This document shows, piece after piece, positions 1 to 34,628 of a stretch of 34,628 nt of DNA. How positions within the stretch are numbered: position 1 is the stretch's first letter; every line of letters begins with the position of its first letter. This DNA comes from a virus, in IMG/VR virus record IMGVR_UViG_3300028025_001731, positions 1 through 34,628 of that record. The stretch is one strand, 5' to 3'. The translations under genes and the position numbers were made by a program. Under the pieces are notes generated by a model. It saw only the letters and a list, made by a program, of their open reading frames with translations. It was not told where the DNA came from and made no database searches.

Positions 1-1
1 A

Positions 2-127
2 CTCTCAGGCGCTCTCAGGGCTTGCTACTGGCAGGGCTGGGGCATTGGGTGACATAACCCTGAACACTGCTGGAAACATCGTTGGGCAGCGTGAATCGAT
101 GGCTGGCTACGAAGGGCAGGCTGGAGT
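2..127. repeat. Terminal direct repeat, left copy
   Basis: Bases 2-127 are identical to 34503-34628 (126 bp). Base 1 (a) differs from the matching base 34502 (g). The reading frame of the ejection protein passes through the join unchanged, so the molecule closes into a circle of about 34.5 kb. A repeat this close to 127 bases is what a k=127 assembler leaves at the ends of a circular or circularly permuted sequence. It is therefore more likely an assembly overlap than a true phage terminus, and it lies in the middle of a gene. Confidence 0.9.
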
Positions 128-656
128 GGGTCGCGCTAACATTGGTCAGCAGACTGGTCAGAACATTGCACAGATGCAGTACGGCACCGGCCAAGACCTT
201 GCAGCAGGACGCTCAAGAGTGGGCGAGCTTCAAGCAAGCCAGCTACAGAACTTCTACCGCGATCAAGCAAGGCTTCTTGAAGGGTTGGGAGCTTACCAGT
301 CTGACATGATTGGCGGGCAGGCTGGCAGCTTGATTGACATGAACAGTGCTGCTGCCAATCGTGCGGCTCAAAATGCACTCAACCTGTCTGGCGGCATTTC
401 AAACTTGCAGACAGGACTTGCTGCCGGTCAAAACGCAGCTTATCAAGGCGCTGCCAGAATACCTTCTCAGTCCTTTGATTACGAGCAGGCTCTTGGTTCG
501 GCAGCCGGTGGGTATGACCTTTACAACCAAGCCGTGAACCAACCAAGAAAAGGCGGTCCGGCTCCAGTGTCCACCAGTTCTTATATTCGCCCAAATTATG
601 GGATTGCGCCTAGTATGCCTGGCGGTGTGGCTTCTAGCTTGGGGAGATTGAATTAA
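3..656 (+). CDS. Ejection/DNA transfer protein (P22 gp20 position), 3' part
   Basis: This is the C-terminal part of the gene that starts at 33622 and is cut by the window ends. Joined across the overlap it encodes about 511 residues. The visible part is rich in Gly, Ala and Gln, with many AGQN- and AGY-type repeats and no catalytic motif. That composition is usual for proteins ejected from P22-like heads to help carry DNA across the envelope. It lies second in a row of ejection genes (33148, 33622, 656, 1792). The stop overlaps the next start as TAATG, so the two are probably translated together. The assignment rests on order and composition, not on a clear family match. Confidence 0.7.
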   Translation, partial: SQALSGLATGRAGALGDITLNTAGNIVGQRESMAGYEGQAGVGRANIGQQTGQNIAQMQYGTGQDLAAGRSRVGELQASQLQNFYRDQARLLEGLGAYQSDMIGGQAGSLIDMNSAAANRAAQNALNLSGGISNLQTGLAAGQNAAYQGAARIPSQSFDYEQALGSAAGGYDLYNQAVNQPRKGGPAPVSTSSYIRPNYGIAPSMPGGVASSLGRLN

Positions 657-1792
657 TGGCTATCAACTTTGGTGACATTCTTGGCGGTCTGGGTGCGGCT
701 TACGGCGGTAGAGCGCAGGAGTACGCTCAAGGCATTAGACAGCGTGAGCAGGGTCTGACTGAGCAGAGGCGTGTAGAGCTTGAGGCTCGTCAGCGTGCTA
801 TGTATGAGGACGCGAACACGGCTCTTCAGTTCTTGGCAAACCCAGAGCTTACATATGAGCAGAGAGCGGACAACATTATTCAGCTTGCTGAAGATCGTCT
901 GGACGCTCTTTCAAACTACCCTGATGCCGACCCTAGTGACACTTTGCAAGTGCTTGAGCTTGCCAGACAAGTGCGAGATGGAACAGACCCTAACGCTGTC
1001 AGAAGTCTTTCACAAATACTGGTTCCCGCTGCCTCGATCTATCGGCAGAGGTTTGCTCCACAGCAGGAGCAGGCAGAATATACGCTGAGTCCTGGGCAGC
1101 GAAGAATGAGGGGAGACGAGGTTATTGCGGAGGTTCCAGAGACTGAAGAGCTTGGCTTTGAAATTATGACCGCTGCTGAAGTGGCTGCGATCCCAGGCCT
1201 TGACCCAACCAAGGCTTATAAGAAAAACCTCAAGAACAACGACATTGTGCAGATTGGTGGCGGCGGCCCAGTGATCAATGTAGGCACTGCAACAGAATCC
1301 GAGCGCACTGCTGGCATACTTGCAAACAGGCTTGATTTTGCTCAAAGCCAAATAAATGACATTTTGTCGGCATCTCCCGAGTCAGAAAGCCCTGCTGCCG
1401 GAGCGACTGCGCTCAGTACGCTTGGTCTTGATTATTTGGCAAGGCTTGCTAATCCTGCCGAGCGCCAGATTGTAGAGGCCGCTCAAATGGATATGCTTGA
1501 TGCAGCACTGACATTAGGTACAGGCGCGGCATATACGCGAGAGCAATTAGAAGGCTATCGAGCCTCTTATTTCCCGCAAATTGGCGATGATCCAAGAACT
1601 GTTTCGGCAAAGGCCCAAAGGCTTAATAACTTGGTCAGTGCGGCTTATGAAAAAGCAGGAAGAGCGGCTCCAGAAAGCAGAAGAGGCGCTCAAGCTACTG
1701 TGCCCCAAGACTGGCTTGACTCAGGGCTTACTCAGCAAGACTGGGATGCGCTCCCAGATAATGAAAAGCAAGTATTCTTGGAGGGCAATTGA
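656..1792 (+). CDS. Putative internal virion/ejection protein, 378 aa
   Basis: I do not recognise a named family. Residues 1-60 are Gly/Ala-rich and then strongly charged and Gln/Arg-rich (probably helical). The middle (about residues 180-215) has a small Gly-rich patch. The C-terminal half is Ala-rich and helical, with repeated Ala/Glu/Arg stretches. There is no signal peptide or clear membrane segment. It sits between the gp20-like and gp16-like genes, coupled upstream by TAATG and downstream by TGATG. It is therefore probably a head-resident protein injected with the DNA. The start at 656 is fixed by the overlap with the upstream stop. Confidence 0.6.
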   Translation: MAINFGDILGGLGAAYGGRAQEYAQGIRQREQGLTEQRRVELEARQRAMYEDANTALQFLANPELTYEQRADNIIQLAEDRLDALSNYPDADPSDTLQVLELARQVRDGTDPNAVRSLSQILVPAASIYRQRFAPQQEQAEYTLSPGQRRMRGDEVIAEVPETEELGFEIMTAAEVAAIPGLDPTKAYKKNLKNNDIVQIGGGGPVINVGTATESERTAGILANRLDFAQSQINDILSASPESESPAAGATALSTLGLDYLARLANPAERQIVEAAQMDMLDAALTLGTGAAYTREQLEGYRASYFPQIGDDPRTVSAKAQRLNNLVSAAYEKAGRAAPESRRGAQATVPQDWLDSGLTQQDWDALPDNEKQVFLEGN

Positions 1793-3672
1793 TGCCGCCT
1801 AAAACAAGAGAGCAAATTATTGAAGAGGCGCTTCAGAGAAAGCAGAGATTCGTTGGCCCTGTGGGAATGGTCCCAGAAGGCCCGATGACAAGGGAAGGTA
1901 TTATACAGGCGGCTCTTGCAAGGAAGATTGCTCCGCAGCCTTCTCAGTCACCCACAGCGCCTTCTCGTCCAGTCATGGGAGCTGCTGAAGCGACAGGGGC
2001 TGTCTTAAGCGGGGCATTAGCAGAGCCTGTTTCTGGCCTTGTTGGTATGGCGTCTATGGTCCCGTATGGCCTTGGGATCACTGAAACTCCTCCCGGAGAT
2101 GTTGTAAGGAACGTGCAAAGCGCAATGACATATCAGCCGCGCACTGCTACCGGACAGCAATATATGCAAAATGTCGGGCAGGCATTGCAGCCAGTGGCGG
2201 GCGCGTTGCAGTCAGCGGAGTCTTCACTTGGGGAGTATGGCTACAACTTAGGCGGTCCTGTTGGTGGTGCAATTGGTCAAACTCTTCCAACAGCAGCAAT
2301 GGAATTGCTTGGGATTGGCGCAGTAAGAAAGGCTAGAAGCATAGCAAACGCTCCCATTCCGTCTTCAGCAGGAGAGGTGATTGAGGCTGGCAGAAGGGCT
2401 GGGGTGCCGGTAACAACAACCGATGTGCTTCCTCCTGAAACTTTTGCCTCAAAATGGGCGCAATCCATATATGAAAAAATCCCCATAATAGGCGGAGCTG
2501 GCGCAAGGCAATCACAGCAAAGACTTAGGCAAGAAGCTGTCAGCGCACTTGCTGATGAGTATGGCTTGGAGCTTGATAGCATTGGTGACCTCTCTGCTCA
2601 GATAGTAAATTCTATCAGCCAAAAAAGTGCTGCAACATTAAGCAGGGCGGCTTCGCAGAGAATGCGGGCTACTCAGGTTCTTGATCCGCTGGGTGAAGTT
2701 CCCTTAACAAATACATCTCAGGCAATTGATTCTCTTTTGGCACAACAGGCTTCGCTTGGCGCTAGAGCAGATCAGGGTCTTGTTTCGACCCTAAACAATA
2801 TCAAGTCATCTCTTGCTATCGGGCCTATGGCGCAAGGGATGCAGGCTCCTAGAAACTTCTCTGGCGTGAAGGATATACGAACCACTGTCATTGAAGACCT
2901 AAAGGCAATCAACAGAAGCGAAGACCCTAGATCGGCAGCGCAGTTGCAACAAGTAAAGTCTGCAATTGATAAAGACATGGTGTCGTTTGCGCGGCAAAAC
3001 GACCAAGTTGCGGCAAGAGATTGGCTTGAGTCTAATCGCGTCTTCGCAAGAGAGCTTGAGGCTACCAGAAACACTGAGCTTCGCAGAGCGTTTAATTCTG
3101 GGAACACGACTCCAGAGGTAATCCTTCCTATTCTAAAGGGAGGCAAAAGAAGCGAGCTTGAAAGATTGAACAACGCACTTTTGCCTTCTGGAAGGCAGGC
3201 TGCTCGCTCTGCAATTTTGTATGACGCACTGGCTGAAAGCGGATATTTCTCAGACATGGCAAATGCTAACCCAGACAGGTTTGCTACTGCCTTGGGTCGC
3301 CAGAATAGAATGCAGGCTGTAGACATTTTCTTTGAAGGTGCGGATAAGGATGCGCTGTCTGGATTCACTCGCCTGTTAAATGCAACTCGACGGGCGCAAC
3401 AAGCAAGCGTCAATCCGCCAACAGGACAGCAGCTAGCTCCTTTCGCAATTGGTGGCGCATCAGTAGCAGAACCGCTAATAACGGCGATTTCGGTTGGCAC
3501 CGTTTCAGGTATTGGGCGAATTTATGAAAGTGCCGGAATGCGAAATTTTCTGTTAAGATTGAACAATACAAAAGCTGGCTCTCCGCAAGAAATGGCGCTA
3601 ATTGAGGCAACAATTCCTGCTTTGACAGCATCACTGCAAAGTCAGTCTAGGCAGTCTGAGGAGAATAGATAA
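1792..3672 (+). CDS. DNA transfer/ejection protein, P22 gp16-like by position, 626 aa
   Basis: This is the last ejection-type gene before the fibre genes, the position and size of P22 gp16 (609 aa). ATG 1792 overlaps the upstream stop as TGATG; an in-frame TTG one codon earlier is less likely. The N-terminus has two similar short helices (TREQIIEEALQRK and TREGIIQAALARK, about 24 residues apart). Two Gly/Ala-rich hydrophobic stretches follow, at about residues 60-100 and 140-180, which could insert in a membrane. A long soluble helical middle comes next, and a shorter hydrophobic stretch lies near residues 550-580. P22-family ejection proteins cross or line the cell envelope during genome delivery. 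The sequence alone does not prove the family. Confidence 0.65.
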   Translation: MPPKTREQIIEEALQRKQRFVGPVGMVPEGPMTREGIIQAALARKIAPQPSQSPTAPSRPVMGAAEATGAVLSGALAEPVSGLVGMASMVPYGLGITETPPGDVVRNVQSAMTYQPRTATGQQYMQNVGQALQPVAGALQSAESSLGEYGYNLGGPVGGAIGQTLPTAAMELLGIGAVRKARSIANAPIPSSAGEVIEAGRRAGVPVTTTDVLPPETFASKWAQSIYEKIPIIGGAGARQSQQRLRQEAVSALADEYGLELDSIGDLSAQIVNSISQKSAATLSRAASQRMRATQVLDPLGEVPLTNTSQAIDSLLAQQASLGARADQGLVSTLNNIKSSLAIGPMAQGMQAPRNFSGVKDIRTTVIEDLKAINRSEDPRSAAQLQQVKSAIDKDMVSFARQNDQVAARDWLESNRVFARELEATRNTELRRAFNSGNTTPEVILPILKGGKRSELERLNNALLPSGRQAARSAILYDALAESGYFSDMANANPDRFATALGRQNRMQAVDIFFEGADKDALSGFTRLLNATRRAQQASVNPPTGQQLAPFAIGGASVAEPLITAISVGTVSGIGRIYESAGMRNFLLRLNNTKAGSPQEMALIEATIPALTASLQSQSRQSEENR

Positions 3673-5279
3673 TGGCAAGGTACGGCGATCTAGGCACACA
3701 ATACTTTGACGATGCGGGCGATCCCCTAGTAAGTGGAAGAATCTACTTCTACGAGTCTGGCACGACTACCCCGAAGACAACCTACGCTGACGTTGATCTT
3801 TCTATTCCCAATACCAACCCAGTTATTTTGACTGCTGCTGGTAGACAGCCGAACATCTTCTTCGATGGTGTTGCGAAAGCAATCCTAGCTACGTCTACAG
3901 GGGCGCAGATACTTGTCCGTGACCCTGTTGGCGACACTGCTAATAGTTTCGGTAATCCTTGGATAGCCTCAAAGAGATACACCTCCAACGATGTTGTGCA
4001 GGGTTCAGACGGTCAATACTACGTCTCCCTGATTAACGGGAACGTGAACAACAATCCTGTGACCACAACTGGCAACTGGACCTTCCTGTACTCTGTTGAA
4101 TGGAACGCGGGAACGACTTATAAACTTGGCTCGGTAGTCACGTATCAAACCATTGTTTACCAGTCGCTTCAAAATACGAACCTGAACCAGAATCCGTCTA
4201 CGATAACGGCCTACTGGGTGCCGATCCAATTGGTCTGGAGTTCAACGGCGACCTACGCAATCAATGCTAACGTAGTCGGGACTGACGGCGTTCTGTATAC
4301 ATCTCTTCAAAATGCCAACACTGGAAACATTCCAGCCAGCTCACCTTCTTGGTGGGTGGGAACAAGTGCTGCTGCGGCTGCTAGTGCGAGTGCTGCTGCA
4401 ACTTCTGCTAGTAATGCATCTACATCTGCAACCAACGCTGCGGCTTCTGCAAGCACTGCTACGACTCAGGCAGGTTTGGCATCCGCAAGCGCGGCTACAG
4501 CAACAACTCAGGCCGGTTTAGCGTCTACAAGCGCCTCAAACTCAGCTACAAGCGCGTCCAACTCGGCATCAAGCGCAAGCTCTGCCTCTACCTCGGCAAG
4601 CAATGCTGCGGCTAGTTATGACTTGTTTGACGACAGATACCTTGGGGCCAAGGCCAGTGATCCTTCTGTAGACAATGACGGCAATCCTCTTGTTACTGGT
4701 GCAATGTACTTCAACACCTCTAGCAATGTGACAAGGATTTACAACGGTGCGGCGTGGCAGGATTCAGCAGCGATTGCGACCACTATCAACCTGGCTACTC
4801 AGGTAACGGGTACTCTTGCTGTTGCCAACGGCGGCACAGGCGTGACTACTTCCACCGGCACTGGCGACACTGTTCGCGCCACAAGCCCCACCCTTGTAAC
4901 GCCATTACTGGGCACTCCTACTTCAGGCAACCTGTCCAATACAACAGCAGACGGCACAAACTCCGTTGGCTTTAAGAGCGTCCCAGCAGTCGGAACTAAG
5001 ACCGCCAGCTACACACTAGCGGTAGGCGATGTCGGTAAATACGTTCAGCTAGGCGCAAGCGGTGCGATAGTTATCCCAGACGCAACCTTTTCTGAAGGTA
5101 ACGCGATTACGCTGTTCAACAACACCGGCTCCACTGCCACCATCACTTGCAGCATCACCACAGCCTACATCGCAGGCACTTTCACTGACAAGGCGACTAT
5201 GACCCTTGCTGCTGCGGGTGTGGCGACTATCCTGTTTATATCCGGTACAACGTGTGTCGTTGCGGGGAATGTGACCTAA
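3672..5279 (+). CDS. Tail fibre/spike with head-binding-like N-terminus, 535 aa
   Basis: Residues 1-90 resemble the N-terminal virion-attachment domain of short-tailed phage spikes (LGTQYFDDAGDPLVSGRIYFY, then TTPKTTYAD and a run of hydrophobic beta strands). Residues about 95-230 hold three carbohydrate-binding-like repeats of the W.....Y..N.VV..DG..Y.SL.N.N type. Residues 233-318 are almost only Ala, Ser, Thr and Asn, with two copies of ATTQAGLAS, a typical fibre stalk. A small domain with GNPLVTGAMYFNTSSN and a beta-rich tip follow. The product would sit on the tail and bind the host surface. TAATG overlaps join it to its neighbours on both sides. No depolymerase site is visible. Confidence 0.75.
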   Translation: MARYGDLGTQYFDDAGDPLVSGRIYFYESGTTTPKTTYADVDLSIPNTNPVILTAAGRQPNIFFDGVAKAILATSTGAQILVRDPVGDTANSFGNPWIASKRYTSNDVVQGSDGQYYVSLINGNVNNNPVTTTGNWTFLYSVEWNAGTTYKLGSVVTYQTIVYQSLQNTNLNQNPSTITAYWVPIQLVWSSTATYAINANVVGTDGVLYTSLQNANTGNIPASSPSWWVGTSAAAAASASAAATSASNASTSATNAAASASTATTQAGLASASAATATTQAGLASTSASNSATSASNSASSASSASTSASNAAASYDLFDDRYLGAKASDPSVDNDGNPLVTGAMYFNTSSNVTRIYNGAAWQDSAAIATTINLATQVTGTLAVANGGTGVTTSTGTGDTVRATSPTLVTPLLGTPTSGNLSNTTADGTNSVGFKSVPAVGTKTASYTLAVGDVGKYVQLGASGAIVIPDATFSEGNAITLFNNTGSTATITCSITTAYIAGTFTDKATMTLAAAGVATILFISGTTCVVAGNVT

Positions 5280-7228
5280 TGGCAAATAATCAGCAGCTAT
5301 TATTGGGTGAGGGTGCGGGCGGTGGGCCTGCTAATTACATCGAGGATGTGTTCTCGACTTATCTGTATACGGGTAACGGCTCAACGCAGACGATTACGAA
5401 TAACATTGATTTGTCTACTAAAGGCGGGTTGGTTTGGTTAAAAAGTAGGTCAGGCGCAGACCCACATGAATTGACCAACACGGTTCAGGGGACTTCAAAC
5501 TCCCTACGCTCTAACAGCACAAACGGCGCTTCTTCTACAGATTTAACAGGGTTTACTTCTTCTGGATTTACGCTTGGGTATGTGACGGGTAACACAAACG
5601 CAAGTGGCGCAACTGAAGTCTCATGGACATTCCGCAAGCAGCCGAAGTTCTTTGATGTGGTGACGTGGACAGCAACAGGTTCTGAAATAGTCAGTCACAA
5701 CCTTCAGTCTGTACCGGGGTGTGTTATTTACAAAAACACAAGCGGGACAAGTAACTGGTTTGTTGTCTCAAGAAAATCAGACAACTCCTATGCTTACGCT
5801 TTGTTAAACACAACGGGCACGGCTGGTAGCGTAGCAAGTCCAACAGCAGCAGGGCTTGCCTCAACAACTTTTGACCCAAGCCAAATTTATGGCACTGTTT
5901 CTGGTCAAACGTATGTGGGTTATTTCTTCGCCCATGACGCAGGCGGCTTTGGTTTGTCTGGTACGGACAATGTGATTTCGTGCGGGAGTTACGCAGGAAG
6001 CGGTGCTGCTCAAGACATCAATCTTGGGTATGAACCTCAATGGGTTCTTGTTAAGAACGCAACAACTGCCGGGTGGGACTGGTACATAATCGACAATATG
6101 CGCGGGTTTGTTGTTACCCCTGCTTCACCAAATTTCACAAAGAGTCTATCCCCCAATACCTCTGGTGCTGAGTCCGACCAAACAGCTATTTCCCCTACGG
6201 CAACAGGGTTTAGGTTAAACAGTGGAGCAGGTGCGTTCAACGGCTCTGGCAATACCTACATCTACATAGCCATACGCCGTGGCCCGATGAAAGTGCCTAC
6301 GGTGGGGACGAGTGTGTTTAGTCCTGTGAGTCAGGCTGGCGGCGGAACAGTTACAACTAATTTTCCTGTTGACTTAGGAATCAATACTAAGCCATCTGCA
6401 ACATTTAATAAATCAGTTGTCGATAGACTTCGTGGAGTTTCTACTACTTCATATCCATATTTGCTTACAGAAACAACTGCTGCTGAAGTTGCTGGTTCTG
6501 GGTATGGATTTGGGTTTGACAACAATATTGGCTACAAAGACAACGCTGTTTATGGAAGTGGAGAAACGCCTATTTACTGGAACTTCCGCCGCGCCCCCGG
6601 CTTCTTTGATGAGGTGTGCTATACGGGGACGTATTTAGCACCGCAGTCTCATAATTTAGGTGTTGCTCCTGAGCTGGTTATTTTTAAGAATAGAACAACT
6701 GGTAGTATGAACTGGATCGTGAAGTCATACTCGATACTCGGAAATTCACAGGCTCTTGTTTTGAATTCCACAGCGGCGGCTGGAATTCCTTCTGGGTTGC
6801 CAACCCCGCCATTTGCTTCTAACCCTGACTCTGCAACAACTTTTTATTCGCAAAATACAGGAGTTCAGGAATATAACTATGCCACTGATAATTACGTCGC
6901 CTACCTATTCGCCACCTGCGCTGGAGTCTCCAAAGTCGGCACATACACCGGCAACGGCTCAAGCCAAACAATCGCGTGTGGCTTTGCGGCAGGCTCAAGG
7001 TTCGTGATGATTAAGCGCACCGACTCAACGGGTGATTGGTACGTCTGGGACTCAGCAAGGGGTATAGTAGCTGGTAACGACCCGCACCTAAGCCTTAACA
7101 CTACTGCAGCCGAAGTCACCACGGATGACAGCGTAGACACCGACAACAGCGGCTTCATCGTGAATCAACTTTCAGCCACAAACGTGAACGTGACTTCAGC
7201 AACCTACATCTTCCTTGCAATAGCTTGA
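5279..7228 (+). CDS. DUF7483-like virion/fibre protein, 649 aa
   Basis: The start at 5279 is chosen because it overlaps the upstream stop as TAATG; an in-frame ATG at 5252 would lie inside the previous gene. The protein is built from repeats like DUF7483, a domain seen in phage tail proteins. One unit (FFDVV.W...G..I.HNL...P..VI.KN) occurs near residue 123 and again near 440. A second unit (YTGNGS.QTI then W.L.K...) occurs near 22, 230 and 550. It is Gly/Ser/Thr/Asn-rich and beta-structured, with no membrane segments. Placed after the fibre and before its likely chaperone, it is probably a second receptor-binding or fibre component. Enzymatic activity is not suggested. Confidence 0.65.
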   Translation: MANNQQLLLGEGAGGGPANYIEDVFSTYLYTGNGSTQTITNNIDLSTKGGLVWLKSRSGADPHELTNTVQGTSNSLRSNSTNGASSTDLTGFTSSGFTLGYVTGNTNASGATEVSWTFRKQPKFFDVVTWTATGSEIVSHNLQSVPGCVIYKNTSGTSNWFVVSRKSDNSYAYALLNTTGTAGSVASPTAAGLASTTFDPSQIYGTVSGQTYVGYFFAHDAGGFGLSGTDNVISCGSYAGSGAAQDINLGYEPQWVLVKNATTAGWDWYIIDNMRGFVVTPASPNFTKSLSPNTSGAESDQTAISPTATGFRLNSGAGAFNGSGNTYIYIAIRRGPMKVPTVGTSVFSPVSQAGGGTVTTNFPVDLGINTKPSATFNKSVVDRLRGVSTTSYPYLLTETTAAEVAGSGYGFGFDNNIGYKDNAVYGSGETPIYWNFRRAPGFFDEVCYTGTYLAPQSHNLGVAPELVIFKNRTTGSMNWIVKSYSILGNSQALVLNSTAAAGIPSGLPTPPFASNPDSATTFYSQNTGVQEYNYATDNYVAYLFATCAGVSKVGTYTGNGSSQTIACGFAAGSRFVMIKRTDSTGDWYVWDSARGIVAGNDPHLSLNTTAAEVTTDDSVDTDNSGFIVNQLSATNVNVTSATYIFLAIA

Positions 7229-7235
7229 GGTAATT

Positions 7236-7721
7236 ATGCAAATCCGAATCAGAGCAACAGGGCAGGTACTGCTAGAGCATGAATGGATCAAGTGGGTAGC
7301 AACTACCTACGCAAAGTCTATTAGCGCAATGACCGCCGACATATACGATAGGTTCGACTCTGACGCCGTGTTTGAGGGCGCACAAGCAACAGGCGGGACT
7401 GTGTATCAATACTCGCAGCGTGACGGCGTAGAGCAGCAGTCAGATGGGAAGTGGTACACCAAGTACATCCTCGGGCCGGTGTTCGTTGATGGCGAGACAA
7501 CAGCCGCAGAACAGGAAGCAGCTTACAAGGCGCAGAAAGATACTGAACAAGCCGCAAGTGTACGGGCCTCACGCACAGAGAAATTGAAGGATTGCGACTG
7601 GACTCAGATCAATGACAGCACAGCAGACAAAGCAGCTTGGGCTACCTACCGCCAAGCACTGAGAGACATTACTAAACAAGCAGGTTTCCCATGGACTGTT
7701 GAGTGGCCGACCAATCCATAA
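7236..7721 (+). CDS. Phage tail assembly chaperone (APC type), 161 aa
   Basis: The C-terminal half matches the phage tail assembly chaperone pattern: R..KL..CDWTQI.D, then WATYRQALRDIT, then GFPWTVEWPTNP at the very end. The N-terminal half is a small mixed domain. Such proteins follow fibre genes and help fibres fold or join the virion; they usually do not stay in the particle. The start has a good ribosome site (GAGG, seven bases upstream). It directly follows the 649-aa fibre-like protein, which may be its client. The family assignment is firm for the C-terminal 70 residues. The client is inferred. Confidence 0.8.
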   Translation: MQIRIRATGQVLLEHEWIKWVATTYAKSISAMTADIYDRFDSDAVFEGAQATGGTVYQYSQRDGVEQQSDGKWYTKYILGPVFVDGETTAAEQEAAYKAQKDTEQAASVRASRTEKLKDCDWTQINDSTADKAAWATYRQALRDITKQAGFPWTVEWPTNP

Positions 7722-7739
7722 AAAGCACCGGAGTAACCC

Positions 7740-7988
7740 ATGAACATCGACGAAATAGCGTTGCGCTCAATCATCCGTGAGGAGATGAAGTCTGTTCTCA
7801 AAGAAGTCGGCCTCCACGATGATGACGCCGGCAATGATGTTCGAGACCTTCGCTCATTGATTACCGATTGGCGTGGCATCAAGAAAACTATATGGCAGAC
7901 CATTGCGCGTGCGGGCACCTTGTTCGTCCTTGGCATACTGATGCTGGGGGCGTGGTCTAAAATCAACGGTGGAGATAGCCCAGAATGA
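7740..7988 (+). CDS. Small membrane protein of the lysis region, 82 aa
   Basis: A charged N-terminal helix (residues 1-40) is followed by a basic segment (WRGIKKTIWQ) and one hydrophobic helix at about residues 57-74, then a short polar tail. This layout suggests an inner-membrane protein with the N-terminus inside. It starts the lysis block, has a GGAG ribosome site, and its stop overlaps the next gene by ATGA. It could be a holin, an antiholin or a scaffold-like accessory. The sequence does not decide between them. Confidence 0.6.
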   Translation: MNIDEIALRSIIREEMKSVLKEVGLHDDDAGNDVRDLRSLITDWRGIKKTIWQTIARAGTLFVLGILMLGAWSKINGGDSPE

Positions 7989-8248
7989 ACGAATACGGCG
8001 ACATCAGAGGCAGACTGACCTACGCAGTAACGCTGATGGTGTCTGCTACGTTGTGCATCTCGGTCATAGTTATGGTCCTCTCGCTGGTGGCCGGTCTCTG
8101 GTTCGACAACATCGACAACGCTGAGATTTTCAAACTGATTTCTCCAGCATTCCAGACTATTGTTGGCGGTTTTATCGGACTGCTTGCAGGGATAAAACTC
8201 GGTAATGCCGATGATTCCCCGCCAACCTGCCAAGGCAAAAAGCAATGA
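7985..8248 (+). CDS. Two-helix membrane protein, holin candidate, 87 aa
   Basis: Two hydrophobic helices lie at about residues 13-38 and 52-71, separated by a short acidic loop (FDNIDNAEIF), with a polar tail containing Lys-Lys. The size and two-helix layout fit class II holins and related lysis proteins, which form lesions that let the lysozyme out. Both ends overlap neighbours by ATGA, so its translation is coupled to the genes at 7740 and 8245. Function is inferred from topology and from the lysozyme 1 kb downstream. Confidence 0.55.
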   Translation: MNEYGDIRGRLTYAVTLMVSATLCISVIVMVLSLVAGLWFDNIDNAEIFKLISPAFQTIVGGFIGLLAGIKLGNADDSPPTCQGKKQ

Positions 8249-8721
8249 TTGATCCTGTCTCGGCCTTTGCAATAGCGACATCTGCGTACAATGCCCTTAA
8301 AAAAGGCATTGAGATGGGCCGTGAGCTTGAAGACATGGGCGGGGTATTGGGTACCTGGTTCTCTGCCGTCAGTGACGTAAAATCCGCTGAAGAGGAAGCC
8401 AAAGACCCGCCTCTGTTTAAAAAGCTGCTGTACAGCGGTTCAGTTGAACAGGAGGCAATGGCGAATTTGATGCGCCGAAAGAAGATCGAGCAGCAGGAGC
8501 GCGAACTGCGCGAGCTGATTGTCTACCGATACGGCGTCGAAGAATACACGGCGATGATGCGAGACCGCGCTAAGATCAGTAGTAATCGAAGAACCGCTGA
8601 ACACAATCGTCGTCGCAAGATCAAAAACTTTATTCTAAATGTTGTGGCAGTCGCTACGATAGCTGCTTTATTAGCGGCCCTTCTCTGGCTTGTTGCTGGC
8701 CTTATTGAAAATCTGAGGTAA
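8245..8721 (+). CDS. Tail-anchored membrane protein of the lysis region, 158 aa
   Basis: A helical, highly charged N-terminal region (residues 1-120, rich in Glu, Arg and Lys, with a likely coiled coil at about 70-125) ends in one strong hydrophobic helix at about residues 130-152. The N-terminal domain would face the cytoplasm. I do not recognise the family. It is not a standard Rz-type spanin, because the membrane helix is at the wrong end. It sits between two candidate holins, overlaps the upstream stop by ATGA, and could regulate lysis or act late in assembly. Confidence 0.55.
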   Translation: MIDPVSAFAIATSAYNALKKGIEMGRELEDMGGVLGTWFSAVSDVKSAEEEAKDPPLFKKLLYSGSVEQEAMANLMRRKKIEQQERELRELIVYRYGVEEYTAMMRDRAKISSNRRTAEHNRRRKIKNFILNVVAVATIAALLAALLWLVAGLIENLR

Positions 8722-8725
8722 TAAA

Positions 8726-9232
8726 ATGTTAAGTCTAGTATCAAGTTTGCTGGGATTCGCATCTGGTGGACTGCCTAAAGTCCTCGACTTCTTCCAAGAC
8801 CGCACAGACAAGAAGCATGAACTTGCTTTGATGGCAGCGCAGCAGGAGCGTGAGATTGCCTTAGCTAAAGAGGGCTTTATTGCCCAGGCCAAGGTCGAGG
8901 AGATTCGGACAGCGCAGGTGGCTCTTCAGACCGAACAGGTCGCCATGCAGACGCAGGCCCAAGAAAAGGTTGCTATGTACAAGCATGACATGAAGATCGG
9001 TGAGGGCGCATCTCAGTGGGTCATTAATCTCAGAAGCAGCGTTAGACCGATGGTCACGTACCTCTTTGTTGGTCTGTTGATTGTCGTGGACATTGCTGGT
9101 ATTTGGTATGCCTACTCAACAGGCGTAGCATTTGCTGACGCGATGGACATGGTGTTCTCAGACGATGAGATGGCTATCCTTGCGGCGATCATTAGTTTCT
9201 GGTTTGGCAGTCAGGCTTTCAACAAGAAATGA
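8726..9232 (+). CDS. 3TM-type phage/GTA holin, 168 aa
   Basis: The protein resembles the three-helix holin family first described in gene transfer agents. An amphipathic N-terminus (SSLLGFASGGLPKVLDFF) is followed by DRTDKKHEL and a long Gln/Glu/Ala coiled coil (residues about 28-90). The conserved LRSSVRPMVTYLF begins the membrane part, with helices at about 106-130 and 146-163, ending in FWFGSQAFNKK. It would gather in the inner membrane and open it at the set time. It has a GAGG ribosome site, and its stop overlaps the lysozyme start (ATGA), which strongly supports a lysis role. It is the best holin candidate of the four membrane proteins here. Confidence 0.75.
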   Translation: MLSLVSSLLGFASGGLPKVLDFFQDRTDKKHELALMAAQQEREIALAKEGFIAQAKVEEIRTAQVALQTEQVAMQTQAQEKVAMYKHDMKIGEGASQWVINLRSSVRPMVTYLFVGLLIVVDIAGIWYAYSTGVAFADAMDMVFSDDEMAILAAIISFWFGSQAFNKK

Positions 9233-9708
9233 CAATCTCTGAAGCTGGCATCCAGCTAATCAAAAGCTTTGAGGGGTGTCACAGCAGCCCCTATAGATGC
9301 CCTGCTGCGCTTTGGACGATAGGGTATGGTCATGTACTGTACCCAGACCAAGCGCGTCTCAAAACGCCTGAAAGAGCCTCTTATGCACTTAAACCAGAAC
9401 ACAATCGGGTGTGGGATGCTGACGAAATTGATGCGTTACTTGCGGCGGATTTACAGAGATTTGAGGCTGGGGTTTTACGACTATGTCCTCCTTGCGTTGA
9501 TAGTCAGCCTCAGTTTGACGCAATTGTCAGCCTTTCTTTTAACATTGGTCTAGGCAACCTCCAAGCCAGCACCCTACGGATGAAGTACTCTCGCGGCGAG
9601 ATCGAGTCAGCAGCAGACGAGTTTCTCAAGTGGAATAAAGCTGGCGGGAAAATCCTTGCTGGACTAACCCGCCGTCGAGCTGCTGAAAGGGCGCTATTCC
9701 TTTCTTAG
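9229..9708 (+). CDS. Endolysin, GH24 lysozyme, 159 aa
   Basis: This is a T4/P22-type muramidase that cuts the glycan strands of peptidoglycan. The catalytic pattern E-8aa-C-5aa-T is intact: Glu15 in SFEGC, Cys24, Thr30 in WTIGYGH. The C-terminal helices carry FDAIVSLSFNIGLGN and LTRRRAAERALFL, as usual for the family. There is no signal peptide, so release depends on a holin. A long insertion (about residues 38-66) follows the TIGYGH motif. The gene is the last on the plus strand before the convergent regulator at 9719, with only ten bases between their stops and no clear terminator there. Confidence 0.93.
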   Translation: MTISEAGIQLIKSFEGCHSSPYRCPAALWTIGYGHVLYPDQARLKTPERASYALKPEHNRVWDADEIDALLAADLQRFEAGVLRLCPPCVDSQPQFDAIVSLSFNIGLGNLQASTLRMKYSRGEIESAADEFLKWNKAGGKILAGLTRRRAAERALFLS

Positions 9709-9718
9709 CCTGTTATTT

Positions 9719-10309
9719 TTAACGCAGGTTCTGCAAGCCACGTGATGGGTGGAGCATTAGCCTGAGTGCCCTCTTCTGTATTTGCCGTATCCTTTCTGGG
9801 CTTCGCTCCATAATTTCTGCTGTTTGCGCTAACGTGTGGCTTTCATCAGAGGCAGTATCCACACCAAAACGAAGTTTTAGTACATTTTGCTGGCTCTTGG
9901 TAAGGGTTGAGGCGGCAACGGCCAGCGCGTTGTGCTCAATCTCCTCCTGTTCTTGTTCAAGAAGCAGATCAAGCGGGTCTTGGCTTCCAAGCCTAGCATA
10001 CATGGGAACAAGGTCTTCGGCGTTAGCCTCCATGACCACATTGTTTACCGGCAGGCTCTCTTGCAGGTGTTGCTCTGGAAAAATATCGCAGGGAGTGCAT
10101 TGAAAGAAATCGCACAGCTTCTTTACGTCTAAAGCCATTTCTCCTCTCGACGTATATGCTGGTGTTTTTAAATTCAGAATCTCTCCAATTCCAGATTGAC
10201 CAACCCCACTTGCCCTTGATAGTTCTGCCGCAGTGGTGATGTTGTATTGCCTCATCATCGTCAACAGGTAGTTGTTCTTTATTTTAATGTGTAGCGCGTA
10301 GTCTTTCAT
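9719..10309 (-). CDS. Transcription factor: XRE helix-turn-helix fused to sigma-70 region 4, 196 aa
   Basis: Residues 10-80 form an XRE/Cro-type domain with a helix-turn-helix at about 27-46 (AAELSRASGVGQSGIGEIL) and the typical LCDFFQCTPCDIFP end. Residues 136-189 match sigma-70 region 4: LTKSQQNVLKLRFG, then TLAQTAEIMERS and ERIRQIQKRALRLMLHPSR, close to the end of RpoD. Acidic residues link them (QDPLDLLLEQEQEE). There are no region 2 or 3 domains, so it cannot act as a complete sigma factor. It could bind the RNA polymerase flap and a phage promoter, replacing host region 4. It is a lone minus-strand gene behind the late operon. Six 10-bp repeats lie just upstream of its start, suggesting self-control. 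The ribosome site is AGAGAG. Confidence 0.85.
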   Translation of the reverse strand: MKDYALHIKIKNNYLLTMMRQYNITTAAELSRASGVGQSGIGEILNLKTPAYTSRGEMALDVKKLCDFFQCTPCDIFPEQHLQESLPVNNVVMEANAEDLVPMYARLGSQDPLDLLLEQEQEEIEHNALAVAASTLTKSQQNVLKLRFGVDTASDESHTLAQTAEIMERSPERIRQIQKRALRLMLHPSRGLQNLR

Positions 10310-10320
10310 AATTTCTCTCT

Positions 10321-10380
10321 TAGCGTGCCTTAGCGTGGCTTAGCGTGACTTAGCGTGGCTTAGCGTGACTTAGCGTGGCT
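10321..10380. repeat. Six tandem 10-bp repeats (TAGCGTGRCT)
   Basis: Six exact-length decamers lie end to end. Copy 1 is TAGCGTGCCT, and copies 2-6 alternate TAGCGTGGCT and TAGCGTGACT, so a 20-bp higher period is also present. The unit is about one helical turn, placing all copies on one face of DNA. The array begins 11 bp upstream of the start codon of the XRE-sigma4 gene and ends just past its upstream terminator. Possible roles are an operator array for that protein, or replication iterons. It is not a CRISPR, as there are no spacers. Confidence 0.95.
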
Positions 10381-10392
10381 TCTTGTTGTTGT

Positions 10393-10417
10393 AAAAAAAG
10401 CCCCAGTGAAGGGGCTT
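10393..10417 (-). terminator. Rho-independent terminator of the recombination operon
   Basis: Read on the minus strand it is AAGCCCC, loop TTCACT, GGGGCTT, then a run of T. The seven-pair GC-rich stem and U-tract are a textbook intrinsic terminator. It lies downstream of the 71-aa gene (ends at 10477) and upstream of the decamer array. It therefore separates the nine-gene operon from the sigma-4 regulator, which must then have its own promoter between about 10320 and 10395. Confidence 0.9.
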
Positions 10418-10476
10418 GCCTGTAGCTCTAAGCCGGACAAATAAGGGATAAAACCGGCAGCACAAGGCTAAGTGGC

Positions 10477-10692
10477 TTACGTCTGGATATCATCACCGAA
10501 ATTCTTTTCCTTCTCAATCTTTCTTCTGATTACCGACATTGGTTGCGCGTTTTGGGCGTGGACTCCTCTCGGTATTTCCTTGATCTGCCCGCCTTTCTTC
10601 AGAAACGCATCAATCTTTGCCTGCACCCAATCGTGTGTGTATGGCGAAGTGGATGGCTTGGTGTCAGGGTACAGCTTGTCAATTGTTGGCAT
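10477..10692 (-). CDS. Hypothetical protein, 71 aa
   Basis: This is a small basic protein with no family I can name. The middle (WVQAKIDAFLKKGGQIKEIP) looks like a helix followed by a turn. The C-terminus is charged (VIRRKIEKEKNFGDD). ATG at 10692 overlaps the upstream stop as TGATG; a GTG one codon earlier is also possible. It is the last gene of the minus-strand operon, followed by the terminator at 10393-10417. A small DNA-binding or host-modifying role is possible but not shown. Confidence 0.65.
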   Translation of the reverse strand: MPTIDKLYPDTKPSTSPYTHDWVQAKIDAFLKKGGQIKEIPRGVHAQNAQPMSVIRRKIEKEKNFGDDIQT

Positions 10693-11084
10693 CACTCACC
10701 TCTGTAGAATATGTGGTTGTCTATCACAGTCGTTCTTTCCAGCTCCGCTGCCCACCACGGCTGTACTCTCGTCGCGTGGTAGTGTGTCGCCCCGCCGGTC
10801 GGGTCTGGGATAAAGCCCCCAGCTGTGAGCATCGTGACCATTATGGCCTTGGCATACGCCCAGTCATCGTGTACGTCCTCGCGCAATCCATCGCACATGA
10901 AGCTGAACTGGCACTGATTCCGTCGATGCTCGTCTTCGTGCGTGACACCACAGGCGGTGTCTGGGTAGCCGTGGGTGGCGGTGCGGTGGTAGATCACCCA
11001 TGCCACAGCGGCTTGTCCTTCCAACGGTTCGCCACGGGCCTCAAAGTAGATTGCCGTGGCTACACAGAACAAGGCAGAGATCAC
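10692..11084 (-). CDS. SleB/CwlJ-type cell wall hydrolase, 130 aa
   Basis: The protein matches the Hydrolase_2 (SleB) family of peptidoglycan hydrolases: AIYFEARGEPLEGQAAVAWV with the catalytic Glu at residue 15, then CQFSFMCDG, GATHYHA and the final HIFYRGE. The start is placed at GTG 11084, where it overlaps the upstream stop as GTGA and has GGGAG six bases before. An in-frame TTG at 11153 would add 23 unmatched residues. The first residues are hydrophobic (ISALFCVATA), but no convincing export signal is seen. It lies in the recombination operon, far from the GH24 lysozyme, so this phage has two wall-cutting enzymes under different control. Confidence 0.85.
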   Translation of the reverse strand: MISALFCVATAIYFEARGEPLEGQAAVAWVIYHRTATHGYPDTACGVTHEDEHRRNQCQFSFMCDGLREDVHDDWAYAKAIMVTMLTAGGFIPDPTGGATHYHATRVQPWWAAELERTTVIDNHIFYRGE

Positions 11085-11275
11085 TTCCTTCTCCCAATCA
11101 GTCGCACTCGCAACTGAATCGCTGTTGTTAGAATCTCGTTTCTCCAATGGCAACAGGCTCTGAGTGCTGCGCCACGGTTCCCTTTTGTCTTGTTTGCTTC
11201 AGCTAAACGCTCACGGGCTATTGCGTACTGCGCCCGCGAGACATTAAGCCACCAGTGAAGCGTTTTTATTTTCAT
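11081..11275 (-). CDS. Hypothetical basic protein, 64 aa
   Basis: A short, Arg-rich, probably helical protein (WWLNVSRAQYAIARERL near the start and LRVRLIGRRK at the end). I do not recognise it. Its reality is supported by tight packing: its ATG overlaps the SSB stop by ATGA, and its stop overlaps the hydrolase start by GTGA. It lies between SSB and the hydrolase in the recombination operon. The basic character would suit nucleic acid binding, but that is only a guess. Confidence 0.6.
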   Translation of the reverse strand: MKIKTLHWWLNVSRAQYAIARERLAEANKTKGNRGAALRACCHWRNEILTTAIQLRVRLIGRRK

Positions 11276-11688
11276 CAGAACGGCAGATCGTCGTCAAAGT
11301 CAGCTATTGGTGCCGACTGAACTGCGCGACCTTGGCTGGGCTGGCTGGATTCAGCAGGCTTCCCGTCGAGCATTTGCATCTCACTAATAACGATCTCTGT
11401 GGCGTATTGTTTGACTCCATCCTTCTCCCAAGATCGAGTCTTCAGGCTTCCTTCCAAATACAGCTTGGAGCCTTTTTTAACGTACTGAGCGATGATCTCA
11501 GCCAGCTTCCCAAAACAAACACAGCGGTGCCATTCAACGGACTCCTGCTGCTGGCCGCTCTTGTCCTTCCAGCTTTCACTTGTAGCCAAGCTGAAGTTCA
11601 CAACAGCATTACCATTGGGCATTACTTTTGACTCTGGGTCTTTGCCTACCGACCCGACCAGAATTACTTTATTTACTCCGCGCTTCAT
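11275..11688 (-). CDS. ssb: Single-stranded DNA-binding protein, 137 aa
   Basis: This is a bacterial-type SSB. The N-terminal OB fold is clear ([50 protein letters not shown]). A short Gln/Ser/Pro linker leads to the acidic tip DFDDDLPF, which in host SSB recruits repair and recombination enzymes. It would coat single strands made by the exonuclease encoded just upstream and may hand them to the annealing protein. Its start overlaps the exonuclease stop (ATGA). With an intact tip it could also call in host replication proteins, which matters because no phage replication enzymes were found. Confidence 0.96.
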
Positions 11689-12278
11689 ATGATCTTCCTG
11701 TATTCAACTGTTGGTAATGTGGGCTTCTTTCTCTTTTGTGGTTCTTTGTCTTCTTTAACGCAGGCCCAGAAGTCAGAGAGAAACTGGAAACACTCTGTCC
11801 AGTATTCTTCGTTCTTCTCGACCTCAAACACCTCAAACCCTGTCGGAGTCCAGCACACGAAGTGCGCCTTCTTCAGCCCTGAGATTTCCATCTGGCCTTG
11901 AACCTGGGGCATATAGTGATCAGGAATCCTTCCGTACAACTCCATATTAGCCGGACACTTTGCCTCTAAAATTATGGATTCTTGTCCTTTATAAACAATT
12001 CCATCTGGTGTACAGCCAAGCCAGTCATGCTTATCGTGGATCAAGAAACCTTGTTTATTTCGGGAATAGCTAACAAGGTCTCCGGTCTCAATCTCATATT
12101 TAAGGATTGCGTCATTCTCATGGTCCGATCCCCACTGAGTATTCGCGTTTCCTTGGAACTTCTCCTCGCGCCCTGTGAGCTGCCTCCAGAGCTTTTGTCT
12201 GGAGTCATAGCCTATGCCTATGGCTGATGCGAAGAGGCTCGCAGTGAGCCTCCCATCGCGTTCTGGAGAGAGCGTCAC
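11685..12278 (-). CDS. YqaJ/lambda exonuclease-type nuclease, 197 aa
   Basis: A PD-(D/E)XK nuclease of the lambda exonuclease/YqaJ family. In order it has Ser14 in [11 protein letters not shown], Glu54 in [10 protein letters not shown], Asp92 in LGCTPDGIV, the E105-A-K107 motif in ILEAKCP, and Gln125-Gln129 in YMPQVQGQM. It would chew the 5' strand of double-stranded ends to give single strands for annealing. GTG at 12278 overlaps the stop of the annealing protein (GTGA). Annealing protein, exonuclease and SSB thus form a full recombination set, like Red of lambda. These phages use it to build concatemers for headful packaging. Confidence 0.93.
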
Positions 12279-12805
12279 TCTAAACGCTCCCGCACTTCAG
12301 TAAAGACTGCGGTATGCGCGTCACGCTGCTCAAGAGTAAGAGACTTCCAGACATCTCTCATATCGTCTATAGACTGGCAGGAATGAATCCTGTGAGTTAT
12401 CTGTGGGTCAGTTGGGAGAACCTTTTTCTCCGGCTCTACAAACAGCGGAAGGTCTTCTCCTGCGTAGATGTAAAGACCAAGACCAAACAGTGCCATGCAC
12501 TTCACTAGGCAGCGCATATTGGCCGTGTTAATAGCAAAGGCATCTGGGTTAACAATGGCCTTGTTCTTGTAGTCCATGACTGGGAGCCACATTGTGCGGC
12601 TTTGGTCGCCAATCTTTATGGTGCAGAACACCATCATTGTGCCGTCTGGCTGGCTTTTGGGTTCGGCAAACTGGAACTCGGCTTCTGGGTAGTGCTCCAT
12701 CAGGACTCCCCATGCCCATGCCCAGCTCAGGTATGACAGGCCATTCTTCTTCTCAATGTGCTTGCTGCAATCAATCGCGCTCAGTGTTTGCCATATCTCT
12801 TTCAT
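12275..12805 (-). CDS. Single-strand annealing protein, DUF1071/Sak3 type, 176 aa
   Basis: The core matches DUF1071 phage annealing proteins: GLSYLSWAWAWGVLMEHYPEA at about residues 22-42, then WLPVMDYKNKAI, INTANMRCLVKCMALFGLGLY and IYAGEDLP. Members anneal complementary single strands, often as rings, together with a partner exonuclease and SSB, both of which follow here. The variable C-terminal 45 residues are helical and charged. The start overlaps the upstream stop (TAATG). It does not look like RecT, Erf or Rad52-type Redbeta at the sequence level. Confidence 0.88.
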   Translation of the reverse strand: MKEIWQTLSAIDCSKHIEKKNGLSYLSWAWAWGVLMEHYPEAEFQFAEPKSQPDGTMMVFCTIKIGDQSRTMWLPVMDYKNKAIVNPDAFAINTANMRCLVKCMALFGLGLYIYAGEDLPLFVEPEKKVLPTDPQITHRIHSCQSIDDMRDVWKSLTLEQRDAHTAVFTEVRERLE

Positions 12806-12948
12806 TATGTGTTCCTTATTTGGTTAAGATCGTATTCCCGCACCCATGCGCGGTACTTTTGCATTACATGGCCCCTGCTGTACCCGAAGAACACCAGCCC
12901 TTCGGTTCTCAGTAAGAACCACTTATCGGTGATCTGCTTAATAGTCAT
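12805..12948 (-). CDS. Small hypothetical protein, 47 aa
   Basis: ATG 12948 is preceded by GAGGAAG about seven bases away. The gene overlaps the stop of the upstream gene by 11 bases and its own stop overlaps the annealing protein start by TAATG, so it fits the operon exactly. The product is compact and aromatic (KWFLLRTEGLVFFGYSRG) with a charged end (MQKYRAWVREYDLNQIR). It could be one small beta-helix domain. No family is recognised. Confidence 0.65.
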   Translation of the reverse strand: MTIKQITDKWFLLRTEGLVFFGYSRGHVMQKYRAWVREYDLNQIRNT

Positions 12949-13156
12949 CTTTCATCTTCCTCAGATGGATTTCGACCTGCTCGTAGATGCTGTCGATTGC
13001 TTTCTGGGACAACATATCGCTGACATCTTCTTTGTGAGGATCGTCAGGAGAGTAGATGGATTCAATATCGAATCCAGCATTGATGCCCACATCTGGCTCT
13101 GGGCCGTAGGTTTGGAAGTCTACTTCCAGTTCGATTTGGATCACATAGACTCTCAT
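12938..13156 (-). CDS. Hypothetical acidic protein, 72 aa
   Basis: The start at 13156 is chosen because it overlaps the stop of the 27-residue peptide gene by ATGA. A longer version starting upstream at 13267 would run backwards through the promoter. The product starts with a strand (MRVYVIQIELEVDF), then an acidic Asp/Glu/Pro-rich middle, and ends in a charged helix (IDSIYEQVEIHLRKMKDDY). Strong acidity could suit a DNA mimic or inhibitor, but nothing else supports that. Confidence 0.65.
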   Translation of the reverse strand: MRVYVIQIELEVDFQTYGPEPDVGINAGFDIESIYSPDDPHKEDVSDMLSQKAIDSIYEQVEIHLRKMKDDY

Positions 13157-13236
13157 AGGATCACCAGTGCGCCGATCAGCGCAGCTATGGTCAGTGTAGC
13201 GATCATGTAGATTATTTCTTTTTGTTGGTTGGACAT
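13153..13236 (-). CDS. 27-residue membrane peptide, first gene of the recombination operon
   Basis: ATG 13236 is preceded by AAAGGGGATACACA, a strong ribosome site, and the stop at 13153 overlaps the next start by ATGA. The product starts MSNQQKEII and is then almost wholly hydrophobic (about residues 9-27), a single membrane helix with the N-terminus probably inside. It opens the nine-gene operon directly downstream of the promoter and operator. It is too short for family assignment. Coupled translation and the ribosome site make chance unlikely. It might affect the host membrane or exclude other phages, which is a guess. Confidence 0.7.
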   Translation of the reverse strand: MSNQQKEIIYMIATLTIAALIGALVIL

Positions 13237-13266
13237 TGTGTATCCCCTTTCTGTTTGTGTGAAGCA

Positions 13267-13295
13267 ATTACAACATGGGTTATAAATAAAGTAAA
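13267..13295 (-). promoter_or_regulatory. Promoter of the recombination operon
   Basis: On the minus strand: -35 TTTACT (13290-13295), 17-bp spacer, -10 TGTAAT (13267-13272). The start would fall near 13260, giving a leader of about 25 bases before the membrane peptide gene. The -10 box overlaps one arm (13269-13276) of the inverted repeat described separately, so a protein on that repeat would block this promoter. Confidence 0.65.
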
Positions 13296-13308
13296 CAGTA
13301 ATGTTGTA
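13269..13308. promoter_or_regulatory. Inverted-repeat operator between divergent promoters
   Basis: TACAACAT at 13269-13276 and its exact reverse complement ATGTTGTA at 13301-13308 are separated by 24 bp. One arm covers the -10 of the leftward promoter; the other covers the -35 of the rightward one. The Cro-like gene lies 49 bp to the right, as operators do in lambda-like switches. The same TACAAC half-site recurs in the promoter at 19547-19574. Binding by the Cro-like protein is inferred. Confidence 0.6.
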
Positions 13309-13331
13309 CTATTTATAAAAAGATGTATTAT
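13304..13331 (+). promoter_or_regulatory. Promoter of the Cro-like gene and the rightward early operon
   Basis: -35 TTGTAC (13304-13309), 16-bp spacer, -10 TATTAT (13326-13331), with the start expected near 13338. The leader then carries an AGGAGG ribosome site just before ATG 13357. The -35 box overlaps the right arm of the operator, consistent with self-repression by the gene it drives. Confidence 0.65.
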
Positions 13332-13356
13332 GGCGTCATCTTAATCAGGAGGCGTT

Positions 13357-13623
13357 ATGGACATCGGTGTAGTAAATAGAGTGATCGAGGCTTACGGCGG
13401 ATCGAAGAAAGTGCAGGAGCGATTCGGGTATTCAACCCGCATGACAGTTTACATCTGGAGGAAGCGTGGGATTCCACGGGCTAGGGTTGGAGAGATTCAT
13501 CTTGATACCAAGATACCTATTAAGGTGTTGATGACAGGTGTCAGACAGTTTGAGAAGAAGGCTCCGGCCAAAGATGTCTTTGAAGCAATGGGTCTTGATA
13601 GCCCAAAGTTTCCGAGCGTATAA
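13357..13623 (+). CDS. Cro-like repressor, 88 aa
   Basis: A small Cro/YdaS-type helix-turn-helix protein. Residues 7-50 carry IEAYGGSKKVQERFGYSTRM (helix, turn, recognition helix) and the conserved VYIWRKRGIPRARVGEIH. The remaining 35 residues are a short tail. It lies alone at the start of the rightward early operon, right of an inverted-repeat operator, which is the position of Cro. It probably lowers transcription from both divergent promoters. No partner CI-like repressor was found. The AGGAGG ribosome site is very strong. The family is clear; target sites are inferred. Confidence 0.82.
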   Translation: MDIGVVNRVIEAYGGSKKVQERFGYSTRMTVYIWRKRGIPRARVGEIHLDTKIPIKVLMTGVRQFEKKAPAKDVFEAMGLDSPKFPSV

Positions 13624-13624
13624 T
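13595..13624 (+). promoter_or_regulatory. Sigma-70-type promoter at the end of the Cro-like gene
   Basis: -35 TTGATA (13595-13600), 18-bp spacer, -10 TATAAT (13619-13624): 5/6 and 6/6 matches to consensus. It is inside the last codons of the Cro-like gene, with a start expected near 13631. Transcription would run into a 400-bp stretch without genes before the T5orf172 gene. It could give a separate RNA or a Cro-independent transcript of the downstream genes. Confidence 0.65.
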
Positions 13625-14027
13625 GCTTACGCACATCACAGAAAGACAAAAGCCCCGTTCGGCTAAAAACGAGGCTTTTGAGGTGGTTGGCAAGGTTGAG
13701 TCAAGCAACCCTGTTGGACGGCATATTACTTTATATGCCTGTTTCGGACAAGACTGTTTTCTCCTCCTTTGTACTTCCTTAGCCCGTGGGGCAAATGCCG
13801 ACTCGTCAATCAGGCTTATGGTGCTGATCCTTTAAATCAGAGACATAGTTTTACCTGTTTTGCCAATAACGTTGAGCGCGGACAAAGCGAAGTTAATGCA
13901 GGTGGCGGCTGACCCCCGTACAGGATGTAGAACGGTTTCGCATATCGTTGGCATAGCAGTAGATCAAAGGAACGGTAAAGCAGGCATCCCTGCAATTACG
14001 CTCTTAGCGGACTTTATGGAGAAATTA
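13625..14027 (+). other. Structured 400-bp non-coding region
   Basis: I see no convincing gene here. A 70-codon frame from 13623 lacks a ribosome site and covers a hairpin. Hairpins visible on the plus strand are: AAAAGCC.CGTT/AACG.GGCTTTT at 13648-13679, a weak terminator with only four T; GGTTG/CAACC with a 7-nt loop at 13694-13710; and GGCATAT/ATATGCC with a 6-nt loop at 13720-13739. At 13809-13840 the word CTGAT (13824-13828) can pair with ATCAG on either side, which gives two exclusive hairpins. Together with the promoter at 13595-13624, a regulatory leader or small RNA is possible. Confidence 0.45.
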
Positions 14028-14324
14028 ATGTTTGTATACTTTGTTCAGGCTGGTTTAAAAGGGCCGATAAAAATAGGAATGGCGAGGAGCGTATCGAAAA
14101 GACTAGAAACAATGCAGACCGGAAACGCTTACAAACTTCATGTGCTTGCGCTGATTCCCTGTCAAACGAAAATGCAGGCGGCTGAAATAGAAAAAAGATT
14201 GCACAGGCTATTTTTTAAACAGCGCATAAGAGGTGAATGGTTTACAGGAAATATCAAAGTCAAAAAGGCCACTGATTGGTACAGCGGAGAATACCTTGAG
14301 CAGCAAGTGTCAGGGCTTGTCTAG
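14028..14324 (+). CDS. T5orf172/MUG113 (GIY-YIG superfamily) protein, 98 aa
   Basis: The start is ATG 14028, with GGAG six bases before it; the frame stays open upstream but holds no family residues. The pattern fits the T5orf172 branch of the GIY-YIG fold: VYFVQAG...IKIGMA at residues 3-18, RLETMQTGN, then AAEIEKRLHRLFFKQRIRGEWF. Family members are small nucleases or nucleic acid binders often found in phages and near DNA-modification genes. The role here is unknown. It opens the rightward operon after the non-coding region and is more AT-rich than the structural genes. Confidence 0.8.
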   Translation: MFVYFVQAGLKGPIKIGMARSVSKRLETMQTGNAYKLHVLALIPCQTKMQAAEIEKRLHRLFFKQRIRGEWFTGNIKVKKATDWYSGEYLEQQVSGLV

Positions 14325-14357
14325 AAATAGGGGAAACTATGTCTAAAGGAAATGGAA

Positions 14358-14792
14358 ATGAAAACATTACAGGTAGCAAAGTACGAAAGAGGCACTGCGT
14401 TCTACTATACGGACGAAGTAACAGAAAGGTGTGTTCTTTTAATCAACGATAAAAACTCAAACTATTTTACAAAAAAGGCGAAGCACATGAGTACCGACAT
14501 TGAAGACGCAAAGGCAGTAGTAGAAAAGCACCTAGTAACCTTGAGTCAGGCGCTGGACGTTGTTCAGGCAAAAGAGAAGGCGCTTGTTGAAGCCACAAAA
14601 ATAACATCAGGAAGGCTTAGGGATACTGTTCACAAGTTAAGTGACGGCTTGGCAAAGGTGGAAAAAACGGCAAACTTTGACAAACTTGAAAGATATGCAG
14701 ACACGCTTTCCCGCATTGAGAAATCATTATCGGTTTTAGCTGAAATGGAAAAGACGGGTGTTTTGTCGAAAATATCATCATCACTTAAATAA
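14358..14792 (+). CDS. Hypothetical protein with coiled coil, 144 aa
   Basis: ATG 14358 has AGGA seven bases upstream. Residues 1-43 form a small domain (KYERGTAFYYTDEVTERCVL). From Met44 on the protein is helical and charged (IEDAKAVVEKHLVTLSQAL, SGRLRDTVHKLSDGLAKVEK), which looks like a separate module that may have its own start at 14487. I recognise no function. A second frame starts at ATG 14339 with a better ribosome site (AGGGGAAACT) and ends at 14452 after 37 codons, overlapping this gene's start. The true start is therefore uncertain. Confidence 0.65.
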   Translation: MKTLQVAKYERGTAFYYTDEVTERCVLLINDKNSNYFTKKAKHMSTDIEDAKAVVEKHLVTLSQALDVVQAKEKALVEATKITSGRLRDTVHKLSDGLAKVEKTANFDKLERYADTLSRIEKSLSVLAEMEKTGVLSKISSSLK

Positions 14793-14807
14793 AAAGAGGA
14801 AACCAAA

Positions 14808-15014
14808 ATGGATAGAAAAAAGACAGAACAAAATAATGACTCAGACTTATCCGCACTGGGTTTTAGCTCAATAAATGTTTTTTTGAACTTCAATGGCGAT
14901 GTTTGTATTGCACAGAATCAACCGCCAAAAGAAAGAGTGGTGATCGTTGTGCCGCAGAGTGTTTGTGGACTATTGGTCGATTTTATAAAAATTTATTCAA
15001 GTGACGAAGAATAA
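14808..15014 (+). CDS. Hypothetical protein, 68 aa
   Basis: A small acidic protein with no known family. It starts after AGAGGAAACC and overlaps the next start by its last base (TAATG). The first 20 residues are charged (MDRKKTEQNNDSD). The rest alternates strands (INVFLNFNGDVCIAQ, RVVIVVPQSV) and ends in an amphipathic helix. The spacing fits the operon. Confidence 0.6.
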   Translation: MDRKKTEQNNDSDLSALGFSSINVFLNFNGDVCIAQNQPPKERVVIVVPQSVCGLLVDFIKIYSSDEE

Positions 15015-15346
15015 TGAAGATAGATATTACACAAGCCTACACATACGGAGTCAGCGACGAAGCAGCTCTGGAGTTTATTGAGTGGCGAAGGTCCATCAAG
15101 AAGCCTCTTACCCAAAGAGCTTTTGAGAGAGCATTGAGGGAAGCGTTTCAATGTACTGACCTAGGCATCACGGCAGATCGAGCAATTGAAATCTCTATAG
15201 ACAAGGGCTGGCAGGGCATTACATACGAGTACCTTAAAGCAGAGCTTGGAAGGCGCTCTGAGGCTGGCAGGGAGTTGGTCCTAAAACAACCAGAGAGTAT
15301 GCAGGGCTTTGTGGAAAGGGTAACGGATAGAAACTGGAGTCATTAA
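15014..15346 (+). CDS. Hypothetical helical protein, 110 aa
   Basis: The segment KPLTQRAFERALREA...GITADRAIEISIDKGWQGITYEYLKAE resembles a helical module near the C-terminus of many phage replication and DnaT/YdaU-like proteins (two helices, then GWQG). Only that module is present, without an ATPase or winged-helix domain. It could be a stripped-down replication accessory, the only hint of a replication gene in this window, but the match is weak. TAATG couples it to the upstream gene. Confidence 0.55.
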   Translation: MKIDITQAYTYGVSDEAALEFIEWRRSIKKPLTQRAFERALREAFQCTDLGITADRAIEISIDKGWQGITYEYLKAELGRRSEAGRELVLKQPESMQGFVERVTDRNWSH

Positions 15347-15526
15347 ATGCCAAGAACAAAAACAGAATGGCCGAAGAAGATAGACCAGCAGGACGAAGAG
15401 ATTGTGTTTGAGTTATACGATATTCACGGCATGAAGCCGTCTGTGATAGCAAAGAAGTTTGAGATCGACCCTGATTACCTGTTCGATTGGTTAAGACAAA
15501 GAATCTATAAATCAAAAAGGGGATAA
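15347..15526 (+). CDS. Small helix-turn-helix-like protein, 59 aa
   Basis: ATG 15347 is the first base after the upstream stop, and the stop is two bases before the next start. Residues 17-50 (EEIVFELYDIHGMKPSVIAK, then KFEIDPDYLFDWLRQR) have the spacing of a homeodomain-like helix-turn-helix found in transposase and resolvase proteins. It is too small to be an enzyme and may be a DNA-binding regulator. No closer family can be named. Confidence 0.6.
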   Translation: MPRTKTEWPKKIDQQDEEIVFELYDIHGMKPSVIAKKFEIDPDYLFDWLRQRIYKSKRG

Positions 15527-15528
15527 TT

Positions 15529-15735
15529 ATGATTGGAACACAGAACGCGCAAATACTCAGACATATGCAAACCATTGGCGAGATCACTCCATTGGACGCC
15601 CTGAACTACTGCGGATGTCTTCGACTGGCGGCGAGGATATACGAGATCAGAGGCACAGGCGTCGAGGTTCAGGATAGGTGGATAACAAGTGATGACGGAA
15701 AGCGATATAAGGCTTACAGCGTCAAAAAGACCTAG
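15529..15735 (+). CDS. Winged helix-turn-helix protein (HTH_39 type), 68 aa
   Basis: The pattern Q...IL..MQTIGEITPLDAL, CLRLAARIYEIRGTGVEV and a final W....DGKRYKAYSV fits the short phage winged-helix family HTH_39. These bind DNA, and their roles in phages are largely unknown. It follows another small helix-turn-helix protein by two bases, and an AAGGGGAT ribosome site precedes its start. The next gene begins inside its 3' end in another frame. Confidence 0.75.
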   Translation: MIGTQNAQILRHMQTIGEITPLDALNYCGCLRLAARIYEIRGTGVEVQDRWITSDDGKRYKAYSVKKT

Positions 15736-15898
15736 ACACTACGCTGCCAACTACATGAATGCCAAGGGCAAGGATGCCCAGACAGAAGCCCTGAAAGGAT
15801 GTCCGGTAGAGTGGCAGGGGTTGGTTAAACAGCACATAAAGAACACAAGAGACTTAACAAATGGGCGAGCTAACAAGAACAGTATCAAAAGAAAGTGA
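15692..15898 (+). CDS. Small hypothetical protein, DUF7696-like, 68 aa
   Basis: The stretch RPRHYAANYMNAKGKDAQTEAL.....WQGLVKQHI resembles a short helical protein found near nin genes in other phages (DUF7696-like, from memory). It overlaps the upstream gene by 44 bases and NinB by 38. The start is uncertain: ATG 15692 has only GGTGG nine bases upstream, and a GTG lies directly before it. Function unknown. Confidence 0.55.
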   Translation: MTESDIRLTASKRPRHYAANYMNAKGKDAQTEALKGCPVEWQGLVKQHIKNTRDLTNGRANKNSIKRK

Positions 15899-16292
15899 TC
15901 TACAAGGCGCAATCCAGTGGGTGTATTCAATGGCCTCTAGGGGTCTTCAAGCTGGGGCTGTGGTCATTACTCTGGGAAGAGAGACAAGGACAGATGAGCA
16001 GAACGATAAGCAGTGGCCTATGCTCAGAGACATATCAAAGCAGGTTGAGTGGTTTGGGCAGAAGCATGGTCCTGAAGACTGGAAGGACATTCTGTCGGCT
16101 GCTTGGAAGGGTCAGAAGCTGGTGCCAGGCGTAGACGGTGGCTTCGTGGCACTTGGAGTTAGAACCTCTAAAATCAGCCCAGCGGAGTTCTCTGAATACA
16201 TTGAGGCAATCTATGCCTTCGGAGCTGAACGCTCTGTAATCTGGTCTGAGAAGGCTTTAGAGGCATATGAGAATTATCGGGAGGCAAGATGA
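15861..16292 (+). CDS. ninB: NinB recombination protein, 143 aa
   Basis: Matches lambda NinB (Orf), a recombination mediator that binds single-stranded DNA and can replace RecFOR. Diagnostic stretches are RTDEQNDKQWPMLRDISKQV, EDWKDILSAAWKG, VPGVDGGFVALGVRTSK and EYIEAIYAFGAERSVIWS. Length is normal. It begins the nin-like block (NinB, ABC-GNAT, NinG) and complements the annealing protein, exonuclease and SSB encoded on the other strand. The stop overlaps the next start by ATGA. Confidence 0.95.
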   Translation: MGELTRTVSKESDLQGAIQWVYSMASRGLQAGAVVITLGRETRTDEQNDKQWPMLRDISKQVEWFGQKHGPEDWKDILSAAWKGQKLVPGVDGGFVALGVRTSKISPAEFSEYIEAIYAFGAERSVIWSEKALEAYENYREAR

Positions 16293-16450
16293 CACCTGAA
16301 TGGATTGAGCTTTATCACTCGGTGAATGAATTGCTCCTACAGCTTGGAGAAGAGGGGTCTATTACCAAGAAGGATGAGGTGGTTGATCGAGTAATGTACG
16401 CGCTCTTTGAGATCGACGGCGGAGTACACAACAAGAGGATGGGCCAGTGA
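16289..16450 (+). CDS. Small hypothetical protein, 53 aa
   Basis: Its ATG overlaps the ninB stop (ATGA) and its stop overlaps the following GTG start (GTGA), so it is an intact link in the operon. A ribosome site GGGAGG lies upstream. The product is acidic and helical (WIELYHSVNELLLQLGEEG, KKDEVVDRVMYALFEIDGG). No family recognised. Confidence 0.65.
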   Translation: MTPEWIELYHSVNELLLQLGEEGSITKKDEVVDRVMYALFEIDGGVHNKRMGQ

Positions 16451-17517
16451 GAAAAGACAATAATATGGCGACTACTTTGAGGGTGTCTGTAGCTGAAGAT
16501 GATATAACAAAAGAAATATGCAGGGCGTTTGATTACAAATTCGATGGCACAACTGAAACAAAAATTAGTCACTTTGATATTAAAAATGATTTTGGAATTG
16601 GTTTAATTGTTGGGCCTTCGGGTAGTGGGAAATCCACACTGTTAAAAAAATTTGGAAATGAATCACAACACGAATGGGATTCTGAAAAGTGCATCGCCTC
16701 TCAGTTTGAGTCTGCCGAGGAGGCCCAGAAAAAATTGGCGGCAGTTGGGCTAAACAGCATTCCCGCATGGTTGAGGCCGTATCACGCATTATCAACTGGC
16801 GAAAAGTACCGAGCAGACCTAGCCATGCAATTAAAGTCTGGCGCGGTTGTTGATGAATTTACTAGCGTCATTGATAGGCAGGTGGCAATGTCGTGCGCCA
16901 ATGCGGTTAGCCGATATGCCAAGCAGTGCGTCTTAAAGAATGTTGTTTTTGCATCGTGCCATTACGACATAATAGATTGGCTACAACCTGATTGGGTATA
17001 CGATACTTTGACAAAAAACCTGTCATATCGGGGGACAGCTAGGCGGCAACAAATTGAGCTGGAGGTATTACCTTGTGGGGTCGAGTCGTGGTCAATCTTC
17101 AGCAAACATCATTATCTCACAGAGGACATCAATAAAAGTGCAATGCATTGGCTCTGCGCGTGGGGATCAAATGTTGTTGGGTTTGCTTCCGCAATAGCCT
17201 ATCCATCTGGCACAGTTAAAAACGCCTACAGAGGACATAGGACGGTTATATTGCCCGACTATCAAGGGCTGGGAATAGGCGTCAGATTAAGTGACGCGAT
17301 TGCTGAGATACATCACCAAAAGGGTTTTAGATATTTCAGCAAGACAGCACATCCAAGGATGGGCGAATACCGAAACAACTCTCCGCTATGGAGGCCAACA
17401 AGTAAAAACATGATAGAGCGCAACGATTCATCAAGTGAAAGCGTTAAATGGGTTTCGCGGAAAGTATTTTCTTACTCACATGAATATGTGGGTGTCAGTT
17501 GTGCGCTGAGTAGCTAA
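16447..17517 (+). CDS. ABC-type ATPase fused to a GNAT domain, 356 aa
   Basis: The N-terminal half is an ABC-type ATPase: Walker A GPSGSGKST at 56-64, signature-like LSTGE at 115-119, Walker B with D136-E137 and a switch His172 in ASCHYD. It has no membrane segments and no transporter partner, so it is not a transporter. The C-terminal half is a GNAT fold, with HRTVILPDYQGLGIGVRLSD as the acyl-CoA-binding motif at about 260-280 and the end motif TAHPRMGEYRNNSPLW. GTG 16447 overlaps the upstream stop (GTGA) with GAGGA before it; ATG 16465 is an alternative. The gene is more AT-rich than its neighbours. Possible targets are DNA bases (Mu Mom is a GNAT) or host proteins. Function unproven. Confidence 0.8.
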   Translation: MRKDNNMATTLRVSVAEDDITKEICRAFDYKFDGTTETKISHFDIKNDFGIGLIVGPSGSGKSTLLKKFGNESQHEWDSEKCIASQFESAEEAQKKLAAVGLNSIPAWLRPYHALSTGEKYRADLAMQLKSGAVVDEFTSVIDRQVAMSCANAVSRYAKQCVLKNVVFASCHYDIIDWLQPDWVYDTLTKNLSYRGTARRQQIELEVLPCGVESWSIFSKHHYLTEDINKSAMHWLCAWGSNVVGFASAIAYPSGTVKNAYRGHRTVILPDYQGLGIGVRLSDAIAEIHHQKGFRYFSKTAHPRMGEYRNNSPLWRPTSKNMIERNDSSSESVKWVSRKVFSYSHEYVGVSCALSS

Positions 17518-17532
17518 AAACATAAAGAGGAT

Positions 17533-17940
17533 ATGTCGGTGAAGAAGAAATCAATTGCTGGCTTGCGAGAGGATTGCGCTGTTCTTCTCCAGAAATACGT
17601 CAGACTAAAAGCAGCGGATCACAATGGCTACTGTAGTTGTTGGACCTGCGGGAAGTCTGAACACTGGAAAGAGATGCAGGGAGGACACTTCATTGAGAGG
17701 GGCAAGACAGCAACAAAGCTAATGGAAGAGAATGTCCATCCTCAGTGCAGGTCCTGCAATATGTACGGCATGAAGAAGGCCAGTGTGGTTTTGGCCTACA
17801 GATCGGCAATGGTGGACTTCTACGGTGACCAGTTTGTATCTGAATTGGAGATGAAAGCCTGTGAGGTTACAAAGCACACAAGACAGTATCTGGATGACCT
17901 GAAGGCCGATCTGAAGGCGAAGATCAAGGAGCTAGAATGA
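17533..17940 (+). CDS. ninG: NinG/Rap recombination nuclease, 135 aa
   Basis: Matches NinG (Rap in lambda), a structure-specific nuclease that cuts Holliday junctions and D-loops. The paired zinc-type cysteines and HNH-like core are visible: YCSCWTCGKSEHWKEMQGGHF, then NVHPQCRSCNMYGMKK. The C-terminus is a charged helix. The start may be ATG 17533 or, with better spacing from AGAGG, GTG 17539. The stop overlaps the next gene by ATGA. With NinB it extends the recombination set. Confidence 0.95.
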   Translation: MSVKKKSIAGLREDCAVLLQKYVRLKAADHNGYCSCWTCGKSEHWKEMQGGHFIERGKTATKLMEENVHPQCRSCNMYGMKKASVVLAYRSAMVDFYGDQFVSELEMKACEVTKHTRQYLDDLKADLKAKIKELE

Positions 17941-18128
17941 GAATTGAGGGAATGACACAAGAGCAGTCTGATCTCTACAACGAAGGGAAAAGGGCGCACG
18001 CTGATGGATTAAGCAAGGACGCTTGTACGGCAGGAATGAGAAAAAAATGCTGGTGGCTGGCGGGCTGGATCGACGCTGACATCGAATCAGGTAAACCAAT
18101 ATGGGGGAACTATGGAAAATCTAATTAA
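17937..18128 (+). CDS. Rmf/CrpP-like small protein, 63 aa
   Basis: The layout YNEGKRAHADGLSKDACTAG, then a short gap and KKCWWLAGWIDADIES, follows the pattern of ribosome modulation factor and its relatives (G..A...G......C......WL.GW). Rmf pairs 70S ribosomes into inactive 100S dimers. CrpP, a plasmid relative, has been linked to drug resistance. Phage copies are not characterised. It overlaps ninG by ATGA and the MazG-like gene by 17 bases. Homology is short, so this is a fold-level suggestion. Confidence 0.65.
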   Translation: MRIEGMTQEQSDLYNEGKRAHADGLSKDACTAGMRKKCWWLAGWIDADIESGKPIWGNYGKSN

Positions 18129-18600
18129 CTTGGTTACGCAGTGGGGAATCGACCGGAAGATCATTGGCAACGGGAAGCTGGAGACCCAGTGGCTTAAACT
18201 GATCAGTGAATTCGGAGAAATGACCGACAGCCTGGCGAAAGCTAAAAGCCCAATAGATGACATTGGCGACCAGATGGTGGTGATGATTATGATGGCAGGC
18301 ATTGCTGGTAAGACGCCACAGTTCAAAACGGCAGCGAACACCTGCAAGCCGGATGATCTTGATATAATCACCCTGACTGGGATGCTCTGCACAACCTACG
18401 CATCACTGCGGTATTACGGAAACCAGACTGTGAACAGGTACTGCGATGCTCTGAACCAGTTAGGCGGAATAGCGACGAAGAGCAACAAGACCCTGTACAG
18501 CAATATGACCCTGTACAACTGCCTCGATCACAGCTACCAGCAGATCAAGGACAGGAAAGGCTACTTGAATGAACACGGCGTATTCGTCAAGGAGGAGTGA
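18112..18600 (+). CDS. MazG-like nucleotide pyrophosphohydrolase, 162 aa
   Basis: Residues 8-60 fit the MazG/dUTPase-like all-alpha family: QWGIDRKIIGNGKLETQWLK, then E33-x-x-E36 (SEFGEMTD) and the second acidic pair D50-x-x-D53 (DDIGDQMVVM). These acids hold magnesium and cut nucleoside triphosphates to monophosphates. Phage MazG proteins may clean the nucleotide pool or lower ppGpp. The C-terminal 100 residues are helical and unlike MazG. GGGGGA five bases before ATG 18112 is a strong ribosome site. Confidence 0.82.
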   Translation: MENLINLVTQWGIDRKIIGNGKLETQWLKLISEFGEMTDSLAKAKSPIDDIGDQMVVMIMMAGIAGKTPQFKTAANTCKPDDLDIITLTGMLCTTYASLRYYGNQTVNRYCDALNQLGGIATKSNKTLYSNMTLYNCLDHSYQQIKDRKGYLNEHGVFVKEE

Positions 18601-18782
18601 TGGCTACTCAAAACGACATCACAGGAGATGAGATCAAGTCGAGGGTCTTGTCTAAGCAGGGGAAGGATAACTGGGACAAGATATTCAAGCCCAAGTGTAC
18701 TTATCCAAAGTGTAAGTGTCCTGTAGACCTCCACGAAGGCGAGATGTGCGTGGAGGGTAGGGGGAAGGTGCCAGCCTATTGA
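18600..18782 (+). CDS. Small cysteine-containing protein, 60 aa
   Basis: ATG 18600 overlaps the upstream stop (TGATG) with GGAGG five bases before. Four cysteines lie in KCTYPKCKCPVD and EMCVEG, a possible small metal-binding knuckle. The gene ends inside a 19-bp repeat (18768-18786) and overlaps the convergent gene by seven bases. It is the last gene of the rightward early operon. No terminator with a T-run is seen. Confidence 0.6.
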   Translation: MATQNDITGDEIKSRVLSKQGKDNWDKIFKPKCTYPKCKCPVDLHEGEMCVEGRGKVPAY

Positions 18783-18786
18783 GCTG
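18768..18786. repeat. 19-bp direct repeat, copy 1
   Basis: GTGCCAGCCTATTGAGCTG occurs here and at 19098-19116. Each copy holds the stop codon and last two codons (Ala-Gln) of a minus-strand gene. Only this copy extends to a full hairpin, GCCAGC/GCTGGC (18770-18788) with a 7-nt loop, sitting at the junction of convergent genes but without a T-run. Confidence 0.9.
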
Positions 18787-19081
18787 GCAATCCTTCGTTG
18801 GTCATATCTCTAAATGCTGTTGCAATTAGTTTCCCATCTTCATCAACAAGACCGCATATGCCGCCTTGCATGGTGAAGATGCAGCAGGCCTTTCTTTTAT
18901 CATCAAGCGTCTTTTTAAGAGCCTGCAATTCTTCAAATGACTTGAGTAGTTTCTCATCAAACTCTTTCATTACTTGAATTGCCAGCCCCAGTTCTTCAGC
19001 ACGTTGCTTTGCAGCATTAACAGCTTTTGCTGTTGCATTGGCTTTAATCTGCCGATATATCTCACCAAAAACATTTTGCAT
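18776..19081 (-). CDS. Hypothetical coiled-coil protein, 101 aa
   Basis: The N-terminal two-thirds is one long charged helix (IYRQIKANATAKAVNAAKQR through LKSFEELQALKKTLDDKRKA). A small domain follows (ACCIFTMQGGICGLVDEDGK), then the end in Pro-Ala-Gln. The ribosome site AAGGAG is good. It is last of the three minus-strand genes from 19500 and lies between the two 19-bp repeats, so it may be an added unit. Function unknown. Confidence 0.6.
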   Translation of the reverse strand: MQNVFGEIYRQIKANATAKAVNAAKQRAEELGLAIQVMKEFDEKLLKSFEELQALKKTLDDKRKACCIFTMQGGICGLVDEDGKLIATAFRDMTNEGLPAQ

Positions 19082-19097
19082 TTTGCTCTCCTTGATT

Positions 19098-19116
19098 GTG
19101 CCAGCCTATTGAGCTG
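19098..19116. repeat. 19-bp direct repeat, copy 2
   Basis: Identical to 18768-18786. It carries the stop codon of the gene ending at 19106. The repeats bracket a unit of 330 bp with one minus-strand gene, as expected if that gene arrived by duplication of the end of its neighbour or by recombination at short homology. Confidence 0.9.
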
Positions 19117-19306
19117 ATACTGCCTCGATGACAAGGCGCGTTAGGTCTTCGGTACTGATGCTGACTGGATGCACGCAGATCGAGTCGATCTTGTCGAACC
19201 CGTCATCACCATCGAAATACACATACCCGTCTCCGCGCACCGCCTCTACATCAAGGGACGGGTATGCTGACTTCAGAGCTTTGTTGACCGCTATCATGTT
19301 CGCCAT
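19106..19306 (-). CDS. Hypothetical protein, 66 aa
   Basis: ATG 19306 follows AGGAGAGAGAAA, a good ribosome site. An in-frame ATG at 19360 would add 18 residues and overlap the upstream gene. The core ALKSAYPSLDVEAVRGDGYV and YFDGDDGFDKIDSICVHPVS suggests a small alpha-beta domain with an acidic loop. I do not recognise a function. Confidence 0.62.
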   Translation of the reverse strand: MANMIAVNKALKSAYPSLDVEAVRGDGYVYFDGDDGFDKIDSICVHPVSISTEDLTRLVIEAVSAQ

Positions 19307-19344
19307 TTTCTCTCTCCTGAGTGCGCCATCCTTGGCGGTGGTTG

Positions 19345-19500
19345 TTAGCTGTTCAGCCATTCTTCATATGATTTCAGTGGCTTGCCAGTTGTAAAATCAA
19401 TCCCCTTTCCGTTGTCAGCGCATGACAGGTATATCTGATATTCGCTGTCGTTTGTGCCCCTTGCTTGGGTTTGCCAGAAGTCTGTGTGTTCTACTTTCAT
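19345..19500 (-). CDS. Small hypothetical protein, 51 aa
   Basis: First gene of the three-gene minus-strand operon. ATG 19500 is chosen because AAAGGGGATACAAA stands directly before it, the same leader as at 13236 with one base changed. A longer frame starts at 19587 but would run through the promoter. The sequence (HTDFWQTQARGTNDSEYQIY, ending KPLKSYEEWLNS) gives no family. Confidence 0.65.
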   Translation of the reverse strand: MKVEHTDFWQTQARGTNDSEYQIYLSCADNGKGIDFTTGKPLKSYEEWLNS

Positions 19501-19546
19501 TTTGTATCCCCTTTTTTTGGCCCGCTTTATTGCTGGCATGGGAGAT

Positions 19547-19574
19547 ATAATACAACAACTAGTTGTATACGCAA
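19547..19574 (-). promoter_or_regulatory. Promoter with operator for the minus-strand operon at 19500
   Basis: On the minus strand: -35 TTGCGT (19569-19574), 16-bp spacer, -10 TATTAT (19547-19552). The spacer holds an inverted repeat, ATACAAC at 19550-19556 and GTTGTAT at 19562-19568, with the palindrome ACAACTAGTTGT nested in it. The TACAAC half-site is shared with the operator at 13269-13308, so both may answer to the Cro-like protein. Confidence 0.6.
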
Positions 19575-19590
19575 GAGGGTAGAGCAATCT

Positions 19591-19619
19591 TTTTTAAAAT
19601 ATTTTCAATGGTGTATAAT
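19591..19619 (+). promoter_or_regulatory. Candidate late promoter
   Basis: A perfect -10 (TATAAT, 19614-19619) lies 31 bp upstream of the first packaging-region gene. The -35 at the right distance (TTTTTA, 19591-19596) is poor, and the upstream DNA is very AT-rich. A promoter with a good -10 and weak -35 often needs an activator; the XRE-sigma4 protein is the obvious candidate. It would drive the long late operon. Confidence 0.5.
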
Positions 19620-19650
19620 CCCTGTAAATCAATTGCTCTCAGGAGCCACT

Positions 19651-19791
19651 ATGCCATTGAAAAAAGGGTACGGTAAGAAGACTGTCTCAGCTAACATCAA
19701 GACCGAGATGAAGTCTGGCAAGCCTCAGAAGCAGGCTATTGCCATTGCTCTGTCGATGGCTAAGAAGTCCAAGCCAGTGAGGTATGAGTAA
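19651..19791 (+). CDS. DUF6496-like small protein, 46 aa
   Basis: ATG 19651 follows AGGAG by six bases. The sequence KKTVSANIKTEMKSGKPQKQ followed by AIAIALSMAKK is that of DUF6496, a very small basic protein common just before small terminase genes or in other phage regions. It may bind nucleic acid. Its stop overlaps the small terminase start (TAATG), so it probably belongs to the packaging operon. Confidence 0.78.
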   Translation: MPLKKGYGKKTVSANIKTEMKSGKPQKQAIAIALSMAKKSKPVRYE

Positions 19792-20171
19792 TGCCAGCGG
19801 GCAGACCCAGCAAGTACAACGATGAAATAGTGGCAAAGGCCAGAGCCTACGTTGATGGTGGCTATCTTGCCTGTGGGGATGTTATACCCCAGATGGCGGG
19901 ACTGGCTATTGAGCTAAGTATCTCGCGGGAGACCATATACGACTGGTGCGACGACCCTGAAAAGAAAGAATTTTCTGACATTGTTGCTAGATGTCTAAGG
20001 GCGCAAGAAAGAAGGCTGCTCAACGGGTCTCTGACAGGTGATCTGAACCCCACTATTGCCAAGCTGATACTCACTAAGCATGGGTACTCAGAGAGAGTGC
20101 AGAACGAGCATACAGGCGAGAATGGTGGGCCGATAGAACACGACTGGACGGTGAGGCTAGTTAATGCCTGA
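19791..20171 (+). CDS. terS: Terminase small subunit, 126 aa
   Basis: Matches gp3-like small terminases. GRPSKYN starts the protein, GLAIELSISRETIYDWCDDP is the helix-turn-helix, and LNGSLTGDLNPTIAKLILTK with HGYSERV ends the core. The subunit forms a ring that picks the pac site and loads the large subunit. It is followed by the large subunit gene with an 8-base overlap. The family is clear; the pac site is not identified, though in P22 it lies within this gene. Confidence 0.88.
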   Translation: MPAGRPSKYNDEIVAKARAYVDGGYLACGDVIPQMAGLAIELSISRETIYDWCDDPEKKEFSDIVARCLRAQERRLLNGSLTGDLNPTIAKLILTKHGYSERVQNEHTGENGGPIEHDWTVRLVNA

Positions 20172-21585
20172 GATGACTCTTCCAGCCAGGCTGAGACCAC
20201 TGATAACTACTCCCAAGAGGTTCAAGATACTCATAGGGGGCAGGGGATCAGGTAAGAGCCAGTCGGTTGGAGACATCTGCCTAATGGATGCCCAGACCAA
20301 GGGTATCAAGACAGCCTGCTTTCGAGAGTATCAAATCACGATGGATGATTCGGTGCTCTCTCTGCTTTCGGGTGAGATAGATCGGCTTAAACTTAAAGGC
20401 TTCACTGTTCAAGCTAACAGCATCCAGTTCAAGGGTGATGACGCTTTCAAGTTCAGGGGATTGGCTCGAAACCCAGAGGGCATCAAGTCGATGTATGGGT
20501 TCAAGAGATTTTGGGTTGAAGAGGCCCAGACCATCAGCCAGGACAGTCTGAAGGCTCTGACTCCAACCCTTCGTGAGAGTGACTCCGAAATCTGGATGAC
20601 GGCCAACCCACGAAGCATTGCAGACCCGTTTAGCCAGAGGTTCATCAAGCCCTTTGAGAAAGAGCTGCGAGCCAATGGCTACTATGAAGACGACCTGCAT
20701 ATCATTATCTGGATCAACTACACCGACAACCCGTTCTTTCCGGCGGTGCTTGAGCAGGAAAGGGCATACGACAAGGCAAACCTGTCTACAGCTCTTTACC
20801 GGCATATCTGGCTAGGTGAGTTCTATGATGAGGTCGAGGACTGCATCATTCCTGTGGACTGGTTTGAGTCGGCCATTGATTCTCATGTGAAGTTAGGATG
20901 GAAGGGGGAGGGGGCCATCATTGCTTCTCACGATCCCAGTGACACTGGTGGAGACTCCAAGGGCTACGCTGTCAGGCATGGCAACGTGGTCTTAAACGTC
21001 ACAGAGAAGACCACAGGCGAGGCAGCAGACGGCATGGATTGGGCCTTGGACCTTGCGCTGGCTGACCGAGCGGATTACTTTGTGTGGGACTGTGATGGCC
21101 TGGGCGTTTCTCTCAAGCGACAGGTAGACGCTGCCTTGGAGAGTAAGAAGGTCGATTACGTCATGTACAAGGGTTCTGAGTCTCCAGAGGATGCTGAGTC
21201 TCCCTACTCTGATGGCGGCAGTCAGAGAGCAAAGAGCAATCGAGAGACCTTTGCCAACAAGCGGGCACAGTATTATTGGAGGCTCCGAGACAGGTTTGAG
21301 GCTACCCACAGGGCTGTCAGTAAGGGTGAGTACGTCAACCCAGATGATATGATTAGCCTGTCTTCAAAGATTGAGAAGATCGACCAGCTCAGGTCTGAGG
21401 TGTGCAGAATCCCCATCAAGAAGACCAACAGCGGCAAGATACAGATCATGTCCAAGATTGAGATGGCAAAGAAGCCCTACGAGATACCCAGCCCGAACAT
21501 GGCTGATGCGCTGATGATGGCAATGTACAGGCCCAAGCCCAAGCTGGCCCAGGTCAAGCAGATCAAATTTAAAGGATGGCAATGA
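20164..21585 (+). CDS. terL: Terminase large subunit, 473 aa
   Basis: The DNA-packaging motor and nuclease. The ATPase has Walker A GGRGSGKSQS at about residues 26-35 and Walker B with FWVEEAQT near 117-124. The RNase H-like nuclease follows from about 250: SHDPSDTGGDSKGYAV, WDCDGLGVSL and the late acidic site near PNMADALMMAMY. This is the Terminase_3/PBSX type used by headful-packaging phages. Length is normal. It overlaps the portal start (ATGA). Confidence 0.95.
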   Translation: MPEMTLPARLRPLITTPKRFKILIGGRGSGKSQSVGDICLMDAQTKGIKTACFREYQITMDDSVLSLLSGEIDRLKLKGFTVQANSIQFKGDDAFKFRGLARNPEGIKSMYGFKRFWVEEAQTISQDSLKALTPTLRESDSEIWMTANPRSIADPFSQRFIKPFEKELRANGYYEDDLHIIIWINYTDNPFFPAVLEQERAYDKANLSTALYRHIWLGEFYDEVEDCIIPVDWFESAIDSHVKLGWKGEGAIIASHDPSDTGGDSKGYAVRHGNVVLNVTEKTTGEAADGMDWALDLALADRADYFVWDCDGLGVSLKRQVDAALESKKVDYVMYKGSESPEDAESPYSDGGSQRAKSNRETFANKRAQYYWRLRDRFEATHRAVSKGEYVNPDDMISLSSKIEKIDQLRSEVCRIPIKKTNSGKIQIMSKIEMAKKPYEIPSPNMADALMMAMYRPKPKLAQVKQIKFKGWQ

Positions 21586-23708
21586 TGGCTAAAACCGACA
21601 CCGATTACAAAATAGACTTCGAGAGTCATCAGTCTATTCTCAACCTTCTGTCTGCTGCTCAGGAGGCGGATCACGACAACCGTGAGAAGGCCAGAGAAGC
21701 GCACCTCTTTGTGGATAAGCGTGACGGCCAGTGGGAACCGTACTGGTGGACGAACAATGTCGGTAAGCCTCGATACACATTCGACATGGTGAACCCAATA
21801 GTCGATCAGGTGGTCGCTGAGATCGAGCAGGCAGCTTTTGACATCAAGGTAAGCCCAATGTCAGGGGAGGCGTCCAAAGAGACTGCAATCATCATTGACG
21901 GCCTTGTAAGAAACATTGAGGCCATGAGTCGAGCCAAGGACATCTACATCAACGCAGGTCGAGGCATGGCGACTGCTGGGTATGATGGCTGGATGGTGTC
22001 TCACAAGTACTCAGACCCGCAGTCATTCGATCAAGACCTAGTGATTGAGACTGTTGCCAACTTCATTGATCGAGTCTGGTTTGATCCTGCTGCCTACCTT
22101 CAGGATAAGTCTGATGCTCAATATGCTTTCCTGCTTCATGCGATGTCAGTTCAGGAGTACGTCAAGAGATACCCTGAAGGTTCTCAGGCGTCCGTCTCGA
22201 TTGACAGAGAGGGTGACGCATACTATGACAAGGGTCAGGTGATTGTGGTAGGGCAACTGTTCTATCTTGAGCAGGAAGCCTGTGAGCTTGTCCTGATGTC
22301 CAACGGCTCTGTCTACACTATTGACGATGACTTCAAGAAGGTGGTGGATGAACTGACCATGCTTGGCATTGAGCAGGTCAGAACCAGAAAGGCTTATAAG
22401 AACAAGGTCTACTCACGATTCTTCGACCAGATCGATTGGCTTGAGGACAAGGAAGAGACCATCTTCGATAGGATTCCAATCGTCCCAGTGTTTGCCAACT
22501 TCAAGATCACCGAGAACAAGACGATATACTGGGGTGTTGTCGAGAAGCTATTGGACCCGCAGCGAGTCTTGAACTACTCACTCTCCAGAGAGATCGAGGA
22601 AGGCGCTCTGGCTCCACGGGCGAAGTATTGGATGACTCTCACCCAAGCGGCTGGGCATGAAGATGCTTTGGCTACGTTGAACACCAACTCTGATCCTGTG
22701 CAGTTCTACAACCCTGACCCAGAAAGCCCTGGCGCTCCGATGCAGCAGGGTGGCGCTCAGGTCAATCCGGGCCTTCGGACCATCTCCGAGTCAATGCGTC
22801 AGCTTATCGGCCAGACGGCTGGAATGTTCGCAGCGAGTATGGGAGACAACCCAGGTCTTCAGTCTGGCGTGGCTATCGAGAGTTTGCAGTCCAAGGGTGA
22901 CAACGGGACCATCAAATACTTCCGAGCATTGGAGGCGGGGATTACAGCAACGGGTGAAATCCTCATCAAAGCTATTCCCAAGGTCTATGACGCACAAAGA
23001 ACGGTCAGACTGCTATACGAGGACGGAAGTACTGAGATGCAGGTTCTCAATGAGCCTGTCATTGACCAGCAGTCAGGCGAGATTGTCACCCTGAATGACT
23101 TGAGCAAGGGCCAGTACAGCGTGAGCTGCCGAGCAGGTCCGTCATTCCGCAACCGTCAGCAGGAGACCATCGAGACCATCATCGAGATTGCCAAGGTCGA
23201 TCCGTCAATTGTTGGAATGGCTGGCGACATCCTGCTTAACGCTATTCCGACCAGTGCGGCTACTCAGATTGGCGAGCGCAAAAGACTTCAGATGATGGCT
23301 CAGGGTCTTATCCCACAGTCTCAGATGACCGAAGAGGAAGTGCAGCAGCAGCAGATGAGCGCACAGTCTCAGGGCCAGGCTCAAGACCCTGCTATGGTAT
23401 TGGCTCAGGCTGAGATGGCGAAGGCTCAAGCAGAGCAGATGAGAGCGCAGGTCGAGGTCCAGAGACTTCAGTTGGAGACAGCGAAGATTCAACTGGAAGC
23501 CCAGAAGATGCAGTTGGGTCTCCAAGCAGATCAGGCGTCACTCCAGTTGGAGACATATAACGCCCAGACTAATCGCATGAACACCCAGATCAAGGCTCAA
23601 GAGGCGGGTGCGAAGATTCAGAAAGAGAGCGTCCAGACACAGGGGATGCAGATTGATAACCAAATGAAAGTGGTCAGCGCACTTAATCCGTTCAGGGGGC
23701 AGGTATGA
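21582..23708 (+). CDS. Portal protein, P22 gp1-like, 708 aa
   Basis: The dodecameric ring at the unique head vertex, through which DNA enters and leaves. Size (P22 gp1 has 725 aa) and position after the terminase fit. The N-terminal half carries W.PYWWTNNVGKPRYTFDMV and VDQVVAEIEQAAFDI. The C-terminal 150 residues are Gln/Ala/Glu-rich and would form the long helical barrel seen in P22-type portals. ATG 21582 has AAGGA six bases upstream and overlaps the terminase stop. An earlier in-frame ATG at 21576 is possible. P22 portals also signal a full head. Confidence 0.9.
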   Translation: MMAKTDTDYKIDFESHQSILNLLSAAQEADHDNREKAREAHLFVDKRDGQWEPYWWTNNVGKPRYTFDMVNPIVDQVVAEIEQAAFDIKVSPMSGEASKETAIIIDGLVRNIEAMSRAKDIYINAGRGMATAGYDGWMVSHKYSDPQSFDQDLVIETVANFIDRVWFDPAAYLQDKSDAQYAFLLHAMSVQEYVKRYPEGSQASVSIDREGDAYYDKGQVIVVGQLFYLEQEACELVLMSNGSVYTIDDDFKKVVDELTMLGIEQVRTRKAYKNKVYSRFFDQIDWLEDKEETIFDRIPIVPVFANFKITENKTIYWGVVEKLLDPQRVLNYSLSREIEEGALAPRAKYWMTLTQAAGHEDALATLNTNSDPVQFYNPDPESPGAPMQQGGAQVNPGLRTISESMRQLIGQTAGMFAASMGDNPGLQSGVAIESLQSKGDNGTIKYFRALEAGITATGEILIKAIPKVYDAQRTVRLLYEDGSTEMQVLNEPVIDQQSGEIVTLNDLSKGQYSVSCRAGPSFRNRQQETIETIIEIAKVDPSIVGMAGDILLNAIPTSAATQIGERKRLQMMAQGLIPQSQMTEEEVQQQQMSAQSQGQAQDPAMVLAQAEMAKAQAEQMRAQVEVQRLQLETAKIQLEAQKMQLGLQADQASLQLETYNAQTNRMNTQIKAQEAGAKIQKESVQTQGMQIDNQMKVVSALNPFRGQV

Positions 23709-24088
23709 ATCCGTTAGAGGGCATGACCATTATCATCGAGCAGGAAGAGCCTTTCACTGCGAAGATCAATCGAGCCAATCGAGCAAACGTGATTGAGAAC
23801 TGGAAGTTCGGTCCTGAAGAGACCACAAGCGACAACACTGATTACTACCGCATGATGGCTAAGGCTTGGAGCGTGAAGCCTGTAGAGGCTCGCAGGCAGA
23901 TGTGTGGTAACTGCGAATACTTCCACAACTCACCTGAAAAGCTGGAGTACATTGAAGTAGTCCCAGAGGATGAGTATGACGCAGACGGCGGTGGTCGAGG
24001 CTACTGCGAGAAGTTTGAGTTTGTTTGCCACAACCTGCGAGTGTGTCAGGCGTGGGAAGAAAGAGAAGACGAAGGCGAGGAGGATTAA
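23705..24088 (+). CDS. Cysteine-rich, probably metal-binding protein, 127 aa
   Basis: Six cysteines are arranged as CGNCEYF in the middle and GYCEKFEFVCHNLRVCQAWE near the end, followed by an acidic tail. The spacing suggests a zinc or iron-sulfur site. Similar proteins follow the portal in other podoviruses, but no function is established. The start overlaps the portal stop (ATGA). It could help portal or head assembly. Confidence 0.65.
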   Translation: MNPLEGMTIIIEQEEPFTAKINRANRANVIENWKFGPEETTSDNTDYYRMMAKAWSVKPVEARRQMCGNCEYFHNSPEKLEYIEVVPEDEYDADGGGRGYCEKFEFVCHNLRVCQAWEEREDEGEED

Positions 24089-24090
24089 TC

Positions 24091-25776
24091 ATGGCGGAGT
24101 CAGCGTTAAGGCAGTTATTTGGTAAGCCTGAGCAGCAGACTCAGGAATCTCCATATATTGATCTATTGCGACAAAACAAAAGCAAAGACTTTGTAAATCG
24201 AATACTCAACCCTGGCACCTCGCCAGCTCCTGTTCAATTTGATGAGAACAACATTGCCACCCATCAGATGGCAGCAGAAGTAGACGAGAACGGCAATTGG
24301 TATGTGTTCCCAACAATCGTTAATCAGGGCGGCAAGCTGGTCTCAATGCCGCTTTACGATGCCTTTGATTACGCTAGGGAAACTGGCGAGTATATTCCGA
24401 TGCCAGACATGGAGTCGGCAATAAATCTGTCAGAGAATTATAAAACCAAAGCCATGCAGGACTTTTATTCCAGACCTGTTCAGCGACCGCAGGTTCAGCA
24501 GCCCAGCAACCCATCAGCACTCAGAGCATTAGACCAAGCCTACATGATGGGAATGGGCCAAGGACCGGCGCCTGTTCGCGTGCCTAAGACCAGAGGCCAG
24601 ACTACTGCTGATGTTCTGGGCGCTGCGTCAATCCCAATGTCTGCTGTGCCTATTGCTGGCGACATCACTGGACTGGCTGCTGATGCGGCCATGTACGCTG
24701 CCTATCCAGAAGAAAGGACTTTTGGCAACTACGCAATGTCTGTGCTTGGTGGCTTGCCACTGATTCCGGGTGCTGCTGCTCTGCGTGCTATGAGGAATGC
24801 GCCTACGATAACGCCGGGCGAGGTCGGCTTCGATCCGAGATTTGATGACAGGGTCAAGGAGCAGCAAAGGATTGCGGGGTCGCGTTTTAACTATTCGCAA
24901 GGCTCTCCAATAGAGATTCCAGAGTTAAGCATTTATGACCTTGAGGGCAAGCCGTTCATCCTTGGGATGGCCGACAGGACTGCCGCTGGGAAGGCGCTCA
25001 CAGGGATTGACAATGTGACATTTGATGTCCCAGTTGAGCTTAGGGGCGGTCAGGATTATATGTTCTACAACCCTGGCCAAGTATGGTCGTCAGACAAAGG
25101 CCCAGTATCGGCCATGATGAATGCGGCAGCAAGGACGCCTGCATCGTCTGCACTTGGTGGCGTAGTTGAGAACCCATTATTCTTGCCATTCCGCATGGCT
25201 CCGTCTGGTGGGGACTACTCCACGATGGTTACTGACGCCATGCTTTCTTACGCTCGCAGCAACATGACCAAGAAAACAATTCGTGCTGCTAACAAGGACA
25301 TCAAGGCAATCTTCCCAGACTTTATGGGTATAGAGAACCCACAAAGCATGGCCCAACTTTACGCTGCTGGAGGCGATGTCAGGAAGTCTGTTCAGCAGAT
25401 ACTGGACAAAAAGTATCGTGATGAGGGTGGCATCAATCTTGGGCAGGCTAGGCTGTCGGCCACAGACCCGTCACAGTACAATGCAATGGATGTGGGTCTT
25501 GGTAATGTCGGAGTGATTGAGCAGGGAAGGCCAAGGTATGACGTTTCTGGGCATCCTACCTATCAACAGGGCATTCCGGGCTATGGGCTTGGAACACTGA
25601 AAGAGCAGGACATCAGTGCGTTCGACTTGTTGCCGGATATGGTAAGGGCGAGGGGCGTCAACATTAACAACCCTGATCCAAAAGACATCTACACCCTGCG
25701 GCTAGGCGTTCAAAGCGGAAGAATAACCGACGATATTCTTCGGTCGATTGAGCAAAGACGATCAAACCAAATGTAA
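24091..25776 (+). CDS. Large putative internal virion protein between portal and scaffold, 561 aa
   Basis: ATG 24091 follows GAGGAGG and is preferred to an in-frame upstream start inside the previous gene. Residues about 50-130 contain a module of the type THQMA...NGNWYVFPTIVNQGGKL, AFDYARETGEYI, seen in several phage virion proteins. Residues 175-240 are Ala/Gly-rich and hydrophobic (IPMSAVPIAGDITGLAADAA, then YAMSVLGGLPLIPGAAALRA), which could enter a membrane. The rest is mixed, with no catalytic motif I can defend. P22 has no gene here, so this is an addition, probably a head-internal or injected protein. Confidence 0.55.
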   Translation: MAESALRQLFGKPEQQTQESPYIDLLRQNKSKDFVNRILNPGTSPAPVQFDENNIATHQMAAEVDENGNWYVFPTIVNQGGKLVSMPLYDAFDYARETGEYIPMPDMESAINLSENYKTKAMQDFYSRPVQRPQVQQPSNPSALRALDQAYMMGMGQGPAPVRVPKTRGQTTADVLGAASIPMSAVPIAGDITGLAADAAMYAAYPEERTFGNYAMSVLGGLPLIPGAAALRAMRNAPTITPGEVGFDPRFDDRVKEQQRIAGSRFNYSQGSPIEIPELSIYDLEGKPFILGMADRTAAGKALTGIDNVTFDVPVELRGGQDYMFYNPGQVWSSDKGPVSAMMNAAARTPASSALGGVVENPLFLPFRMAPSGGDYSTMVTDAMLSYARSNMTKKTIRAANKDIKAIFPDFMGIENPQSMAQLYAAGGDVRKSVQQILDKKYRDEGGINLGQARLSATDPSQYNAMDVGLGNVGVIEQGRPRYDVSGHPTYQQGIPGYGLGTLKEQDISAFDLLPDMVRARGVNINNPDPKDIYTLRLGVQSGRITDDILRSIEQRRSNQM

Positions 25777-25801
25777 TTGCTGGTTTTTAGCAAAGAGCGA
25801 A

Positions 25802-25842
25802 TCTGACCAACTATTGTGACTTCTGACCAATAGTGCTAAATT
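25802..25842 (+). promoter_or_regulatory. Promoter and repeats upstream of scaffold and coat genes
   Basis: -35 TTGTGA (25814-25819), 17-bp spacer, -10 TAAATT (25837-25842). TCTGACCAA occurs twice, exactly 20 bp apart (25802-25810 and 25822-25830). An inverted repeat ACTATTG/CAATAGT (25810-25816, 25828-25834) straddles the -35 box. The layout suggests a regulated promoter that raises scaffold and coat expression. The 118-bp gap between genes is large for this genome. Confidence 0.5.
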
Positions 25843-25894
25843 GTAAACAGGCCACCAGACCTTTTCTGGGCATCTCACCTATAAGGGCACCCAT

Positions 25895-26722
25895 ATGACG
25901 CAACCAGGCGACTACGAGTTTGATGACACTCCTGATGAGGAGCAAATTGAAACGCAGGAGGCTGAAGATCAGCCAGACGTTGAAGAAGACGTCGAGGATG
26001 ATTCCGAATCGTCAGAGGATAGTGGGGAGACTCACGATAAACCTATCTTCACCGAGGCGCAGCAAAAGGTCTTCGATGACGCAATTGGAAAGAAGGTATT
26101 CAAGCTCCGTGAAAAAGAGCGTGAGGCCGAACAGCTCCGAAGGCGACTAGAAGAACTTGAGCAGCCACAAACTCGGTCGCGGCCACAGGTGCCAGCTTTG
26201 CCCGATCCGTTCGCTTTGTCCGACGAGGAATACAAGCGGCAGATCATGCACAGAGAGCAGGCACTTATATCCGCTGCTGCCTATGATGCCCAAGCGCAGA
26301 TGTTGCAACGGCAGCAAATGCAATTGGCTCAGGAGGCAGAGCAAAAGCAGCAGGAAGTATTGGTTGAGAAGGTCCAAAGCTACGCTCAGAGGGCTAAAAC
26401 CCTTGGAGTGAAAGCAGAGGAGCTTCAAGCAGCAGGCTCGATTGTAGGTCAGTTTGGAATTGATGATTCGCTGGTGCAGTACATCCTTGAGGATGACCAC
26501 GGCCCTTTGATCACCAAGTATTTATCTCAGAACGTCACTGAATTGGACGCCCTGAGACATCTACACCCAACGATGGCCGCAGTCAGGATTGCTACGTTAA
26601 TCAAGCAGAAAGCTGTCGCCCTGAAACCAAAATACACTAACGCTCCTGATCCCGTTCGACGACCAATGCCATCTAGCGCACAGGTCAAAGCGAAAGGACC
26701 GAAGGGGGCAACATTTGAATAG
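25895..26722 (+). CDS. Scaffolding protein, P22 gp8-like, 275 aa
   Basis: Between portal and coat genes, where P22 has scaffold gp8 (303 aa). It is very acidic at the start (residues 1-60, Asp/Glu-rich), helical and Gln/Glu/Arg-rich in the middle (60-170), and basic at the end (KAKGPKGATFE), which in P22 binds the coat. It would form the inner core of the prohead and leave before or during packaging. Sequence is low-complexity, so the call rests on position, size and charge pattern. Confidence 0.78.
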   Translation: MTQPGDYEFDDTPDEEQIETQEAEDQPDVEEDVEDDSESSEDSGETHDKPIFTEAQQKVFDDAIGKKVFKLREKEREAEQLRRRLEELEQPQTRSRPQVPALPDPFALSDEEYKRQIMHREQALISAAAYDAQAQMLQRQQMQLAQEAEQKQQEVLVEKVQSYAQRAKTLGVKAEELQAAGSIVGQFGIDDSLVQYILEDDHGPLITKYLSQNVTELDALRHLHPTMAAVRIATLIKQKAVALKPKYTNAPDPVRRPMPSSAQVKAKGPKGATFE

Positions 26723-26731
26723 GTGAGCTAA

Positions 26732-28003
26732 ATGTCCAACAATCTTAATAGTAACGTAACCCGTAAAGTCGCCCGTGTATTCCTCGATGCCTTCGAGAAC
26801 TCACGGGTCATCACCAAGACAGTTGATACCCAGCTTCTGGCTGACAAGTTCAACCCGTCATCTGGTTCAACTGTAGACTTCAAGCGTCCACACGACTACA
26901 ACACCATCCGTACTGCTGGTGGTGACATCTCCGCGTCCACCAAGTCTTCCATCATTGCTGGTAAGGCCACTGGTACAGTTCAAAACTACTTCACTGCTGC
27001 TACCGAATGGGGCAACGTAGAAGAGGCTCTGCAACTGGACCAACTCGAAGACATCCTAGCTCCGATGGCTCGTCGTATCGTGACCGACCTTGAACTGGAC
27101 TTCGCATCCTTCATGCTGAAGAACAGCTCTCTGCGTTACGGCACACACGGCACAGCAGTAGATGCTTGGTCTGATGTGGCTGGCGCTGGTGCGTTCATGG
27201 ACGCCATTGGTATCAACCCAGCTTCAGAGCGTTACTACCTGATGAACCCGTTCACAGTAGCAACACTGGCATCTGCTCAGTCTGGTCTGAACTCTGTTGA
27301 CAGCCTGATTCGTACTGCATGGGAAAATGCCCAGATCAGCACGAACTTCGGTGGTCTGCGTGCCTTGTCTGCAACGACTCTGGCGAGCTTCACTTCAAGC
27401 TCTGGTGCAGATCGTGCTGGTACTCTGTCCTCTGCTCCTGATGCGACCTACGTTACTGCTAAAGACACAATGACCCAATCACTTGCGGTCACTGCGTTCC
27501 AAGCGAACATGGTTGTGAAGGCTGGCGAGCTGGTGACCATTGCTAACGTCAACCGTCTGAACCAGTCAACTCGTCAAGCGATGGTCAGCGCAACTGGTAG
27601 CACGATTGCGTGGACTGGTGTTGTGACTGCTGATGTAACTCTGGGCGCGTCTGGCGAAGGCACACTGGTAGTTGCTGGTCCTGCGATCTACGAGGCAAAT
27701 GGTCAGTACAACACTGTAACTGCGGCTCCTGCATCTGGCGCTGTGATCACAATCGTGTCTGCCACTGCTACTCTGTACCAGCCCAACCTGTTCTACACAA
27801 AGCAGGCTTTCGGCATGGGAACAGTGAAGCTGCCAAAGCTGTACTCCACTGACACTGTTGCGACTACCTCAGACGGTATGTCCATCCGTATCAGCAAGTA
27901 TTCAGACGGTAACGCTAACTCACAGCAGATCAGGTTCGACCTGCTCCCGGCATACGCTTGCTTTGACCCCAGTAAGGCGGGCCAGGGCTTCGGTGTGGCG
28001 TAA
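26732..28003 (+). CDS. Major coat protein, P22 gp5-like, 423 aa
   Basis: Size is nearly that of P22 coat (430 aa), directly after the scaffold. The N-terminus (NVTRKVARVFLDAFENSRVI, GSTVDFKRPHDYNTIRT) and the region YYLMNPFTVATLASAQSGLN are typical of this HK97-fold family. It has an inserted beta-rich domain at about 220-340, as in P22. A short-stem terminator follows (28014-28050), consistent with high expression. AGGTGA before ATG 26732 is the ribosome site. Confidence 0.92.
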   Translation: MSNNLNSNVTRKVARVFLDAFENSRVITKTVDTQLLADKFNPSSGSTVDFKRPHDYNTIRTAGGDISASTKSSIIAGKATGTVQNYFTAATEWGNVEEALQLDQLEDILAPMARRIVTDLELDFASFMLKNSSLRYGTHGTAVDAWSDVAGAGAFMDAIGINPASERYYLMNPFTVATLASAQSGLNSVDSLIRTAWENAQISTNFGGLRALSATTLASFTSSSGADRAGTLSSAPDATYVTAKDTMTQSLAVTAFQANMVVKAGELVTIANVNRLNQSTRQAMVSATGSTIAWTGVVTADVTLGASGEGTLVVAGPAIYEANGQYNTVTAAPASGAVITIVSATATLYQPNLFYTKQAFGMGTVKLPKLYSTDTVATTSDGMSIRISKYSDGNANSQQIRFDLLPAYACFDPSKAGQGFGVA

Positions 28004-28013
28004 GTAGTGATAC

Positions 28014-28050
28014 AATGGTGGCGCATCTTAAGGGGTGCGTCACCATTTTC
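28014..28050 (+). terminator. Hairpin terminator after the coat gene
   Basis: AATGGTG.CGCA (28014-28025) pairs with TGCG.CACCATT (28036-28047) around a 10-nt loop, with one G-U pair, followed by TTTTC. The T-run is short, so partial termination is likely: much coat message, less of the downstream tail genes. It could also mark the left edge of the inserted endonuclease gene. Confidence 0.7.
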
Positions 28051-28064
28051 ATCTGGGGTGAATC

Positions 28065-28694
28065 ATGCCAAAAGCTAAAGACCCGCGATTAGAAAGAGTC
28101 GGCGTTGAAGGCTTCAACAAGTACAAGGTTTACCTTCATCGACGCGCTAGCGATGAGTCAGTATTTTATGTTGGTAAGGGTAATCGGTGGAGAGAAAACT
28201 CTAAGGCCGGTCGCAACAAACACTGGCATCACACGGTAGCTAAGCACGGCTTGATTGTAGAAATCGTAGCAAGAGACCTTACAAACGAGGAGGCTTGCAA
28301 TATGGAGAGGAAGCTTATCTCGAATTACGGGATTGATAACCTCGTAAATTACACCTTGGGCGGAGAAGGATCGGAAGGTTACAAGCACACCCAAGAAGCA
28401 ATCCAGAAGATGCAGGGGCGTGTTCTTTCGGAGAGCCATAAGCAGAAGCTTTCCCAGTCTAAATTAAAAAAGCCATCAATGTTCTGGTCTGGGAAAACCC
28501 GCCCAGAGGAGACTGTCCTAAAAATGTCAGAGGCGCTCTCTAAGCCCTCGCGAAAAATGGTTAAAGACATGCTTTTAATGGGGTTTTCTAGAAAAGAAAT
28601 CCAAGAAAAGACTGCTGAGTCGTTTGCGTATATTCGACAAATAGCCAGTTATTTAAGGGGGAAAGGATATGAAATCCCAAGACTCCAAAATTAG
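28065..28694 (+). CDS. GIY-YIG homing endonuclease, 209 aa
   Basis: Residues 20-110 form a GIY-YIG domain: YKVYLHRR, then VFYVGKGNRWRENS, a catalytic Glu in NMERKLISNYG and NYTLGGEGSEGYKHT. NUMOD3-like repeats follow (ESHKQKLSQSKLKKPSMFW, and similar SGKTRPEETVLKMSEALSK). The C-terminus has a helix-turn-helix-like part (MGFSRKEIQEKTAESFAYIR). Such genes cut a cognate site in a related genome and copy themselves in. It stands free, between coat and DUF6321-like genes, and overlaps the latter by 26 bp. Confidence 0.9.
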   Translation: MPKAKDPRLERVGVEGFNKYKVYLHRRASDESVFYVGKGNRWRENSKAGRNKHWHHTVAKHGLIVEIVARDLTNEEACNMERKLISNYGIDNLVNYTLGGEGSEGYKHTQEAIQKMQGRVLSESHKQKLSQSKLKKPSMFWSGKTRPEETVLKMSEALSKPSRKMVKDMLLMGFSRKEIQEKTAESFAYIRQIASYLRGKGYEIPRLQN

Positions 28695-29040
28695 CGGTGC
28701 GCTTAAGAGGGCGGGGGTATCTGCGGTCAACAAGCCGAAACGCACTCCGAACCATCCCACGAAATCCCATGTTGTTGTCGCTAAAGTAGGCGACCAGATC
28801 AAGACGATCCGCTTCGGCCAGCAAGGTGTCAGCGGTAGTCCAAAGCGTGAGGGCGAGTCTGAAGCAGACCGCAAGCGCAGAGCTTCATTCATGGCAAGAC
28901 ATCGAGAGAACATCAACAAGGGCAAAATGTCAGCGGCTTGGTGGAGCTCGACCACCAAATGGGGCATAATACTCGCATTCACAAATGGTGCAATGGCGGT
29001 ATATTATGCTTCCGGTTCAGGACAGTCGGGTTTCATTTAA
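28669..29040 (+). CDS. DUF6321-like phage protein with an extended C-terminus, 123 aa
   Basis: The body matches a short basic phage protein (DUF6321-like): NHPTKSHVVVAKVGDQIKTI, RFGQQGVSGSP, RKRRASFMARHRENINKGKM and SAAWWSSTTKW. Relatives I know end at that KW. Here about 25 hydrophobic and Gly/Ser residues follow (GIILAFTNGAMAVYYASG), overlapping the next gene. The tail looks like read-through into foreign DNA at the edge of the HNH gene, where the old stop was lost. Role unknown; the GGGGA ribosome site is good. Confidence 0.72.
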   Translation: MKSQDSKISGALKRAGVSAVNKPKRTPNHPTKSHVVVAKVGDQIKTIRFGQQGVSGSPKREGESEADRKRRASFMARHRENINKGKMSAAWWSSTTKWGIILAFTNGAMAVYYASGSGQSGFI

Positions 29041-29641
29041 AGCTGACAAGTGGATTTCTCAATGCGTCTGCGGCAAAGTTAGTATGTTTGCTAATAAAAA
29101 TTCCGCAATAAATATGCTGAATAGAGAAAGCTGCCGGTATTGTCAAAAAGACTACAGAACGACAAAGAATGCAGATTTAAAAATTTACCGCAACGAAGAT
29201 TCGAAGTGGTGCTCCAAGTGCAGCGGGTGCGGTAAAGAGCAAGCCTATACGCGCATGGATCATGCAAAACAAAGTGAGTTGCGTGATTGGCAGTGCAAAA
29301 CCTGCATTTCAGCGGCCAGAGGATATCAAGACAACAAACCAGTAGGCGACAGGAATCGGCTGTTCAATAAGTTCAGCAAGTCAGCACGGAGCCGAGGAAT
29401 AGATTGGCAATTGTCAGTTGATGATATGTTTGCGGGGTTTGATGGGAAGTGTGCGCTGTCTGGATGGGAAATTTCTATAGACTATCTTTGCCAAACAGCA
29501 AGCCTAGACAGAATTGACAGCACAAAGCCATATACTCCATTCAATATACAATGGGTTCACACAATGGTTAATATGTGCAAGAACAAATACGATCAAAGAA
29601 AATTCATTGAAATGTGCAAGGCAATTGCGAATAAGGAATAG
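28985..29641 (+). CDS. HNH-type homing endonuclease, 218 aa
   Basis: The N-terminal half has two treble-clef-like cysteine sets (ISQCVCGKV, SCRYCQKDY and WCSKCSGCGKEQ, WQCKTCISAA), probably zinc-binding DNA-recognition ribbons. The C-terminal part is the nuclease: KCALSGWEISI, TASLDRIDSTKPYTPFNIQW and VHTMVNMCKNKYDQRKFIEM, as in phage HNH homing enzymes. The start is uncertain: 28985 overlaps the upstream gene, and ATG 29006 is also possible. The gene is AT-rich next to its neighbours. It probably invaded the 3' end of the preceding gene. Confidence 0.82.
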   Translation: MVQWRYIMLPVQDSRVSFKADKWISQCVCGKVSMFANKNSAINMLNRESCRYCQKDYRTTKNADLKIYRNEDSKWCSKCSGCGKEQAYTRMDHAKQSELRDWQCKTCISAARGYQDNKPVGDRNRLFNKFSKSARSRGIDWQLSVDDMFAGFDGKCALSGWEISIDYLCQTASLDRIDSTKPYTPFNIQWVHTMVNMCKNKYDQRKFIEMCKAIANKE

Positions 29642-29643
29642 TT

Positions 29644-29799
29644 ATGAGCACAAGTATCTGGATCAAACCAAGTGGTGTAGAAGTCTCTGTAGACGAAGCA
29701 AGCGCATCTGCTGCTGAAGGTCTAGGATGGAAGCGCAAGGAACCAGTAAAGGCTGAAGAGCCAGCAAAGCGTGGAAGAAAACCAAAGCAGGGGGAATAA
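29644..29799 (+). CDS. Small basic-tailed protein, 51 aa
   Basis: ATG 29644 begins a frame of 51 codons ending two bases before the TAACC that leads to the next gene. The N-terminus (STSIWIKPSGVEVSVDE) is a small strand region. Residues 28-51 are basic and end in KRGRKPKQGE, an AT-hook-like motif. A comparable small protein is common between coat and tail-accessory genes. It may bind DNA in the head. The ribosome site is weak. Confidence 0.6.
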   Translation: MSTSIWIKPSGVEVSVDEASASAAEGLGWKRKEPVKAEEPAKRGRKPKQGE

Positions 29800-29802
29800 C
29801 CA

Positions 29803-30285
29803 ATGGCGACTGTGGCGCAAGTAGCGAAGGCTTCACTTCAGGCAATTCTAGTTCAAGCCTCTGAGTCTCCCTTGGAGGCCGATGAGTATCAGGACTTCAT
29901 CTTTGCCATGAACAACTATATGTCTTCCCTTGCGGCCAAGGGCATCAACCTTGGGTATACGGCTGTCAGTAACCTGAGTGATCAGGTAACAGTTCCGCCA
30001 GGCGCACTGACTGGTCTGATTGCGAACATGGCCTTCCAGTCTGTTCCTTACTACGGCGGTGTGGTGACTCCTGAGCTTGCTGCAACGGCGCGTGAGGGGA
30101 TGCAGGCGATGCGTCAATTGGGTCAATACATTACACCAACTAGCCTCCCATCTACTCTTCCTGTGGGTTCTGGCAATGAGGACAATCAATTCGGCAATGG
30201 GCTGCACTTCTATCCTGAGAACGAACCATTGGTGGCAACAGAAATCAGCGGCGGGATTGCATTGGAGATAAACACAAATGGTTGA
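29803..30285 (+). CDS. Tail accessory factor, P22 gp4-like head-closure protein, 160 aa
   Basis: Size (P22 gp4 is 166 aa) and residues match the first head-completion protein that binds the portal ring: VQASESPLEADEYQDFIFAM, NNYMSSLAAKGINLGYT, VTVPPGALTGLIANMAFQSV and PYYGG...PELAATAREGM. It would cap the portal after packaging and receive gp10. The overlap with the next gene is eight bases. Confidence is high from both order and sequence. Confidence 0.87.
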   Translation: MATVAQVAKASLQAILVQASESPLEADEYQDFIFAMNNYMSSLAAKGINLGYTAVSNLSDQVTVPPGALTGLIANMAFQSVPYYGGVVTPELAATAREGMQAMRQLGQYITPTSLPSTLPVGSGNEDNQFGNGLHFYPENEPLVATEISGGIALEINTNG

Positions 30286-31120
30286 GCGTACTTACGGTGT
30301 TAGACAATCTGACTTCGAGGCACAGACGAGCATTATCCCAGGCTCTTACTTCGGCTTCTTCTACAATGGTTACAACTACAAGATCACTTACGCCAACTTC
30401 ATTAGTGGCTTAGGTGTAACCGGCACGATTGTTCAGGATGGCGCGGTAACGGGCACACCTGTTCTGGATGTTCAGGGCACTGTTAACAATATCCGCAACC
30501 TTGAGGCTGGTGCTGGCATCTCCCTTGATGTCAGTGCCGAGAACGGCATTGAGATTTCGCACAACTTCACCGTCGATTCCCTTGGCGAACCGTTGATGCA
30601 GGATGCTGGTGACGCGAGTCCTACATTCGTTTCATTGGTAGGCGGAGCAGGTATTGAGGTCACTACCTCTGGTAACACCATTGAGATCGCATCTATAGAC
30701 GCTGAGAGCTACGCTGCCGTCTCGATGACTGGTAACTCTACTGCCACAACGATTGCGTCTACAGCGACTCCTGTGAAGGTCGCAGGCACCTTTACACTTG
30801 GTGACATCTCTACAGGCTGGACCGGCACAACGGCTGGAAGGCTGACGCACACTGCTGCCACGGCAAGGCATATCATCAATGCGATTGTGACCTTGGATGT
30901 CGCCTCTGGAAGTAACCATAAAATCTCCGCTTACATTGCGAAGAACGGGACCATTGCCTCAGTTAAAATGACCGACACGATCTCTGCTGGCGCTCCAAGG
31001 TCTATTGCGACATTTGTGAATCTGTCTCTTGCTCCGAATGACTACGTTGAAATCTTTGTAAGAAACGAATCAACAACCGATAGTGTGATTGCCGTCAATG
31101 CTCTGTTGAGTGCTCTCTAA
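30278..31120 (+). CDS. Beta-rich virion protein, 280 aa
   Basis: Residues 1-45 (MVERTYGVRQSDFEAQ, then YFGFFYNGYNYKITYANF) resemble an N-terminal motif of short phage virion proteins. The rest is Gly/Thr/Ser-rich and beta-structured, with a likely jelly-roll at the C-terminus (DVASGSNHKISAYIAKNG through FVNLSLAPNDYVEIFVRNES). It lies between gp4- and gp10-like genes. It could decorate the head or tail, or stand in for the tail needle (P22 gp26), which I did not find. TAATG overlaps the next start. Confidence 0.55.
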   Translation: MVERTYGVRQSDFEAQTSIIPGSYFGFFYNGYNYKITYANFISGLGVTGTIVQDGAVTGTPVLDVQGTVNNIRNLEAGAGISLDVSAENGIEISHNFTVDSLGEPLMQDAGDASPTFVSLVGGAGIEVTTSGNTIEIASIDAESYAAVSMTGNSTATTIASTATPVKVAGTFTLGDISTGWTGTTAGRLTHTAATARHIINAIVTLDVASGSNHKISAYIAKNGTIASVKMTDTISAGAPRSIATFVNLSLAPNDYVEIFVRNESTTDSVIAVNALLSAL

Positions 31121-32559
31121 TGCTGCTGCCAATTACCAATGGGTTATATGTAAGCCCATCACTGCCCCTGAGTGCTCAGGAGTGCTTAAACTGGTATCCC
31201 AATATCAGTGAGGCACCGGCCTTGAGTGCGGAGAACCTGTACGGCACGCCGGGGCTGGTGCAGCTTGTTTCCTCTGGAACTATCGAGGAACAGAACCGTG
31301 GTATGCATGAGATGGCTGGCATTGCCTACGCTGTGAACGGTGACACCCTTTACAAGATAGTCGAGACAATCACACTGGGCGTTGCAAGCTACAGCCTGAC
31401 AAGTCTGGGAACGATTACAGGGACGGCAAGGGTCTCGATGGCCGACAACGGCACTCAGTTGATGGTGCTGGTGCCTGGCGGTGATGGGTTCATCTACAAC
31501 CATGTGACTAATACCTTTGCCCAGATCACTGACACAGACTTCGATGCGAATGGAAACCCGCAGTTCGTTGTCTTTGTGGACTCCTACTTTGTCTGTACGA
31601 CCGACACGAAGAAGTTCATCTGTTCTGCTCCGAATGACGGACTGAGCTACAACGCTCTGGACTTTGGAACAGCTGAGTCTGATCCAGATGTGACTGTTGC
31701 TCCTATTGTCTTCAAGAACCAGCTATTCATTTCAGGTTCGCAGACCATTGAGGCTTTTCAGAATGTCGGCGGAACTGACTTCCCTTTTCAGCGGACTGGC
31801 CTGTTCTTGCAGAAGGGCGTCTATTCTCCCTACTCACTAATAAATGCACAGGACACTTTTGTGTTCGTGGGTGGTGGTGATAACGAGGGTCCGTCTATTT
31901 GGGCGCTGTCAGGAAACGACACGGCGAAGATCAGCACAACCCCGATTGATAACCTTCTCCAAGACCTGACGCTTTCTCAGTTAGAGTCCATTTATGCGTG
32001 GGCCTACTCACAGAATGGGGCGTACTTCATTGGGTTCACTCTTCCAGCCACGACCATAGTGTTCGACCTGACATCAAAGCGATGGCACGAAAGACGCTCA
32101 CTGCTTGATGATGAATTGAGTCAGTATCGAATCACGGCTATTTGCAAAGCCTACAACCAGATACTGTGCGGCGATTTTATCGACGGCAGGATTGGCAGGA
32201 TTGATCCTCTTGTCTACACAGAGTATGGCAACACGATCATCCGACGAGTAGCGACCCAACCCTTTCAGAATAACCTCAAGGCGATCTTTGTTCCGTCGAT
32301 TGAATTGACCGTTGAGTCTGGCGTTGGTAACGCTGCGGTAACTGACCCAGTGATTACTATGGACCGAAGCAAGGACGGGAAGACATGGTCTGATTCTCGA
32401 TCCAGAGCTATTGGTAAGATCGGTGAATACAATAAGCGGGCAATTTGGAGAAAGAACGGACGGGTCTCACGTTTTGAGATATTCCGATTCACCCTAACCG
32501 ATGCGGTCAAGCCGGTGATTCTACAGCTCAATGCTGAGATTATCGGGGGTAGCAAATGA
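31120..32559 (+). CDS. Packaged DNA stabilisation protein, P22 gp10-like, 479 aa
   Basis: Matches P22 gp10 in size (472 aa) and sequence pattern: LSAQECLNWYPNISEAPALS near the start, LYGTPGLVQLV, then beta-propeller-like repeats (MHEMAGIAYAVNGDTLYKI, and ISGSQTIEAFQNVGGTDFPF). It assembles under the gp4 ring and holds the DNA in. The end has VKPVILQLNAEIIGG. It overlaps the 84-aa gene by ATGA. Confidence 0.9.
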   Translation: MLLPITNGLYVSPSLPLSAQECLNWYPNISEAPALSAENLYGTPGLVQLVSSGTIEEQNRGMHEMAGIAYAVNGDTLYKIVETITLGVASYSLTSLGTITGTARVSMADNGTQLMVLVPGGDGFIYNHVTNTFAQITDTDFDANGNPQFVVFVDSYFVCTTDTKKFICSAPNDGLSYNALDFGTAESDPDVTVAPIVFKNQLFISGSQTIEAFQNVGGTDFPFQRTGLFLQKGVYSPYSLINAQDTFVFVGGGDNEGPSIWALSGNDTAKISTTPIDNLLQDLTLSQLESIYAWAYSQNGAYFIGFTLPATTIVFDLTSKRWHERRSLLDDELSQYRITAICKAYNQILCGDFIDGRIGRIDPLVYTEYGNTIIRRVATQPFQNNLKAIFVPSIELTVESGVGNAAVTDPVITMDRSKDGKTWSDSRSRAIGKIGEYNKRAIWRKNGRVSRFEIFRFTLTDAVKPVILQLNAEIIGGSK

Positions 32560-32810
32560 GCAATCCTTTGCTGAATGCTGGACAGCCTATTGTGGACAAT
32601 TCTGGTAAAATGGCGCAAGCGTTTAGGACTTGGACATTGGATGCCTCTTTGAGTATTCCGATTGTTGGGACAGGCTCTCCAGAGGGCGTGGTAGCTGCTA
32701 GACAGTTCCAGCTCTACATCAATAGCGCCGGAACAGCGGGGGCAATTGAATACCGAAAGATGCTTGCCGAGATTGGTGGCGACAGGACGCAGGGATGGAT
32801 ATTGGTGTAA
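32556..32810 (+). CDS. Hypothetical protein, 84 aa
   Basis: A small protein between gp10-like and GNAT-like genes, coupled by overlaps at both ends. The N-terminus (NPLLNAGQPIVDNSGKMAQA) and the core FRTWTLDASLSIPIVGTGSP look structured. The end (GAIEYRKMLAEIGGDRTQGW) overlaps the next gene by 16 bases. A head-to-tail or needle-base role is possible by position only. Confidence 0.6.
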   Translation: MSNPLLNAGQPIVDNSGKMAQAFRTWTLDASLSIPIVGTGSPEGVVAARQFQLYINSAGTAGAIEYRKMLAEIGGDRTQGWILV

Positions 32811-33169
32811 GAGCTTGCAGCGAAGAGGAGGCACTGGATTATGTGCGAGACCCTTCGGTTTTAAAGTTTCTGAATCAATACCCAGCGTCAATTCATAACG
32901 ACTTCGCAATGCTGGTTATGGATGAAAAGCTGCTGGTTCTAGCAAAGGCAAAGAAGAAGACAGTTGAGATTCACGTTGCCTGTAAATACAAAGACAGGGC
33001 AACTGTCAGACAGACGATGGCGCAGGGGCTTGAATGGTTTGCAGGCAGGGGATTCACCAAGGTCTGGACAACGGCCCCAGATGACAGGCTGGCATTGATT
33101 AGAATGCTTCAATCATTGAATTTTCGCAAAGCTCAAAAGAGGTGGACATGGGAATCGAAACAGCAGTAA
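32795..33169 (+). CDS. GNAT-fold internal virion protein, 124 aa
   Basis: The second half fits the GNAT fold: VEIHVACKYKDRATVRQTMA, then QGLEWFAGRGFTKVWTTAP and LIRMLQSLNFRKAQ. Short-tailed phages such as T7 carry a GNAT-like internal virion protein at a comparable place, with no proven acetylation. It sits where P22 has gp14, in front of the ejection genes. Substrate unknown. The acyl-CoA loop (YKDRAT) is only partly conserved, so it may be structural. Confidence 0.7.
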   Translation: MDIGVRACSEEEALDYVRDPSVLKFLNQYPASIHNDFAMLVMDEKLLVLAKAKKKTVEIHVACKYKDRATVRQTMAQGLEWFAGRGFTKVWTTAPDDRLALIRMLQSLNFRKAQKRWTWESKQQ

Positions 33170-33618
33170 TGGCAGCAGGCGTTGGAGCCAATATTCTTGG
33201 GCAGCGATCCAGAAAGAAGGATGTCAGCAAAGCCAATAGACGCTCTATGGAAATGGCTAACACATCAATGCAGAACCTTCTTCCTGCCTACCAGCAGGCT
33301 CAAGACACGATGATTGGTGGCTACGGCCAAGCCGGGCAGATCAATCAGGAGGCGTTGAATCGAGCCTACCAGATGCAGGGCGCTTCCTTTATGCCTAGAA
33401 TGCAGGCTTATCAGGGCGGCAACGTGGCGGCTCAGAATGCTAACCTTGCTTCAGTGCCTGCTATGCGTGCGGCGCTCCTTGGTGGGCGTATTCCTCAGAT
33501 GGCCCCTGCTCAAGCTCTGCCGATTGACCAAGCGGCTCTTGCTGGACTGATTAACCCACAGGCACAGCAGTTCCCAGCACAGCAGCAATTCCAACCGATG
33601 CGACAGTTCCAGAGGTAA
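33148..33618 (+). CDS. Ejection protein, P22 gp7 position, 156 aa
   Basis: ATG 33148 follows AGAGG by five bases; an in-frame GTG at 33142 is possible. The N-terminus (MGIETAVMAAGVGANILGQR) is a hydrophobic Gly/Ala helix, followed by RSRKKDVSKANRRSMEM. The rest is Gln/Ala/Met-rich (QQAQDTMIGGYGQAGQINQE). P22 gp7 is similar in size after processing and leaves the head first. The call rests on order and composition. It overlaps the GNAT-like gene by 22 bases. Confidence 0.7.
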   Translation: MGIETAVMAAGVGANILGQRSRKKDVSKANRRSMEMANTSMQNLLPAYQQAQDTMIGGYGQAGQINQEALNRAYQMQGASFMPRMQAYQGGNVAAQNANLASVPAMRAALLGGRIPQMAPAQALPIDQAALAGLINPQAQQFPAQQQFQPMRQFQR

Positions 33619-33621
33619 ATT

Positions 33622-34628
33622 ATGGCAACGCCCGGACAGGTAACAGATCAAGAGCTGCGGGACTTCTTTGCGGCCAATCCTAATATCTCTGATGAGCAGA
33701 CCTACGCTCTCATGCAGGAGTATCAGGTTAGCCCGCAGCAAGTTGTTAACGCGCTGGGGATTGACCCACAAACATCCTATGGTCGATTTAACCAACAGGT
33801 GGTCAATGAGGCCCAGCCTGGTCAGGTGACTGATTACCAGCTTCAGGCGTATTTTGCCAACAACCCGAACATTCCTGATGAGCAAGTCTATGCTCTGATG
33901 AATCAATACAAGGTGACTCCTGAGCAGGTCTCAAGAGCTATTGGGATTCCCTTATCGCAGGCGCAGGGCAGGTATCAAAATGCACAAGCTGAAGCTATTC
34001 CGACTGGAGTGCTTGGGGCTGAACAGGCTCTTGGTCAGGGTCTCACTGATGCCACCGGAACGCTTAGAGGCGCTGAAACCTCATCACGCTTTGATATTGA
34101 GAATGCTCTTCAGAAGATCAATCAGCTTTATGGCGTAAACATTGATGATCTGAGAGCAGCGGCAACAACGGCTTCTGGTCAGATCAACACCGGCTTTGAT
34201 GAGGCGCGTGGATACTTCCAGCCATATCAACAGGGCGGGACAACGGCCTTCAATCAGCAACTGGCCTTGTCTGGCGCTCTTGGTCGAGATGCGTTTAACG
34301 CTGCAAGACAAGAGTCCCCATACGAGCAGTTCCTCTTTGAGCAAGGCATGAGAGGCAACCTTGCGGGCGCAGCGGCTACTGGTGGATTGGGTGGTGGTAA
34401 TGTTCAGCGAGAGCTAACACGCTTCGGACAGGGTCTAGCGTCACAAGGTCTACAGCAGCAGATCGGCAACCTTAATACTTTGTCTGGAATGGGTATGCAA
34501 GGCTCTCAGGCGCTCTCAGGGCTTGCTACTGGCAGGGCTGGGGCATTGGGTGACATAACCCTGAACACTGCTGGAAACATCGTTGGGCAGCGTGAATCGA
34601 TGGCTGGCTACGAAGGGCAGGCTGGAGT
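33622..34628 (+). CDS. Ejection/DNA transfer protein (P22 gp20 position), 5' part
   Basis: ATG 33622 starts a frame that is open to the window end and continues at base 128 on the left side, ending at 656 (about 511 aa in total). Residues 4-47 and 66-109 are two copies of one small helical module (GQVTDQELRDFFAANPNISD, then EYQVSPQQVVNALGI). The rest is Gln/Gly/Ala-rich helices (AGAAATGGLGGGNVQREL). Modules of this type occur in internal virion proteins of other podoviruses. P22 gp20 has 471 residues and enters the cell with the DNA. Confidence 0.72.
   Translation, partial: MATPGQVTDQELRDFFAANPNISDEQTYALMQEYQVSPQQVVNALGIDPQTSYGRFNQQVVNEAQPGQVTDYQLQAYFANNPNIPDEQVYALMNQYKVTPEQVSRAIGIPLSQAQGRYQNAQAEAIPTGVLGAEQALGQGLTDATGTLRGAETSSRFDIENALQKINQLYGVNIDDLRAAATTASGQINTGFDEARGYFQPYQQGGTTAFNQQLALSGALGRDAFNAARQESPYEQFLFEQGMRGNLAGAAATGGLGGGNVQRELTRFGQGLASQGLQQQIGNLNTLSGMGMQGSQALSGLATGRAGALGDITLNTAGNIVGQRESMAGYEGQAG
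34503..34628. repeat. Terminal direct repeat, right copy
   Basis: Identical to bases 2-127. It joins the two parts of the ejection protein gene and shows that the sequence is circular or circularly permuted. See the left copy for why it is probably an assembly overlap. Confidence 0.9.

Follow-up and report, generated by a model that had tools for sequence, protein, structure and literature searches.

The viral gene described here encodes a predicted 196-residue protein that joins an XRE (Cro/C1-type) DNA-binding domain to an RpoD-type sigma-70 region 4, with regions 2 and 3 absent. The domain identities are secure, and the gene probably gives the phage a dispensable means of directing host RNA polymerase, not an essential late-gene switch. 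It lies in a 34,628-nucleotide IMG/VR virus record (IMGVR_UViG_3300028025_001731), which was analysed at full length and is referred to below as the window. Because the two ends of the window overlap by 125 bp, we take the genome to be circular, at about 34.5 kb. Its genes describe a podovirus of P22-like design, with a terminase, a P22-type portal, Sak/RecE recombination, NinB/NinG and an O-like protein. Rfam and tRNA scans of the window were empty, and a search for a T7-type RNA polymerase, run without a positive control, gave no match. At 16447-17517 the window also encodes a 356-aa protein with ABC-type ATPase and GNAT acetyltransferase domains (phrog_11143, unknown function).

Table 1. 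Features of the window around the fusion gene and in the late leader
Feature	Coordinates	Strand	Details
Endolysin (phage lysozyme), convergent neighbour	9229..9708	+	
XRE-sigma4 fusion gene, 196 aa	9719..10309	-	ATG to TAA; Pfam, PDB sequence search, hhalign
Sigma-70 region 4, residues 134-190	9740..9910	-	P171/E172 align with E. coli R584/E585
Linker, residues 77-117, window sequence FPEQHLQESLPVNNVVMEANAEDLVPMYARLGSQDPLDLLL	9959..10081	-	Conserved; model confidence low
Cro/C1-type (HTH_26) domain, residues 13-77	10079..10273	-	Pfam, predicted model; recognition-helix residues 37, 40 and 43 hypervariable in the family
Six 10-bp repeats (- strand ACGCTAAGYC), between terminator and start codon	10319..10381	.	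Directly upstream of Shine-Dalgarno-like AGAGAG
Intrinsic-terminator-like hairpin and T run at the end of the leftward early operon	10398..10417	-	Position kept in G024 and L008
Neighbour gene, 72 aa, SutA RNA polymerase-binding domain (RBD)	10477..10695	-	PF20661, 35.3 bits, cut-off 29.3
Cell wall hydrolase	10692..11153	-	PF07486; many other XRE-sigma4 genes likewise have a relative close by
TGTATAAT in the late (terminase) operon leader	19606..19622	+	Poor -35; also in G024

Domain identity and distribution of the family

The preliminary description of this DNA had proposed a fusion of an XRE domain to sigma-70 region 4, and Pfam, a PDB sequence search, profile-profile alignment and a predicted model all bear this out. 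At the C-terminus, Sigma70_r4 (PF04545) matched residues 134-183 with 43.8 bits (E = 1.8e-11, cut-off 24.1), and the best PDB sequence matches were to region 4 of RpoD/SigA (E = 4e-9). Aligned profile to profile with hhalign, residues 124-195 matched RpoD region 4 with a probability of 99.4 (E = 5.6e-22); upstream of residue 124 hhalign gave no alignment to RpoD. NCBIfam sigma models matched in their C-terminal part only. Region 4 was thus the sole sigma match by Pfam and hhalign, region 2 (-10 recognition and melting) is absent, and the protein is not a complete sigma-70 factor, in keeping with the earlier statement that regions 2 and 3 are missing. The modelled region 4 has the expected fold and superimposed on domain 4 of S. 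aureus sigma-A (4g6d) with a TM score of 0.81 of the target, an rmsd of 2.2 Å and 40% identity.

The N-terminal assignment held by a different route from the one first suggested. HTH_3 scored 12.8 bits, under its cut-off, whereas the Cro/C1 model HTH_26 (PF13443) matched residues 17-77 narrowly, with 23.8 bits (E = 5.2e-5, cut-off 22). The modelled N-terminal part has a five-helix XRE layout (pLDDT 82), and its nearest structures in Foldseek include the 434 and P22 c2 repressors and HipB, all with weak E values.

Several further resemblances were followed. Whole-chain Foldseek matches to sigma factors (rmsd 14-21 Å) have no meaning outside region 4. The best viral Foldseek matches were A0A516LCZ9 and A0A0F7L6V6 ('Sigma-70 region 3 domain protein', 200 aa), conceivably short relatives. 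MzaA of the MZA defence system was rejected, with only the region 4 part matched (PADLOC 20.8 bits; NCBIfam 37.5 bits against a cut-off of 800). For the linker, sigma region 3.2 was considered on the basis of an EDL/DP pattern similar by eye and of some NCBIfam alignments that begin near residue 90-105, and was discarded, as the hhalign alignment starts at 124. Nor does the linker appear to be a module common to other proteins: a linker-only scan gave known carriers only.

Relatives of the protein, 39-100% identical, are encoded by about 25 uncultured-phage contigs in IMG/VR whose genomes represent at least four dissimilar backgrounds. The carriers sort into about four groups. One is the window type (L007, L008, G001) and another consists of 58-kb phages (G002, G010-G012); in the other two (G003/G004/G008 and G005-G007/G009) the gene lies near family A DNA polymerase genes. 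The family N-terminus, MKDYxLxIKIKNNYL, is nearly invariant. In the three other members tested with Pfam, Sigma70_r4 matched above its cut-off (E = 3e-10 to 7e-19), and HTH_26 gave 26.9 bits in L018, 23.0 bits in L010 and, under the cut-off of 22, 18.0 bits in L021. Since relatives keep the architecture and purifying selection is visible in the window-type genes, the reading frame is not a chance ORF.

Among 50,697 isolate-phage records the XRE-sigma4 architecture was not found; matches were confined to region 4 and, where annotated, lay mostly in sigma factor genes. The plasmids searched did not contain it either, and the two plasmid matches inspected were full-length sigma factors. We did not count these isolate-phage and plasmid matches as relatives, because their alignments are limited to region 4 and reach at most residues 84-195, or because they belong to sigma factors. 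A scan of genome contigs returned RpoD genes only, among the matches listed. Similar XRE-region 4 proteins may occur in proteobacterial prophages. Within these searches, the fusion proteins make up an unnamed family, here found only in uncultured phages.

Two observations concern the edges of the gene and of its parts. At their first bases, the contigs L001 and L002 both break at the codon for residue 81, where the conserved linker begins; such a break would arise if the sampled strains had the linker DNA in common and assembly stopped there. In L009/G001 the XRE-sigma4 gene is bracketed by two direct copies of a 13-bp repeat, GAGTAACGAGCAC (2044-2056 and 2651-2663). The copies span the stop of XRE-sigma4 and the stop of the preceding gene, 0 of 200 shuffles reached the repeat, and it suggests cassette-like movement.

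An accessory gene in an early setting

The closest comparison is a sister genome, G024, which is circular (121-bp end repeat) and whose terminase and portal are 99% and 100% identical to those of the window. It carries the late module and lacks both the fusion gene and the repeat array. At the empty site the endolysin stop directly adjoins the terminator, which is followed by a SutA-like gene; since homologous DNA resumes at window position 10380, the gene and the array together constitute the extra DNA of the window. In G026, too, no XRE-sigma4 gene lies between the recombination genes and the endolysin, and a family profile found no match in 27 terminase relatives or in 10 polymerase relatives, several of these records being fragments. 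Judged from these genomes, the fusion gene and array are an accessory cassette, present or absent among closely related phages. The ORFs specific to G024 include no obvious replacement for region 4. At 28619-28807, G024 encodes a 62-aa dksA/traR-like zinc finger (21.3 bits, below the cut-off of 24.9).

This distribution bears directly on the role first proposed for the protein, a dedicated switch that would turn RNA polymerase towards phage late promoters with weak -35 boxes. The promoter part of that proposal has a counterpart in the window, where the leader containing TGTATAAT looks -35-poor, and a Q-like antiterminator was not found among the annotated window genes. However, the leader is shared with G024, which lacks the protein: positions 19501-19650 are identical at 140 of 150 sites, and the last ~80 bp, including TGTATAAT, are exact. 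As late module and leader are both present in G024 although the gene is not, late transcription in this type of phage seems not to need the fusion protein. Conservation together with the late module, as for a late-transcription activator, was likewise missing from the terminase relatives searched, and in G026 the endolysin directly adjoins the recombination operon. A late-promoter role is therefore unlikely on comparative grounds, and we give the dedicated switch very little credence.

The surroundings of the gene suggest the early phase, as XRE-sigma4 genes sit among early recombination or DNA-replication genes. The gene had also been described as a single unit with its own control region. 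This applies to the window, where a leftward terminator and the repeat array precede it, but not to the family, as in L007 and G002 the gene overlaps the preceding co-directional gene. Terminator-like patterns in the region are not more numerous than in shuffles, and the conserved position is the stronger argument for the one listed in Table 1. The exact array unit was found nowhere else in the window, so that no second target is evident in the genome, and it is absent from 11 relatives without the fusion gene. The L007 array has five copies, sits at the 3' end of the gene and overlaps its stop codon (~4316-4366), L008 has a single copy upstream, and many relatives have no array and carry the gene within an operon. 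The window array is a possible operator for autoregulation, although its placement varies among relatives. RNA structure in the leader bearing the array did not stand out (z -0.4). In the early operon of L007, a CsrA-family protein (PF02599, E = 7e-14) is encoded at 3371-3559, two genes upstream of the fusion gene.

A second potential RNA polymerase ligand is encoded nearby. Of the 24 carrier records, 16 contain a SutA-RBD gene above cut-off, in every case co-directional and within ~2.1 kb of the fusion gene, compared with 2 of 29 and 0 of 10 comparison records lacking the fusion gene. Fisher's test on 16/24 versus 2/37 (27 + 10 virus records, two isolate phages left out) gives p ~4e-7, a value that overstates the support, because the carriers are related in about four groups and the counts are not independent. 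The two genes are linked and not co-dependent, since the SutA-like gene is also present in G024, where the fusion is missing. SutA pinches the RNA polymerase β protrusion and wedges the lobe open through an interface comprising F74, L75, G78, G79, V81 and I84 (PMC9300723). By eye, the neighbour protein matches Pseudomonas SutA at F74, L75, G78 and G79 and is hydrophobic at 81 and 84; it differs in lacking the long acidic N-terminus. With such a protein adjoining and, as detailed below, core-binding positions mostly kept, the route to RNA polymerase envisaged for the fusion protein appears plausible.

Conserved and diversifying positions

Residue counts and entropy were taken from 13 non-redundant family proteins. 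The positions whose core-binding roles in sigma region 4 have been reported (PMC4943231) are mostly kept: R562 in 12 of 13, and F563 (as F/Y), I565 (as V/L), G577 (as G/A) and L598 (as L/M) in all 13, with E555 in only 6. As the same residues help to build the fold, their conservation is no more than suggestive. Among the base contacts, Q589 is kept in 13/13 and R586 is invariant. The most variable positions of region 4 include R584 (kept in 1/13) and E585 (6/13), the residues that read base pairs -31 and -33 (PMC2613000). The window protein, with proline at the first of these two, lacks the R584 and E585 pair of consensus -35 reading. We read region 4 as probably still fitting RNA polymerase and re-specified at DNA. 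A similar pattern is seen in the XRE domain, in which the scaffold is conserved and recognition-helix positions 37, 40 and 43 are among the most variable (entropy 2.4-3.1 bits).

Comparison of four window-type genes (six pairs) places the linker at the other extreme, with pN of 0.00-0.03 at pS of 0.11-0.41 (0.29-0.41 in 5 of 6 pairs); pN reaches 0.12-0.33 in the XRE HTH and 0.18-0.37 in the region 4 HTH. In these alignments, both predicted DNA-binding helices diversify at base-reading positions, and scaffold and linker are held. Between L007 and L008, DNA identity is 99% over residues 1-24, 57-64% over residues 25-76 and 97% over residues 77-117; the XRE segment, between a near-identical start and linker, has thus been exchanged as a block.

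Exchange of this kind, as in immunity systems, would also suit a two-headed repressor or immunity protein, in which region 4 is only a second DNA-binding HTH and promoters, perhaps those of co-infecting relatives, are repressed. Variation of specificity residues in both HTHs and the accessory state of the cassette are in line with this idea. However, core-binding residues are retained, linkage to SutA is repeated, and a classical CI repressor was not found among the annotated window genes. The tyrosine integrase profile PF00589 had no match in 20 records (15 carriers, several of the records fragments), with 14 of 14 controls matched, so pairing with a tyrosine integrase, as for a lysogeny repressor, was not seen in these records. 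The carriers are virulent-looking phages. We consider such a repressor rather unlikely.

Region 4 might instead act as a decoy on the β-flap, displacing sigma70 region 4 so that the -35 box goes unread; -35-dependent host promoters would be shut down, -35-poor phage promoters would stay active, and the XRE domain would only autoregulate. This would account for the loss of R584 in 12 of 13 proteins alongside mostly conserved core-binding positions, for the poor -35 of the late leader, for an array present only at the protein's own gene, and for an accessory status that fits a host-shut-off gene. It offers no reason, though, why base-reading positions next to invariant R586 and Q589 should have diversified instead of decaying, or why the linker is so conserved, and many relatives have the gene in an operon without an array. 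The decoy is a doubtful explanation.

The reading we tentatively prefer is an early, accessory factor that would dock on host RNA polymerase through region 4 and be addressed by its XRE domain. Region 4 would sit on the β-flap but leave a consensus -35 unread, with a phage-specific DNA address provided by the XRE domain. The polymerase would be recruited to, or held at, a few promoters of phage or host, probably including the gene's own promoter via the array. The protein would thereby modulate transcription during infection, with late gene expression independent of it. Weighing towards this accessory factor are the identity of region 4, the kept core positions, XRE variation, the frozen linker, SutA linkage, the early-gene setting and the lack of tyrosine integrase matches in the records searched; weighing against it are a linker with no known match, the SutA gene kept in G024 and the unique array unit. 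A more elaborate version, to which we assign a low probability, would make the family dual-specificity adaptors of RNA polymerase. Two interchangeable DNA-reading heads, an XRE domain for an upstream site and a region 4 re-specified to read a non-consensus -35, would be carried on a fixed RNA polymerase-binding linker and work with SutA-type partners. If true, each phage would have its own promoter code on the host enzyme, with no need for a complete sigma factor.

Relation to known systems

Residues 124-195 have the same fold and sequence as RpoD/SigA region 4, with several core-contact residues in common; the fusion protein differs in lacking regions 1-3, in the replacement of R584 and often E585, and in the attached XRE domain. 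With HTH_26/Cro-C1 phage regulators of the 434 and P22 c2 type it shares the N-terminal domain layout, but in place of a CI peptidase or dimerisation domain its C-terminus is region 4. A region 4 on a separate polypeptide is likewise found in SigO/RsoA, the split sigma factor of Bacillus subtilis. The XRE domain is extra in the fusion protein, for which, unlike SigO/RsoA, no region-2 partner was identified. Other phages take over RNA polymerase via sigma region 4 with small anti-sigma proteins.

The working principle envisaged for the fusion protein would resemble that of T4 gp33/gp55 and AsiA/MotA, in which the β-flap is occupied or region 4 remodelled to redirect host RNA polymerase. In the T4 late system a phage protein on the β-flap redirects the host enzyme, and gp33 is structurally unrelated to region 4 (PMC7892883). 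T4 needs gp33 and gp55 for its late genes, whereas the XRE-sigma4 gene is accessory. The known phage takeovers considered here thus use unrelated folds (gp33) or small anti-sigma proteins, not a free region 4. If a region 4 is joined to a repressor-type domain, both DNA-reading helices diversify and a SutA-type protein is encoded close by, a new promoter specificity could be made in little space, and the arrangement would show how far a sigma factor can be split into parts.
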